Source: Liolophura sinensis (taxonomy: Eukaryota; Mollusca; Polyplacophora; Chitonida; Chitonidae). Taken from it: 64,000 nt of DNA. The DNA is taken from the NCBI RefSeq assembly GCF_032854445.1, contig NC_088297.1, positions 13,499,039 through 13,563,038 of the forward strand. The letters run 5' to 3'. Position 1 is the first letter of the stretch, and each line of letters starts with the position of its first letter. Positions 1 through 64,000 of the stretch are shown in pieces. The notes beneath the pieces are model-generated. The model saw only the letters and a list, made by a program, of their open reading frames with translations. It did no database searches and was not told the origin of the DNA. The position numbers and the translations under genes were made by a program.

Positions 1-749
1 TACTGTTCACAATCGGCAGTAAAGTTTCTAAAATGTATAAAAAAATAAGCAATAATTTGAGCTTATTTATAAGCCAAGCTATTGTGTACTTCCCTTTCAA
101 AGACATTTGGAGTCACCGCACCTTTTGTAAATAGAGGTAAAACACTGCCACAGTGCTTGTAGCCACCTTGGTACATATACATGGTGTTGGAAAATTTTGC
201 CAAAGACTCCACATTTTTATAATGCATACGTAGATTTAAAGGGAATATATATTCATTTATTTCTGTGATTTGTGTTTGACGCCGTTCTCAAGAATATTTC
301 ACGAATGCGAAGACGGTCAGCAAAATAGTGGACGGAAACTTTGCAGATCCCGGAGGATACCGGTACATGGAGCACATTCTTATGAATTAAAACGAAACAG
401 TTCAGGTGTCTTTATTTCTTGATATCATTTACATATTAGGCCTATTTATTCTCTGTTCTTCTTGCAAAAATAAATAAATAAATAAATAAATAAAAAACGT
501 GACCTTAACATGAATAATTCTTGAGTGTCGCATTAAATTTATTTATTTATTTCATTTGCGACGAATATTTCACTTTTCACTACGTCGGTTTGCATTATGA
601 AAAGCGGACAGAGGCCTCAGGGTGATGGAAAACTTTGGTGGGCGTGAACTCACAGCAACCATATTGGTGAGAGGATTCTTGGTCAAGTGTCAGTGACCCC
701 CGCCCCCTCCCCACCTATTTTTTACATAATAATTTAAAACCTTTCCATT

Positions 750-793
<44 letters not shown>

Positions 794-1061
794 TTTGAAC
801 AAACGGACGAAAAACGGCATTTACTGCAGCTACAAAATTGTCTGAAACCTTTAAAGAGAATTGTTTGCAAATATGTCATAAACCACGTGGTTTTGTTTAC
901 GTCGCCATCTTGACCGCGGTGCATTGTGGGGAGATGCTGGGTAACCCGGTTCGCGACAGGAAAAGCGTTTTGCAGTCAGGTCCAGCGAGGAAATTTGGCT
1001 GTGTTTTGTTTTTTTTTTAACTGAGCATTTTGGCTCATAGATGCAGGGCTGACGGTCCAGG
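1..1061. other. Region upstream of the acyltransferase gene
   Basis: No coding exon was recognised here. It holds a decayed reverse fragment of the common SINE (about 270-325), an AAAT microsatellite (about 466-495), and a 40-base T run at 753-792. The last 250 bases before the ATG at 1062 are richer in CpG (for example around 900-960) and presumably hold the promoter and 5' UTR, but I see no convincing TATA box or initiator to place the start of transcription. Confidence 0.5.
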
Positions 1062-1142
1062 ATGGTGATGAAAAGCAACTTTTACGCAGGCTCCCGACTT
1101 TTTACGCCCATATCGGACGTAGTCGGCCTGCCGATCGACAAG
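1062..1142 (+). CDS. MBOAT2: Acyltransferase exon 1 (residues 1-27)
   Basis: This is the initiating exon. It holds two possible in-frame start codons (residues 1 and 3); the first was chosen because it opens the frame. It ends in the family motif GLPID followed by Lys, then the donor GTAAAC. The phase is 0. The first intron is 6.3 kb. Confidence 0.88.
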
Positions 1143-4100
1143 GTAAACTTCATTTGGGATGTTGTTGTTGTTTCATATTGTTGCTGTTTTCTGTTTGGAT
1201 CTTTTGTACCAGTGCTGTACGCTGTCAAGACTTTCTTACACTGATGATTATTTGATTAAGGGCGAGGGTGCATGATTTGAAAACAGTAGCAATCTTCACT
1301 GAAACCTCCCACCTGTAATTTAACCTGAGTTACTAAGGAATCATTAGTGAGTTCTTATTGTTCACCTGTTCGACAGAGAGTAGTAAGACAGTCGACTTCA
1401 GGTATTTGTACAAGCACCATATTACAATTTATATTGATAACTGCGCAGTGAAAGCTCCAGTGACCTAAAAGCCATAGTCATTTCTGATTTGTCATTTCTC
1501 TTTTTCCCCTCGACCGTAAACCTATAATTTATTTACACCCCCCTATGCAATATTCAAACAGGACATGTGCCACTGGCACTATTAGAGGGCTAGTATGAGA
1601 GCTACATTATGTAATATTACAAAGGCTACATGAATATACATGTACATATATACATATATAGATGCAGTACTGAAGCTCTTCTATGGCAGGCTGATGAACA
1701 GAGAACCACAGAGTGAAAGGTGACAGAATTGGTCGGGTAACTTAGCTATTTAGATACGGATTCTTGGTTAACATTTCCAGCAAAAGTAAAAGCCTGCTTT
1801 TCATCAACATTAAAGTCCCATCTTGCATTGCCTTTCAAGGTATAGTTATAATTCATACACAACAGCATCGTATGCTAATATTTATGCTACCACGAGGGGT
1901 CTCTGTGGCTCAGTTGGTTAGTGTGCTAGCGCACCATAATGACCCAGAGGTCTCTCACCAATGCGGTCGATGTGAGTTCAAGTCCAGTTCATGCTGGCTT
2001 TCTCTCTGGCCATACGTGGGAAGGTCTGCTAGTAACGTGCAGATGGTTGTGGGTTTCCTCCCAGGCTCTGGCCAGTTTCCTCCCACCATAATGCTGGTCA
2101 CCATCGCATAAATGAAATATTCTTGAGTACGGCGTAAAACACCAATCAAATAAATAAATAAATAAATTATACTACCATGACTTCTAGCGAGGTAGGCCTG
2201 TTCCTTGTTGCAATATACATAGCTCATGTATCTAGATCGAGTACTGCAGCCATGAGAGTTACAATGTGAAAGTCTCCCTAAAATCTTTCTGATTAAAGAC
2301 GTTTCTAGGTAAATATTTTCAAAAAATACCATGCTGGAAAGCAAAAGTTTTAATTACAGACCACAGAGTATATACAGACTTAGCGATGCCAAATGATTTC
2401 ACTAACAAGCTCTTGTTTTCATCTTTATGACATTTATGCTGTATTTCAAAACATGTTGTTGCTGTTGTCTTCAGTCTGAACTATGATCAAAAATAAAATC
2501 ATAACCATTAAAAGAACAAGCTTGTCACTGGGATTTTTGACCTCAGTCAGTCTGTATATACACTCTGGACTCTCAGTACAACTTTTGCTTTGCACCGTGA
2601 CTTATTTTTGAAGATATTTACAGATAAATCTCCACAATCAGAAAGTTGATATTTTAACTAAAATAAGATCTTGCATAATAGAAGATTATTATAATATATG
2701 TATCACAAGTGTTAAAATTTTGGTAAATGACTTTCAAATGTCACTCTTCCATAAATGTGCTTTGCATTGTGCATAAATCCATATAATGATCTAATACGTG
2801 TATCAAGGGATATTTTCTGGCAACAAAGTCGGACATGCCAAAGGGGAAGCGTCTGATTCTGTTTATGGGACCCAAAATTAATCTAGATTAGGCCTAGATG
2901 TATTCAACTTTTGATTAACACGTGATGCAGTATGCAAGTTAATGTATGACTTTATGACTCCATTAATCTAACAGATTTGTCAAGCTTGGTAACTGTTGTA
3001 CATTAGTAGTAGCCAGCAGTTCAAAAACTTTTTTTCTATTTGAATTGACAGCATAATACTGGAAATGTATTTCTCTCTATAATTTTTATACAATGAACAA
3101 ACAAGTAGACAACATTACAAGTACAACATTGTCTTTTGTCAACAGAAAATTTATTATGTATGGAATGAATTTGGAAATTGTACAATTGTATACCACTCCT
3201 ATTCATTACGACACATGCTTCAGTGTATTAACACTGTGTATGTCACTGTGTTGTGACAACAAAATGTTTCACTAAGCTGTCGCACATATCTGTTCGTACT
3301 TTCAAAGGTTTTAATGAAGAAACATTCCGATTATGAGTGTGTGAGCGCTTGGGGTTTAACACGGTACTTAACAATTTTTCAGTCATATGATGATGGTATC
3401 CTTAGGGCGCGTGTAATGTGCCTCCTTAATGCAGGAGGATGGATTTCCACTGCTCTTTTTATCTTGAGCTGCTACCCAAGGCGAGTAAGCGGCACCACCG
3501 AAGCCGTTATACTGATATGGGTTAACCAGTTGTTGCACTATCCCCTTCATGCTGAATGCCAAGTAAGGAAGTTAGAACTTCCTCTTTTAAGGTCTGTGAC
3601 TTGACCCAGGATTGACCCTGGATCTACCGCTCCCGAAGCGCTCTACCGCTCCCGAAGCGCTCTACCAACTGTGCTATCTGAGCCGGTCTGCTCAGAGGAA
3701 TGCTATGACTCAAATGCCACCCACCCAGAGCCATTATACTGATATCGGTCAACCAGTCGTTGTACTATCCTCTTCATGCTGACATTCTGATTTTGTATAC
3801 TTGTTTTACTATGTAATTATTCAGTGAAAGCTATGATATTGTGATGATTTGGCTTACATTTAACATCTAGTTTCACAATTTACCCATTTCTGTATTATAA
3901 TTTATGTCACAGGCTGCCAGAGGTAAGCAGACTTCATAATTTGCCCTACTTATAGATTGGTAGGCAGATTTGTCTCCAAACATGAGGGAGATGTGTACAT
4001 ATACAACCAGGTGTATGTATGATTTGGTAAACGACCTAAAATTTTGTCCCAAAAATTGGATTTTTAGAGACAAATGAATGTCTTAAAATATTACTTTTTG

Positions 4101-7100
4101 TGCTGAGACTTGTAGTTTACTCTCCAAATAAACCCCAAATAACCTCTGTAAGATCTATACAACTCTGAAAAGCAGGTAAAATGATCGTTGTTATGAACGA
4201 AATTTGAAAAACAGAACAAAACACAAAAATGATTCAAAATATCAGATGAAAGAGCGTGGAAAGTTAATTGCAAATGTAATGTCTAATATTTTTTTCGTCT
4301 ATTTTTTCTTCCAAAGAAAAGGGTATTTGAAAATATTTTTGTATGGTGAATATTTGGGACCACCTTTTGGTACCTATCGTCCTTGCATTATAATGCTCTA
4401 TATAGGGATGTGATGGCGTGCCCCCCTTAAACAACTTAGTTTCAAATGTCTTTTCTCATTGAAGAAAATTGCCCAGAAAGTGTTTATCACCACATATATA
4501 ACTAACAGTTTCAAACTCTTTCATCTAACGTCATGTAATTTTTATGTTTTCTCCACCTAGTTCAAATTATTTACCACATGTACATGTATGTGTACATACT
4601 ATAATTGCACTAAAAAGTAGTCCAGAAAAGAGCAGTTTTGAAGCCAGATAATAGTCATAAATATTACTAATGGTGATAAAACCTACATTTTTCAGTAGTA
4701 TATTATTTGACCTACATGTAATCCAAGTAAACCTTAAAAAACTATTTTGAGTTAAATGTAAAGCAGAAAAAGGTAAAAAAAAAAAAAAACACCCCAAAAA
4801 ACAAACACCAAAACTTTTTTATGGCCGAGATTTTAAGTGAAGTTCAGTACAGTATTTGGAATAGCCTCCTGGGCTTCATGTTACATGTGTCTGTATTGAG
4901 GAGTTCATTATGTAGTCATGTGTGTATGTACTTAAACAAACACGGCAGATTATCCTGCAAGAATAGGAAGATGTGACAAATTTATATGTTGTTCTAATAA
5001 TGAAGTCTATTGATAATGTCAACATTAAATCTGTCCCAGTCATGAAAAATGGACACACTCCAGTGTTAACTGTTATGCGGCTGGAGTTTGTGAGTATTGT
5101 CTTGATGTTATTGAATAAATGAGTATTCATTTGGACAGAAATATGGATATTTGACCCTGGAAATCATTGTAACCATTTGGAAATCACAGTAAATCCCATG
5201 CACGTGTAGGGTTGTTATTATTCATAGGTATTGTTGAACTAAAAAACTATGTTATGTGAATTGTTTAAAGGCAGATTGAACTCCTGGTGGGTGATTATTA
5301 AATGGTTTAGAACTGCTGTAGCGGTGTTGGTTGTGTAAACCGATGCTGCTAAACCTTCTTTTGTACCTCGTCAAATCCATTGAATCCTCGGTCAAGGAAT
5401 TTAATGAGGCGTGAAATAAGGTTCAGGTTAGATATCAAACACCAAGATTTTGACAAGGTGCCAAACAAGGTTCAGCGCCTTTGGGTTACACAACAGACAC
5501 CTAGGCAAAGGTGTTAAAGTCTGTTCTGCCCCAAAAAATTAAGGAAATGAGGCAAAACTGCATATTTCACGTAGCTTTTTTCTTCCGTCCTCTTTCATTC
5601 TCTCCACAGAAGTCATGCATTTTAGCCCAATCAGCGGCGAGCTTAGCCATTGAACTTGACTTAGATACATCATAGCTGCGTATGCATGACGTCGTGTTTT
5701 ATTATTGCATGATGTAAGACAGTAAAAGCTTACCGTACATGTATAATGACGTCATACCACTGAGCTCAGGTTGGAACGTCATGAAACAAAGGTTTCTTTT
5801 TCCTAGCTATGGCATCGAGGTATAAAATATCAAAAATGTCAAAACAAAGGCGATATATATATAAAGTGTGCGAAGTAACACTTTTATCACTGAAGGAAAT
5901 TCCGATAGTTTGCCTTTATATAAATCATAAAAGCAAATATAACAAATAAACAAACTCAACTTCTTTTATTTGCATTAGCGTGAATAGTTGACATATCGGT
6001 GTATGCAAATTAGTTCATTTGTTACCTTGGTCATATTTTTGGCAACTTGTTGTTACTTTTTTAAGCAAATAATGAGAAAATATGTTAAGGCATTTGGATG
6101 ATAATTTTGCTCGGGCAGAGCATAATATACAGGTCTATTCGCCAGGGCTCTGTTTGGAATTGGGGCCTCCGTGGCTCAGTCGGTTAGCGCGCTAGCGCAG
6201 CGTAATGAACCTGGAGCCTCTCACCAATGCGGTCGCTGTGAGTTCAAGTCCAGCCCATGCTGGCTTCCTCTCCGGCCGTAAGTGGGAAGGTCTGCCAGCA
6301 ACCTGCGGATGGTGGTGGGTTTCGCCCAGGCTCTGCCCGGTTTCCACCCACCCTAATGCTGGCCGCCGTCGTATAAGTGAAATATTCTTGAGTATGGCGT
6401 AAAACACCAATCAAATAAAATAAATAAATCTATTTGGAATTACATGTAATCCCTTTGATCTTTTTCCTAATTTGCAGCCACAAATGCCCCCAACTGGGAA
6501 CTAATTTCCCAAAATGTACACTAGCTTGACTGTAAATACTTTTTGAACAATGGGTCTAGTGTGAGGTGTAACATGACAAATGAAGTTTTGTGTGTGTTTG
6601 ATTATGGTTAACATAAATAAGGAAATCAGTATTGTCCCTTTTCTTGTAGTATGTGAATTTGTACATTTACCTTACTTGGAAAAGTAGGCAGGATCGTTCA
6701 GACTGTCCAGCTTAACTGATTTCATACGTGCACATATTCATGAGATTTTTCTGAGGCTACAGTGCCCTTAATTTCACATCTGCACTGTACATGTATAATA
6801 CCTTTGATTGAAGATTAAAGGCCCGTGTTCAAACCCGACCAGGGAATTTGTAGATTCTAACCCTCTTATCCTGTGTGCAGCCTTAGTGACAATAAGCAGT
6901 CAGCAAGCTTTTGTGGCCGTTTCTGCCGTCTAATGCTTGTTGAAGACCACTTGTCCTTCACCAGTGTGGTGTACATATCTGTATGTTTGGGAAAGTTCGT
7001 CAGTAATTGCTGAAGGTCAGTGGTTTAACCTAAGTGCTTTGGTTCCCTCCATTCAAAAACTCGCCACCGTGATATGTACAAGTGAAAATTCTTCAGTATG

Positions 7101-10100
7101 TGGTTAAACAGCATTTAAATACATGAATAAATCTAATACATGTAGTCCTCGAACAAGATCAAATACATAAATAAATCAAGTCCTGTCATTCTTGAGCAAA
7201 GATCAGCAGTGATCATTCCTGAAAAACTTGGTAGGATAATCCTGATGAACTGAAGGATTAATCCTGCACAAATGCTCAGCACCTCTTTATCTGCATGATG
7301 CACATGTATGTGTATCATCTGTGTTTCAGATTAGCTTCTTGGTGTGTCAAATTGTAGCACTGGGGCTGACCATCCTGTTCCGCATCGACTTTCAACTACA
7401 TGTACATCTGTGTTTCAGATGAACTTCTTGGTGTGTCAAATCGCAGCGCTGGGGCTGGCCATCCCATTTCGCACATACCTGTCGCCCTCCAAAACCAGCC
7501 CTAAGATCCGCCATTGTGTTGAGCTTGTCACTGGCCTCCTTCTGGCCGGTTTTTGTTTCGGATAGTAAGTTCTCTTTTGCATGTAGAACTAACCTTGTGG
7601 TTTGTCAACCCTGTTCACTGTGCTCAGAAGCTTGGCATCCATTTTTTAGGCCATAATTAAAAATATGTTAATGAATGCCCGACCCACCCTTCTATAGTTG
7701 GACATACTCTTAAATTTTTATTATGCTTTTTGATGAAATTTCTTTTTCTGTTTTTCTCTTAATGTTCATATCCTATAACCCATTCTTTTCAATTAGCCTG
7801 AATAAAGTTTACTGACCGACCTACCCTTTTTTTCTGTCATAGGGGTTGGTGCTTTGTTGGCAAGAAACGATTCACAATAATTGTATCACCATTAAAGTGC
7901 CTTTACATCGTTTGAGATACATATTCTTATCAGTACCTCGACCAGTATGGCATACAGATTTCTTTCTGCAGGTGAAAAATCAAATACCAATGCTTGCCAA
8001 AGGCCAGTGGTTTACTCCTGGCACCTCCTCCTCCCATACAACTGAATGCCGTAGAATATAAAGAAAGATTACAACTCACTGACACGCGTGTAACAGATTG
8101 CCAATAAACTGTGGAGAAGTAAATCACCAAATTTTGGCAAGCTACTATCAAACTTTCCCACTTGTGACATACTTCTTATTGGTGGAGGTCAACTACTCTC
8201 TGGCAAATTTCATGCAGAACTGCAAAAGAACGCTTCATGCCACCAAACCCTTGAAAACAATGAAGAGACAGTAATGTTGAAATTCTCGGTCAGAGAACGG
8301 GATTGAACCCAGAATGTGGGTGTTTGAAAGGCAAGCATGTTAACCAAGCCTCCACAACCTTCCTGAGTTGGTAATTCATTGTAAATTACACTTTCACTTT
8401 CACGTTTGTCTTTTCAGTCAAGTGTTACACCTCATCGTGCCCTCCAGTGCCAGCTATGCCATCATGAAGTTTGTGAACTGTCGAATCTCGCACAAAGTGG
8501 TGTTTGTGGTTGTCCTGGGTTATCTCTCTGTGGCTCACATCTACCGGCAGATTTATGACTACGGGGGCTACACACTTGACATCACAGGGTACTCTTTTAT
8601 TCCTCTTACATACAAAGTGTATACTATGTAGTTTGTTAGGTTTAAGTGCAAATTAAGCTTTAGTTTTCCAGGCTGATTTTTAAAAAAAATAACATAATGA
8701 AGTTAAGAGACCTGGGTTTTATCCCGGGTCATGTCACAAAGACTTAACACTCAGCTAACAGGTTAGGGCAAGGAAACATGACTGGTTGGCCCAGTGTCAG
8801 TATAATGTGACTGAGTGGGATACATACATGTACATGTTAGTCTGTTGACGGTTTCGGTTGCCTAACAGTTAGAGGATCTGCCTCCAAGTTGGGAGACCCA
8901 AGGATCAAATCCGGGTCAGGTCACATCAAAGACTGTGAAAATGGTACTTGCTTCTGCCTCACATAGCGTTCAGCACTGAGAGACTAGAGAAAGAAAACAG
9001 GACTGGTTGGCCCAGTGTCAGTATAGTGTGACTGGGTGAGGTGTCATGTCTGGTGTCTTCAGTATGATACTACAGTGGCAGAGCACTTTGGCGGCATGGA
9101 CTTGCCCTTCCATAAGAAGACACAGTACATATACACACACACCTAATGACTCCTCGTCGTCACATGACTGAAATATTGCTAAGTGCAACATTAAACCCCA
9201 AGCATTCATTCATCCATTCATTCCAACAGTAGGCACATGCATGTATATGATGCCATTGTATAAGTGAAAACTGCTAGAGAATGGCTGTCTCGCTGACCAG
9301 CTGACCTCTCTTGTATTTCTGGGTGTGTTCTCTACAGGCCTCTGATGATCATGACCCAGAAGTTGACCAGTATGGCGTTCAGCCTCAGTGACGGCATGCT
9401 GGACGACAACACCAAACTCACGGAGGATCAGCGCAATCAGGCCATCAGGTAACTGACACATTTATCTCCCCTCCCTGCTCCCTCCCACTTAAAGAAAAAG
9501 AAAGTTACAGATGACTGGAAACTACGTAAAAATACTTTCATTTATTTTTTCAGATGTTTTTAAGAGTGTTGAAAGGCATTTAAATATTTGAATACTATGG
9601 TGGGCTTTATGGGCCATACTGACGATATCGAGGAACATCACCTTTTTTCCTGATGTTCACCAGAAGGAAGGAATTTTTGGGAACATTTTTCAGTAATCTT
9701 GTAGTCATGGGTAAAAAGAGTTATCCAACTTTCAGTGTCATGCTTAAAGCTGGGTAAACTTCCTGTGACGTCAGAGTTCTTAACCTCTGATAGAATGGCC
9801 CATAAAGCCCACCTTAGAATTCACATGTTTGAGCACTTTAACTCTTTAACTCACAAAAATATAAAAAAATAAATGACTATTGATGCATAGTTTTAAGTGG
9901 TCTATTTTGGAGATGCCTGCTTCAGTTTTTAGAAGTCTTTTTCTTTAACCAACTATGCACATGTATATAATACATAGTGATATGCATGTGTTGTGATTGT
10001 ACTTTATGGTGTAAAACACCAAAGGAAAAAAATAAAGAAACAAATGATTCTGTTGACTATACGTACCCACGCAATATGCTCGTGTATTAAATTTATCGTT

Positions 10101-13100
10101 TTTGAGAGCATTTCTTTAATTCGTGAATTTCTTTAATTCTTCAACTGTTTTGCATGTTTACAATGCGTTTATTCATGCATTTTCTGAAGGTAATACTTGA
10201 TGTAGACTGATAAAATTATGTTTTTTGTGAATCCCTGAAGTTGGCCAATCCAAGCAATGTAGTTTTATCGCAATAATCAAATTAAAATGTTGGTTAGAGC
10301 TCTAGCGCAGCGTAATGACCCAGAAGCCTCTCACCAATGCTGTCGCTGTGAGTTCAAGTCCAGCTCATGCTGGCTTCCTCTCTGGCCGTAAGTGGGAAGG
10401 TCTTTCAGCAACCTGCTGAAGGTCGTCGGTTTCCTCCCACCATAATGCTGGCCGCCGTCGTATAAGTGAAATATTTTTGAGGAAGGTGCTAAACATCAAT
10501 CAAATAAATAAATAAATAAATAAATCAAATTAAAATGTGGATAAATTGCACTGAGAAGTTGTTCTTTGATATACGAAAAAAGGTTGAGGAATTAGGGTAA
10601 GGTAGCACAGCTTTAATCTATAGTTTCTGAACTGATTTTTGAACATTTGTAATATACCTGGTGACATATTGTACTCTGCTCACGAGCTGCAGATTCTGAT
10701 TCTGGAACGTTGTGCGTCACTGGTATGACTTTGCACTTCTACATGTACATACGAAGACACCCATGTAAAGGCACTTTGCACTCATGCTAATACAAAGAAA
10801 TAGTTCAGTGACTCCTATTTTTTATTTGTTTTTCTACGTTTCCTGGATTAATCCTGTAAATTTTTAATTTCAACAAACTTGTGTGTGTTATAAGTGAAGT
10901 GAAAATCTATACATATAGATATATAGTGATGTTTTTAATAGTTGTGTGTAGTATGTCGGAGTAAAAGGATAATTATGAAGGCATTTCTTAATTGTTAATT
11001 AGTCAGAAAAGTATTTCAGTGACCCCCATTTACTTTTCTGTATTACTTGTTCTCACAAAAAATGCTGTCATTACACAATTGAAGAAAAGAAAAACCCTTA
11101 GCCTTACAGTGGGATGGTATATCAGCAACCTGTGGATGGTTTCCCTGGGCTGTGATTGGTTTCCTCGCGCCAAAAATCTCTGGCTGTCGTCGTAAAAGTG
11201 AAATATTGCTCAGAGAGCATATACTTACCTTAGATGGACAGCCAGTTAGTTTCACTCAATTAGTTTATATGTATAAATATATTGTAATGTTCAAGGACAA
11301 GCTACACAAAAGGTCCAAAGGGGAACAGAATCTGAATTGCAGTGCTTGTGCACTACCTAGGCGTTTCATGAGCACACATACACTGATAATTGTGATGTAA
11401 TAAAGCGCTCACCTGGGGACCCCATGACGTCGGTGGTTAGCATGCCAGCTCGGCCGATGACCCAGGAGCCTTTCACCAATGTGACTGTTGTTAGTTCAAA
11501 TCCAACCCATGCTGGCTTCTCCTCTGCCCATACATGTGAAGGTCTGCCAGCAACCTGCAGATGGTTGTGGGTTTCAACAGGGGTCTGCCCGGTTTCTTCC
11601 CATAATAATGCTGACCTATGCCATAGAAGTGAAATATTCTTGAGTAAGGCGTAAAACACAGTTCAGATAAATCAGGATAGTTCATAGCTTTGCACCGTAT
11701 TGTTAATGACGGCAAAGAATTTTAAGGGTTGCCCATTATCTAAGAAAGATGTTACAAGATGTTTATGGGATGTTAGTCTGATGGGATGTTATGGGACATT
11801 GACTGCACAGAGAGAAAATACTTACCTACCTTAAGTGGACTGCTAGTTGGTCATTTTGACCCATTTTGCAAAGATGTACAATTTGATTGGCTAAAAAAGT
11901 TCTGCTGCATGTTGTTGTTGTCATTGCTGAATCATTAGAACTCTTTTGAACATGAAAACAAGAAAAGTATGTCAAATGCAGTAGCTTATTCAAGGCAGAT
12001 TGATTAATCAGAAGCCTAGAATTTTCTCTGAATCGTGCTAAAGTACCGTACCTGTACAGCTTGTGAACTGATGGATGGAGAGTTAATACAGAGTGAAAAC
12101 TGACGTACACTGTATATAACCATTGTAGGTCATGATGTTAAAAAAAGCTAGGATAAAAATGATTTCATTTAAAATACATTGTTATTATGTACTAAAGGTG
12201 AAGAAAACATAAAAATGATGCCAAAATCAGATGAAAGAACGTCAGAACTTAATTGCAAATATGATATTTTTTGGGATTTTTTTGAGAGAAAAAGGCATTT
12301 AAAAATATTTTTGTGTGGTGTGTATTTGGGACTAATTTTTGGTACTTATCATTGTTGCATAATAATGTTTTAAATAAGGATGTGATGCTTGTCTGATAAA
12401 TTTATTTGAATGTAGATTTGTTGTTTATATTGAAACATATGCATTTAACCTTAATTATGATAATATTTATGAACATATTAAAAGTTTAAATATAATCCAG
12501 GTTGAAGTTTAATACATTTGTTAGCTGAAAAGAACAGATTCTAGTGCAAAAATCCTCATTTATGACAATATTAAACAAAGACTATAAATACCAAAAGGTG
12601 GTCCCAAATGCCCGCCATACAAAATTTTTTTTGAAGTGTCTTTTTCTCCTTATTTAGACCACATTTAGGGAATAACTTTTCGCGCTCTTTCATCTGAATT
12701 TATGTCATTTTTATGGTTTCTCCACCTTTAAATGGACATTTGGTTATCTCTACCTTCAGATTTGGTTTGATGGATGGGTTTTGGTTTCAGGAAGTTACCC
12801 GGCCTCTTGGAGTTTTTCAGCTTTTTGTTCTGTTTCCATGGTATCATGTGCGGTCCTCTGTGTTTTTACCGGGATTACATCGCTTTTATCGAGGGAACGA
12901 ATTATACACCTCCGAAGGTACTTGTAGGCAGTTATCTCCCTTTGAGAAGTTCATAGTAATATGAAAAACTTAAGATAATTCGGTCTCAAAAAAAAAAAAA
13001 CAACCTTTTTATAAGATATTTTCATTTGTGGCATTTCTTGGTAAGGAAAAAATGTAAAAAAAAAAAAATAGCAGAATTCAAAATATTTTCCGGACAGATC

Positions 13101-16100
13101 TTCTTCCACTGATTCTTAAAAGTACATGTACTTGAAATTTGTTGAAAGAGTTGTGTTGAATGAATTTTGGGAAGTTTTCAAAGTTCAGTGTCATATAATA
13201 TCATTATGTATTCAAAATGATTGGTCCTTGAAAGTGCTTGGAAAACATTATGCCTTCTTATATGCAGGCCACAGTAATTTGAATTTCTTGTTTTATGAGC
13301 AGAATGAATCTTTTTCTTAATGTTGCTGTACGATATAAAAATGAAAATAAATTTGTTTGAAATTTGATTTGAGATTTGATTTTTTTCCTGTTGAAGACAT
13401 ATTTACGTGATCTGAATGCCTTGAAAAGTAGAAAAAGAATAAAGAAAGCAAGGGATTTTCAGTTTTATTTATATTCCATTTTTCGATTTTTATTCTTGGC
13501 TCACACGTAAAACACAAAATACAGTTCACCTACATTCAAAATTTTATAGGTTCTTGTCTTTTTATACCTTTCTTTCACCTAAGCATTCTGAAAGTCTACA
13601 TATTACATGCGTTTAAATATTTTCTTGATGGTGTTTCTGGAAAAAGCAGTTAAAGCTTACACTCCTTTCGTTTGGTTCCAGGACCTTGTAATTGTGTTGG
13701 TATTGTCTCAGCCATGAGTCTTGATGATTCTGAACTTATATTCAATGGTGTGTTCCGTTGGTTAGCTCCCTAGCGCAGCGTAATGACCCAGGAGCCCTCA
13801 CCAATGCGGTCGCTGTGAGTTCAAGTCCAGCTCATGCAGGCTTCCTCTCTGGTTGTACGTGTTAAGGTCTTCCAGCACCCTGTGGATGGTCATGTGTTTC
13901 CCCCGGGCACTGCCTGGTTTCCACCCACCATAATGCTGGCCATCGTCGTATAAGTGAAATATTCTTGAGTACGGCGTAAAACACCAATAAATAAATAAAT
14001 AAATATTCAATTATGTTCTTTTTCCATGCAGCCAAAAAATGGAAATGATGTTAAAATTCAGGCAGAGCCTCCATCACCCAAGGTAAGTCTGTGTGTTTGT
14101 CAGTCTGTGTATTTGTCAGTCTTTGTATCTGTCAGTCTGTGTGTCTGTTAGTCTGTGTGTCTGACAGCCTGTGTGTCTGTCAGTCTGTGTGTCTGTTAGT
14201 CTGTGTTTCTGTCAGCCTGTGCGTCTGTCAGTCTGTGTGTCTGTCAGTCTGTGTATTTGTCAGTCTGTGTATTTGTCAGTCTGTGTATTTGTCAGTCTGT
14301 GTTTCTGTCAGTCTGTGTATCTGTTAGTCTGTGCGTCTGTCAGTCTGTGCGTCTGTGTATCTGTCACTTTCTGTGTCTGTCAGTCTGTGTGTCTGGCAAT
14401 CATAAAATGTTTTTATTCAGGCTTTTACAAGACGAGGTGAAGACAAAACCGAGTTGAGGCTCTTGCGAACTAACGCACATGCTGACAAGGCTGTAGAGCC
14501 AACTGACCCGGCTGTGCGAGATGTGTATTCAGTCTAGCTAGTAGTGTAAAATCTCGCTTTTTAGCAGCTTTAACTTCACAATAATGAGTTACACATGAAG
14601 TTTTGGCATGTGCTGCTTAATACAGTATCAGCCAATATAGTTACATTTTGGTCAATTTGTTACATTGGTAACAAATAGCCATTTAAATGTAGTCTCCCCT
14701 GTTACAGTGGCAAAAACTCACTTAACATCCTAATCATCGAGTTACGTGTAACAAGTATTAGCAACAAGTTTCTCACTGCAGTAACAGTCATGTTGTCAAT
14801 GTTTCCAGGGTCCTGTGATTGAGAAGTTGACCATTGCCGCAGTCTGTGGCCTCCTCATGATGTTTGTTGTACCTTATTTTCCCCCCGAAAGACTTACAAG
14901 TAAGTTGACGTGCAAAAATTTCTTACAAGACTTTTTAAAAGATGTTTCATTTTCTACCTCAGTGTGCAACCAAGTATGTTTTCAAACTTTCATACTCATC
15001 AGAGACATGAGAGAGGTTAAAAATTGGGAATGTGTTATTGTTTGTCCTCCACAAGGACACAATCGCGATGTATAGCTATTATAAAACTGGTGTAGAAGAC
15101 GTTGTGAAGACAATCAAACAAACTTTTTGATATTATAAACAATCGTGACAATCTTCTACTTTCATTTTTTTTTTTTTTTTTTTTTGTGTTTGATTACCAA
15201 CCCACTGTTCTTTTTTGCAGCCAGAGAATATCTTGAAGAGACAACGTTTTTACAGAGATCTATTTTCTTGCTCATCTGTGGTACCTTGGCCAGATGTCAG
15301 TACTACTTTGCCTGGGTGTCATGTAAGGGTTTGTTTTCTCATTCTTTTTGGTGTTGAGACTTGTTATGTGCTCGTTCTCAGTGTTTTTTCTCATTTTGAT
15401 TCTTGTGGTTATTGTTACAAAAGATAGTAGTAAAAGAAAACTGAAGAATTTTGCCAGTGTACTATTAATCAAGGAAAAAAAAAAGAAAACAACAGATGTC
15501 TGATCTAGTCACAGGATGTAACATACATCCCCTAATTTTTCAGCCTTTCCAACCTCCTCAGTAACCAATATTTTGAAACATTCTGAGAGAACTTTGGGGT
15601 TTAGAGAAATAATAGTTTTCTGAAGCTGTTACCTTTAGTGACACGACAAATCATTGTTACATTGTATTTTCATAAAAAGTGTATGCATAAACTTCACTGA
15701 AAAGAGGGCTTTAGTGGGTGAAAAGATTTACAGTATGTGTATTTCAAAATTGCGCCCCCTCGCCCCCCATACTCTAGAGAGAAAATGCCACCCCCCCCCC
15801 CAACCAAAAATAACTGACATTGATTTCTATAAAATTACAACAATGTTTTATAGAAATACTTGATTTGAGGCAAAAGTTGGGGTCATAAACTGTATCTTTT
15901 CCGTGTATGTACGAGTTAGAGGTGACTGTAGTTCTTCGACCCTTTTGGATGGATGCAAGGTTTTTATTTTTAGCATATTCTGAAGGTGTTGTTCTTTTTA
16001 GAATGGTAAAATTATCCTTACAGAAATATCCAACCAAGGGTAAAATTATAATATTATACGCTCAGTGGTACGTGATCGACTCTTCAAAAAGGCCCCGACT

Positions 16101-19100
16101 GAAATTAATTTTTCGTGTTTTTTCAGATGCCAATTTTTATTTATTTTATTTCATTTAATTACTTGTTTTTAGGGGTTTTTTTGTCGGCCGTTTGAAACGT
16201 CCCTCTGTTTACAGGTGACAGGCTTTCTTTTTGAGATGTAAAATTTGTCTCCTGCTGTTAATGCAAAGCTGGCCTTGTAGCACTTTGACGGGTATACGGT
16301 ATGTGATATCAAGTAGATGAAGATTCCCTTCAAGTGTTTTCACTGGTATTCATTTGGATACCCGTAAAGTAGTGTTGCCATCTTTTTTGGGGGATGTATA
16401 CTTTACTGAACTGGCCAGTGTTCTTGTGTTCCCATAGGGAGAGGAGATTTCAAATAAATTACTCATCGTGTGAGATAATCATTGTAAAATGTTCAAGGAG
16501 ATCTCAAAGTAAACATTGCAGCTGTCAGCGTCTTACAGCGGCAAAATATAGAATTCTCCGTGATCCAATTGTTTTTCCTACGCTATACCTTAACAATTCA
16601 CTCCTAATCTCGCGAAATTGAATTGCTGAGAATTGCTGCGTTATCAAAGAATCCCCAACAGAGCCCCATTTACATGTTGGCATCCACCATTGTGTTTCTC
16701 TTATTTCACACATATCAGTTGTCAATCAGGTGTGTTTATACCTTCACTCCCTGTCAAAACTTTATGTGGGGGAGCATGTAGCTGGGAATATGTAGCGGAG
16801 AAAACGACGAGCGATAGTTGATTCTTGAACAAGGCAGATCGATTCTTTTTCAAGAATCAGCTGTTGTATGTTATTTCTCCTACATAAAGAGGTTTGTAGT
16901 AACGTAACAACTATTGATTTTTATTCAAGAATTGCGCGGTGTCATTTCAAGCAAATAATAAAAAAAAACTGTTACATCACAATTGGCGTCAGTGAATGCT
17001 CTTCCGTGCCCGCTAAACCGCATTATTTGCGTAGTGGAATATAATATGTAACATGGTTGATCTTTCGTTACAGTGTTACATGAAGTTGTAGTGTAACAGC
17101 ATTAGAACTTTTTGGTGGGGGGTGGAGTGGGGGGGGGGTAAGACCCGAAAGATACATGTAGCTAGTACATTGTATTGAGGGAACTGAATAAATGTGTGGA
17201 AAAGCCTGTAACCAGGGTGTTACAGTACGTATAGATTAGATTAACATCTAGGAGAATATGCACCTATTATCGTGTGTCCTCTACTGTTGTAGCGGATGCA
17301 CTCAATAACGCCGCTGGCCTGGGCTTCTCGGGGTATGATGAGGAAGGAAAAGAAAAGTGGGACCTGATTAACAACGTGGATATTTACAGATTAGAGGTGA
17401 GATGATTCGAACAGCCAAGTGTCTGGTAGAATCTGGTTCATTTAGAGAACGGACTGGTGGCAGAAAACCCTCCCATTACCACAACATACGATCAAGTGAC
17501 TTCTTTTTTGTTTTGCCGAGTACGACCTACTGTCATGCCAGATTTCTCCGTGTTTAGTGGTTTATATACAAAGATGGCTCAGCACAAAACTCAGCAGCAG
17601 TCGGAGTATAAAGTGGGTCACATTAAAACATTTTCAATCATTTTAATACGATAAATACTGTAGTACAGGTACAAATCTTATATTTACTGAAAGTCAAAAA
17701 TTCAGGCAGGTTGGCTTACTTGCCTTCGGTAAGTCATGTTAGTGAAGCAGCACTAGATAAAAGAGCGTTGGAAATCCGTCCCGCAACATGGAGGCACATC
17801 ACACATACATGCACTGTAAGGATTCCTTTGTTGTCATATGGCTGAAAAATTGTTAAGTACGACGTTAAACTTCAAGCACCCACTCACTCACTCACTCTCT
17901 GGGTAAGAAGAAAAGAAAAAAAATCTGTGTCCATGGTGAAATCGCTAAGATCTTGACACTCAGGTTTCTTTTCCTCATAAATCTACATGACCTCTATTCT
18001 GTAAGTGAAAAATTCTTATGTGTAAGTACCCAAATTCTTCTAATTTTTGGGACAGATATTAGTAGTGTTGAATGTAGAATATTACATTTTCTTTACCAGC
18101 CTTTTGGAAATGTAAGGAAATAAGTGTGTTAGCAATTAGATGGTCTTACCATGTGAAAAAAAAGAAGTTCAATATTCCTGTTACAATTACGTGTATATTG
18201 GCTTAAATGAGCACACCAGGTGTCCGCAAAATTAGAAGAAACAGGGTTCATCACAGATTTGTAACTTGTAAGATGGATGTTACAGTGTTGCACATTTTTC
18301 TTGATTCAGACGAATGCGTCTCGGTTTTCACTTTTTCATAATGAGGTCCTGGCTTTCTAGGAAATTGCCTGTGCGATATTTGGACTTTTGCGACAGTTTC
18401 TGATGTCTTATTTTTAGATGGCCACAAGCTTGAAGGTCAACATAGACTGCTGGAATAAGATGACGCTGATCTGGTTACGTCGGGTCGTTTATGACCGCTC
18501 ACCCAGAGCCTACAGCACATTGACCGTGTTTGCCGTCAGCGCCATCTGGCATGGCTTCTACCCAGGCTACTACTTGACCTTTGGCTCAGCTGCTCTCTGT
18601 ACTGTAGCAGCAAGATTGGTGAGTTCTGCCTGGTTGTCTGCCCCTGAATGCATGGTGGTCCAGCTTAGCTGCTCTCTGTACTGTAGCAGCAAGATTGGTG
18701 AGTTCTGCCTGGTTGTCTGCCCCTGAATGCATGGTGGTCCAGCTCAGCTGCTCTCTGTACTGTAGCAGCAAGATTGGTGAGTTCTGCCTGGTTGTCTGCC
18801 CCTGAATGCATGGTGGTTTAGCTCAGCTGCTCTCTGTACTGTAGCAGCAAGATTGGTGAGTTCTGCCTGGTTGTCTGCCCCTGAATGCATGGTGGTCCAG
18901 CTCAGCTGCTCTCTGTACTGTAGCAGCAAGATTGGTGAGTTCTTCGTGGTTGTCTGCCCCTGAATGCATGGTGGTCCAGCTCAGCTGCTCTCTGTACTGT
19001 AGCAGCAAAATTGGTGAGTTCTGCCTGGTTGTCTGCCCCTGAATGCATGGTGGTCCAGCTCAGCTGCTCTCTGTACTGTAGCAGCAAGATTGGTGAGTTC

Positions 19101-22100
19101 TTCGTGGTTATCTGCCCCTGAATGCATGGTGGTCCACTCCTGAATTGGACATAGGGTTTGTTTAGATTGGACGATGGCTTAAAAGGAAAGACAACAAATA
19201 ATGTAACTCCAGTTATTTCAGATGAGGGATGGGAACATACCTTAAAGGTGGAGAAATTTTTCTTTAAGGAGAAAAAGACACTTGAAAATATTAAACCTTA
19301 ATTTGGATCATATTTATATTTTTAATATGTTCATAAATGTCATCATAATTTAGGTTAAATGCATATGTTTCGATATAAACAACAAATTTACATTGAAATA
19401 AATTTATTAGACAAGCATCACATCCTTATTTATAACATTATTATGCAACAATGATAAATACCAAAATTCCGTCCCAAATACCCACCATACAAAAAAAAAA
19501 AAAATTTCAAATACCCTTCTCTCTTGAAAAAAAAAAAATCCCCAAAAATATTAAAGATCATAATTGGAAATAAGTTTTGACGCTCTTTCATATGATTTTA
19601 ACATCATTTTTATGTTTTCTTTTTTCTGATGTGCTTGGTACATGTACCCCTGTAAATCCACTTTTAATCAGGAGGTCTTACATGGTTTTGGGATGGGTCA
19701 AGTTGACGTGGTTGAAGCTACTGGAAACACTTATTTATTTATTTGATTGGTGTTTTATACCATACTCAAGAATATTTAACTTCTACGACAGCGGCCAGCA
19801 TCATGGTGGAAGGAAACTGGGCAGAGCCCAGGGGAAACCCACAACCTTCTGCAGGTTGCTGACAAACCTTACCACATACGGCCGGAGAGAAGCCAGCGTG
19901 AGCTGGACTTGAACTCACCGCCACCGCTGGAAAAACTATGTGACATGACTCATACCCCACGGTTATATGTTTGAAAGGCGAAACAGAGTTCAGGTGATGT
20001 AAGCAGAAATAGTTGTACCCTTGGTTTATAGAGATAACTTGTACCTGATTGGTAAAAACTGATAATATGGTGGAGCTTTCAATTGTTTCATTTTACATGA
20101 CTCTGCTTACTTTGAACTTTGGTATCTCTGTTGTGCTACATGAGAAAAAGCTTGAAGTTATGCTTGTTAGACTTCACTTAGGATACTTCATCTATGCGTA
20201 TGATGTAGGGTTATTGTCTTTTGTTTCAATGGACTGATTTATACAGAGTTGGCATGAAGATGTTAAGTGGAAAATAAGCTACTGCCATGCGCAAAACAAA
20301 CTTTGGGAAGCAGGTCGAATTGGCCGAATGTTTAAGTCTGGAAGAGGGAATTTGTGGATTCCTCAGCTCTCGGTAAACATGATGCTTTGTTGGCGGTCAC
20401 CAGCTTTTGTGGGGTCGTTGCGTAGTGTAAAGTTTGTTGAAGACCTCTGATATGATGTGCATATGTGTATGTCATACATGGTATAGATCATCAATAACTG
20501 GCTAAGGGTGACAAGAAATGTTTGTGGATATTTCCAGTCCTCTTGTAATGTCTCAGTTTTATCTGTTTTAGGGGAAGAGGAATGTCGAGGGATATTTTTG
20601 GTCCTCCCATAAAGTGTCAGTTTTGTCCGTTTTAGGTGAGGAGGAACGGCCAGGGATATTTCAAGACCTCCTGTAATGTCTCTGTTTTGTCCGTTTTAGG
20701 TGAGGAGGAATGTCCAGGGATGTTTCAAGACCTCCTGTAACGTCTCTGTTTTTGTCTGTTTTAGGTGAGAAGGAATGTCCAGGGATATTTCAAGACCTCT
20801 CTTAGCGTCTCATTTTTGTCTGTTTTAGGTGAAGAGAAATGTTGAGGGATATTTTCAGTCCTCCCATAAAGTGTCAGCTTTGTCTGTTTTAGGTGAGGAG
20901 GAATGTCCAGGGATATTTCAAGACCTCCTGTAATGTCTCTGTTTTGTCTGTTTTAGGTGAGAAGGAATGTCCAGGGATATTTCAAGACCTCCTGTACTGT
21001 CTCTGTTTTTGTCTGTTTTAGGTGAGAAGGAATGTGCGGGGATATTTCAAGACCTCCTGTAATGTCTCTGTTTTTGTCTGTTTTAGGTGAGAAGGAATGT
21101 GCGGGGATATTTCAAAACCTCCTGTAATGTCTCTGTTTTTGTCTGTTTCAGGTGAGAAGGAATGTCCGGGTATATTTCAAGACCTCGTGTAACGTCTCTT
21201 TTTTTTGTCTGTTTCAGGTGAGAAGGAATGTCCGGGGATATTTCCAGTCCTCCCCGAGCCTCGCCTTCTTCTATGACTGCGTGACCTTCATGTTTACTCG
21301 CATTGTCAATGTCTATTTAGCAGTACCCTTTCTTATACTGGAATTGGTCCCTTGTCTGCAGTTGTTTTGGTAAGTTAAATAGAAAAGAACCCCTTGTCTG
21401 GTTTTGGTAAGTTATATAGAAAGAACCCCTTGTTTGCAGTTGTTTTAGCAAGTGAAATGGAAAAGAATCCCTTGTTTGCAGTTGTTTTGGTAAGTTATAT
21501 AGAAAGGAACCCTTTGTCTGCAGTTGTTTTGGTAAGTTATATAGAAAAGAACCCCTTGTCTGCAGTTGTTTTGGCAAGTGAAATAGAAAGGAACCCTTTG
21601 TCTGCAGTTGTTTTGGTAAGTTATATAGAAAAGAACCCCCGTTCTCACTGCATAATTGTTGGGTCTTGGTGACAATAAACTGTTGAACACGACGCTCGCT
21701 GGGAAGTGTGCACAGTCTAATGTTTGTTTAAGATCACTTGTTATCCACCAATATTGTGTGCATACTTGTACATGACATACGGGGAAGATTGTTATTAACT
21801 TGCCTGGTTTTTTCTCCTCACCTGTGAAACAGACCACCATCATAGAAATGAAACATTCTTGGGTATGGCGTTAAACAAGTATCCCATAAATATACATGTA
21901 TGAATTAAAAGAAATAGGTACTCTGATATCAGCAATAGCTCAGGGTCACAAAATGCTGTTTTATTATGGTACTAAAGATGAAAATGTTAAAATGCTTCCA
22001 TCCAGTTATCATAGGCAGTTTGACTATGTAGGTGTAATAGTTGAAATGAAATATGCTGTTGCCTATAGTCCATTACAAAGCAACATGTTGAAACATTTTC

Positions 22101-23140
22101 TAGGCTTAGTAACAGGCCCCAAAGATAGAAAATAACTAGCAAAGCAACATTGTCCAGGGTACTGATCTTCAGGTTATAGGTTTTTGATGGCGTGTATTTT
22201 TAGTGTCTTCCAATTTGACAAAAATCATAAAATTGACTTCAAATAAAATTTCGTCCTCAAAAGTGCATTTTTAGGGGTCAATAAAACAACATTAAATATT
22301 ATTTTTTGGTGATGAAACTTACAATTTTCCATCAGTATATCATCCCGTCTTGCAAGCAAACTGCAAAACACTTTTCTAAAATCAATAAAATCGAGTTGGT
22401 CATGGATAAAATTTATGGTCATTTAGCGTGTATCTTGTATTTAGTAGATGACCCAAAATTTTCTCCTTGGCTAAGTTACTCATTTTTCCGGATTCCGACA
22501 GTTCTGTTTATCTTATTAAGATGTAATTGAGGTGTGTTTAGAAGGTTGGATGTACAAACAAGAAAAACAGGAATCCAACAAGAAAGACAGGAAAAAGGGT
22601 TATTTTATAACGTTTATTTTCCCATAAAAATTCACTTTCTTGGAAGAAATTTTAGGGAAGTTACAGCACTGTATACGGCAAGGTGACCTAAAATTTGGCC
22701 AGTATTTCTAAGATTAATAAATCTAAATTAATAGAATCAAGCAAAATGAGTAACATTTGTGGTGGCCAAAATTTTAGATCACTTACCTTATAAACCTGTG
22801 TTTGACTGCCCCATATGTGGCCGTCCTAAAAAGTTCCCTATTGGGTGTAACCCAACCCAATCAGGAAAAATGGTTTCAGTGAATAGGGGATTGTTCTAAT
22901 GCCAAAAATTTTAAGGAAAATTAACTCCGAGAGAAGTCATTTACTGCATTTACATATAAATACCTTGAGCTTATCACATGTATAAGTGTGATTCTTTATT
23001 ATCTATGTTTCTATTTCTGTTTCAGGGCTTTTTATGCCTGGGTACATTTTGGCAGCTTGGGAATTATTATTTTCTTTATGCTTATCTGGCCGAAATTCAC
23101 TAAAAGGAAGTCACCAAAACTGGAGGAGAAAACACAGTGA
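1062..23140 (+). CDS. MBOAT2: MBOAT-family lysophospholipid acyltransferase (MBOAT1/2-like), 12 coding exons
   Basis: Joined exons: 1062-1142, 7419-7564, 8418-8588, 9338-9448, 12791-12917, 14032-14082, 14809-14899, 15221-15322, 17293-17396, 18418-18618, 21218-21369, 23026-23140. They total 1452 bases (483 residues plus TGA), and every junction is GT-AG and in phase. Known of the family: multi-pass ER membrane enzymes that transfer acyl groups from acyl-CoA to lysophospholipids (Lands cycle). Seen: the N-terminal LPID motif, repeated hydrophobic segments, the MCGPLCFYRDY block, NNAAGFGFSGYDE, WDLINN, Asn341 in DCWNK, and His373 in SAIWHGFYPGYY, the predicted catalytic pair. The length is close to vertebrate MBOAT1/2 (about 500), and most of the difference lies in the short C-terminal tail. 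I cannot tell MBOAT1 from MBOAT2 orthology, so the symbol is provisional. Tandem repeats invade several splice junctions; the reading frame depends on using the exon-proximal donors and the last acceptor. Confidence 0.94.
1895..2168 (+). mobile_element. tRNA-derived SINE, family A (reference copy)
   Basis: This is the most abundant repeat in the window. The head is tRNA-like: an A-box-like stretch (CTGTGGCTCAGTTGGTTAG) and a B-box-like GAGTTCAAGTCC 60-70 bases later. A unique body follows, then a conserved 3' end (AAATATTCTTGAGTACGGCG, AAACACC) and an AAATA-repeat tail. The simple-repeat tail and the flanking target duplications seen at other copies fit LINE-driven retrotransposition. It is not a functional tRNA gene, because no cloverleaf can be drawn across the head. 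Confidence 0.85.
2200..3330. other. Intron 1 sequence with no recognised feature
   Basis: AT-rich intronic DNA. Only short, low-quality open frames are present, and I recognise no repeat family in it. Confidence 0.4.
3334..3760 (-). mobile_element. tRNA-derived SINE, family B
   Basis: Read on the - strand, the element begins with a tRNA-like head (about 3600-3690: TAGCACAGTTGGTAGAGCG, an anticodon-arm-like CCGCTCCCGAAGCG region, and a TCCAGGGTCAATCCTGG T-arm) and ends in the GGGGTTTAAC complement near 3350. The stretch ACCGCTCCCGAAGCGCTCT is doubled at 3626-3665, a small internal tandem duplication. Further copies lie near 43685, 44400 and 47138. Confidence 0.75.
4190..4562. mobile_element. 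Fold-back MITE, family 3 (diverged copy)
   Basis: It starts near a GAAAAACAGAACAAAACAC block with CAGATGAAAGAGCGTGG, and ends with the inverted counterpart TTTCATCTAACGTCATG and TTTTATGTTTTCTCCACC. It is the same family as 12192-12730 and 19243-19622 but more decayed. It lies in intron 1 of the acyltransferase. Confidence 0.55.
4563..6161. other. Intron 1 sequence with no recognised feature
   Basis: No exon or repeat family was recognised apart from a short A run near 4776-4790. Open frames here are short and compositionally biased. Confidence 0.4.
6162..6428 (+). mobile_element. SINE family A, near-complete
   Basis: One of the best-preserved copies, with GGGGCCTCCGTGGCTCAG at its 5' end, a clear B-box-like GAGTTCAAGTCC, and a CAAATAAAATAAATAAAT tail. 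It lies in intron 1 in the same orientation as the host gene. Confidence 0.85.
7330..7418 (+). pseudogene. Duplicated copy of exon 2's 5' half, with its acceptor
   Basis: The 89 bases from about 7316 repeat from about 7405. Both copies carry CATCTGTGTTTCAG followed by exon sequence: this copy reads ISFLVCQIVALGLTILFR, against MNFLVCQIAALGLAIPFR in the real exon. Similarity stops after about 75 bases. The copy has an acceptor but no donor of its own. If its acceptor at 7328-7329 were used, reading would continue to a TGA at 7420-7422, so its use would end the protein early. Confidence 0.8.
7419..7564 (+). CDS. MBOAT2: Acyltransferase exon 2 (residues 28-76)
   Basis: It begins after TGTGTTTCAG and ends at the donor GTAAGT, splitting the Tyr76 codon (TA|T). 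It encodes the first hydrophobic segment (MNFLVCQIAALGLAIPFR) and the second (ELVTGLLLAGFCFGY). It matches the vertebrate order VNF-VCQ-FRTYL-SKTS-IRH. Confidence 0.92.
8418..8588 (+). CDS. MBOAT2: Acyltransferase exon 3 (residues 77-133)
   Basis: It follows GTCTTTTCAG. It contains a membrane segment (KVVFVVVLGYLSVAHIYR) and the conserved YDYGGYTLDITG stretch. The Gly133 codon is split GG|G at the donor GTACTC. Confidence 0.92.
8690..9230 (+). mobile_element. SINE family C (copy at about 8845-9230, fragment before it)
   Basis: The head GGTTGCCTAACAGTTAGAGG with GGATCAAATCCGGG resembles tRNA A and B boxes. The body includes GACTGGTTGGCCCAGTGTC, and the 3' end reads AAGTGCAACATTAAACCCC followed by CATTCATTCATC repeats. 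A partial relative precedes it at about 8690-8830, so the GGCCCAGTGTC part occurs twice. The element sits in intron 3, just upstream of exon 4. Confidence 0.7.
9338..9448 (+). CDS. MBOAT2: Acyltransferase exon 4 (residues 134-170)
   Basis: Flanked by TCTCTACAG and GTAACT. It encodes PLMIMTQKLTSMAFSLSDGM, corresponding to the GPMMIITQKITSLA region of vertebrate MBOAT2, then an acidic linker (DDNTKLTEDQRNQAIR). The Arg170 codon is split AG|G. Confidence 0.92.
10291..10522 (+). mobile_element. 5'-truncated SINE family A with 16-bp target duplication
   Basis: It lacks the start of the tRNA-like head and begins at GGTTAGAGC. A perfect direct repeat, AATCAAATTAAAATGT, flanks it at 10275-10290 and 10523-10538. 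5' truncation plus a long target duplication is the mark of target-primed insertion by LINE machinery. Confidence 0.85.
11100..11215 (+). mobile_element. SINE family A 3' fragment
   Basis: Decayed body and 3' end only (ATCAGCAACCTGTGGATGG through GTCGTAAAAGTGAAATATTG). Confidence 0.6.
11405..11680 (+). mobile_element. SINE family A, diverged copy
   Basis: The head is strongly altered (CGTCGGTGGTTAGCATGCC) but the body and 3' end (AAATATTCTTGAGTAAGGCG) are clear. Confidence 0.7.
12192..12730. mobile_element. Fold-back MITE, family 3 (long inverted ends)
   Basis: The left end TAAAGGTGAAGAAAACAT and right end TTTATGGTTTCTCCACCTTT are inverted copies of each other. The similarity continues inward: CAGATGAAAGAACG against CGCTCTTTCATCTG, and TGGTGTGTATTTGGGAC against GTCCCAAATGCCCGCCA. 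The arms are about 150-200 bases long, so a transcript would fold into one long hairpin. There is no coding capacity, and the element ends about 60 bases before exon 5's acceptor. Confidence 0.75.
12791..12917 (+). CDS. MBOAT2: Acyltransferase exon 5 (residues 171-212)
   Basis: Flanked by TTTGGTTTCAG and GTACTT. It encodes KLPGLLEFFSFLFCFHGIM, CGPLCFYRDYIAFIEG and TNYTPPK, the counterpart of vertebrate FMGILAGPLCSYKDYITFIEG. It ends on a complete codon. Confidence 0.93.
13747..14002 (+). mobile_element. SINE family A ending 29 bases before exon 6
   Basis: It is flanked by a 9-bp direct repeat, ATATTCAAT, at 13738-13746 and 14003-14011. Only 29 bases separate its tail from the first base of exon 6. 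It must therefore displace or supply the branch-point region for that small exon. Confidence 0.75.
14032..14082 (+). CDS. MBOAT2: Acyltransferase exon 6 (residues 213-229, 51 bases)
   Basis: A small phase-0 exon after CCATGCAG, ending CCCAAG before GTAAGTCT. It encodes PKNGNDVKIQAEPPSPK, aligning with the hydrophilic NGKEETQYERTEPSP loop of vertebrate MBOAT2. Skipping it would keep the frame. Confidence 0.85.
14083..14397 (+). repeat. 16-bp minisatellite starting exactly at the exon 6 donor
   Basis: About 19 units of GTCAGTCTGTGTGTCT and variants. The first unit is the splice donor itself: GTAAGTCTGTGTGTTT, starting at the first intron base. Later units carry GTCAGT or GTTAGT in place of GTAAGT. 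The array is G+T-rich on this strand. Confidence 0.9.
14809..14899 (+). CDS. MBOAT2: Acyltransferase exon 7 (residues 230-260)
   Basis: Flanked by GTTTCCAG and GTAAGT. It encodes GPVIEKLTIAAVCGLLMMF and VVPYFPPERLT, a membrane helix followed by the loop that aligns with vertebrate VVQKLLVCGLSLLFHL. The Thr260 codon is split A|CC. Confidence 0.9.
15221..15322 (+). CDS. MBOAT2: Acyltransferase exon 8 (residues 261-294)
   Basis: It follows TTTTTTGCAG. It encodes REYLEETTFLQRSIFLLICG and TLARCQYYFAWVS, corresponding to SLLAARPKYYFAWTLADA in vertebrates. The donor is GTAAGG, and Ser294 is split T|CG. Confidence 0.92.
15534..15742 (-). mobile_element. MITE family 2 copy
   Basis: A diverged member of the group seen at 57300-57540, 58715-58928, 59448-59695 and part of 44745-44850. 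Its ends resemble TACCTTAATTCTTCAACC and the reverse. There is no coding capacity. The copy lies in intron 8. Confidence 0.5.
15743..17292. other. Intron 8 sequence with no recognised feature
   Basis: It holds a C run near 15791-15800, a G run near 17118-17139 and otherwise unremarkable AT-rich DNA. No exon was recognised. Confidence 0.35.
17293..17396 (+). CDS. MBOAT2: Acyltransferase exon 9 (residues 295-328)
   Basis: It follows CTGTTGTAG. It encodes DALNNAAGLGFSGYDEEGKE, then KWDLINNVDIYRLE, matching vertebrate DAINNAAGFGFRGYDENG and WDLISN. This is one of the most conserved parts of the family. The donor is GTGAGA. Confidence 0.94.
17760..17905 (+). mobile_element. SINE family B, body and 3' tail
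   Basis: It contains GACGTTAAACTTCAAGCACC and a CACTCACTCACTC tail, with the CCTTTGTTGTCATATGGCTG body shared with the reversed copies near 43740 and 47200. The tRNA-like head is missing. Confidence 0.6.
18026..18246 (+). mobile_element. MITE family 1 copy
   Basis: Inverted ends (TACCCAAATTCTTCTAATTT and the counterpart AAAATTAGAAGAA), with an interior containing GGGACAGATATTAGT and CCATGTGAAAAAAAAG. The family is described at 61843-62063. Confidence 0.7.
18418..18618 (+). CDS. MBOAT2: Acyltransferase exon 10 (residues 329-395), catalytic exon
   Basis: It follows CTTATTTTTAG. It holds the predicted catalytic Asn341 (DCWNKMTLIWLRRVVYDRS) and His373 (VSAIWHGFYPGYYLTF), then a membrane segment ending AALCTVAARL. 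The donor is GTGAGT at 18619. The last 36 exon bases and the donor are the first unit of the 79-bp array that follows. Confidence 0.95.
18582..19137 (+). repeat. 79-bp minisatellite containing the exon 10 end and donor, 7 units
   Basis: Each unit carries the last 36 bases of exon 10 (starting near GCTCAGCTGCTCTCTGTACT), the donor GGTGAGTTCT, and about 40 intron bases ending GAATGCATGGTGGTCC. The copies are almost identical, with a few substitutions such as TCTTCGTGG for TCTGCCTGG, so the array is young or homogenised. Because 79 is one more than a multiple of three, reading on into the array shifts the frame each unit and meets stop codons. Confidence 0.95.
19243..19622. mobile_element. Fold-back MITE, family 3 copy
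   Basis: It starts TTAAAGGTGGAGAAATTT and ends CATTTTTATGTTTTCTT after TCATATGATTTTAACATC. It shares the CATATGTTTCGATATAAAC and GACAAGCATCACATCC interior with the copy at 12192-12730, in the opposite orientation. Confidence 0.7.
19733..19935 (-). mobile_element. SINE family A, reverse copy
   Basis: It starts with the reversed tail (TTATTTATTTGATTGGTG) and ends with the reversed B-box-like GGACTTGAACTCAC. The head end is lost. Confidence 0.75.
20530..21260 (+). repeat. About 65-bp minisatellite carrying 11 copies of the exon 11 acceptor
   Basis: Eleven units of 62-66 bases, each with a T-rich tract, TTTTAG or TTTCAG, and exon-like sequence GTGAGAAGGAATGTCCAGGG. The last unit is the real acceptor and exon 11 start at 21218. 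The units nearest the exon (about 21085-21217) share its CGGGG and TTTCAG details, while distant units are more diverged. Every unit reads AG|GTGAG or close to it, an acceptor joined directly to a donor-like sequence. Confidence 0.93.
21218..21369 (+). CDS. MBOAT2: Acyltransferase exon 11 (residues 396-446)
   Basis: It encodes VRRNVRGYFQSSPSLAFFYD, CVTFMFTRIVNVYLAVPFL and ILELVPCLQLFW, matching vertebrate MRNNFRHYFIEPSQLKLFYD and the TVVPFVLL helix. The 3'-most acceptor (21216-21217) is chosen because only this unit continues into conserved coding sequence. The Trp446 codon is split TG|G at the donor GTAAGT. Confidence 0.93.
21340..21642 (+). repeat. About 41-bp minisatellite containing the exon 11 end and donor, 7 units
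   Basis: The unit is CCCTTGTCTGCAGTTGTTTT, then GGTAAGTTATATAGAAAAGA. The first unit is the genuine exon 11 end and donor. Units 2, 4, 5 and 7 keep GTAAGTT; units 3 and 6 have GCAAGTG, a weaker GC-type donor. Each unit also contains TCTGCAG upstream of its donor, so each could define an 8-base microexon. Confidence 0.93.
21643..23025. other. Intron 11 sequence
   Basis: It contains a decayed SINE 3' end near 21780-21890 (AAATGAAACATTCTTGGGTA). A stretch at about 22200-22520 resembles sequence near 42730-42960 and 62110-62250, so it is probably another dispersed repeat. No exon was recognised. Confidence 0.4.
23026..23140 (+). CDS. MBOAT2: Acyltransferase exon 12 (residues 447-483 and stop)
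   Basis: It follows TCTGTTTCAG. It encodes the last membrane helix (AFYAWVHFGSLGIIIFFML, IWPKF) and a short basic/acidic tail, TKRKSPKLEEKTQ, before TGA at 23138-23140. The tail is shorter than in vertebrate MBOAT2 and has no dilysine ER signal at its end. Confidence 0.93.
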
Positions 23141-24146
23141 GAGTGTATTGCGTTTGGAAGTTGTGTCGCCAATATTTGACAGTTTCAACATGGAGAGAAA
23201 GTGAACAAAAACTGTATACACTGGAAAGCAAATCCAGTTAACATCACTTGACATTTTGTGAAACAAAGTGCAGAAATACTCAAAGAGATATATTTTAGAA
23301 CTTTCTCAGGTGTGGAATTTTCTAAGTTCCGTCTAATTTGTGTGCCCTGTCATGGTATGGAATCTCTGGTAACCATGGTAACAAGTTTATATTTGGTCTC
23401 AGGCAGCCATCTTTAAAAATATCCACCATTTGGGATTTTTTTTTTTTTTTTCTCCATAACTTGGCTGTGATTGGCTGCTCTGAGGTGACCAACACCAGGG
23501 TGATTTATGTGAGTTATACTCTTTGTGATGCTCATTGGCCACCTACTTGTACAGTACTTGTGACAAGTGTTTTAATTGGCTATGCTGTAATAATCTTGTG
23601 TGTATATGTGTGTGGGTTTTTTTTTCTGCATATACTTATTTATACACTGACATGATAGTTTTATTTTGATGATGGAGCTGGAAATCAAAATTGTTTTAAG
23701 ACCAATTGGTAATTTTAAAACATTGTATAATAGCCTTTGCTGGATCTACTGGTTTAGAGAAAACCAGTCAACATGCAGCTCAAAACACCTGTAGTTGATT
23801 CGTTAGTGTTTGGCAGATCTGGTCATGGACAACCACAACGACACATGGCAGCATCAGAGTTAGCTCATGCCTTTCTTTAGGCCTCACAAAACCCATTCTT
23901 ATATCCTGGATAGTGTGTAGGACCATCCTTGTTGTTCACGACGTGACTTGCTCATTTCACCTTATTCTGAGAGTTCTTTTGAGTTCACAAAGGTGTTTAG
24001 TAGCCCGAAAATCTGGTCTAGTAAAGGATGGTTTTTATGACACGCGGAGACGGCTAGCCGCCCTATGAATGGTCATTACTCAGCGTTACAGCTGGATTCT
24101 TGGCTAGGTGTTTGGAGGTTTGTTTGATGATATCATATTGAAAGGG
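23141..24146 (+). other. Sequence after the acyltransferase stop, probably 3' UTR
   Basis: No canonical AATAAA was seen in this stretch, so the end of the transcript cannot be placed. An open frame at 23338-23655 has no recognisable domain. Confidence 0.35.
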
Positions 24147-24415
24147 GCCTGCGGGGTTCAGTTGGTTAGCGCGCTAGCACAGCGTAATGACCCAGGAGTC
24201 TCTCACCAATGCGGTCGCTCTGAGTTCAAGTCCAGCTCTTGCTGGCTTCCTCTCCAGCCGTAAGTGGGAAGGTCTGTCAGCAACCTGCGGATGGTCATGG
24301 GTTTCCCCTGCGCTCTGCCCGGTTTCCTCCCACCATAATGCTGGCCGCCGTTGTATAAGTGAAATATTCTTGAGTACAGCGTAAAGCACCAATCAAATAA
24401 ATAAATAAAAAAATC
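24147..24415 (+). mobile_element. SINE family A, near-complete
   Basis: Well preserved from GGTTCAGTTGGTTAGCGCG to the CAAATAAATAAATAAAAAAAT tail. The first AATAAA runs after the acyltransferase stop lie in this tail and could serve as a polyadenylation signal. Confidence 0.8.
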
Positions 24416-25542
24416 ATACTGAAAAAATGTAAGTTTCTGCGGAAGAAGTAATATTTTATGGCATAACCCCAATGTTATAAACCATTCATTATCTTCATCT
24501 ATGTATTAAATAGTAATATCTCCATCTAATCAGGTTAATAGACAAATATAGCATCTAAATTAAAAAAGTGCGCTTTTTAAAATTAAAATGATATATTTAC
24601 ATAGAGGGATGTATGGAATGGTTTATTATGTTAGGCGTTTTGTAGTCGTTAAAGCCATACGTGAGAGTTACACATGAATGCCAGTGGTTATGACCATGGT
24701 TATGACTATTGCCCTTAATAAATCCTGGATATACATACATGTGTTACCAGTTCTCTTTAAAAACCAGAAAAAAAAAAAAAGAAAACACATTTAAAGGCAA
24801 GGCACAAAAAAATGTGGAAGATGCAATATGAAGCAAAATTGCTTTTTTTGTTTTTTTTTTTCTTTCAATATTTAAAACAAACGTGTTGACTGACATTTGC
24901 TTGCTGTCATTTTCCTAATAGGTGTGTTCATTGGTGGAGAATACATTTTAGAACTGTGTAGATAAACACGTAAACACACGTATAGAAATATGTGATAGCT
25001 GTATATATACGTAAATGTGAACTACTGTATAGTGTACAGGATATGTGAACTTGCATGTACATATACACAGTCTAAATAGTATACACATGTATAGATATAT
25101 ATATATATACATACACATATATATAAGAAAAAATTCGACATAATAATAATAATAGTTTTTGACTGTCCATAGTTTGCTTGGACTGTACATTTTAGCATGT
25201 GATAGAAGTAAGTGTTTTATCGACAGGCATTGAGGAAGTTTTGTGTTACTTGTATTACATTAGTTAGTTGCTATAGTATATGTGAATGTGATGTTGTGCT
25301 CGGAGGTAGATGTAGTTGTAGGTAATTGTTAATAGGACTGAATCAGAGATGTTTTGGGTGATGTTGTGATATTTTACCATTATTGCTCTGGCTACAGAGT
25401 ATGTGTAAGTACGTCACTTCCTCAAAAAAAAAACACACACACACACACATCAACATAACACATTTATGGGCTATTGAATGAGTTTGGTACAAGCTTGTTC
25501 ACGCTTCGGCACCACCCCAAAATAGAGTGAGTCCAGTCAAAA
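24416..25542. other. Intergenic sequence with simple repeats
   Basis: It contains ATAT-rich microsatellite around 25092-25125, an AC repeat at about 25431-25450, and no gene. Confidence 0.4.
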
Positions 25543-25545
25543 GTG

Positions 25546-25755
25546 TACCCTAAGTCTTCTGATTTTGGGGACAGATATTAAAAGTAGAAAATTACATTTC
25601 TTTACCAGCCTTTTGGAAAAGTAAAGATATGAGTACGTTGTTCATTAGACGGTCTAACAGACCATGTGAGAGAAAAACAACTCTAATCCTGCGACAGTTA
25701 CATGTATATTGGCTAAAAAGAGCAGATCAGGTGTCCCAAAAATGAGAATATCTTT
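25546..25755 (+). mobile_element. MITE family 1 copy
   Basis: It begins TACCCTAAGTCTTCTGATTT and ends TGTCCCAAAAATGAGAATA, with GGGACAGATATTAAAAGTAG inside. Confidence 0.7.
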
Positions 25756-27876
25756 GATAGATCAGTGTCTCAGGTCAGCGGTGTCGTTAACAGTGACTAT
25801 AAAATCATGCCTGTTAGCCGTGTTAGTTTGCAAGAGCCCCTACCTTATGTCACCTGAACATGCGTGAGCTTGCAGGCCTCAGAAAATGCTAATTCAGCTT
25901 ATTTAACCAGTGGCGCAGTGAAATACACTGATTTGGCTTACAGTTAACTCAATGGATTTATGCTGTTTGTTGAAGTCAGGCTATCATTGCTCAGCTACCC
26001 TGATATAATTTCTGTTTTATCAAAGCACACACATTTGCCACTGGACAACTGGGTTGTAATGAAGGAGAGATGTAAGCAGGAAAAATTCTGACATATCTGT
26101 CAAGTTCGGCCAAAGGAAATTATCATTGTTGTATGGTTAGAAAGATGAAGTAAGGATGAAACTATAAAATGACTCCGTTTGTTTGAACTGCTCTGGATGA
26201 ATAACACTGAATGTTGTACGTTTGGATGGACGCCCTGTAGATTCTGTCCTAGGCTTGAGTCATTTCAGTCATGTGATGAATCAATACATAACAAAAGCCA
26301 CCTCTGGGGCTGATAAAACAGGTTAGTAAACCTCTGTGTGATTTTAGCTGATCGAAATTTGCCTTTTGTTAACATTGTAACAGTTGATCATTGTTTTTGG
26401 GTTTTTTTTTTTTTTATTGCATTTCACGCCTGTATTGAGTTAGAACTACTCATACTTAGGTTTTGATCGGAATAAGCGATATTCCACTTTTTATGACCAA
26501 CAGGATTTTGCAAATAGAGTTAACAGATGGTGGAAGATTGGTTTGGTGCGGGATTCAGCTTTTCTCGCAGTATCTCGACAGATCGGCGATGGTCAAGCCT
26601 ACATTGCCTCCAAGAATCTCTGAGTCATATGAAGTAATGTTATCACCTGTAAATTTGTAATCGCAACAGGGAAGGGGAATCCCCAGTGATAATGAAACAA
26701 GGCTATAATCTACTTATACACACAGCTTAACATGGCATTCTTCTCTGGATAGATGAGTAAAGTCTGTAATCAAAATACCTGCCTCAAATGTGCCTTTTGA
26801 CTTTCAGGCAAAATACATTTACTATGCCAATCAGTGTTGATTCTGGGACTTGACCAAAGTCTATAAGCTACATGTAAGAAAGGGTATAAGTAAGCTAGCA
26901 TAAGGGACAAATGGAAATACCTGTAGTAGTGTATTTCACCTAAGTTTTGGCCTGTACTTTCAGAAGCACATACATTAAAGGCGTTAAAATGATACTTTTG
27001 AAACGAAGACTTAATCAAAGTTCATGAAAAACTCTCAGTTGGACGAACAAGGTTGAGGAATGGATCAGGTTAGAGCAATTAAAATGTGTCACTTGAGAAA
27101 AGCTAAACTTTAGGTGAAATATGATAATTAGTAATGCCTCTATCAGTACTTAAGGTTTAAACTTGCTTTATTTATGTTGTATACATTTAGTTTTTTTTTA
27201 GCAGAAACAAGCCGCTGTGTTATAGTCACTCACAGTCATCCGTCGGTCTGTCAGTCAGATTTTTGAAATCTTACATTTTAACATGGGCCATTTTGACTTA
27301 ATGGGGGATCAGGAAGCAATTCCACAAAGCCACTTCTGACTTAAGTCAACCTTCAAAACCTTGTCAGAATGCTTAATATTTGGTACTGCAAGTTGACATT
27401 TTAGCAGGTTTGTTTCCAGATAAAATTCAGGAGGTGCTCAAAATTTGAATCTTTACAACCCAAAAATAAGCTACAAAATGGTATTTTAAATTTTTAACTT
27501 GAGGTCAGAAATGGCTTTGTGGAATTGGCCCCTGCATGGAGACAAGATGGCATTGAATTCTGGCAGAGTATTGCATCTATTGCTAACTTGCTCCTGTGAA
27601 GCATACTGGTGGAGAAGTGCCTAGAAGTGTGGGAAGATTAGCTCTGTATATGTACATGTATCATATAACATGTACCCGTGTCCATCTAGGTGTCCATGCA
27701 GGTGTCACAAGGTGTCTACTTTAAGCACACTACTTAATTGCCAGGTATTGAAGTTTATCCCGGCCACGGTTATTAAAGTACCTAAAAACATTGCCTGTTT
27801 TAATAATTATGGAAGTCAGTTTTATGAGTACTGGCTTTGGTGAGACTTTTCAGCTGGTGTCACATGTCCAGCTTGT
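25756..27876. other. Intergenic sequence with no recognised feature
   Basis: Mixed AT-rich DNA. No exon, RNA gene or repeat family was recognised. Confidence 0.35.
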
Positions 27877-28820
27877 TTAAGGTGTGTTATCCGAGACTGT
27901 AGTCTGGCATAGAACAACGAGTTTAAGGTGTGTTATCCGAGATTGTTGTCTGGCACAGACCATCTAGTTTAAGCTGTTATGCGTGACTGTACTGTGGCAT
28001 AGACCGTCTAGTTTAAGCTGTGTTATGAGAGACTGTATTCTGGCATAGACCAGGTGATTCAGCTGTTTTGTGTGTGACTACAGGATAAAATGAAGACCTA
28101 TCTCATTGAGGCTGTGTTATTTGAGACTAGTATAACATGTTGATCATCTCATTTACATGTCAGCTGTGTTATGTGAGACTACAGGGTAATGTGTAGACCA
28201 TCTCATTTAAGCTGTGTTATGCAAGACTGTACTCTGGCATGGACCATCTAGTTTAAGCTGTGTTATGAGAGACTGTTGTCTGGCATAGACCATTTGATTC
28301 AGCTGTTTTGTGTGGGACTACAGTATAAAATAAAGACCTGTCTCATTGAAGCTGTGTTATGTGAGACTAGTACAAGATGTAGAACATCCCCTTTACATGT
28401 AAGCTGTGTTATGTTGGACTACAGTGTAACATGTAGACCATCTCATTTAAGCTGTCCTACCCTATTTTTTCTAATTTTTAGGACAGATATAAGTAATGCT
28501 GAAAGCAAAGAATTACATTTTTCTTTGCTTTTTGGGGAAGCAAAGATATAAATATGTTGGTCATTAGATGTACTAACCATGTGAAAAAAAGAAACTAAAT
28601 ATTCCTGTTACAATTACATGAACATTGGCTAAAAAGTGCAGACCAGGTGACCCAAAATTAGAAGAATTAAGCTAAATTAGAAGTACTTTAAGCTATAGCA
28701 TAATATGCACAGCATTTGGTTTAAACTGTGTTATCATTTGGTTTAACCTGTGTTATCATTTGGTTTAACCTGTGTTATCATTTGTTTTAAGCTGTGTTAT
28801 ACGAGACTGCTGTACAACAT
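27877..28820 (+). repeat. About 57-bp minisatellite, interrupted by a MITE
   Basis: Irregular units of the type GTTTAAGCTGTGTTATGAGA, then GACTGTACTCTGGCATAGAC, then CATCTA. A block at about 27935-28110 is repeated at about 28235-28370, a higher-order duplication. The array stops at a MITE (28458-28672) and resumes after it (about 28690-28820) as shorter CATTTGGTTTAACCTGTGTT units. Confidence 0.8.
28458..28672 (+). mobile_element. MITE family 1 copy inserted in a minisatellite
   Basis: It runs from TACCCTATTTTTTCTAATTT to CAAAATTAGAAGAATTA. Array units lie on both sides, so the MITE landed in an existing array. Confidence 0.7.
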
Positions 28821-29283
28821 TTAAAGTCTTGTCTAGACCGTGTTATGGCTTTATGAATGTGTGATCATAAAGCTGGGGTATTTCCGGTAGCGTGTATGAA
28901 GGCAGTCTTTAGTTATTTTGTGAAGTTGAGAAAGTCACAAATAAGCTGGGTTGAGGATGATTTTACCATGGTACTTTAGTCATGTTAATCACAGACACAG
29001 GCCACTGACATGTACAGTTTGTTAACATAAGTACTTAGCCCCATCAGAGTCATGTGTACATTATACGTACACATTATGCTTTTATGATGTACCATCAATG
29101 CTACCCTACTTAAAATGGTTGCCAACGGCTATATGCTGAAGTAGTTTACAAATATTTTGACCACGAACTGTTGAACACGATCTGCTGTGGGTTTTTGTGC
29201 TGAGACATGTTTTTGTTTTAACCTTTTAACTGTATGAACAGGGTTCCAATAACACACGTTTGTTATTGCTATAGAAGCTGAAG

Positions 29284-29770
29284 ATGTCTGCTTTGGGGCC
29301 AGAAACATGTATACTTACCATTGCCATGGATATGCCTGTTGGCCCAGTGCCAGAAACATGCATGTTTGCCATTGCCATGGACACCTGCTGGCCCAGAGCC
29401 AAGAAGATGCATATTTGCCATTGCCATGGACACCAGTTGGCTCAGTGCCAAGGACATACATGTTTGCCATTTTCATGGTTTAAACATGGGAAAGTAAATA
29501 TCTTTACTTTCCCAAAACTGTTGGCCCAGTGCCAGGAACCTGCATGTTTTTCATTGCTATGTATACGTGTCTGGCGTGGTGCCAAGAATATGCATGTTTG
29601 CCATTGTCATGGACACCTGTTGGTTCAGTGCCAAGAACATGCATATTTGCCATTGCCATGGACACCTGCTGGCCCAGTGCCAAGAACATGCATGTTTTTC
29701 ATTGTCATTGCTCATGTTTGGCCCAGTAGAAAGGACATACATGGTTACCATTGCCAAGGATATATGTACA
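29284..29770 (+). repeat. 49-bp minisatellite, about 10 units
   Basis: The unit is GGCCCAGTGCCAAGAACATG, CATGTTTGCCATTGCCATGG, ACACCTGCT. Open frames on both strands follow from the unit's lack of stops and are not taken as genes. Confidence 0.9.
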
Positions 29771-30764
29771 AGTGTTCACTCTTTGACAGTTAAAAAAAAA
29801 ACAGTGTACTAGCACGTGTTACCAAACAATTGACACTATCTAATATTGGATATGGTAAACTTAAATACAGAAGTAGTAAACTCAGTGTGACTTTTATTTA
29901 TACTGTAGACTTGTTAAGACAGATGTGTAATTTGTGGACACAGTGGATTGTTGTGTAACCCGAGTATCACTCCGTAGCTTCAACGTTATTCGATCTAAAC
30001 ATAGAAGTATGGCCTGAAGGATTTAGAACACAGTAAGGAGACAAGCTCCAGAGAGCACATGGGAGATTTCTTAATACGGGGAAGAGACATATCCAAATAT
30101 CCATGCTTCCTCAGTGGTAATTTTATTGCTCGGTCTCACCTTGTTTTGCTGTTGTTTTAAACGACCACAGCCAGAAATTTGATAGGTTGATAACTAATGT
30201 CATACTACAAAGGCAGGCTTTTTTTTCTCACAGGATTTTTATTTTCTTCATGTTTTAGACCAGAAGATAGTTTGTCATGACCCATACCTGTTTATGTCGT
30301 ACGTTGAAGCACCAGACTGAAAACAGTGGACTGAGCCTCAGGCTAGTATGTTACCGACCTGTTTTTTGAGTAAACTGGACTTTTTGGTTGTGCTTAGTAA
30401 ATATACTCAGAACTCAGGGTTCTCAAGAAAAGGGTCACTTTAAATGTCTCATATTTCTTTGCTATCTTTTTCTCCACCTTGTTTGAGAAAATAAAAATTT
30501 CTGTTGTTTCATGCCTCTTTCATGTATCCTGAATTTTTCAACAGGTTTGCTTGTCAGTTCAGATCTTTTTTTTTTAGGTTTCTAGTCCGATATTATTTTC
30601 ACGTGTAGTTTTTACACTTTTACAATATAGATGCTTTTGATCAATCCCGTCAGCATTACCCTTAAAGTTTGAATAATATCTTTCATTAAAGCAGAACATA
30701 TTTTGAACTGCACAATTCTTTATGTAAGTAACCCCAGACTTGTCCAATTCAAGTTTGCTGATAT

Positions 30765-30990
30765 AATTAGCATGTGGTCAAGTTTGTTTGTTTGATTAGT
30801 ATGGTCGAGTTTGCTGGTCTAATTAGCATGGTCAAGTGTGCTGGCCTGAATAGCATGGCCGAGTTTCCTGGTCTAATTAAATGTATTATGGGCAAGCATA
30901 TCATCAGCTTGCTGATCTTATTTAAGATTTTGGTCAAGGTTGTTGATCTAATTAGCACATGGTTAAATTGTCTGTTTTGGCCAGCCAATT
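30765..30990 (+). repeat. About 27-bp minisatellite, about 8 units
   Basis: Unit of the type CATGGTCAAGTTTGCTGGTC, TAATTAG. The copies vary by several substitutions and indels. Confidence 0.8.
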
Positions 30991-31470
30991 GCTTTTAACA
31001 TTAATATTAAAGCAAATATAGATAAGAGAATATCAATACCGTTTATTTTCACTTTTTTTTCACAATTTTAAATGTGCCACAAAAAATATGAAATATGGTT
31101 GTCTTTTCCGACCAGACCTAAGCGATTTGATGTCACATCACTTTCTTCATTAGAATTTCCCTTACATATCTATAAATTAACAAGGCATTTTCTGTAAAAT
31201 TATGAGCTTTCTCAGCATAATTTTAATGGGTTTTTAGGCTCTCAAAGTAATGTGAAAAAAAAAAAATTGCTTTTGTGGAATTTCTTGGTAAGAAAAAATG
31301 TAAAAAAAAAAAAGACAACACACACAAACAAAAAATAATTAGTTCTGTGCTTAATTTACTTTCATTAGAATCACACATTATTTGTGACCTGATGTACATT
31401 TCAAGGTATGGTTTTGTGAGATTCTAGTTGTGCAATTAACCCTCATCATTTTAGCGTCTGCCAAAGAATT

Positions 31471-31735
31471 AGGGGCCTCTGTGGCTCAGTTGATTAGAGC
31501 GCTAGTACAGCGTGATAACCCAGGAGCCTCTCACCAATGCAGTCGCTGTGAGTTCAAGTCCAGCTCATGCTGGCTTCCTCTCCTGCTATACATGGGAAAG
31601 TCTGCAGCATCCTGCGGATGGTCGTGGGTTTCCCCCAGGCTCTAACCGGTTTCCTCCCACCATAATGCTGGCGGCTGTCGTGAAAGTGAAATATTCTTGA
31701 GTACAGCGTAAAACACCCATCAAATAAATAAATCA
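31471..31735 (+). mobile_element. SINE family A, near-complete
   Basis: GGGGCCTCTGTGGCTCAG head, GAGTTCAAGTCC, and a CAAATAAATAAAT tail are all present. Confidence 0.83.
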
Positions 31736-31849
31736 AAGATCATTAATTAGTCATGAGTAATCAATTAATTTGGAATTACCTGTATGAAGCATGTAATTTA
31801 CACATTACTGTAGGATTAATTTACCTGAAAGGTGCCTGTTCTTTACCCA

Positions 31850-32400
31850 TTAATTTAGGATTACATGTATGATGTATGCACTTTGCACATAGATGCAGGA
31901 TGAAGCATTTTACCTGTATAATGTGCGCACATTATCAAAGGATGAATTTACTTGTATAATGCCTAGACCTCGCACATTATCAAAGGATGAATTTACCTGT
32001 ATAATACCTGTACCTTGAACATCGTATAATGATGAATTTACCTGTGTAATGCCTGTATACCTGGAACATTATCAAATGATGAATTTACCTGTACAATGCC
32101 TCTACCTTGCACATTATCAAAGGATGAACTTACCTGTTTAATGCCTGTACCTTGAACATTATCTTAGGATGAATTTACTTGTACAATACACATTATCAAA
32201 GGATGAATTTACCTGTATAATGCCTGTACTTTACACATTATTAAAGGATGAATTTACCTGTATGGCACATGTATGTTACACATTATCAAAGGAAGAATTT
32301 ACCTGTATGGCACATGTTACACATTATCAAAGGAAGAATTTACCTGTATAATGCCTGTACTTTTCACTTTATCAAAGGATGAATTTATGTGTATAATGCT
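31850..32400 (+). repeat. About 45-bp minisatellite, about 12 units
   Basis: Unit: CACATTATCAAAGGATGAAT, TTACCTGTATAATGCCTGTA, CCTTG. Late units (32230-32350) have a variant middle, GTATGGCACATG. Confidence 0.87.
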
Positions 32401-32609
32401 TGTAATTTATACTATAACAATACTTTGCGTGAGATATTTGGTCATAATATCAGGTTACCCAATGTAATGTTAGGACATGCATATATAGGCCTGTGTAGCC
32501 TGTAATATTTGAGGCAATTTTTATATATTTTGTATTGGTTTGTGTAATATTTGTGAATGATAATATATATATACATCGTTTGTCAGTTACTCTGAAAATT
32601 TAGTGTTAC

Positions 32610-35600
32610 TTGTCTTCTTTGAGGGTGCTGCTTGTACTTTCTGTGGGTGTTGCTTGTCCTTTCTATAGGTGTTACGTCCTTTCTGTGGGTGTTACATGTC
32701 CTTCCTGTAGGCGTTACATGTCCTTTCTGTGGCCATTGCTTGTCCTTTCTGTGGGCATTACATGTCCTTTCAGTAAGTGTTACTTGTCCTTTCTGTGGGC
32801 ATTACGTGTCCTTTCTGTGGCCATTGCTTGTCCTTTCTGTAAGTGCTACTTGTCCTTTCTGTGGGTGTTACATGTCCTTTCTGTGGGCATTACTTGTCCT
32901 TTCTGTAAGTGTTCTTTGACGGTGCTGCTTGTACTTTCTGTGGGTGTTATATATCCTTCCTGTGGGTGTTACATTCCTTCCTGTGGGCGTTACATGTCCT
33001 TTCTGTGGCCATTGCTTGTCCTTTCTGTGGGCATTACATGTCCTTTCAGTAAGTGTTACTTGTCCTTTCTGTGGGTGTTATATGTCCTTCCTGTGGGTGT
33101 TACATGTCCTTCCTGTGGGTGTTACATGTCCTTTCTGTGGCCATTGCTTGTCCTTTCTGTGGGCATTACATGTCCTTTCAGTAAGTGTTACTTGTCCTTT
33201 CTGTGGGCATTACGTGTCCTTTCTGTGGCCATTGCTTGTCCTTTCTGTAAGTGCTACTTGTCCTTTCTGTGGGTGTTACATGTCCTTTCTGTGGGCATTA
33301 CTTGTCCTTTCTGTAAGTGTTCTTTGACGGTGCTGCTTGTACTTTCTGTGGGTGTTATATATCCTTCCTGTGGGTGTTACATTCCTTCCTGTGGGGCGTT
33401 ACATGTCCTTTCTGTGGCCATTGCTTGTCCTTTCTGTGGGCATTACATGTCCTTTCAGTAAGTGTTACTTGTCCTTTCTGTGGGTGTTATATGTCCTTCC
33501 TGTGGGTGTTACATGTCCTTCCTGTGGGTGTTACATGTCCTTTCTGTGGGTGTTGCTTGTCCCTTCTGTGGGTGTTGCATGTCCTTTCAGTAAGTGTTAC
33601 TTGTCCTTTCTGTGGGTGTTATATGTCCTTCCTGTGGGCGTTACTTGTCCTTTCTGTAAGCGTTACTTGTCCTTTCTGTAAGCGTTACTTGCCCTTCCTG
33701 TGGGTGTTACTTGTCCTTTCTGTAGGTGTTACTTGTCCCTTTCTGTGGGTGTTGCTTGTCCTTTCTGTGGGTGTTTGCTTGTCCCTTCTGTGGGTGTTGC
33801 TTGTCCTTTTCTGTAGTGTTACTTGTCCTTTCTGTGGGTGTTGCTTGTCCTTTCTGTGGGCATTGCTTGTCCTTTCTGTAAGTGTTACTTGTCCTTTCTG
33901 TGGGTGTTACATGTCCTTTCTGTAAGCATTACTTGTCCTTTCTGTAAGTGTTACCTGTCCTTTCTGTGGGCGTTACTTGTCCTTTCTGTAAGTGTTACTT
34001 GCCCTTTCTGTGGGTGTAGCATGTCCTTTCTGTAAGCGTTACTTGTCCTTTCTGTGGGTGTTGCTTGTCCTTTCTGTGGGTGTTGCTTTTCCCTTCTGTA
34101 GGTGTTACTTGTCCTTTCTGTGGGTGTTATATGTCCTTCCTGTGGGCGTTACATGTCCTTTCTGTGGGCATTGCTTGTCCTTTCTGTAAGTGTTACTTGT
34201 CCTTTCTGTGGGTGTTACATGTCCTTTCTGTAAGTGTTACTTGCCCTTTCTGTGGGTGTAGCATGTCCTTTCTGTAAGCATTACTTGTCCTTTCTGTAAG
34301 TGTTACCTGTCCTTTCTGTGGGCGTTACTTGTCCCTTTCTGTAAGTGTTACTTGTCCTTTCTGTGGGGCATTACTTGTCCTTTCTGTGGGCGTTACTTGT
34401 CCTTTCTGTGGGCGTTACTTGTCCTTTCTGTAAGTGTTCTTTGAGGGTGCTGCTTGTACTTTCTGTGGGTGTTGCTTGTCCTTTCTGTAAGTGTTACTTG
34501 CCCTTTCTGTGGGTGTAGCATGTCCTTTCTGTAAGCATTACTTGTCCTTTCTGTAAGTGTTACCTGTCCTTTCTGTGGGCGTTACTTGTCCTTTCTGTAA
34601 GTGTTACTTGTCCTTTCTGTGGGCATTACTTGTCCTTTCTGTGGGCGTTACTTGTCCTTTCTGTGGGCGTTACTTGTCCTTTCTGTAAGTGTTACTTGCC
34701 CTTTCTGTGGGCGTTACTTGTCCTTTCTGTAAGCGTTACTTGTCCTTTCTGTGGGTGTAGCATGTCCTTTCTGTGGGTGTTACTTGCCCTTTCTGTGGGT
34801 GTTACTTGTCCTTTCTGTGGGTGTTACTTGCCCTTTCTGTGGGTGTTACTTGTCCTTTCTGTGGGCGTTACTTGTCCTTTCTGTAAGCATTACTTGTCCT
34901 TTCTGTGGGTGTTACTTGCCCTTTGTGTGGGTGTTACTTGTCCTTTCCGTGGGTGTTGCTTGTCCTTTCTGTGGGCATTGCTTGTCCTTTCTGTGGGTGT
35001 TGCTTGTCTTTTCTGTGGGTGTTGCTTGTCCCTTTCTGTGGGTGTTGCTTGCCCTTTCTGTGGGCGTTACTTGTCCTTTCTGTGGGCGTTACTTGTACTT
35101 TCTGTGGGTGTTGCTTGTACTTTCTGTGGGTGTAGCATGTCCTTTCTGTAAGTGTTACTTGTCCTTTCTGTGGGTGTTGCTTGTCGTTTATGGGTGTTGC
35201 TTGTCCTTTCTGTAAGTGTTCCTTGTCCTTTCTGTAAGTGTTCCTTGTCCTTTCTGTGGGCATTGCTTGTCCTTTCTGTAAGTGTTACTTGTCCTTTCTG
35301 TGGGCATTGCTTGTCCTTTCTGTGGGTGTTACTTGTCCTTTCTGTGGGCATTGCTTGTCCTTTCTGTAAGTGTTACTTGTCCTTTCTGTGGGCATTGCTT
35401 GTCCTTTCTGTAAGTGTTACTTGTCCTTTCTGTGGGCATTGCTTGTCCTTTCTGTAAGTGTTCCTTGTCCTTTCTGTGGGCATTGCTTGTCCTTTCTGTA
35501 AGTGTTACTTGTCCTTTCTGTGGGCATTGCTTGTCCTTTCTGTAAGTGTTACTTGTCCTTTTCTGTGGGCATTGCTTGTCCTTTCTGTAAGTGTTACTTG

Positions 35601-35735
35601 TCCTTTCTGTGGGCACTACTTGTCCTTTCTGTGGGCGTTACTTGTCCTTTCTGCAAGTGTTGCTTTGTCCTTTCTGTAAGTGTTACTTGTCCTTTCCGTG
35701 GGTGTTGCTTGTCCTTTCTGTATGCGTTACGAGAG
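32610..35735 (+). repeat. 3.1 kb array of a 22-bp unit, about 140 copies
   Basis: The unit is TTACTTGTCCTTTCTGTGGG then TG or CG, with variants TAAGTG and GGCCAT. A composite block starting TTCTTTGACGGTGCTGCTTG occurs near 32910 and again near 33320, about 400 bases apart, so part of the array has expanded as a higher-order repeat. The unit has no stop codon in any forward frame and 22 is one more than a multiple of three. All three + frames therefore stay open and cycle through the same 22-residue repeat (CPFCGCYLSFLW and continuation). I do not call these frames genes. Confidence 0.95.
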
Positions 35736-35739
35736 CAGA

Positions 35740-36030
35740 GCCCAATGGTCATGTTGGATGACCACAAGAGAGCAAAATAATGAATTTAACTGAACAAACA
35801 TGTCATGGTAAATTTGATTGTTTAAAGTAATGCTCAAGACTTTTTCACTTGCACAATGGTGGACAATTTTATGGGGAGAGGAAACCACCAACCTACTGGC
35901 AAACTTTCCCACGTCACATACAGTTATGCATACCATATTGTGGTGGAAGCTGCCTTAATTCACCCCTGAACAATTTACATTGGAGAAAGTATAGTTTTCA
36001 AAAAAATGAAGAAAGAAATTTTAAAAAAAT
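35740..36030. other. Spacer between the 22-bp array and the fold-back region
   Basis: No gene or repeat family was recognised. Confidence 0.35.
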
Positions 36031-37460
36031 TTTTAGCAGGCAGAAATTAGCACTAGGTCGTTGTTCAAATGTTGAATTTTGTGCTAGCACCACAATTGTT
36101 ATTAGAGTTTCGAATATTGTGCTAGCACCAGATTCGTTGTTCAGATCTCAAATAACATGCTGGAGGTACAGAAGTTAGCAGGGCATTCGTTTTTTCGTTA
36201 TTTGTTTTATTGGTGTTTTACGCCATACTCAAGAATATTTCACTTATATGAGGGTGGCCAGCATTATGCTGTGTGTGAAACCCATGACCATCCACAGGTT
36301 GCTGGCAGCCCTTTCATTAGTTAAATAACAACAACTGTGCTAGCAAGACATTCATTGCCTGATTCTAGAATTATGTGCTGGCAGTACAGTATTTAGTATT
36401 CAACCTGTTTGTTTTAATTCGAATAATGAATATCATGCCAGTAGTGTGCTTTTCTACGGTATGTTGCTGTCACAGTATTCAAAACAAGAAGCTTGCTCGA
36501 AGTTTGTGGCTCAACGTTGTTTGCGATTTGGTTAGACAATAATGTGCCACCCAGAGTGTAAGAAGTTCACACAAATATGGTTCTAGCACATTTTTCGATA
36601 TTCCGGCCTTGATTAACGTTGTTGGCCTAGCATGCCAGAATGTTTTTTGTCATTCGCATCTGAAATAAAATCTTATGGTACATATGGTGCAAACTGGCTT
36701 TTTGGTAATGGGATCTGAAATAGGACATTTTGGTAAATATCACGAATATGGTGCTGGCGAGGTTTTCATAATCTGGGCTTCAGTAACGTGTTGGCTCTAA
36801 TATTGTGATAATACGTTTACAATGTAAATATTTTCGGTAATGTGCTGGCTTGAAAAATGGTGCACCATGTTTTTCATTATTTGGGGCTTCAGTAACATGT
36901 TGGGCTCGAATATTGTGATAATACGTTTTACAATGTAAATATTTTCAGTAATGTGCTGGCTTGAATATGGTGCCACCATGTTTTTCATTATTTGGTGCTT
37001 CAATACCATGCTGGCTCGAATATTGTGCTAGTTCAAGCCAGCATGTTATTGATGCCCTGAATACAGAAAAACATGGTCGTACCATATTCAAGCCAGCATA
37101 TTATCGAAAATATTTACAATGTAAAAAGTATCCATTATTGTTCGAATAACCAGAAATGAATATGAATATGAATTCTACATTGCGACGTGTTGTTCAAATT
37201 CGAATATGATAGCACCATATCAGAGATAGCATCTTACTGGAGGCAGTTCAAATGGTGAACATGATGCTAAATTCTGTACCTCCAGCAGATAATTTATGAT
37301 CCGAAAGTTGACTCTGGTGCTAACACGACATTCGTTACGCAAATAACGGAAAACGAATATGGAGCTAAATTCTATGCTGACAGCATATTATTCGAGGTTC
37401 GAAGGTTCAAATAATGAATATTACACCAGCACGATAACGAGAAACAAATCTGGTGCTAAC
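36030..37460. repeat. Fold-back region centred near 37027
   Basis: The two sides are inverted copies of each other. Near the centre, the arm at about 36925-37021 (TACAATGTAAATATTTTCAG, GCTGGCTTGAATATGGTG, CATGTTTTTC) pairs with 37033-37130 (GAAAAACATGG, ACCATATTCAAGCCAGC, ATATTTACAATGTAAAA). Further out, GCTGGAGGTACAGAAGTTAG (36160s) pairs with CTAAATTCTGTACCTCCAGC (37270s), and GTGCTAGCACCAGATTCG (36120s) pairs with CTGGTGCTAACACGACATTC (37315s). The left inner arm is itself tandemly doubled (about 36790-36905). A decayed SINE (36195-36320) interrupts the left side. Confidence 0.8.
36195..36320 (-). mobile_element. SINE family A, reverse fragment
   Basis: Reversed 3' half (TATTGGTGTTTTACGCCATA to ATCCACAGGTTGCTGGC). 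It sits inside the left side of the fold-back region and has no counterpart on the right side. Confidence 0.7.
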
Positions 37461-37499
37461 TTCCAGTCCTCAAAATTTTTTTTCACATTTGAAGCACAC

Positions 37500-37785
37500 T
37501 TTATGTTTCCTAATAACCCTTCTATTTTATGCATATTTTCCGTCAGTGCAATGGAATATTTGGACAGGACGTCATCGATGGACGTACTGGGAACCAGTTT
37601 ATTGCTCACAATTCATGCTCTCCCCTAAAGTTGTTTTGACAGCTATCACCATTGGCATGATCACAGTAGGCTATTTAATTTCCAGATTGCCCTCGGGGGA
37701 AACCCGCCGTATAAAGCCATTTTTACACCCAAAGAAGAAAGCCAAGAAGCTTTATGGTACTTTTGCATGTCAGGCCACATCCTGA
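37500..37785 (+). repeat. Dispersed repeat D, copy 1, with a protein-like segment
   Basis: Related copies lie at 45555-46000 (+) and 55085-55400 (-). The shared sequence starts near TTTATGCATATTTTCCGTCA and runs through ATGGAATATTTGGACAGGAC to GCTTTATGGTACTTTTGCAT. In one frame it encodes a hydrophobic stretch (KVVLTAITIGMITVGYLIS) followed by a basic IKPFLHPKKKAKK. The upstream MEYLD lies in another frame. A membrane anchor followed by a Lys-rich segment weakly recalls the N-terminus of CISD (mitoNEET-like) proteins, but no CDGSH cluster was found. Confidence 0.5.
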
Positions 37786-39029
37786 ACTCCATATTTATTT
37801 TGCATATCCATTAACCGTGTTTTGTGTCGCCTAGCGATCAAAAGGAAAGCACATTTAACATTTGGCCAAGCCTGTTCCCTCCAGGTTTTTGAGAATGATA
37901 CAAGCAACTTTGGTTTTGACTTTAGACTTGGTTTTAATTACTATTCTTATCACCATCTAAATAAATTAACTGACTATCAAGGGGAGATAACTGCAACTTT
38001 TGAGATTAACTTGTATTATCATCATACATGTACATCAAAAAAACAACAACAACAAAAAGGAGAAAATGACATGATTCAACTGTTAGCCAACCAACCACAA
38101 AATATACACATCACCGGGTACATAAATAATTTAGGATCACAAATAAATATCCTTGGTAAATAGTTATTTGAGTAAACAGCTCTAAAGGATGCTTGTACAG
38201 GTATTACTTCACGGAGAATTGATTGATTGATAAACTTTATCAAGTGAGGTATAAAACTGATGGCAATGGTGAGAGCTCATAATGTAAATCACCTTGTCAG
38301 GTAAGGATAGTACACCAGAAAAAAAATAAACATATGACATTATTAATTTAATCTTTTCAGGTGGTAAATTTGGACAAAGAACCTACCCCATTCTGGCACG
38401 ACGTTATAACACGATATTACAGCAGATTGATGATATTCGACCTCATGCACATCTGGGCTCTTCTCTCACAAAATTGTGAATGTCAAGAAAAGCTGCTTTT
38501 TGAACTGAGGCAGTCAAGCATAGTTTTGTGTTAACTCTCATGTTATTTAGGCAATGTTTTCACATTGTTTTGGCATGAGTTAAACATGCAGATGTCTGCA
38601 GTCTTGATTACGCTAGGACTGGGATATGTCAATATGTTTCACAATATATTTAATGTCATGAATACTGACTGGCACAATCTGGAAACATACGAATGCTGAA
38701 ATAATCAAGCTGGGAATAAGATACTGACTTTGGTGATCAAATGCTGTCATAGACTTGGAGCTGGCAAACTACAAACTACATTAAGAAAAAAAAAAAACAA
38801 CAAAAAAAAAATTTAATACAAGTATTAACAACATTGTCCTTCCTGTAAGGTACTTGTACTCTAGAAACTTATGGCTTACATAATGCAATTTATGGGGTTT
38901 TTTTTGGGACAGTCCACAAAACTATTAAAGATTTCAAAATTTTTCCACTTAAAATTTTAAACCTTCCATAAAGAAAACAATGTTGTGAATGAGTGTGAAA
39001 TACTGTACACTCTATTTGGTCTTCATGCT
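37786..39029. other. Intergenic sequence downstream of squalene synthase
   Basis: Mostly unrecognised. A stretch at 38362-38480 is preceded by CTTTTCAG and open in two frames, so it could be a decayed or real + strand exon, but it matches nothing I recognise. A-rich runs lie at 38785-38812. Confidence 0.35.
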
Positions 39030-39251
39030 GTGCTAAATTCACAGTTTTCGCACTTTTAACACTGTCCAGGTCACTGTGTTCAGTTTTCACACGGTGTCAA
39101 ATTCAATGCATTCAGTTTTCACACGGTGTCAAAATCAATGCATTCAGTTTCCCACTCAATGTATTCAGTTGTCACAGTGTCAAATTCACTGCATTCAGGT
39201 TTCACAATGAGTTGAATCCACTGTATTCAGTTTCTCCTTGGAATGGAATCA
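39030..39251 (-). repeat. About 31-bp tandem repeat beginning at the squalene synthase stop codon
   Basis: On the - strand, units of the type AACTGAATGCATTGAATTTG, ACACCGTGTGAAA, about 7 copies with decay. The unit nearest the gene contains the stop: GACAACTGATTCCATTCC, where the TGA of AACTGA is the stop codon. The array therefore forms the start of the 3' UTR. Confidence 0.7.
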
Positions 39252-39470
39252 GTTGTCAGAGTTATCATTTGAGTAAGAGTAAAGAGTTGCCACGCTGGCC
39301 CAGTACTTCCAGAGTATTGCAGAGACCAGCATAGCGCAGGACACGTACAAAGGGGGGTAAATACTGACAGTGGTGTACGAATGCGACGTCTGCGTCATCT
39401 GGAGGGCCTGGGTGCACACTGATCGCGTCTTTTCGGTCGCACGACCACTACCTGGTATTCTCTTGTTTAT
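39249..39470 (-). CDS. FDFT1: Squalene synthase exon 8 (residues 345-417 and stop)
   Basis: It follows TGTTTCTTAG (read on -). It starts [16 protein letters not shown], corresponding to human YHRIPDSDPSSSKTR, and contains the hydrophobic anchor [19 protein letters not shown]. The stop is TGA at 39251-39249. Confidence 0.93.
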   Translation of the reverse strand: MNKRIPGSGRATEKTRSVCTQALQMTQTSHSYTTVSIYPPLYVSCAMLVSAILWKYWASVATLYSYSNDNSDN

Positions 39471-42400
39471 CTAAGAAACAAAAATTATTATAACATGTAC
39501 GCCATGCATGCGTTTCGAATAATTGAATGAATGAATGAATCATTTGTTTGGTTTTTTACGCCCTACTCAAGAATATTTCACTTATACGACGACATGAATG
39601 AATGAATGAATGAATGAATAAAATGAATGAATGAATGCCTCTACTCAAGTATCATGCCGAAGACACCAGACATGACACTCCACTCAGTCTCCTTATACTG
39701 ACACCAGGCTAACCCATTCTGGTGTCGTTTCCACACAGCCATTTCTGACTGAAGCCAAACTTTAAACCGCCATACTGAAGCTTATTTTTGGGCTTTGGGA
39801 TTTGTTAACCTCGTCAATTTCACCTCGAGACAACTGAGGTGCATCAAAATCTATACATTCAGAAGAAGTTTTAAGTTTTGACTTAAGTCAGAAACAGCTT
39901 TGTGGAATCGGCAAAGGGGCCAGTTTCATGAAGCTCACTTTGCAAAGTTTGCCCTTAACTACCATGGTGACATATGTTGTAAAGATATAAAGTGCACTTA
40001 GCTAAGGGCAACTTAACACTAAGTATGCTTCATGTAACTGACCCCTGTTTCTTTACTCTAACCTCTCAGTGCTGAGCGCCAAGCAAGGCAGCAACAAGTA
40101 CCATTTTTAAAGTCTCTGGTATTACCTGACCCAGTTTGATCCTGGGTTGCGTTTCGAGATATAACGTCACAACAACAGTGGACTCTACAGCATGGTATGT
40201 TCAATCTCCCAATGTTAACATGGGGTGGTAGATTTATTTAGAATATCGACTTATCTAAATTCTTTCCTTGGGCGGGGTTGGGTGTCAAATACCCAAATAA
40301 TATAGTGAAACTGAGCTGGTAGTTTTGTCTTATCATAACCACTGCTAAATTCATTTATTTTAGTTTATGTAAATTGTTGATAAATACCATACTCAATAAT
40401 CTTTCACTTCTATAAATATATAAAGTCATTTTTTTTTTTCGGAATGGAGGAATCCCCAGTTCTAGAGGTAAATCAGTGAACTTTGAAAAGTTACAGAGAA
40501 TATTTCTCACGTGTGACATACAGATATGCACACCATACTGCTTATCTTCAACAAAAGTTAAACTGAGCAAAAAGCCTTCACACAAGTATGATCGGTCGAT
40601 TTGTCACCAAGGGTGCGTTCCATTTGTGGATCTAAGCACCACTGGTTCAGTGGCCACAGGAGGACACAGTGTGACATTCCAATGTTTCTGAAGACACTTC
40701 AAGTCTCGGGAGATGACTGTGGTGGCACCACTGGTCTTCTCCACTAGCCAATCGAGCGACATGTCAGTGCCTACTACCTCCTCCAATGTCCACGGGGGAA
40801 CGAATGGAACACAGTACAAGATGGCAAAAGCAGCGAAAGCAGGGGAATCTACAAATTGCGTGATAGTCACCTGGTTCAGAAAGTAAGCAAAGATCGCTTT
40901 TACGCTGTCCAGGGAAGTCGCCTCCATCATCATACGGACGGCTTCACCTTTACGAATCTTCACCACACCTGTAAACACACCTGGGTTGTCATAGCAACGC
41001 TCCAAGGTGGCTATTGCCATAACCTGTAAGGCAAAAATAGATCAAAGAAAAAAGGCAATTATCACTTGTACAATGGAAAGAAGAATAACAGACAATGCCA
41101 TGAAGAAAACATTCCAATTGTTATCAGTATACTCAGGATCGTCTTGTTTCAAACCCCTCCTAAGTAAAGCATTTTAATGGGTGTATTGGTGAGAATCTCC
41201 ATAGGCCCAATATAGAGGCAAGAAAAAAAAGTAAGGAAATTACCGCAAGTAGTTTCTTAACAAAATACAGGGTGTGTTATGGTCAAATATTAACTTCCTT
41301 TCGAAGCGTTTTCTTCACTGTTTTGTTGGGATTTATGTGTTATGATTATGCATTGAATAAAAATTTTGATTTTCCTCGGGGTCGTGCTTTCATTTATTAT
41401 TCATTTATTTTCATGTCATGACAGGTTATCGAATGCTCTAGCACTATTTTGAGGATCGTGACGGTAAATGCCACATACCAGTCGGTATCTTGATTTCTTG
41501 TGATAGCGCATGTAGCGAAAAGATTTACACCATGTAATGTAGCCCACATTCATGTATTTAACAGCTCCTAATGATATTTAGGCCTACCTTGACCCCAGTG
41601 CTATAGACAAGGGGCGTGCAGGCGTAAATGCGCTTAAAAGCTAGGTGATACGCTTCTAACATTAAAACAGAGCATACTGAATACGCTTGACAATTTGTAT
41701 GTACACTTAAATTGCTGAAAGCTACATAGTACATGCGAGATTTAAAGCAAACAGTCCTGTTCGAAATTGAAAGCAGACCTCCATGATAGTTCATGCGCAG
41801 GACGCTCTCCACGATGTGTTAGTTTTCAGGAACTGAAGGTTACAGCAAAGGCTCATGTGCCACGACCCACGGTCGTGTGTTCACGACCCAGTGTGTTTGC
41901 CATGAAAAAAATGTAGCAAGGGCTCAAGAAAATGGACATTTCAGTTACTGTACAGCAAGTTCTGCTACTGTACTGCATTAAATCATCCTAATATTGCTCC
42001 CAATGTATGGTTTTAATTCTACACCGATCCTCAGTTATTTGTGCTATGTTAAAGTGTCAACAAAGATCCAGTCTCTAAAATGAACATGAGTCCATGATTT
42101 CTGAGAGGAGAAGCTAATGCAATGACATACAATAATCACGAGAACAGCTAGTGTTCAGAAACACTTCACACTTATAATGTATACTGCCAAAAAATAAAGC
42201 ATAATACATTTTTGTCTTTTAACATTTTGATCATGTTTTGATCTCAAAACTGCAGTTGTTTGTGTATACATAAATCTTTCGACAGGTAAAAAAAAAATTG
42301 CCAGTCACATTAGGCATGTTACTGTAGAATGAAATAATACTGCAACGCCTGCTATCAAAACAAAATGAAATGGTAAAGTTGTCCGTGAGTGAGTTATTGG

Positions 42401-45400
42401 AATAAACCCAGTAGGCCTACAGCTAGGTTGAGATGTACCAAATTAAATAAATGTAGGTCTATGAGCTTCATTCAGATTCACTCCTCTTCAGAAAGAGTTG
42501 AAATAATTAATTTATTCTAGAATGTTATGACAAGTCGTTATTCTGGACAATCAACATGTACATACATATACTTGTAGTTCTATATGTAACTACAAGAATC
42601 TCTGTACCGGTAGGTGTATGTAGGCCTATATATATATATGGACATGTATGTCTTTTGATTTTCTCAATCCCCTTAACGAACTTCACACTCTGCCCCCCCA
42701 TCCACACAAGTCCATTTTACATTCAAATAAAGGTTATGGAATATTAATTTTGGTGGTGAAACTTACACTTACCTAGTAGGATATCAATCTACCTTCCAAA
42801 CAAACTTAAATGTACCTTTCTACGGATAAAATAACCCTCTTAAAATCAGACAAAATGAGTCACCATGTAGAAATTTTGCGGGTAAACTTTTGATTATAAT
42901 TTGCATCTACGAAATTGACTTCCTCTCTAAAAACTCAGTTATATCCAAATATTACATCTTTTCCTGTTGGATTTTATATTAAATAATGCATGTATAATGC
43001 TGGTAATATGTACCTGAGGAATGGCACAGAAGTTGAAGATGGACTGGTTTTTCAGGCGAGACATGTATGTCATGAGATCGGGCACCAGTTCCAACGTATT
43101 TGTAATAAGCTCGTTAAGACACAATACTGCATCAACACGCTTTTCCGGCTTGGCCAGATCCGACAGCTTACTGGCATACTTTCCCCATGCCTAAAAAGAA
43201 ATCAGCATTGTTGATATTTATATATTTATTTGATTGGTGTTTTACGCCATACTCAAGAATACTTTCACTTACAAACGGTGGCCAGCATTATGGTTGGCAG
43301 AAACCAGGCAGAGCCTTGGGGAACTGGTGACCATCCGCCGGTTGCTGGCAGGCCTTCTTACTGTACGGCCGGCGAGGAAGCCAGCATGAGCTGGACTCCC
43401 AGTGACCGTACTAGTGAGAGGCTACTGAGTCATTGTGCCGCGCTGCCCCACCTTCTTTATAATCTGCTCAGCATTTGCAGGATAGAGGTTGAACGATCAT
43501 TTGTGAATAGTTCCTTTAGGAAAAAGAAAACAATAAAATGAAGTATGTTTCAGATGTAAGACAACTAAGAACTGTTCAAGTAAATAGTTTCATTTACTTT
43601 CCTTAAAAAATGCTTCCAACCAAGTAAACTTGTTCAAAACTACCAAGTTCTACAATTGTTCGTATTGAACCAGAGGGTGTAAGTGAGTGAATGAAGGAGT
43701 GATTGGGGTTTAACGTCGTACTTAACAATCTTTCAGTCATATGACAACAAAGGAATCCTTACAGTGCATGTAATGTACCTCCTTGTTACAGGGCGGATTT
43801 CCACCGCTCTTTTATATAGTGCTGCTTCACTAAGACGACTTACCAAAGGCAAGTAGGCCGCCCGCCCGGGCCTTTATACTGATACGGGTCAACCAGTCAT
43901 TGCACTATCCCCTTCATGCTGAACACTTTTAGGTGTGACTCGAGCCAGGATTGATCCTGGATCTACCGCTCCCGAAGCGGAGGGTGTAAGTGACAATCAC
44001 GTAGATATCTGTTGTATGAACAAGCTCGTTTCAAGGTCCGTTCCAAGAATGTATTCATAAATATGTGTATATAATATGCATTTTTAATAACAAAATCTAT
44101 CAGTCCATGTAAGTTAAGTGGCGAAAACATGATGTGACGTTATTGGTCCAAATACCGTCAGCAAAGTCCACCGCAGAATCCAAATTTGTAGGCTCAAAAA
44201 GTTCTAAAAAAATTAACTGAACCTGTTCTTTGGACACTGTTTAATGGTCTTTCATCTGATACACACCTCACCTTACTGTTTTCTTTGTCTTTCACATGAA
44301 AATCATGAATTCCATGACCCCTTTATTGATTTAACACCATGCTCCTGAAGTTTTTAATGCCATGCTCCTGAAGTTTTTAATGCCATGCTCCTGAACGAGC
44401 GAGTGTTTGGGGTTTAACGTCGTACTAAACAATTTTTTGTCATATGATGAAGGAATCCTTAGAGTGCATGTAATGTGCCGCTCTTTTATCTAGCGCTGCT
44501 TCACTGCGACACCTTACCAAAGGCAAGTAAGCCGCCCTGCCCGAGCCATTATACTGATACAGGTTCACCAATTGTTGCACTATCCCCTTCATGCTGAGCC
44601 CATGCTCCTGAAGTTTTTAGTTACATGAGTAAGGTTTATAGGTGTGGGAGCAGCCAGCGAATGCTTTAACAATCTGAGCTAGAGAAGCTTCCATCAACTG
44701 GCTGAAACTGATCTAGAACAAACACCTGCACCCACCTGTATGTACTATAAATCTTCAACCTTTTCAACCACATTTTTTAGTGCACTTTATGAATACAATT
44801 ATTATGAAATGACATGAAACATGATTTGTTTGTGTCATTAAAGATGTTATTAGCTGATTTTATATTGGTTACATGATTCACACTCCTTTCTTCAGACGAC
44901 TGTAAAGAATTTATAATGACATATCAAACCAAACCAAAAACATTAATAAATAAATAAATAAATAATCATTTCCAAGGAAACTGTTCAGTTGTGTTATATC
45001 TAACATAGTGTAATTCTTCCATTTTTTGTGACATCTGGTATGCTCCCATTTAGCCAATAAACGTGTAACAACAATACAGTTTCTCTTTCATCACATGCTT
45101 CGTCCAACTAACCAATATGCACTTCTTAAGTTTTCCAAAAAAAACGTTCAGAAAATGTAATTTTGTCTTTCAGTTCAAGTAGCATCTGTGCTAAAGAAAT
45201 GCATTAAGTATTGGGAACTGAGATAACTCACAGCTTTGGGCCAGAATTCTCTCCCTTCCACAGAGTCCTCTAGATAGTCCCTGATGATGTTTGTTTTCTG
45301 TAGGAACAGCCCCATGTTGTTTGCTAGCCTCTGATCCTGTCCCACAATGCTACCTTCAAGCCCTGAGGCTGAGAACAGCTGTGACAGGCCAATACCCACC

Positions 45401-47898
45401 AGACCCGCCACATAGTGACAGTACTGATCACAGAAACAGAAAGTCAACAATCTTAAAAAATACATGATAAACTGTACGGTAAAAAATATAGCATGATTTT
45501 AAGGAAAATGAGATATATATATAAATATGTGAATTATATATATGCATATATGCAAAAACAAATTTCCGAACAACTCCTCTATTTCATGCATATTTTCCAT
45601 CACTTTTCAGAAATATTGGGCAACGACGTCATCAAAGCAGTACCACCTCAGTGCCTCGATTAGGGCTCTCCCCCGACCTCCCCCAAACAAAGTTGTTATG
45701 ACGGCTTCCACCACTGATGTCCCCACAGAAGACTGCTTAGTTCCCGGACTGACCTCTAGGGCCTTAGGAATACTGCAGTTAATACGGCCATTTTTATGTA
45801 CCAAGAAGGAAGTCTGCCAGCAACCTGTGGATGGTGAAGAGTTCCCCTGGGGTCTGCCCAGTTTCCTCCACCACAATGCTGGCTGCTGTCGTATAAGTGA
45901 AATATTCTTGACTACGGAGTAAAACATCAATCAAATAAATAAATGTACCAAGAAGGAAGCTGAAGCTTTTTTTTGTACTTCATGTTGGCCCACCTCATAT
46001 AATCCACTTTAAGAAATAAAAACCAAGCATTTCATTTTTCCTTTAAATTAGAGTTTCGGAATACAAAGAATATGCCTGCCACTGCTTACTGATTGGTTGC
46101 TAAGACTTCCACCCTGGGCTCAAGAATTTTTCACCGACATGAGGACAGTTAGGTTTATGGGTGGAAGAAAATAGTGGCTGGAGTACCTTCACCACTTTTT
46201 GAATTGCCAGGTACCTGTCAATCCTCTTGACAGCCAAAACCAAAACAAAATGTCGTTTTTAACCAGAGAATAGTGTTTTAACAAGAAGTAGTCTTTTGAA
46301 CTGGAAACCAGCTTTTTAACCACAAACCAGGGAAACACATTTTAACCTGAATTTTCATCAGAATGATACAACACACGGACACAAGTTTATCGGACTGGTG
46401 AAAACATCAAAATTCTAGTCATTTCTAGCCAGAAACCAGATCTTCACTCAAACAAAAGCTTTTTAAAGAAAAAAATAGTAATACAGTTTTCAACATGAAA
46501 AACAGGCCCAGAATGATGTATTGATTTTAAGCTTCTAAAAAAGTCAAAATTTTAATCAGTAAGTTTGGTATTGCCTTTCCTTTATTGAGCTGAAATTTGT
46601 TCCACAAAAACTTACCCAGAATTTACCTTGTCAAGTAGTAATCTGACCTTGTTACATCAGAAATAACAATTTTAAGGCAATTTGAAATACTGACATCAGA
46701 TATTGCTTTGAGATCCCGGGGCCAGGAGTCTATCTGATAAGTGAAAATCTAATATCTTGGGATTTTATCTTGAATGAATTTCACACCAGAAACCAGCTTT
46801 TAACCCTTAATGTTCGACTGACCTCATTCCATTCCTCCATGGATCCGACTCCCTTGTCCAAGAACACAGTCATCCCTTTGCCCATCCTCTTGGTGATGTC
46901 TTCAATGACCACCTGATAGTGTCTGGCTAACTCAAGGAACTCGTGTGTAATCTGGGCAGAGGAAAATGACAATATACTCTTTAGTTCTTGTTCCTCACAC
47001 AGAGCAGTGGGGGACACAGTAGGTTGGGGTGGGGATGGGTTGGGGGGGGGGGAAGAGTTGAGTGTAGCGATTCGTAGTGAACTATGACCACCGGATAGCA
47101 TCTGCTACGACACATGAGTTTCTGCTCAGAGGAGTGAGTGAGTGAGTGAGTGAGTGCTTGGGGTTTAACATCGTATCTAACAATTTTTCAGTCATATGAC
47201 GACAAAGGAATTCTTAGATTGCATGTAACGTGCCTCCTTGTTGCAGGACCAATTTCCACCACTCTTTTATCTAGTGCTGGTTCACTAAGGCGCCTTACTG
47301 AAGGCAAGCAAGCCGCCTTGCCCGAGCCCTTATACTGATACGGGTCAACCAGACCCACTGAGCTTGGATCTACCGCTCTCAAAGGGGACGCTCTACCAAC
47401 TGTGATATCTGGGCCGGTCTGCTCAGAGAAATGCTATGACAAAAATACCACCCACCCAGAGCTTGTAAGGCCATTTCTTTTTGTGTGTTTGTTTGGGGCC
47501 GGAGGGAGGGGGGGGGGGGGGAACCAACCCAATCAGAAAAAAATAGGGATCGGTAGCAAAATGTTTTTTTTCTCTAACTCATGAAGAAGATAGGGACTGT
47601 AAAGAAATTAACATTGGGAGAAAAATAACAAAGAAATTCCATCAAAAATTCCAAAAAAAAAATTTAGCTTGAGGTTTGGTTGATGTGGTTAACCCAATGA
47701 TCACATTTTTAACTATGGCCTCACACAGTGCCTATTCCTCCAATCTTTTTTTATACATTTTTTGGTGTATCTCTCCACCTGTTCTGTTATTGTACTTTTT
47801 TTTTGTCAAGCGACAAATGTTTTCACTGCTGAGAAATGTGTTTTTCTACACACACGTATATAGCTCAAATAATGCAAGTGACAGCTTGTACTTGTACC

Positions 47899-47941
<43 letters not shown>

Positions 47942-50705
47942 TACAATAATCCAGAACAGAGCTTGCTTCCTACACGTATGTAATACCTGCTGTTACAGGT
48001 CATGTATTCGTGTTGCACATCTACAAAAAGTGGGGGCCTCCATGCAGGAGATGTTAAGCATGCCAGCAGCGCGGCGCAACGAACCAGAAGCCACTCATCA
48101 ATGCAGCCGTTCTGAGTTCAAGTCCAGTTCATGGTGGCTTCCTCTCTTGCCACAAGTGGGAAGGTCTGGCAGCAACCTGTGGATGGTCCTGGGTTTCCCC
48201 CAGGTTCTGCCCGCTTCCCTCAAATCGTATAAGTGAAAAATTCTTTATTGAACAAACTGTGCTTTCCTCAGGCCGTCTTTAAAAGGATTTTACCTATGTG
48301 TAAGATTACATACTGATCAGCCGTATTCAAACGTTTGTTTATACTGAAACATCCTCCAGAATTCTTCCACATCAAGAGTAATTTACCTTTTAATGAGATA
48401 TTTAAAATAAAAAAATTAACAAAGAAGAAAGAACAAAACAAAACATGAATCCCTACTGACCTCCTCTGATTTCCCAGACAATAGTAAGTTGTATGATACA
48501 AACAATTTTTAAATTTATTGAGGGGCCTCCGTGGCTCAGTTCGTTAGAGCGCTAGTGCTGCGTAATGACTCAGGAGTCTCTCACCAATGCGGTCGCTGTG
48601 AGTTCAAGTCCAGCTCATACTGGCTTCCTCTCCAGGCATACTTGGGAAGGTCTGCAGCAACCTGCAAATGGTTGTGGGTTTCCCCCAGGCTCTGCTCTTT
48701 TTACACCCACTATAATGCTGTCCGCTGTCGTATAAGTGAAATATTCTTGAATATGGCGTAAAGATACCCCTAAGAGGCCATTCCCCTAAGAGACGCAGAG
48801 GCCATGCCCAAAATAGACTCAGAGGCCATGCCCATAAGAGATTCAGAGGCCACACACATCAGAGAGGTCATGCCCCTAAGAGACTCAGAGGCCATACCCA
48901 TCAGAGAGACGTCATGCCCCAAAGAGATTCGGAGGCCCTACCCATAAGAGAGTCAGAGGCCCTACCCAAAAGAGGCTCAGAAGCCGTGCCCCTAAGAGGC
49001 TCAGAGGCCATGCCCATAAGACTCAGAGGCCAAACCCATAAGAGGCTCAGAGGCCATACCCAGAAGACTCAAGAGGCCATACCCATAAGAGACTCAGAGG
49101 CCATGCTCCTAAGAGGCTCAGAGACCGTGCCCCTAAGAGGCTCAGATGTCATGCCCATAAGACTCAGAGGCCAAACCCGTAAGAGGCTCAGAGGCCATAC
49201 CCAGAAGACTCAAGAGGCCATACCCATAAGAGGCTCAAAGGCCATGCCTATAAGGCTCAGAGACCATGCCCATAAGACTTCAGTGGCCATACCTATCAGA
49301 GACTCAGTCATGCCCATATCAGACTCAGAGGTCAAGCCCATAATACTCAGAGGCAATGCCCAAAGAGGCTCAGAGATCTTACCTAGAATTTTACCAGGGC
49401 TTTGGTAATAGTTTGTCAAATATTGATGGTTTACTTTGTGCTCGATGCGATATTGAATATTAAATGAGAAATTCTTGGAAAGTTTTACTTATTTTATTTA
49501 TCTGATTGGTGTTCTACGCCATACTAAACAATATTTCACATATAGATGACGACGGCGTGCTTTAATATGGTGTGAGGAAACAAGGCAGGGAAACCAATAA
49601 CCTTCTGCAGGTTGCCGCAAGACTTTCCACGTACGACTGGAGAGGAAGTAAGCAGGAGCTGGACTTGATCTCACAGCGACAGCATTGGTTCCTGCAAATA
49701 CCTAGTTCAACCCCAATCAAATAAACAAATCTTTCAACTTGAGCGGAGGGACTTACGGTAGGGAAATCTTCCAGAACCATTCGATCTTTCTCTTTGCTCT
49801 CAGTGAAATTCCAGCTTCTGTCGTAGAGATTTTTGTGAAAGTTCATAAGCATGGGCACTTTCACTTTCACGGGTATCGTCATGTCATCTTCTACTGTATC
49901 CAGAGCCCTCAGTACCAGGTAAAATATACACACAGCATGCCTGCAAAATGAACAGGGACAACATCAAATACAATGTTATTACAGTAATTTGTCAGTCTAT
50001 TCACAAGTTTGCTAGATGTTTATTCCTGCATATTCGTCAGGCTTTTCACTAGTTTGCAAGAAGTTTATTCCTGCATATTTGTCAGTCTTTTCACAAGTTT
50101 GCAAGATGTTTTATTCCTGCATATTTGTCAGTCTTTTCACAGGTTTGCAAGATGTTTATTCCTGCATATTTGTAGGTCTTTTCACAAGTTTGATAGATGT
50201 TTATTCTTGCATATTCAGAGGCCATTATTCTGTGTGGACAGATAAAAGTATACCTTTTGCAAAGCCTAAATTTAGCCAATCCAACCAATGTAGTTTCATC
50301 TCCAAAATCAAATAAAAAACGTGCATAACTTTCGATGAAAAGTGAAAAGTTTGAGAAATTAGAGTAGCTCTTTATTCCCACAAACCCATCTTTGAAGTAA
50401 ATACACAAAAATAAATTCCAACATATAATAAGTACTTTACAGTATTTCAATTTTTGAAATTCTTCCCAAAATCATCCTCACCTGAGGTCGCCTTCCAGAG
50501 CTTGAATTACAGCAGCAAAACTCCGACTTGTTTTATTTAAGTAATCATAGCACTTTTGTAAAGTCTTCGACATCTTGTCCTTAAAAAAAAAAACAACAAC
50601 AAAAAGTCAAGGCAACAAAGAAAACTTGCACCCATAGTGAACAAGACATGTTCAACATGGAATATATAAGCTATCTTTTTCAAATTGGTTTTATGTGTGA
50701 TAGAC

Positions 50706-50739
<34 letters not shown>

Positions 50740-51302
50740 ATCATGCAGAAAGCTTGTAACAGCTACATGTACATGTATATAAAGAAACACTTTCCTGAAC
50801 AAACTGAACAACGGAGAGGCGTATTTAAATTTGTTGTTAAAATTCAATAAGCTTCACGGCTGGATACATTCGAGAGGATTTATGTATAAGATAAAGGACA
50901 GAGTTGACTACTTTTTCATATGTTCACAAGGTTTACTGATAAAATTATACTTTTTGCGAAGCGCTGAAACTGGCCATTCCCACTAATGTAGTTTTGTTTA
51001 CAAAATCAAATTATTTGATTTACTTATTAGATTGGTGTTTTATGCTGTACTCAGCCAGCATCCATAACGGCTCCAGTCCAATATCGCAATTCGTTATTGA
51101 TAGGCTACACAGTATCTAGCGCTGGGTAGATTTCAAAATGTTTCCCCTATTTCAGAAGAAAGACAGCGAACTATAAGCAACACATTCTCTACCCAGTACT
51201 TACATAGTCATTCTTCGGCATAGTTTTCGAATATCCGCCAAGTTTAAATTTGAGCAAAGCCACAACTTCGTCAGGGTGGGCGAAAGACTTTAGAAGATCC
51301 AT
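39249..51302 (-). CDS. FDFT1: Squalene synthase (farnesyl-diphosphate farnesyltransferase), 8 coding exons
   Basis: Joined exons in order: 51302-51204, 50579-50482, 49940-49757, 46951-46823, 45423-45232, 43190-43014, 41023-40871, 39470-39249. They total 1254 bases, giving 417 residues plus TGA, the same length as the human enzyme. Known of the family: it condenses two farnesyl diphosphates through presqualene diphosphate to squalene using NADPH and Mg2+, the first committed step to sterols, on the ER membrane. Seen: the first Asp-rich motif D80-T-V-E83-D84, catalytic Tyr171 ([10 protein letters not shown]), the second motif D219-Y-L-E222-D223, Phe286/Phe288 in IFNFCAIPQ, the VKIRKGEAV block, and a C-terminal membrane anchor (residues about 383-407). 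All junctions are GT-AG and in phase. No damage to key residues was seen, so the enzyme is predicted to be active. Confidence 0.97.
39545..40150 (-). mobile_element. SINE A and C fragments in the last squalene synthase intron
   Basis: 39545-39597 is a SINE A 3' end in reverse. 39525-39640 also carries AATG/AATGA microsatellite. 39645-39735 (AGTATCATGCCGAAGACACC) and 40045-40150 (CTCTCAGTGCTGAGCGCC) are reversed parts of SINE family C. Confidence 0.6.
40871..41023 (-). CDS. FDFT1: Squalene synthase exon 7 (residues 294-344)
   Basis: It follows CCTTACAG and encodes [38 protein letters not shown] and the exon end FAYFLNQ. Its donor is GTGACT, off consensus at +5. Without splicing, the frame stays open for a further 89 codons to a stop at about 40604. 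Confidence 0.95.
41024..43013. other. Squalene synthase intron 6
   Basis: No exon was recognised. A TATA-rich microsatellite lies near 42628-42640. Sequence at about 42730-42960 resembles 22200-22520 and 62110-62250 and is probably a dispersed repeat. Confidence 0.4.
43014..43190 (-). CDS. FDFT1: Squalene synthase exon 6 (residues 235-293)
   Basis: It follows TTCTTTTTAG. It encodes [40 protein letters not shown] and [19 protein letters not shown]. The last part is nearly invariant in the family and includes Phe288. Confidence 0.97.
43217..43450 (-). mobile_element. SINE family A, reverse copy
   Basis: Reversed tail TTTATTTGATTGGTGTTTTA, then body to GTGAGAGGCTACTGAGTCA. It lies 27 bases upstream of exon 6's acceptor, within the region where the branch point would be expected. 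Confidence 0.75.
43685..44610 (-). mobile_element. Two SINE family B copies (43685-43985 and 44400-44610)
   Basis: Both start with reversed GGGGTTTAACGTCGTACT. The first runs on to the tRNA-like head (GATCTACCGCTCCCGAAGCG); the second is cut after CCCCTTCATGCTGA. A CATGCTCCTGAAGTTTTTA sequence is tandemly repeated before the second (44338-44395) and recurs after it at about 44600, consistent with insertion into that small repeat. Confidence 0.7.
44745..45175. mobile_element. MITE family 2 fragment and MITE family 1 copy
   Basis: 44745-44850 is the left part of MITE family 2 (ATCTTCAACCTTTTCAACC to TTTGTTTGTGTCATTAAAG). About 45010-45175 is a reversed, diverged MITE family 1 copy (TAATTCTTCCATTTTTTGTG, with GCTCCCATTTAGCCAATAA). 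Confidence 0.5.
45232..45423 (-). CDS. FDFT1: Squalene synthase exon 5 (residues 171-234), second Asp-rich motif
   Basis: It starts with the catalytic Tyr171 ([20 protein letters not shown]) and includes [19 protein letters not shown] with D219-x-x-E-D223, then GREFWPKA. The donor is GTGAGT. Confidence 0.97.
45555..46000 (+). repeat. Dispersed repeat D, copy 2, split by a SINE
   Basis: The same family as 37500-37785. It contains ATTTCATGCATATTTTCC, GCAACGACGTCATC, AAAGTTGTTATGACGGCTTC and CGGCCATTTTTATGTACC. A truncated SINE (45813-45942) splits it, and the repeat resumes as AAGCTGAAGCTTTTTTTTGT. Confidence 0.65.
45813..45942 (+). mobile_element. 5'-truncated SINE family A with perfect 17-bp target duplication
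   Basis: ATGTACCAAGAAGGAAG flanks the insert at 45796-45812 and 45943-45959. Only the 3' 130 bases of the SINE are present (TCTGCCAGCAACCTGTGG to ATCAAATAAATAA). It is inserted in dispersed repeat D. Confidence 0.92.
46823..46951 (-). CDS. FDFT1: Squalene synthase exon 4 (residues 128-170)
   Basis: It follows CTCTGCCCAG. It encodes [40 protein letters not shown] and WNE. The donor is GTCAGT. Matches human FRNLAEKYQTVIADICRRMG, then GMAEFLDK. Confidence 0.95.
47138..47460 (-). mobile_element. SINE family B, near-complete reverse copy
   Basis: It starts with the reversed tail GTGAGTGAGTGAGTGAGTG and GGGGTTTAACATCG, and ends with the reversed head CTCTACCAACTGTGATATC. Confidence 0.75.
47500..47945. 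repeat. Microsatellites in squalene synthase intron 3
   Basis: A G run at 47507-47520 and a long TA repeat at about 47903-47938. The sequence between is unrecognised. Confidence 0.75.
48030..48770 (+). mobile_element. Two SINE family A copies (48030-48245, 48520-48770)
   Basis: The first is diverged, with the head AGGAGATGTTAAGCATGCC. The second is well kept from GGGGCCTCCGTGGCTCAG to AAATATTCTTGAATATGGCG, but its AAATA tail is replaced directly by the following minisatellite. Confidence 0.75.
48771..49390 (+). repeat. Minisatellite of 26-32 bp units abutting a SINE tail
   Basis: Units of the type CCCATAAGAGACTCAGAGGC, CATG, with indel variants (CTAAGAGGCTCAGAGG). It begins where the SINE A 3' tail should be. 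A 164-codon frame across it is a by-product of the repeat. Confidence 0.85.
49490..49700 (-). mobile_element. SINE family A, reverse copy
   Basis: Reversed tail TTATCTGATTGGTGTTCTAC through GGACTTGATCTCACAGCGAC. It ends about 55 bases below exon 3's donor. Confidence 0.72.
49757..49940 (-). CDS. FDFT1: Squalene synthase exon 3 (residues 66-127), first Asp-rich motif
   Basis: The Arg66 codon is completed here. The exon encodes [20 protein letters not shown] with D80-x-x-E83-D84, then [19 protein letters not shown]. The acceptor follows TTTTGCAG and the donor is GTAAGT. Confidence 0.97.
49990..50215 (-). repeat. 45-bp minisatellite in squalene synthase intron 2, about 5 units
   Basis: On the + strand the unit is GTTTGCAAGATGTTTATTCC, TGCATATTTGTCAGTCTTTT, CACAA. 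It ends about 50 bases upstream of exon 3's acceptor and includes no exon sequence. Confidence 0.87.
50482..50579 (-). CDS. FDFT1: Squalene synthase exon 2 (residues 34-66)
   Basis: It follows TTTTTTTTAAG. It encodes [20 protein letters not shown] and [21 protein letters not shown] is a family hallmark. The donor is GTGAGG. Confidence 0.95.
50700..51203. other. Squalene synthase intron 1
   Basis: An A run at about 50708-50736 and a reversed SINE A 3' end fragment at about 51018-51060. Nothing else was recognised. Confidence 0.45.
51204..51302 (-). CDS. FDFT1: Squalene synthase exon 1 (residues 1-33)
   Basis: It opens [20 protein letters not shown] and ends SKTMPKNDY before the donor GTAAGT. 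The start is chosen because the residue numbers of Asp80, Tyr171 and Asp219 then equal those of the human enzyme. Confidence 0.94.
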
Positions 51303-51414
51303 GGCAGTGGTAACCGGTATCGGTAATGAGTATATCAGTACGACTCGAAATGTTGCTGTCCAAATGTTACAACAACAGCGGCACGTTGAAAAGGCCTGTT
51401 TGCGCTTGATAAAG

Positions 51415-51650
51415 CCAATCTACGTTGCCAGTTTTACATCGGAGTGAATATATACATAGTTTCACACAGCTGTCACTTGTCGTAACTAATGCGAATACAT
51501 CCCGATTGGATGCGGCATGCCATTTCTCTGTTTTCTTTACATCCTCTCTCCACATGACTTATCTGCCGGGATGTCGCACGAGCGCTTGTATCTTGTCACA
51601 CGCAAGGCGATTGGCAGAGCTGGCAACAGCTGACAGTTCGTCCCACCAAT
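51415..51650 (-). promoter_or_regulatory. Probable squalene synthase promoter with four CCAAT boxes
   Basis: CCAAT occurs at 51415-51419 and 51646-51650 (on +) and at 51505-51509 and 51610-51614 (as ATTGG). About 0.5 would be expected by chance in a segment this long. NF-Y binding to CCAAT boxes together with SREBP is established for vertebrate sterol genes. I did not find a clear sterol regulatory element, so the link is inference. Confidence 0.4.
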
Positions 51651-51719
51651 CAATTCACGCGATACAGCAGCCAACCTGTATGGCCGTGTCAAAACTAAAC
51701 ATGCTAAAAGTTGATATTT

Positions 51720-52260
51720 AATAATACGTGTAATATTTTCTTGTCTTTTCTTCTGTGTCCTAAGGCAAGTAGTTTCAGTATTTATTATCTAATTATATTG
51801 TACAAAGCAGTTCTACTACAATATTTGCATAAGATCCAGTGATATTCATAGTTTTGCGGTGATATTTTGGCTTCTCTTATCCAATCATCAGCATACTTTT
51901 TGGTCAGGTGACAAAAGCACGGAAGGTGAAAACAAAGCGAAATTAACCCAGACGTGATAGGCATTTAACAAGATTTTTGCATAAAAAATGTTATAGAGAA
52001 GGTAAGGAATTCTTTTTAGAAAAGTCATTAGAATGTGTCGAGCATTTATGACAATTTCAATGTCCTGTAGTACTTTAAACTTAGGAATGGGCAAAAATCG
52101 GCATTTCGCCCATTGAGCTCCACGTTATTTCAATAATTCACCTCGTGCTCCTTGCAAGGAAATGGGTGACCTCATGCCTAGGCCTATAGATACGATATTC
52201 ATGACACTGTGTTTTATAGTTCTGACTTAACTCCCATTGGAACTATAAAATAAACACTTA
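51720..52260. other. Intergenic sequence with no recognised feature
   Basis: AT-rich, short open frames only. Confidence 0.35.
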
Positions 52261-52269
52261 GGCTTGAAC

Positions 52270-53645
52270 CATGGGAACCAAAAGTGAATGGAATTAAACC
52301 ACTGTACATGGCCAGGTTAACCAGAGAAGAGGAACTACTGTACATGGCCAGGTGAACCACAGGTGAAAGGAAACCACTTCGCCTGGTCAAGTGAACCACA
52401 AGTGAGGGGAAACAATTGTACATGGCCAGATGAACCAAAGGTGAAGGGAAACCACTGTGCATGGTCAAGTGAACCACAAGTGAAGGGAAACAATTGTACA
52501 TGGCCAGATGAACTAGAGGTGAAAGGAAACCACTTTGCTTGGTCAAGTGAACCACAAGTGAAGGGAAACAATTGTACATGGCCAGATGAACCAGAGGTGA
52601 AGGGAAAGCACTGTGCACGCCCAGGTAAACCAGAACAGAAGAGAAACCACTGCACACGGCCAGGTGAACCACAAATGAAAGGAAACCACTGCACACGGCC
52701 AGGTGAACCAGAGGTGAAAAGAAACCACTGTACATGGCCAGATGAACCAGAGGTGAAGGGAAACCACTGTGCATTGCAAGGTGAACCAGAGGAGAAGAGA
52801 AACCACTGTACATAGCCAGGTCAACCAGAGGTGAAGGGAAACCACTACACATGGCCAGGGGAATGAGTTAAGCGAAACCACTACACATGGCCAGGTGAAC
52901 CAGAGGTGACGAGAAACCATTGTAACCAGAGAAACCACTGTACATTACAGGTGAACCAAGAGAGATGAGAGACCACTGTACAATGGCAGGTGAACCAGAG
53001 GTGAAGGGAAACTACTGTACATGGTCATGTGAACCAGAGGTGAGAGGAAACCACTTTACATAGTCAGGTTAACCAGAGGTAAAGGGAAACCACAACACAT
53101 GGTCAGGTGAACCAAAGGTGAAGGGAAACCACTACACATAGCCAGGTGAAAGGGAGGGGAAGAGAAACCACTCTACATGGCCAGATGAACCAGAAGTGAA
53201 AGGAAACTACTGTACATTGCAGGTTAGCCAAGGGAGAAGAAATACCACTGTACAGGGCCAGGTGAACCAGAGGTAAGGGGTACCACTGAACATGGCCAGG
53301 TGCACCAGAGGTGAAGGGAAACCACTTACGGGGCCAGGTGATCTAGAGGTGAAGGGGAACCACTGTACATAGCCAGGCAAACGAGAGTGAAAGGGAAACC
53401 ACCGTACATGGCCAGGTGAACGAGAGTGGAAGGGAAACCACTGCACATGGCCAGGTGAACGAAACGGGAGGGGAGACCACTGCACATGGCCAGGTGAACG
53501 AGAGGGGAAGGAAAACCACTGTATATGGCCAGGTGAACAAGAGGGGAAGGGAAACCACTCTACATATCCAGGTGAATGAGAGGGGAAGGGAAACCACTGC
53601 ACATGGCCAGGTGAACCAGAAAAAGAGAGAAACCACTGTACATGT
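52270..53645 (+). repeat. 39-bp minisatellite, about 35 units
   Basis: The unit is GGCCAGGTGAACCAGAGGTG, AAGGGAAACCACTGTACAT. The period is 13 codons, so frames on both strands stay open for 100-200 codons (for example WFPFTCGSPGHVQ on the - strand). Units vary by substitution and occasional loss of bases. No start context, splice sites or domain suggests a gene. Confidence 0.93.
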
Positions 53646-53883
53646 ACACGTACCGTCTTAATATTTTGAATCATACAAATCCATGACAATTTTCAACAAT
53701 AAAATTTATTTCGCATCAGCACAAAACAGTTGTTCAGATAATAGTTGAAGTTAAAGCTAGCGTGTAGATTCCGTTGCATGGCTAGCAAAGATCTTGCTTG
53801 TATTAGACATATGAATGCAAAACTGCAGCTCAATACATTGAAGACAAATTTACCCTAGCATGGATTCCAATACAGAAAAGAAG

Positions 53884-54160
53884 AGGGCGTCCGTGGCTCA
53901 GTTGGTTAGCCCGCTAGCCAAGCGTAATGACATGGGAGCCTCTCATCAACGCTATCGCTGTGAGTTCAAGTCCAGGTCATGCTGGATTCCTCTCCGGCTG
54001 TACGTGGGAAGGTCTGACAGCAACCTGCAGATGGTCATGGGTTTCCCCCGGGCTCTGCCCGGTTTCCTCCCACCATAATGCTGGTTGCCATCATATAAGT
54101 GAAATATTCTTGAGTACGGTGTAAATCACCGATCAAATTAATGAATAAATAAATACAGAA
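53884..54160 (+). mobile_element. SINE family A, near-complete
   Basis: CCGTGGCTCAGTTGGTTAGC head, GAGTTCAAGTCC, and tail ATCAAATTAATGAATAAATA. Confidence 0.83.
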
Positions 54161-55084
54161 AAAGAGGTAATTTTTAGTTCACAGCACACAAGCAGGGCAT
54201 CAGCCATTTAACATCCCCTTGTGTTATGGTGCGTTACTTGTATGCACAACCTAAGCGGAAATACGTACAGTACTTTTAGAGATAACACCCTTAATATTTA
54301 CCTTAATACTCATTCTAATACACACATGGATAAGTCAAGGTTTTTGTACTTTAAAGATCACACCGTTAACAATGACAGAACATCAAATTGTGCTTTTATA
54401 TGTATGTGTACATGCATATGCAAAACATGAGCTCACATAAGCTTAGTACTTTCTTAACATTTACCTTAACAATACTTCAGTTGTTACTGGGTGCCGATAC
54501 CAATTTTGATGCTGAAGCTAGATAGACTAGGAACTATGATGTGCTACTTATTGAGGAAGGGAAAAAAGGACAACAGAATTATGAAAAGTATCATAAAAAT
54601 TATTATATACCAGTAAATGTTGTACGTATAGAGGATAATAAACTACACATGGACGGAAACAGCTTTTTTATAATCTGAGAAAGAAAACAGGATAAAGTAA
54701 CATGTAGTTTACATGTAAATGTAATTTTGTCAGCAATACCACGGACATACCATTGAACAAATTTAGCGCAACTGCAATATCACAAACAAAGCCTTACTAC
54801 TAAAAAAGAAATTATTTGTAAGACATATATTATATGGTGTAATGACATTAGTCACAAATGCACATCATCCCTAGGACACTGATACTTAAACAATGCCAAT
54901 CCTCTAACATCACAAAACTTCAGAGAGAGAGAGAGAAAAAAAAAGGCCAATATATGTAATCAACACATGCACAACCAAAAATAATGAATTATAACTCCAA
55001 AAGGTCACAAGGCATGACGGCTAGATGGACACATAATCATGAGAAAAATCAGAACTTAAGGGATGCATGAAGCGTGTGGTTTTT
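54161..55084. other. Intergenic sequence with no recognised feature
   Basis: AT-rich, with a short GA repeat at 54923-54935. No gene was seen. Confidence 0.35.
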
Positions 55085-55400
55085 ATTTCTCATTACCAAG
55101 TTTATGATGCCGCCTACCATACAGAGGTATAAAAAATCTTCTATGCTTTCTCCCTGGGGCGTAAAAATGAATTTAAAGTACAGATTTCCCATGGCTCCAG
55201 CCATCAATCCGGAATTTAATTAAGTACCAGTAGCCTGCTGTGATGAAGTCAACAGTGATAGCTGTCAAAACAGCTTTGTTAATGGGGAGAAACAGAATTG
55301 GGGGCGCTAAGCTAGTGCCGCATTCCCAGTATGTTCATTAGCGATGCAGTTTCCCAATATTCCACCATTTTTCAAAATTTATAAGACCATAAGATGATCA
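55085..55400 (-). repeat. Dispersed repeat D, copy 3
   Basis: Read on the - strand it carries ATGGTGGAATATTGGGAAAC, CTGTTTTGACAGCTATCAC and TTCATTTTTACGCCCCAG, aligning with 37500-37785. It contains stops and frameshifts relative to copy 1. Confidence 0.6.
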
Positions 55401-55474
55401 AAAGTTTACTACCTGTGCAGGTGAGATGTGAAATGCATAAGCAAAGTTAGCTTCAAGTGTATAATGTATCAGAC

Positions 55475-55640
55475 CTTTTATTTATTTACTTGATTGGTGA
55501 TTTATGCCATACTCAAGAATATTTCATTTCATTTCAACGGCTACCAGCATCATGGTGGGAGGTAACTGAGCAGGGCACAGGGGAAACCCACAACCATCGT
55601 CGGGCTGCTGGAAGACCTTCCCACGTCTTCAAGGAACCTT
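55475..55640 (-). mobile_element. SINE family A, reverse fragment
   Basis: TATTTACTTGATTGGTGATT to GCTGGAAGACCTTCCCACG; the head half is missing. Confidence 0.7.
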
Positions 55641-56375
55641 GAAGATCTTTTATAAACTGAGAACATTTTTAACATTTACTGATATACATGTTTGATTGGT
55701 GTAAAATAAAAAAAAACATGTCTCTATTAGATTTAAAATTGTGTACATGTCCAAGTAAAATCTGTGCTTTTATAATCACATTACAAGGCAGACAGATAAA
55801 AGCAGGTGTTACCTGAAGTTCATTCTATTCACAAATATAAACTGTAAAATAAGAAGAATTCTGTCTTCAATAACCCCCACATGCAGGCTACTAATCGCTG
55901 ATCCATTTAAATATTTTACAGATTTATGAGGAAACTGATTAGTGCTTTAATCACTTATATATGAAAATAAATATGACAACAATAATAACAAAAAAATAAA
56001 ATAATAATTCCCCCTAAACCCATACATCAACCAGTCAGAAATAGCCACAGGAAGATTGTGGACAGGTTGTTGTCACTGCAGATCTCATTACCAGTAAGAG
56101 CTGGCAAGTACATGGAGGACATTCAAAAATTTAGCTGCCAATCATATCGGCTACCAAACAATGAAGCATCACTTCAAAAGCATACAACAGACCCAACAAA
56201 TAGGATATTCCATTCACGACATCGTTTATAATTGCAAACTCTTATTCATGGCAAGACATTTGTCTAAAATTCTTTGCAATTTCATTGCTTGCTCGAGGTA
56301 ATGAAAATCCTTTGTCAAGCCTCCATATTAAAACAATATTATTAGATGTATACATAAACTCGTATGAAATACAAG
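55641..56375. other. Sequence downstream of the PTRH2-family gene
   Basis: Probably includes its 3' UTR. No clear polyadenylation signal was singled out and no other feature was recognised. Confidence 0.35.
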
Positions 56376-56465
56376 TCAGGAAAGTAACTTTAATTTCCCT
56401 GTCACCAAATCCACTTGATCAACTTTTCCCATAATGCCAAGCACAGTAAACGATCCAGCAGCGAC
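56376..56465 (-). CDS. PTRH2: PTRH2-family last exon (29 residues and stop)
   Basis: It follows TTTTGTTGTAG. It encodes VAAGSFTVLGIMGKVDQVDL, VTGKLKLLS. It matches the human end [29 protein letters not shown]. TGA at 56378-56376. Confidence 0.9.
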   Translation of the reverse strand, partial: VAAGSFTVLGIMGKVDQVDLVTGKLKLLS

Positions 56466-59400
56466 CTACAACAAAATAAACAAACATCATCCTTCAATTT
56501 TAGTGGGGGGGCTTCCGTGGTTCAGTCGATTAGCCCGCTAGCGCAGCGTAATGACCCAAGAGTCTCACCAATGCGGTCGCTGTGAGTTCAAATCCAGCTC
56601 ATGCTGGCTTCCTCTCCGGGCGTACGTGGGAAGGTCTGCAAGCAACCTGCAGATGGTCGTGGGTTTCCCCCAGGCTCTGCCACCATAATGCTGGGCGCCG
56701 TCGTATAAGTGAAATATTCTTGAGTATGGCATGAAACACCAATCAAAAAAACAAACAAATCAATTTTAGCCCTCTCTTTTTAAAACGCATAGTTTTCTCT
56801 CTCTTTATTCATTAAATACCTTTCTTATACTCTCACTGGTGCACATGTATTTGCATCTCGCATCCATATCCACTACCTATCATCAATTTCCAGTCGATAC
56901 TTATTTATTTATTTTTATTTGATTGGTGTTTTACGTTACTTTACGTACTTTATGAAAGAATATTTCCCTTATACTGCTGCAGCCAGCATTATGGTGGGAG
57001 GAAGGAAACCCATAACCATCCGCATGTTGCTGACAGACCTTCCCATGTACGGCCAGAGAAGCCAGCATAAGCTGGATGTGATCTCCTAGCCACCGCATTG
57101 GTGAGAGGCTCCTGGATCATTGCACCCCTCAGTAACAGAGGCCCCCCAGTCTTTACTGGAAAGGAATACAAATATTCCCCATCATACAGTGAACATTAAA
57201 TTTATTTTGGCACTCTTTCTCTCTTTTGCTTTCTTTACAAGCCAAAGTACAACTCAACTGGGAACTTTTACATGACAATGATCAGCGTTATGTGTGGATA
57301 ACTCACAGTATGTACTGTAAGTCTTCCAACTTTTTGACCTCTAAAGCACTTTTTTCAGTGAAATCTAAACATACAATTATTATGAAAATGACACCAAAAA
57401 TTGATTTGTTTGTGTCGCTAAATTGCGAACTTCAAAAAACTGTGCCAGTTATTTCTCTACACCCCAGAGTTCCCTCAGAATGTTTCAAAATGCTGGTCTC
57501 AGTGTTGGTTGAAAAGGTTGAAGAATTAAGGTATGTACACGTATATAAGCTGGGAGTGTTAAGTCATGCCAATACTTGACAATTTTTCAGCCATAGACGA
57601 CGACGAGTCATACATGCATTGTGTATTCTTGTAGCAGGGCGAGTCCATGCCGCCAAAGTGCTGCCATCACTGCAGTATCATGCCGAAGACACCAGACTTG
57701 ATACCCTACCCCGTCACATTACACTGACACCAGGCCAATCAGTCCTGTTTCCTTGCTCTAACTCTCAGTGCTGAGTACCAAGTGAGGCAGCAACAAGTAC
57801 CATTTATAAAGTCTGACCCAGGATCTCATGACTCGCTTTATTGATTTGATTGGTGTTTTACGCCATACTCAAGAATATTTCACTTATATGACGGCAGCCA
57901 GTATTATGGTGGGAGGAAAACAGGCAGAGCTTGGGGGAAACCCATGACCATCCACAGGTAGCTTTCCCATGCACGGCTGGAGAGGCTCCTGATTTGAGCG
58001 AACGGTCTGACTACAAGACCACTGTAGTGGTCAAAAACTGGGGCTTGGCCTGGGGGCTGTTTCTCAAAAGGCTGGAAGCACTACTCCTGCCTTATCACCA
58101 TCACATTGCATACTGTTCATCGCCTTGCTATTTCCGACCGGCGTAAAGTTACAACCACTTTGAGAAACAGTCCCCTTAGCATTATAACAAGCATGGACCT
58201 ATTGGCTAGACTACAGATGCCAGGAATCTGACGCATCCACTGACTTAATGACATAGGTGAAGCAACAAAAGTTGAATTTGAGTTTTGAACGCTTCAGGCA
58301 AGTCAGCTGGGAGAGTACCTCTCTTATACTTATCTCAAAATTTAATCCTGGTCTACTCTGAAACCAGTTTAAATCAAAGCCAGTAGTAAAAATGCGTGCG
58401 TTCACATGACCATGTCAGTTCAGGCATTTGTCACATTTAAGACGGTTTAAAGATTGCAACGTTACACTGAACTACCCGTATCCGGGGCATTTAATCCAGT
58501 TACCATTCACACGACACAGATAATCTGGCTTAAGACCTGAAACTGGCTTAAAGCCATATCGCTAGCAGGGGGCAGATAAACGGGATTAAATGTCCTCGCT
58601 TTGCGTTCGCACAAGCGACGTCAAACTGGCTTGAACCCTCTTTCGGATTTAAGCCAGCTTAACTTTGCCCATGAGAATGGATATTAGGTACATGTCATAA
58701 GACTATACAATTTTAATGATGTACTGTGAATTGTCAACTTTTTCAACCTCTAAAACAGTTCTCAGTGGAATTTCTGTATGATTATGAAAATGACATTAAA
58801 ATGATTTGTTTGTGTCATCAAAGATGTAAGCCTCGTAAAACTGTGCCAATTATTTTTTTCGACCACAAAGTTGACATATAATATCAGTTACATGAACAGT
58901 TGAAAAGACTGAAGAATTTGGGTACGTTTGACACGGCTTTCAGAAGATGTCAAAGAATACAACCTGTTCGAGTTCACTTCAAGCAATTATATTGAAAACT
59001 GATGCATTCTCTGGCAATGACTGCAAACAAATATATACTCTATTTCTTCTAAAATGTGGGACACCTGGTCTGCTCATTTTAGCCAATATATATGTAATTC
59101 TAACAGGAAGATTGAGTTCCTTTTTTCTCACATGGTTAGATAATCTAACGAACAGCATACTCATATCTTTTCCAAAATGCTGGTAAAGAAATGTAATACT
59201 CTACTTTCAACATTACTAATATCTGTCCCAAATTTTAGAAGAATTAGGATAGGCATCTTCACACATTTAATAAATGCATTGGCATTTGCATACCTGCGTC
59301 CTACCAGCGTCTTGTACTATGTAATGTGGCAACTCCTGAGAAGTCGCCTTGACCTTCAGTTCCATTAACTCAGTTGTAGAGTTGGCTCCGAGTACAACTT

Positions 59401-61181
59401 TCGTCTCTCTGTTCGAAATAAAAAAGATCATTAAAGCTAGAGCGCATATGACATAACCTAATTCTTTGACCTTTTCAGCCTTCTCTGCAACCAATATTTT
59501 GAAACTATTCTCAGAGAGCGATGGTGTGTAGAGAAATAATTTGCTCAGTTTCATGAAGTTTGTACATGTATCTATAATGACACAAACAAATAAACTTTTG
59601 AGTCACTTTCATAATAATTGTATGCATAAATTCCACTTTCCAATTGCTTTAGTGGTAGAAAAGGTTGAAGATTTACAGCATGTAACAATGAAGGCTATTA
59701 GACATCCAGGTTAGCACTAGAACAGAGAAATTATTATAAGACTGGACAAATTGTATTTATTACTAACATTTTGTTTCTTTCTTCTTTTTTGGTTTCTTTT
59801 GGAAGCTTTGGATATTCACATGTTACACAGGTGTTTGTGGGATATGCAGTTACACACATTAATTTTTTTTTTAACATGTTCTGGTTGTTTTTTTTTTAAC
59901 TTGACTGAGTTTATCAGCCTTTAAGCAAGCCTCTGTATCATGAATTGTAGTCACCTATATGAAAACAATGTATCCATGCAAACTTGTGAGACAAATTTGT
60001 TTACCTGTATTTTAAATGTTTGCCTTTTTGAGGAAATGTTTAGTGATAAGCAGGATGGTAATGACATGACAGTGCGAGACTGTTAATATATCTTGATTTT
60101 TTTAATAAACACAAGATGTGTCAAATATCTAACACATGTTGTAGTTGTAAGAGATTGATTACAATGCAGATAAATTAACAGTTTATGGCTTTGATTATGT
60201 GCCTAAATTTCAATTACCAGGTTAAAATAACGTGCTACCTGTCAGTTTAACTGGATTTCGGATCCAATATCTGGGTCTTTTCAATGCTAAACTGCGTAGG
60301 TGCCTTGTCATCCTACACTGGACGGCCAAGTTTGTTTCCAGTAAAACTCTCAAAATAAATAGTTTTGTTTGTACTCTAAAATCTATGTTTTAGGCCACAA
60401 ATGTATCAGAAATGAAAATGTTTTAACCATTAACTTATCCATTCCATTCCCAGTTCTGGCCACTAACTTACCCATGTTTTCCCCAGTTCTGACCACTAAC
60501 TTACCCATGTTTTTCCCAGTTCTGGCACCTAACGTGCCCATGTTTTCCCCAGTTCTGGCCACTAACTTACCCATGTTTTCCCCAGTTCTGGCCACTAACT
60601 TACTCATGTTTTCCGTAGTTCTGGCCACTAACTTACCCATGTTTTTCCCAATTCTGGCCACTAACTTACCCATGTTTTCCCCAGTTCTGGCCACTAACTT
60701 ACTCATGTTTTTCCCAATTCTGGCCACTAACTTACCCATGTTGTTCCCAGTTCTGGCCACTAACTTACCCATGTTTTCCCCAGTTCTGGCATCTAACTTA
60801 CCCATGTTTTTCCCAGTTCTGGCCACTAACTTACCCATGTTTTTCCCAGTTCTGGCCACTAACTTACCTGTACTGTTCCCAGTTCTGTCCACTAACTTAC
60901 CCTTGTTGTTCCCAGTTCTGGCCTCTAACTTACCCATGTTGTTCTCAGTTCTGGCCACTCACTTACCCATACTGTTCCCAGTTTAGGAGCATTTCCCCAT
61001 ATTTGTACTGGTTCTCCAGCAGCAGGCGATACAGGCCGAGGCAGGCGTGAGCGGTCCGGGCAGCGATCTTCCCTATGCCCATCTTCAGCTCCTGATTCAC
61101 GACAAACACCATCTTGAATAAATCCCCGCACACCGGGAAATTCCCATCCTCATCGTCTGTGCTACTGTCTCCCTCGTCTTC
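56376..61181 (-). CDS. PTRH2: Pth2-type peptidyl-tRNA hydrolase (PTRH2 family), 5'-incomplete, 3 exons found
   Basis: Joined exons: 61181-60967, 59408-59294, 56465-56376, giving 139 residues to TGA in phase with GT-AG junctions. Known of the family: Pth2 enzymes release peptides from peptidyl-tRNA; the human protein (Bit1) is mitochondrial. Seen: an acidic lead (EDEGDSSTDDEDGN), then the Pth2 domain with FKMVFVVNQELKMGIGKIAA, the conserved His in RTAHACLGLYRLL, TKVVLGA, the signature QDAGRTQVAAGS, and the C-terminal DLVTGKLKLL. An in-frame TAG lies just before the first exon's acceptor, so more coding exons must lie upstream; none was recognised up to 64000. Many invertebrate relatives have a UBA domain before the acidic linker, so the missing part may encode one (inference). 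Confidence 0.9.
56504..57145. mobile_element. Two SINE family A copies in opposite orientation (56504-56760 +, 56898-57145 -)
   Basis: The + copy starts GCTTCCGTGGTTCAGTCG and ends CACCAATCAAAAAAACAAAC. The - copy starts TTTATTTGATTGGTGTTTTA and ends TAACAGAGGCCCCCC. Together they form an inverted pair inside the PTRH2-family intron. Confidence 0.78.
57300..57541 (+). mobile_element. MITE family 2 copy
   Basis: The left end GTACTGTAAGTCTTCCAAC and right end GAAAAGGTTGAAGAATTAAG are inverted relatives. The interior carries ACAATTATTATGAAAATGAC and TTGTTTGTGTCGC. A 117-codon frame crosses it but matches no protein I recognise. Confidence 0.6.
57545..57990 (-). mobile_element. SINE family C (57545-57830) and SINE family A (57838-57990), both reversed
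   Basis: Family C is recognised by CGCCAAAGTGCTGCCATCAC, ACACCAGGCCAATCAGTCC and the CTCTCAGTGCTGAGTACC block. The family A piece starts TTGATTTGATTGGTGTTTTA and loses its head after GGCTGGAGAGG. Confidence 0.7.
58000..58714. other. Intron sequence, possible unclassified repeat
   Basis: At 58400-58690 the sequence is rich in TTAAGCC/GGCTTAA motifs in both orientations with CGTTCACAC-type stretches, which looks like a decayed transposon. I cannot assign it. Confidence 0.3.
58715..58928 (+). mobile_element. MITE family 2 copy
   Basis: From GTACTGTGAATTGTCAACTT to GAAAAGACTGAAGAATTTGG; the interior GATTATGAAAATGACATTA is shared with 57300-57541. Confidence 0.6.
59043..59251 (-). mobile_element. 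MITE family 1 copy, next to a PTRH2-family exon
   Basis: Reversed copy from TTCTTCTAAAATGTGGGACA to CAAATTTTAGAAGAATTAGG. It ends 43 bases beyond the donor side of the exon at 59294-59408. Confidence 0.68.
59294..59408 (-). CDS. PTRH2: PTRH2-family middle exon (38 residues)
   Basis: Between TTTCGAACAG and the donor GTATGC. It completes a Gly codon (GG|A), then encodes ETKVVLGANSTTELMELKVK and ATSQELPHYIVQDAGRTQ. QDAGRTQ with its Asp and Thr is the core of the Pth2 active region. Confidence 0.94.
59448..59695 (-). mobile_element. MITE family 2 copy
   Basis: AACCTAATTCTTTGACCTTT to AAAAGGTTGAAGATTTACAG. It resembles 15534-15742 in the same orientation (CAACCAATATTTTGAAAC, TGTATGCATAAATTCCACT). 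Confidence 0.55.
59700..60440. other. Intron sequence with no recognised feature
   Basis: AT-rich with T runs at 59862-59872 and 59890-59898. Confidence 0.35.
60440..60985 (-). repeat. 33-bp minisatellite containing the PTRH2-family exon end and donor, about 17 units
   Basis: Read on the - strand the unit is AACATGG|GTAAGTTAGTGG, then CCAGAACTGGGAA. The first unit is the exon end itself (GGGAACAGTATGG|GTAAGTG, donor at 60966-60965). Nearly every unit keeps a full GGGTAAGT donor. The period is 11 codons, so both strands stay open (MGKLVARTGKN repeated on -). The frames are not taken as genes. Confidence 0.94.
60967..61181 (-). CDS. PTRH2: PTRH2-family exon with acidic linker and start of the Pth2 domain
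   Basis: It follows CACCTCTTAG. It encodes EDEGDSSTDDEDGNFPVCGD, LFKMVFVVNQELKMGIGKIA, ARTAHACLGLYRLLLENQYK and YGEMLLNWEQYG. The last codon is split GG|A. If unspliced, the frame stops at once (GGG TAA). Confidence 0.92.
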
Positions 61182-61189
61182 CTAAGAGG

Positions 61190-61842
61190 TGCAATTAGGC
61201 CCAGTTATTATTATATTGTTCCTTTCTCATGACCTTGTTTAAGAAAACACACATGCTAAATTCGACAATTTTATTATTAATACTTACTTATGCATTTAAA
61301 AAATTGTATTCGGATTTGAAGAAAAATGTATTTTAGTTGGTCACTGCTGCATGCATATTAATTACTTGCCTGCAAGTTTTAGATGTGAAGAGGTGATGAG
61401 AAATTAATAACCAGTGGCATGAAGGTTAACAAAAAAAGCCAAGTTGTTTGACCAGTTAAAAAACACAAAGGTGAAAAAAAAAGCCACCTTGAACAATAAA
61501 GTTTTGACCTGATTTCAATGACTGGTGTTTAATGTCATTCTCAATATTTTACTCATCCCAGTGTGGTCAGGCGAAAAATGATAGAAAGTGTAAGCTGGAG
61601 ATTCCAGGACAAAACTCCTGCCAATGGTACACTAATTCCTCAATTTCCGATTTTGGAGACAAAACTACAATGGTTGGATTGGCCAGTTTAAGGGGCTTCA
61701 CAAAAAGTATAATTTAATCACTCTACACACAATAATGCCTTTAGGATATCCTTGAATAAGCACCCTTGCAAACATGCTAAAAGGTTGAAGAATTACCGTA
61801 AGTGATTGACTCCCTCATAAGAGCTATAGCGAGTGGCCAGAA
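61190..61842. other. Upstream intron of the PTRH2-family gene, nothing recognised
   Basis: No exon of the missing N-terminal part was found here. Confidence 0.35.
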
Positions 61843-62063
61843 TACCCTAATTCTATTATTTTTTATGACAGATATTAGTGTTGTGGAAAGCCACAAATTA
61901 CATTATTCTACCAGTTTTTTCGAAAAGTAAAGATATAAACGTCTTGTTCATTAGACTGATTGACCATGTGAAAATAAGAAGCTAAAATATGCCTGTTACA
62001 ATTACTTGTATACTGACTAAAAAGAGCAGATCAACTGTCCCAAAAATTAGAAGAATTAGGGTA
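61843..62063 (+). mobile_element. MITE family 1 (reference copy)
   Basis: 221 bases with matching inverted ends: TACCCTAATTCT and AGAATTAGGGTA, extending imperfectly to TTTTTTATGACAG and CTGTCCCAAAAAT. If TA is the duplicated target, this fits a Tc1/mariner-type MITE. There is no coding capacity. Other copies: 18026, 25546, 28458, 59043 and about 45010. Confidence 0.8.
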
Positions 62064-62379
62064 GCAAAGGAAAGTATAAATGAGTTCACAGCTTAGGACC
62101 GCTGTGTTACAGAGCTTTATTGATCTTAGAAAGGTGTTTTGGTGATATTCTACTGGAAAATTTTAAGTTTCAGAACCAAAAAAAATATTTTGTGAGCTTT
62201 ATTGGCCTGTAAAAGTGCAGTTTTGTGGGTGAAATCTAACATGTTGGTCATTTAAGGTGTGTCACCAAAAGGGACATAACTCCGCAAAATGTTGTTTAAA
62301 GCCATATGACTGGCTTCAATGGGCCTAATAGAATTGTGAATCTGTACTATTTGTGCTTTGAAATGTCAAAAAGTTTACT

Positions 62380-62945
62380 GATTTATTTATTTATTTATTT
62401 GATTGGAGTTTGATGCTGTACTCAAGAATATTTCACTTATATGCCAGCGGTCAGCATTATGGTGGGAGGAAACCGGGCAGAGCCCGGGGGAAGTTTACTG
62501 ATAGACAACGCTTTACTGGCATATCAAAAATGTGGTCCTGTATCAGACAGCATGCAGAAAGTCATAGCTTTAAACTGGATGCACTTATGGCCCACAATAA
62601 TGATGACTACAATTACCGTATTTCTCCTAAACTTTGATACACTTTGCTTCATTCTGATTGAACGATTCATACACCTTCTAGATTTATTCATTTGACTAGT
62701 TTTTTTATGCCGTACTCAAGAATATTTCACTTAGACGACAGCGGCCAGCATTATGGTAGGAAGAAAATGACAGAGCCCAGGGGAATCCCAAGACCATCCG
62801 CACGTTGCAGGCAGACCTTTCCACTTACAGCCGGAAAGGAAGTCAGCAAGAGCTGGACTTGAGCTCACAGAGACCTCATTGGTGAGAGGCTCCTGGGTCA
62901 TTACGCCGCGCTAGCATGCTAACCAACTGAGCTACGGAGGCCCCA
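62380..62945 (-). mobile_element. SINE family A pieces, reversed (62380-62490 and 62690-62945)
   Basis: The first is a 3' fragment. The second is near-complete, ending in the reversed head CCAACTGAGCTACGGAGGCC. The second copy's tail has lost its AAATA repeat. Confidence 0.78.
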
Positions 62946-63485
62946 CTACACCTTATAGACACTGAGGAATTTTAAATTCCTTATCAGAAAAAACGACCAG
63001 AAAAGTACATTTTTACAGGTCAAACTTTATGTGAAATGCAATAAATTTAAAGCACAAGAAAATGGTAATTTCCTGTCACATATATGAAATCTCAAAATGT
63101 CAAATTTCCAACAGGCCCCAAAACCTACATGTCATTGCATTTTAGACTTCGGAACATTGTTTTGTTTGTTGTAAGTGCCACACTCAAGAATTTTTCACCT
63201 GTTAGATCTCCGCAAAACTTCTCGTGAAGGAAATAGGTATCCTGGGATTGCACTCCATATTGGTGGAAGACAAAGTGGCATTCAACAAATATGTGGAAAA
63301 GCCTCATGAAAGTCCGTCAATCGCTTACTTAGGTTATGGGGAAATCTAGAAATTAGTGGTTCAAGGCTCTGACTGAAGCCGCACCTCGTGTTTCAGATGT
63401 TTGGAGATGAGTACCTTAGCTATTCAAAATTAATTTGCATATTTATCTGATTGACGTTTTACGCCACACTCAAGAGTATTTCACT
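62946..63485. other. Unrecognised sequence with a SINE 3' fragment
   Basis: 63445-63485 is a reversed SINE A 3' end (GATTGACGTTTTACGCCAC). No gene was seen. Confidence 0.4.
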
Positions 63486-63489
63486 TTAC

Positions 63490-63885
63490 CACTGCAGCTA
63501 GTCTGTATTATCTCACTTGAACTTACGGCAGATATTGTGGTAAGTTTGCAGTTTTGGTCAGAAGTCGCTCCATTTGAAATCATCATACAATGCTGCTGCG
63601 TTGTAAAACTGAATTACCCACCTTATCTTCTTGTTTCACTGACATCCAAGCACTTATAGTCTGTCGTTCTCTCCTCGTCAACAGTTAGTTTTTGCCTGGT
63701 AAGTCCATTCTGAACTATTTTTTGAGGAGCGAAATGTTCTACACCTCTTCTCCATTCACGCATGACTTTTAGGCCTACCAGCCATTGTATGTGATTGGAC
63801 TGCCTGTGTCACATGCTTCAAAAACACTGAAACTCTTAATGATTTCAAATGGAGTGACTTCTGACTATTGTCAACTGCAGCATAC
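63490..63885. repeat. Inverted repeat with 30-base arms
   Basis: GGTCAGAAGTCGCTCCATTT (about 63557) pairs with AAATGGAGTGACTTCTGACT (about 63848), continuing through TGAAATCAT / ATGATTTCA. CACTGCAGC and CAACTGCAGC lie outside the arms. The loop is about 250 bases. Probably a non-autonomous DNA element. Confidence 0.6.
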
Positions 63886-64000
63886 CGTCAGGTTTTATCA
63901 CAAGATCTGCTTCAAGTTCTAGTCAAAAAATTCAGACTAAAACAAACAAGGTCAAACAAGGTGAGAGAAAACTTGGCAGTGTCTGGGAGAAATCCACGTC

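Follow-up and report, generated by a model that had tools for sequence, protein, structure and literature searches.

Mirage minisatellites at exon-intron junctions of a chiton genome and their excess at 5' splice sites

The question raised by this locus is whether the tandem arrays that coincide with exon-intron junctions in one gene, and again in a neighbouring gene, reflect a peculiarity of that place or a property of the genome, and what kind of event would generate them. The window, which is the whole stretch of 64,000 nt that was analysed (C3:13499039-13563038), is part of a genome of which 609,464,459 bases in 632 contigs were searched. Three genes are modelled in the window and named by their Pfam matches: an MBOAT gene on the forward strand (Pfam MBOAT at residues 93-390 of the model protein), and a squalene/phytoene synthase gene and a PTH2 gene (Pfam PTH2, E=1.7e-27) on the reverse strand. 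Closer names for these window genes are presumably MBOAT1/2-like and FDFT1. The gene models are our own predictions, and all junctions are predicted ones. The models comprise 39 junctions (22+9+8, with 22 in the MBOAT gene), a few small exons being doubtful and at least one exon being missed; an exon recognised by eye at 14810-14898 is absent from the MBOAT model. A sequence-only reading of this DNA had counted six junction repeats among 40 junctions. The number of junctions is about right, and five of the six repeats stand, as four arrays and one two-copy duplication (Table 1), whereas the exon 6 donor drops out.

Table 1. Junction repeats, neighbouring exons and one intronic array of the window, in window positions (TRF, tandem repeat finder).
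Feature	Position	Strand	Unit and copies	Basis and remarks
Exon 2 acceptor region, two copies	7320-7408 and 7409-7497	+		alignment; second copy holds the exon starting at 7419
16-bp array	14086-14395	+	16 bp	TRF; after exon 6 (14032-14082), intron from 14083
MBOAT exon 10	18418-18618	+		gene model; intron starts at 18619
Exon 10 donor array	18584-19136	+	79 bp x7.0, 96%	TRF and gene model
Exon 11 acceptor array	20526-21253	+	64 bp x11.3	TRF and gene model
MBOAT exon 11	21218-21369	+		gene model; arrays at 5' and 3' ends
Exon 11 donor array	21349-21639	+	42 bp x7.1	TRF and gene model
PTH2-gene donor array	60447-60983	-	33 bp x16.3	TRF and gene model
PTH2-gene exon	60967-61181	-		gene model and Pfam

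The anatomy of the arrays is regular. The first unit of the 79-bp array holds the final 35 bases of MBOAT exon 10 together with the donor, which is intact in 7/7 copies, and the first unit of the 42-bp array holds the final 21 bases of exon 11 with its donor. At the other side of exon 11 it is the last unit of the 64-bp array that holds the acceptor and the initial 36 exon bases, the AG being intact in 11/11 copies. These two periods had been read as about 41 and about 65 bp, respectively. In the PTH2 gene the 33-bp array takes in the donor and the 17 exon bases that precede it, in agreement with what had been proposed for this PTRH2-family gene, and the single 89-bp duplication proposed for the exon 2 acceptor is also found, its copies being 74% identical across the whole alignment and matching at 50/56 positions over the first bases; this duplication is absent from the TRF list at score 40. 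When the five junction repeats are searched against the genome, no match is seen beyond their own loci (the search skips very common words, such that rarity is not proven), and they therefore look like local duplications rather than insertions of a repeat family, as expected for the separate events that had been suggested. A unit present at many unrelated places, as in a dispersed or introner-like repeat, is not found for any of these five.

The 16-bp array near exon 6 is of a different nature and is rejected as a junction array: it begins at intron base +4, does not include exon sequence, leaves the donor outside and is a dispersed repeat, with at least 87 rows of genome matches, its own included. 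Behind this array, at 14421-14537, an acceptor-like site is recognised by eye, followed by a frame that is in phase with exon 6 and ends in TAG; the MBOAT gene may have an alternative terminal exon here. A SINE-like repeat, its copies tailed by A/T-rich sequence, is visible by eye at about 6170-6430, 10290-10530 and 13760-14010. Tandem arrays make up 15.9% of the window, and the longest, with a 22-bp unit (32603-35730, 3.1 kb), is tied to no modelled exon.

Arrays of this kind are known from amphioxus as mirages, where two reports describe them for Adh3, the globins BflGb6 and BflGb9, troponin C and PGBD5, and where RT-PCR suggested that they do not disturb regular splicing (PMC3087553, PMC3902484). 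In their sequence, the arrays described here have the features of mirages. A tandem unit with a predicted exon-intron junction is found in four arrays of the window and in 13 of the 63 arrays detected by TRF in 22 further gene regions, and both 5' and 3' boundaries are involved, among the sampled genes (15 donors, 4 acceptors) as well as within the MBOAT gene. As in the descriptions from amphioxus, these are minisatellite-like duplications of exon-intron boundaries, many copies of which have AG/GT, and the unit lengths vary between genes (10-160 bp in amphioxus). The differences are that the host is a mollusc instead of a cephalochordate, that rates are measured, that donors are enriched and that the arrays are known here from sequence alone. 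Minisatellites touching exon-intron boundaries have also been described for internal tandem repeats in human segmental duplications (PMC2812944), but these concern recent paralogues in which splicing is altered with transcript support, of which there is no sign in the sequence here. Intron gain by tandem genomic duplication, as reported for potato RdRp (PMC4974935) and in the Rogers model (cited in PMC3087553), likewise starts from a duplication over splice-site-like sequence, but none of the 228 introns predicted here has both ends from one duplication. Among the papers listed in a literature search that covers few subscription journals, none describes mirages in molluscs or chitons, a mirage rate or a donor bias.

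The abundance of mirages was determined in 22 gene regions that had been picked through their Pfam matches, with repeats disregarded (nine chaperonin-family and 13 myosin regions), in which exons were predicted with a match-anchored gene model before TRF was applied. The chaperonin sample covers 9/11 loci, two long intronless matches being left out, and the myosin sample covers 13 of about 20 loci, picked for compactness before the arrays were known, some of them partial; 14 Aldedh matches and five further MBOAT matches are excluded. Read by eye, the predicted proteins are family members up to the relevant junctions, with the exon at the far side missed or doubtful in three cases (the arrays in L001, in L021 at 473, and in L023); several exons are missed in L004/L005, and in L006 a predicted donor at 1267 was dropped or moved by eye to 1245, the array starting 11 bases before, with no conserved exon end. 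When each 60-base junction is aligned locally with the intron it borders (1,500 bases at most), a near copy is found for 11/211 donors and 2/222 acceptors. The scores of these 13 matches range from 72 to 120, no control (eight mismatched introns per junction) reaches 28, and there is nothing between. Decayed mirages are thus not seen in the junction-versus-intron alignments of these regions, which suggests quick turnover or homogenisation. The open-frame length of profile matches was rejected as an indicator of arrays because it appears to chain exons. Two chaperonin matches, at C5:5566404-5568116 and C6:7942446-7943372, are long and unbroken, whereas in the remaining copies each exon gives a match of its own; the two could be retrocopies or foreign DNA.

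A second sample consists of kinesin exons (100 of 132 matches, those with at least two stops and some lower-scoring ones being excluded), taken with 198-base flanks, which can miss long periods, and in this set 84 donors and 82 acceptors are callable. Five donors and two acceptors match, and counting L045 and L125 as the one locus that they are gives 4/83 donors and 2/81 acceptors, including a weak donor case (L083, 30 bp x2.4, 76%) and a weak acceptor case (L126, with just 8 exon bases in the array). At the L045/L125 locus (C11:27412983-27414830) a longer exon copy with its own Pfam match seems to lie 1.7 kb downstream, possibly as a pseudo-exon within the mirage array. The donor rate of 4.8% is in agreement with the 5.2% of the 22 gene regions. 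The contrast between donors and acceptors is not significant in the kinesin set alone (P=0.68) and is modest in the pooled samples (15/294 donors versus 4/303 acceptors, Fisher P=0.0096). About one in twenty sampled donor sites is a mirage. At the sampled rate of 19/597, the expectation for the MBOAT gene is 0.70 (P=0.034 for three or more, P=0.006 for four or more), where 22 junctions are assumed and the gene had been picked because it is conspicuous. In the MBOAT gene a feature that is ordinary in this genome is richly represented.

A control with randomly shifted junctions had been named as the way to detect a convergence of arrays on splice junctions, but we consider it unsuited to these data. 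In the 22 gene regions arrays cover 17.7% of intron bases and only 2.0% of exon bases, and they span 13/447 junctions (2.9%), so that random shifts would show a depletion; because arrays hardly enter coding exons, only an array whose founding unit lay across a junction can reach it. Each array was therefore moved to random places within its own gene, its overlap with an exon being kept below one unit, and donor and acceptor ends were scored separately. With the 63 arrays treated as independent and the period of one of them taken as 109, donors are spanned by 11 arrays as compared with 1.96 expected (5.6-fold, P=2e-6), whereas acceptors are spanned by two as compared with 1.92 expected, which is no enrichment. 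This outcome is preserved in 12 settings of the null, in which the expectation for the 11 donors is 1.30-1.99 and acceptors are at two with 1.77-1.95 expected or at one with 1.26-1.28 expected. The first 100 intron bases contain 14 array starts with 6.40 expected (P=0.006), and eight arrays end within 100 bases of acceptors, also with 6.40 expected. The proposed convergence is therefore retained for 5' splice sites and given up for junctions in general, and this donor bias is the new part of the finding.

These observations are probably explained by separate local tandem duplications, common in this genome, that included a junction by chance and grew into the intron. According to this explanation a duplicated unit would happen to contain an exon-intron junction and would then expand into the intron as a minisatellite; the unit adjoining the exon body, being the first at a donor and the last at an acceptor, would remain the real junction, and the other copies would be removed with the intron. 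The extra copies indeed look intronic. In 11 of 14 donor arrays (11 sampled and three in the window) the reading frame runs into a stop codon ahead of the second donor copy, such that splicing at a distal copy would in most cases yield a truncated protein. With 114/127 junction copies intact as GT or GCAAG, the 14 real junctions counted in, we infer that the first among similar donors has to be taken wherever the protein is needed, the exon-proximal copy presumably being the one that is used. In the chaperonin-family gene L006 (gene-strand 7582-8043) a 66-bp donor array keeps the frame open over the 432 bases that follow the real donor, so that splicing at its distal donors would lengthen the protein by repeats of 22 residues.

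The retained GT or GCAAG could also be taken to mean that extra donors aid splicing or provide isoforms, and mirage donors do have a somewhat higher median donor score (4.2 versus 3.2, uncorrected P=0.024). Such a benefit is nevertheless improbable, because the copies were found by their similarity to the junction, so that intact donors are expected anyway, and because, besides the frequent stops, only 6/14 periods are divisible by 3, with no frame preference; the splice variants that the sequence-only reading had envisaged find no support in the sequence. Its other suggestion, ongoing intron gain by tandem duplication of AG|GT, can be pictured for the 64-bp array, where most units have TTTTAG or TTTCAG followed by GTGA and the interval between two units could splice as a mini-intron, and a similar model was put forward for amphioxus mirages (PMC3087553). 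However, mutually matching ends are found in 0/228 predicted introns, so the sample gives no sign of this process, and we regard it as very improbable. Most improbable is an artefact of the assembly: tandem arrays can be misassembled, but the arrays sit at conserved exon edges in many genes, and the measured junction arrays are about 0.2-1.4 kb long, as compared with the HiFi reads of 8,347 bp on average, at 14X, given in the Liolophura japonica genome paper (PMC11068029).

As regards the donor excess, the reading favoured here, over a benefit for the gene, is that tandem duplications arise more often at the 5' ends of introns, with GC-rich seeds helping. It is also conceivable, although rather unlikely as the explanation, that duplications begin evenly and that those at acceptors are lost, since an extra upstream AG would be used first, while donor copies are tolerated. 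This would be in agreement with the rarity of acceptor mirages in the pooled samples and with the absence of array ends from the last 25 intron bases (0 versus 1.69 expected), but such a filter lowers acceptors, which are at their neutral expectation, and cannot raise donors above random placement. Somewhat less likely still is an effect of composition only, in which GC-rich sequence seeds the minisatellites and windows across donors are simply GC-richer than the intron. The GC fractions (0.428 in intronic arrays, 0.369 in unique intron, 0.423 in donor windows and 0.402 in acceptor windows) fit this idea, as do the C-richer exon ends (P=0.004) and G-richer intron starts (P=0.021) of mirage donors, values that are uncorrected and come from nine tests with 11 versus 205 donors. 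The fitted GC tilt is, however, just 1.37-fold for donors (an expectation of about 2.7) and 1.14-fold for acceptors, and GC-rich seeding therefore explains part of the donor excess only. A mutational hot spot, composition and a survival filter may each contribute. In the hot-spot reading, which we put forward tentatively and hold to be doubtful as yet, 5' splice sites would be hot spots for the birth of minisatellites, where a process linked to recognition of the donor or to transcription of the intron start provokes tandem duplication, and thousands of genes of this genome could carry strings of near-identical donors. R-loops, which had been suggested as a shared cause of the junction arrays, are speculation.

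While tandem arrays make up 15.9% of the window and 17.7% of the sampled intron bases, in the genome paper 0.08% is tabulated as 'Other (simple repeat, microsatellite, RNA)' and 14.04% is given as unclassified (PMC11068029), and the minisatellites probably fall in this unclassified repeat fraction. Going by PMC3087553 and PMC3902484, mirages had been an oddity seen in a handful of amphioxus genes. Since a mollusc is now found to have them in abundance, they are either of ancient origin in animals or appear in any genome that is rich in minisatellites. Whether 5' splice sites have a mutational role can be tested through the donor bias, as the genome has a published annotation and a transcriptome. 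Mirages are also natural experiments on how the spliceosome chooses among many near-identical donors, and if the hot-spot reading is true, the spliceosome must reliably pick the first of them.
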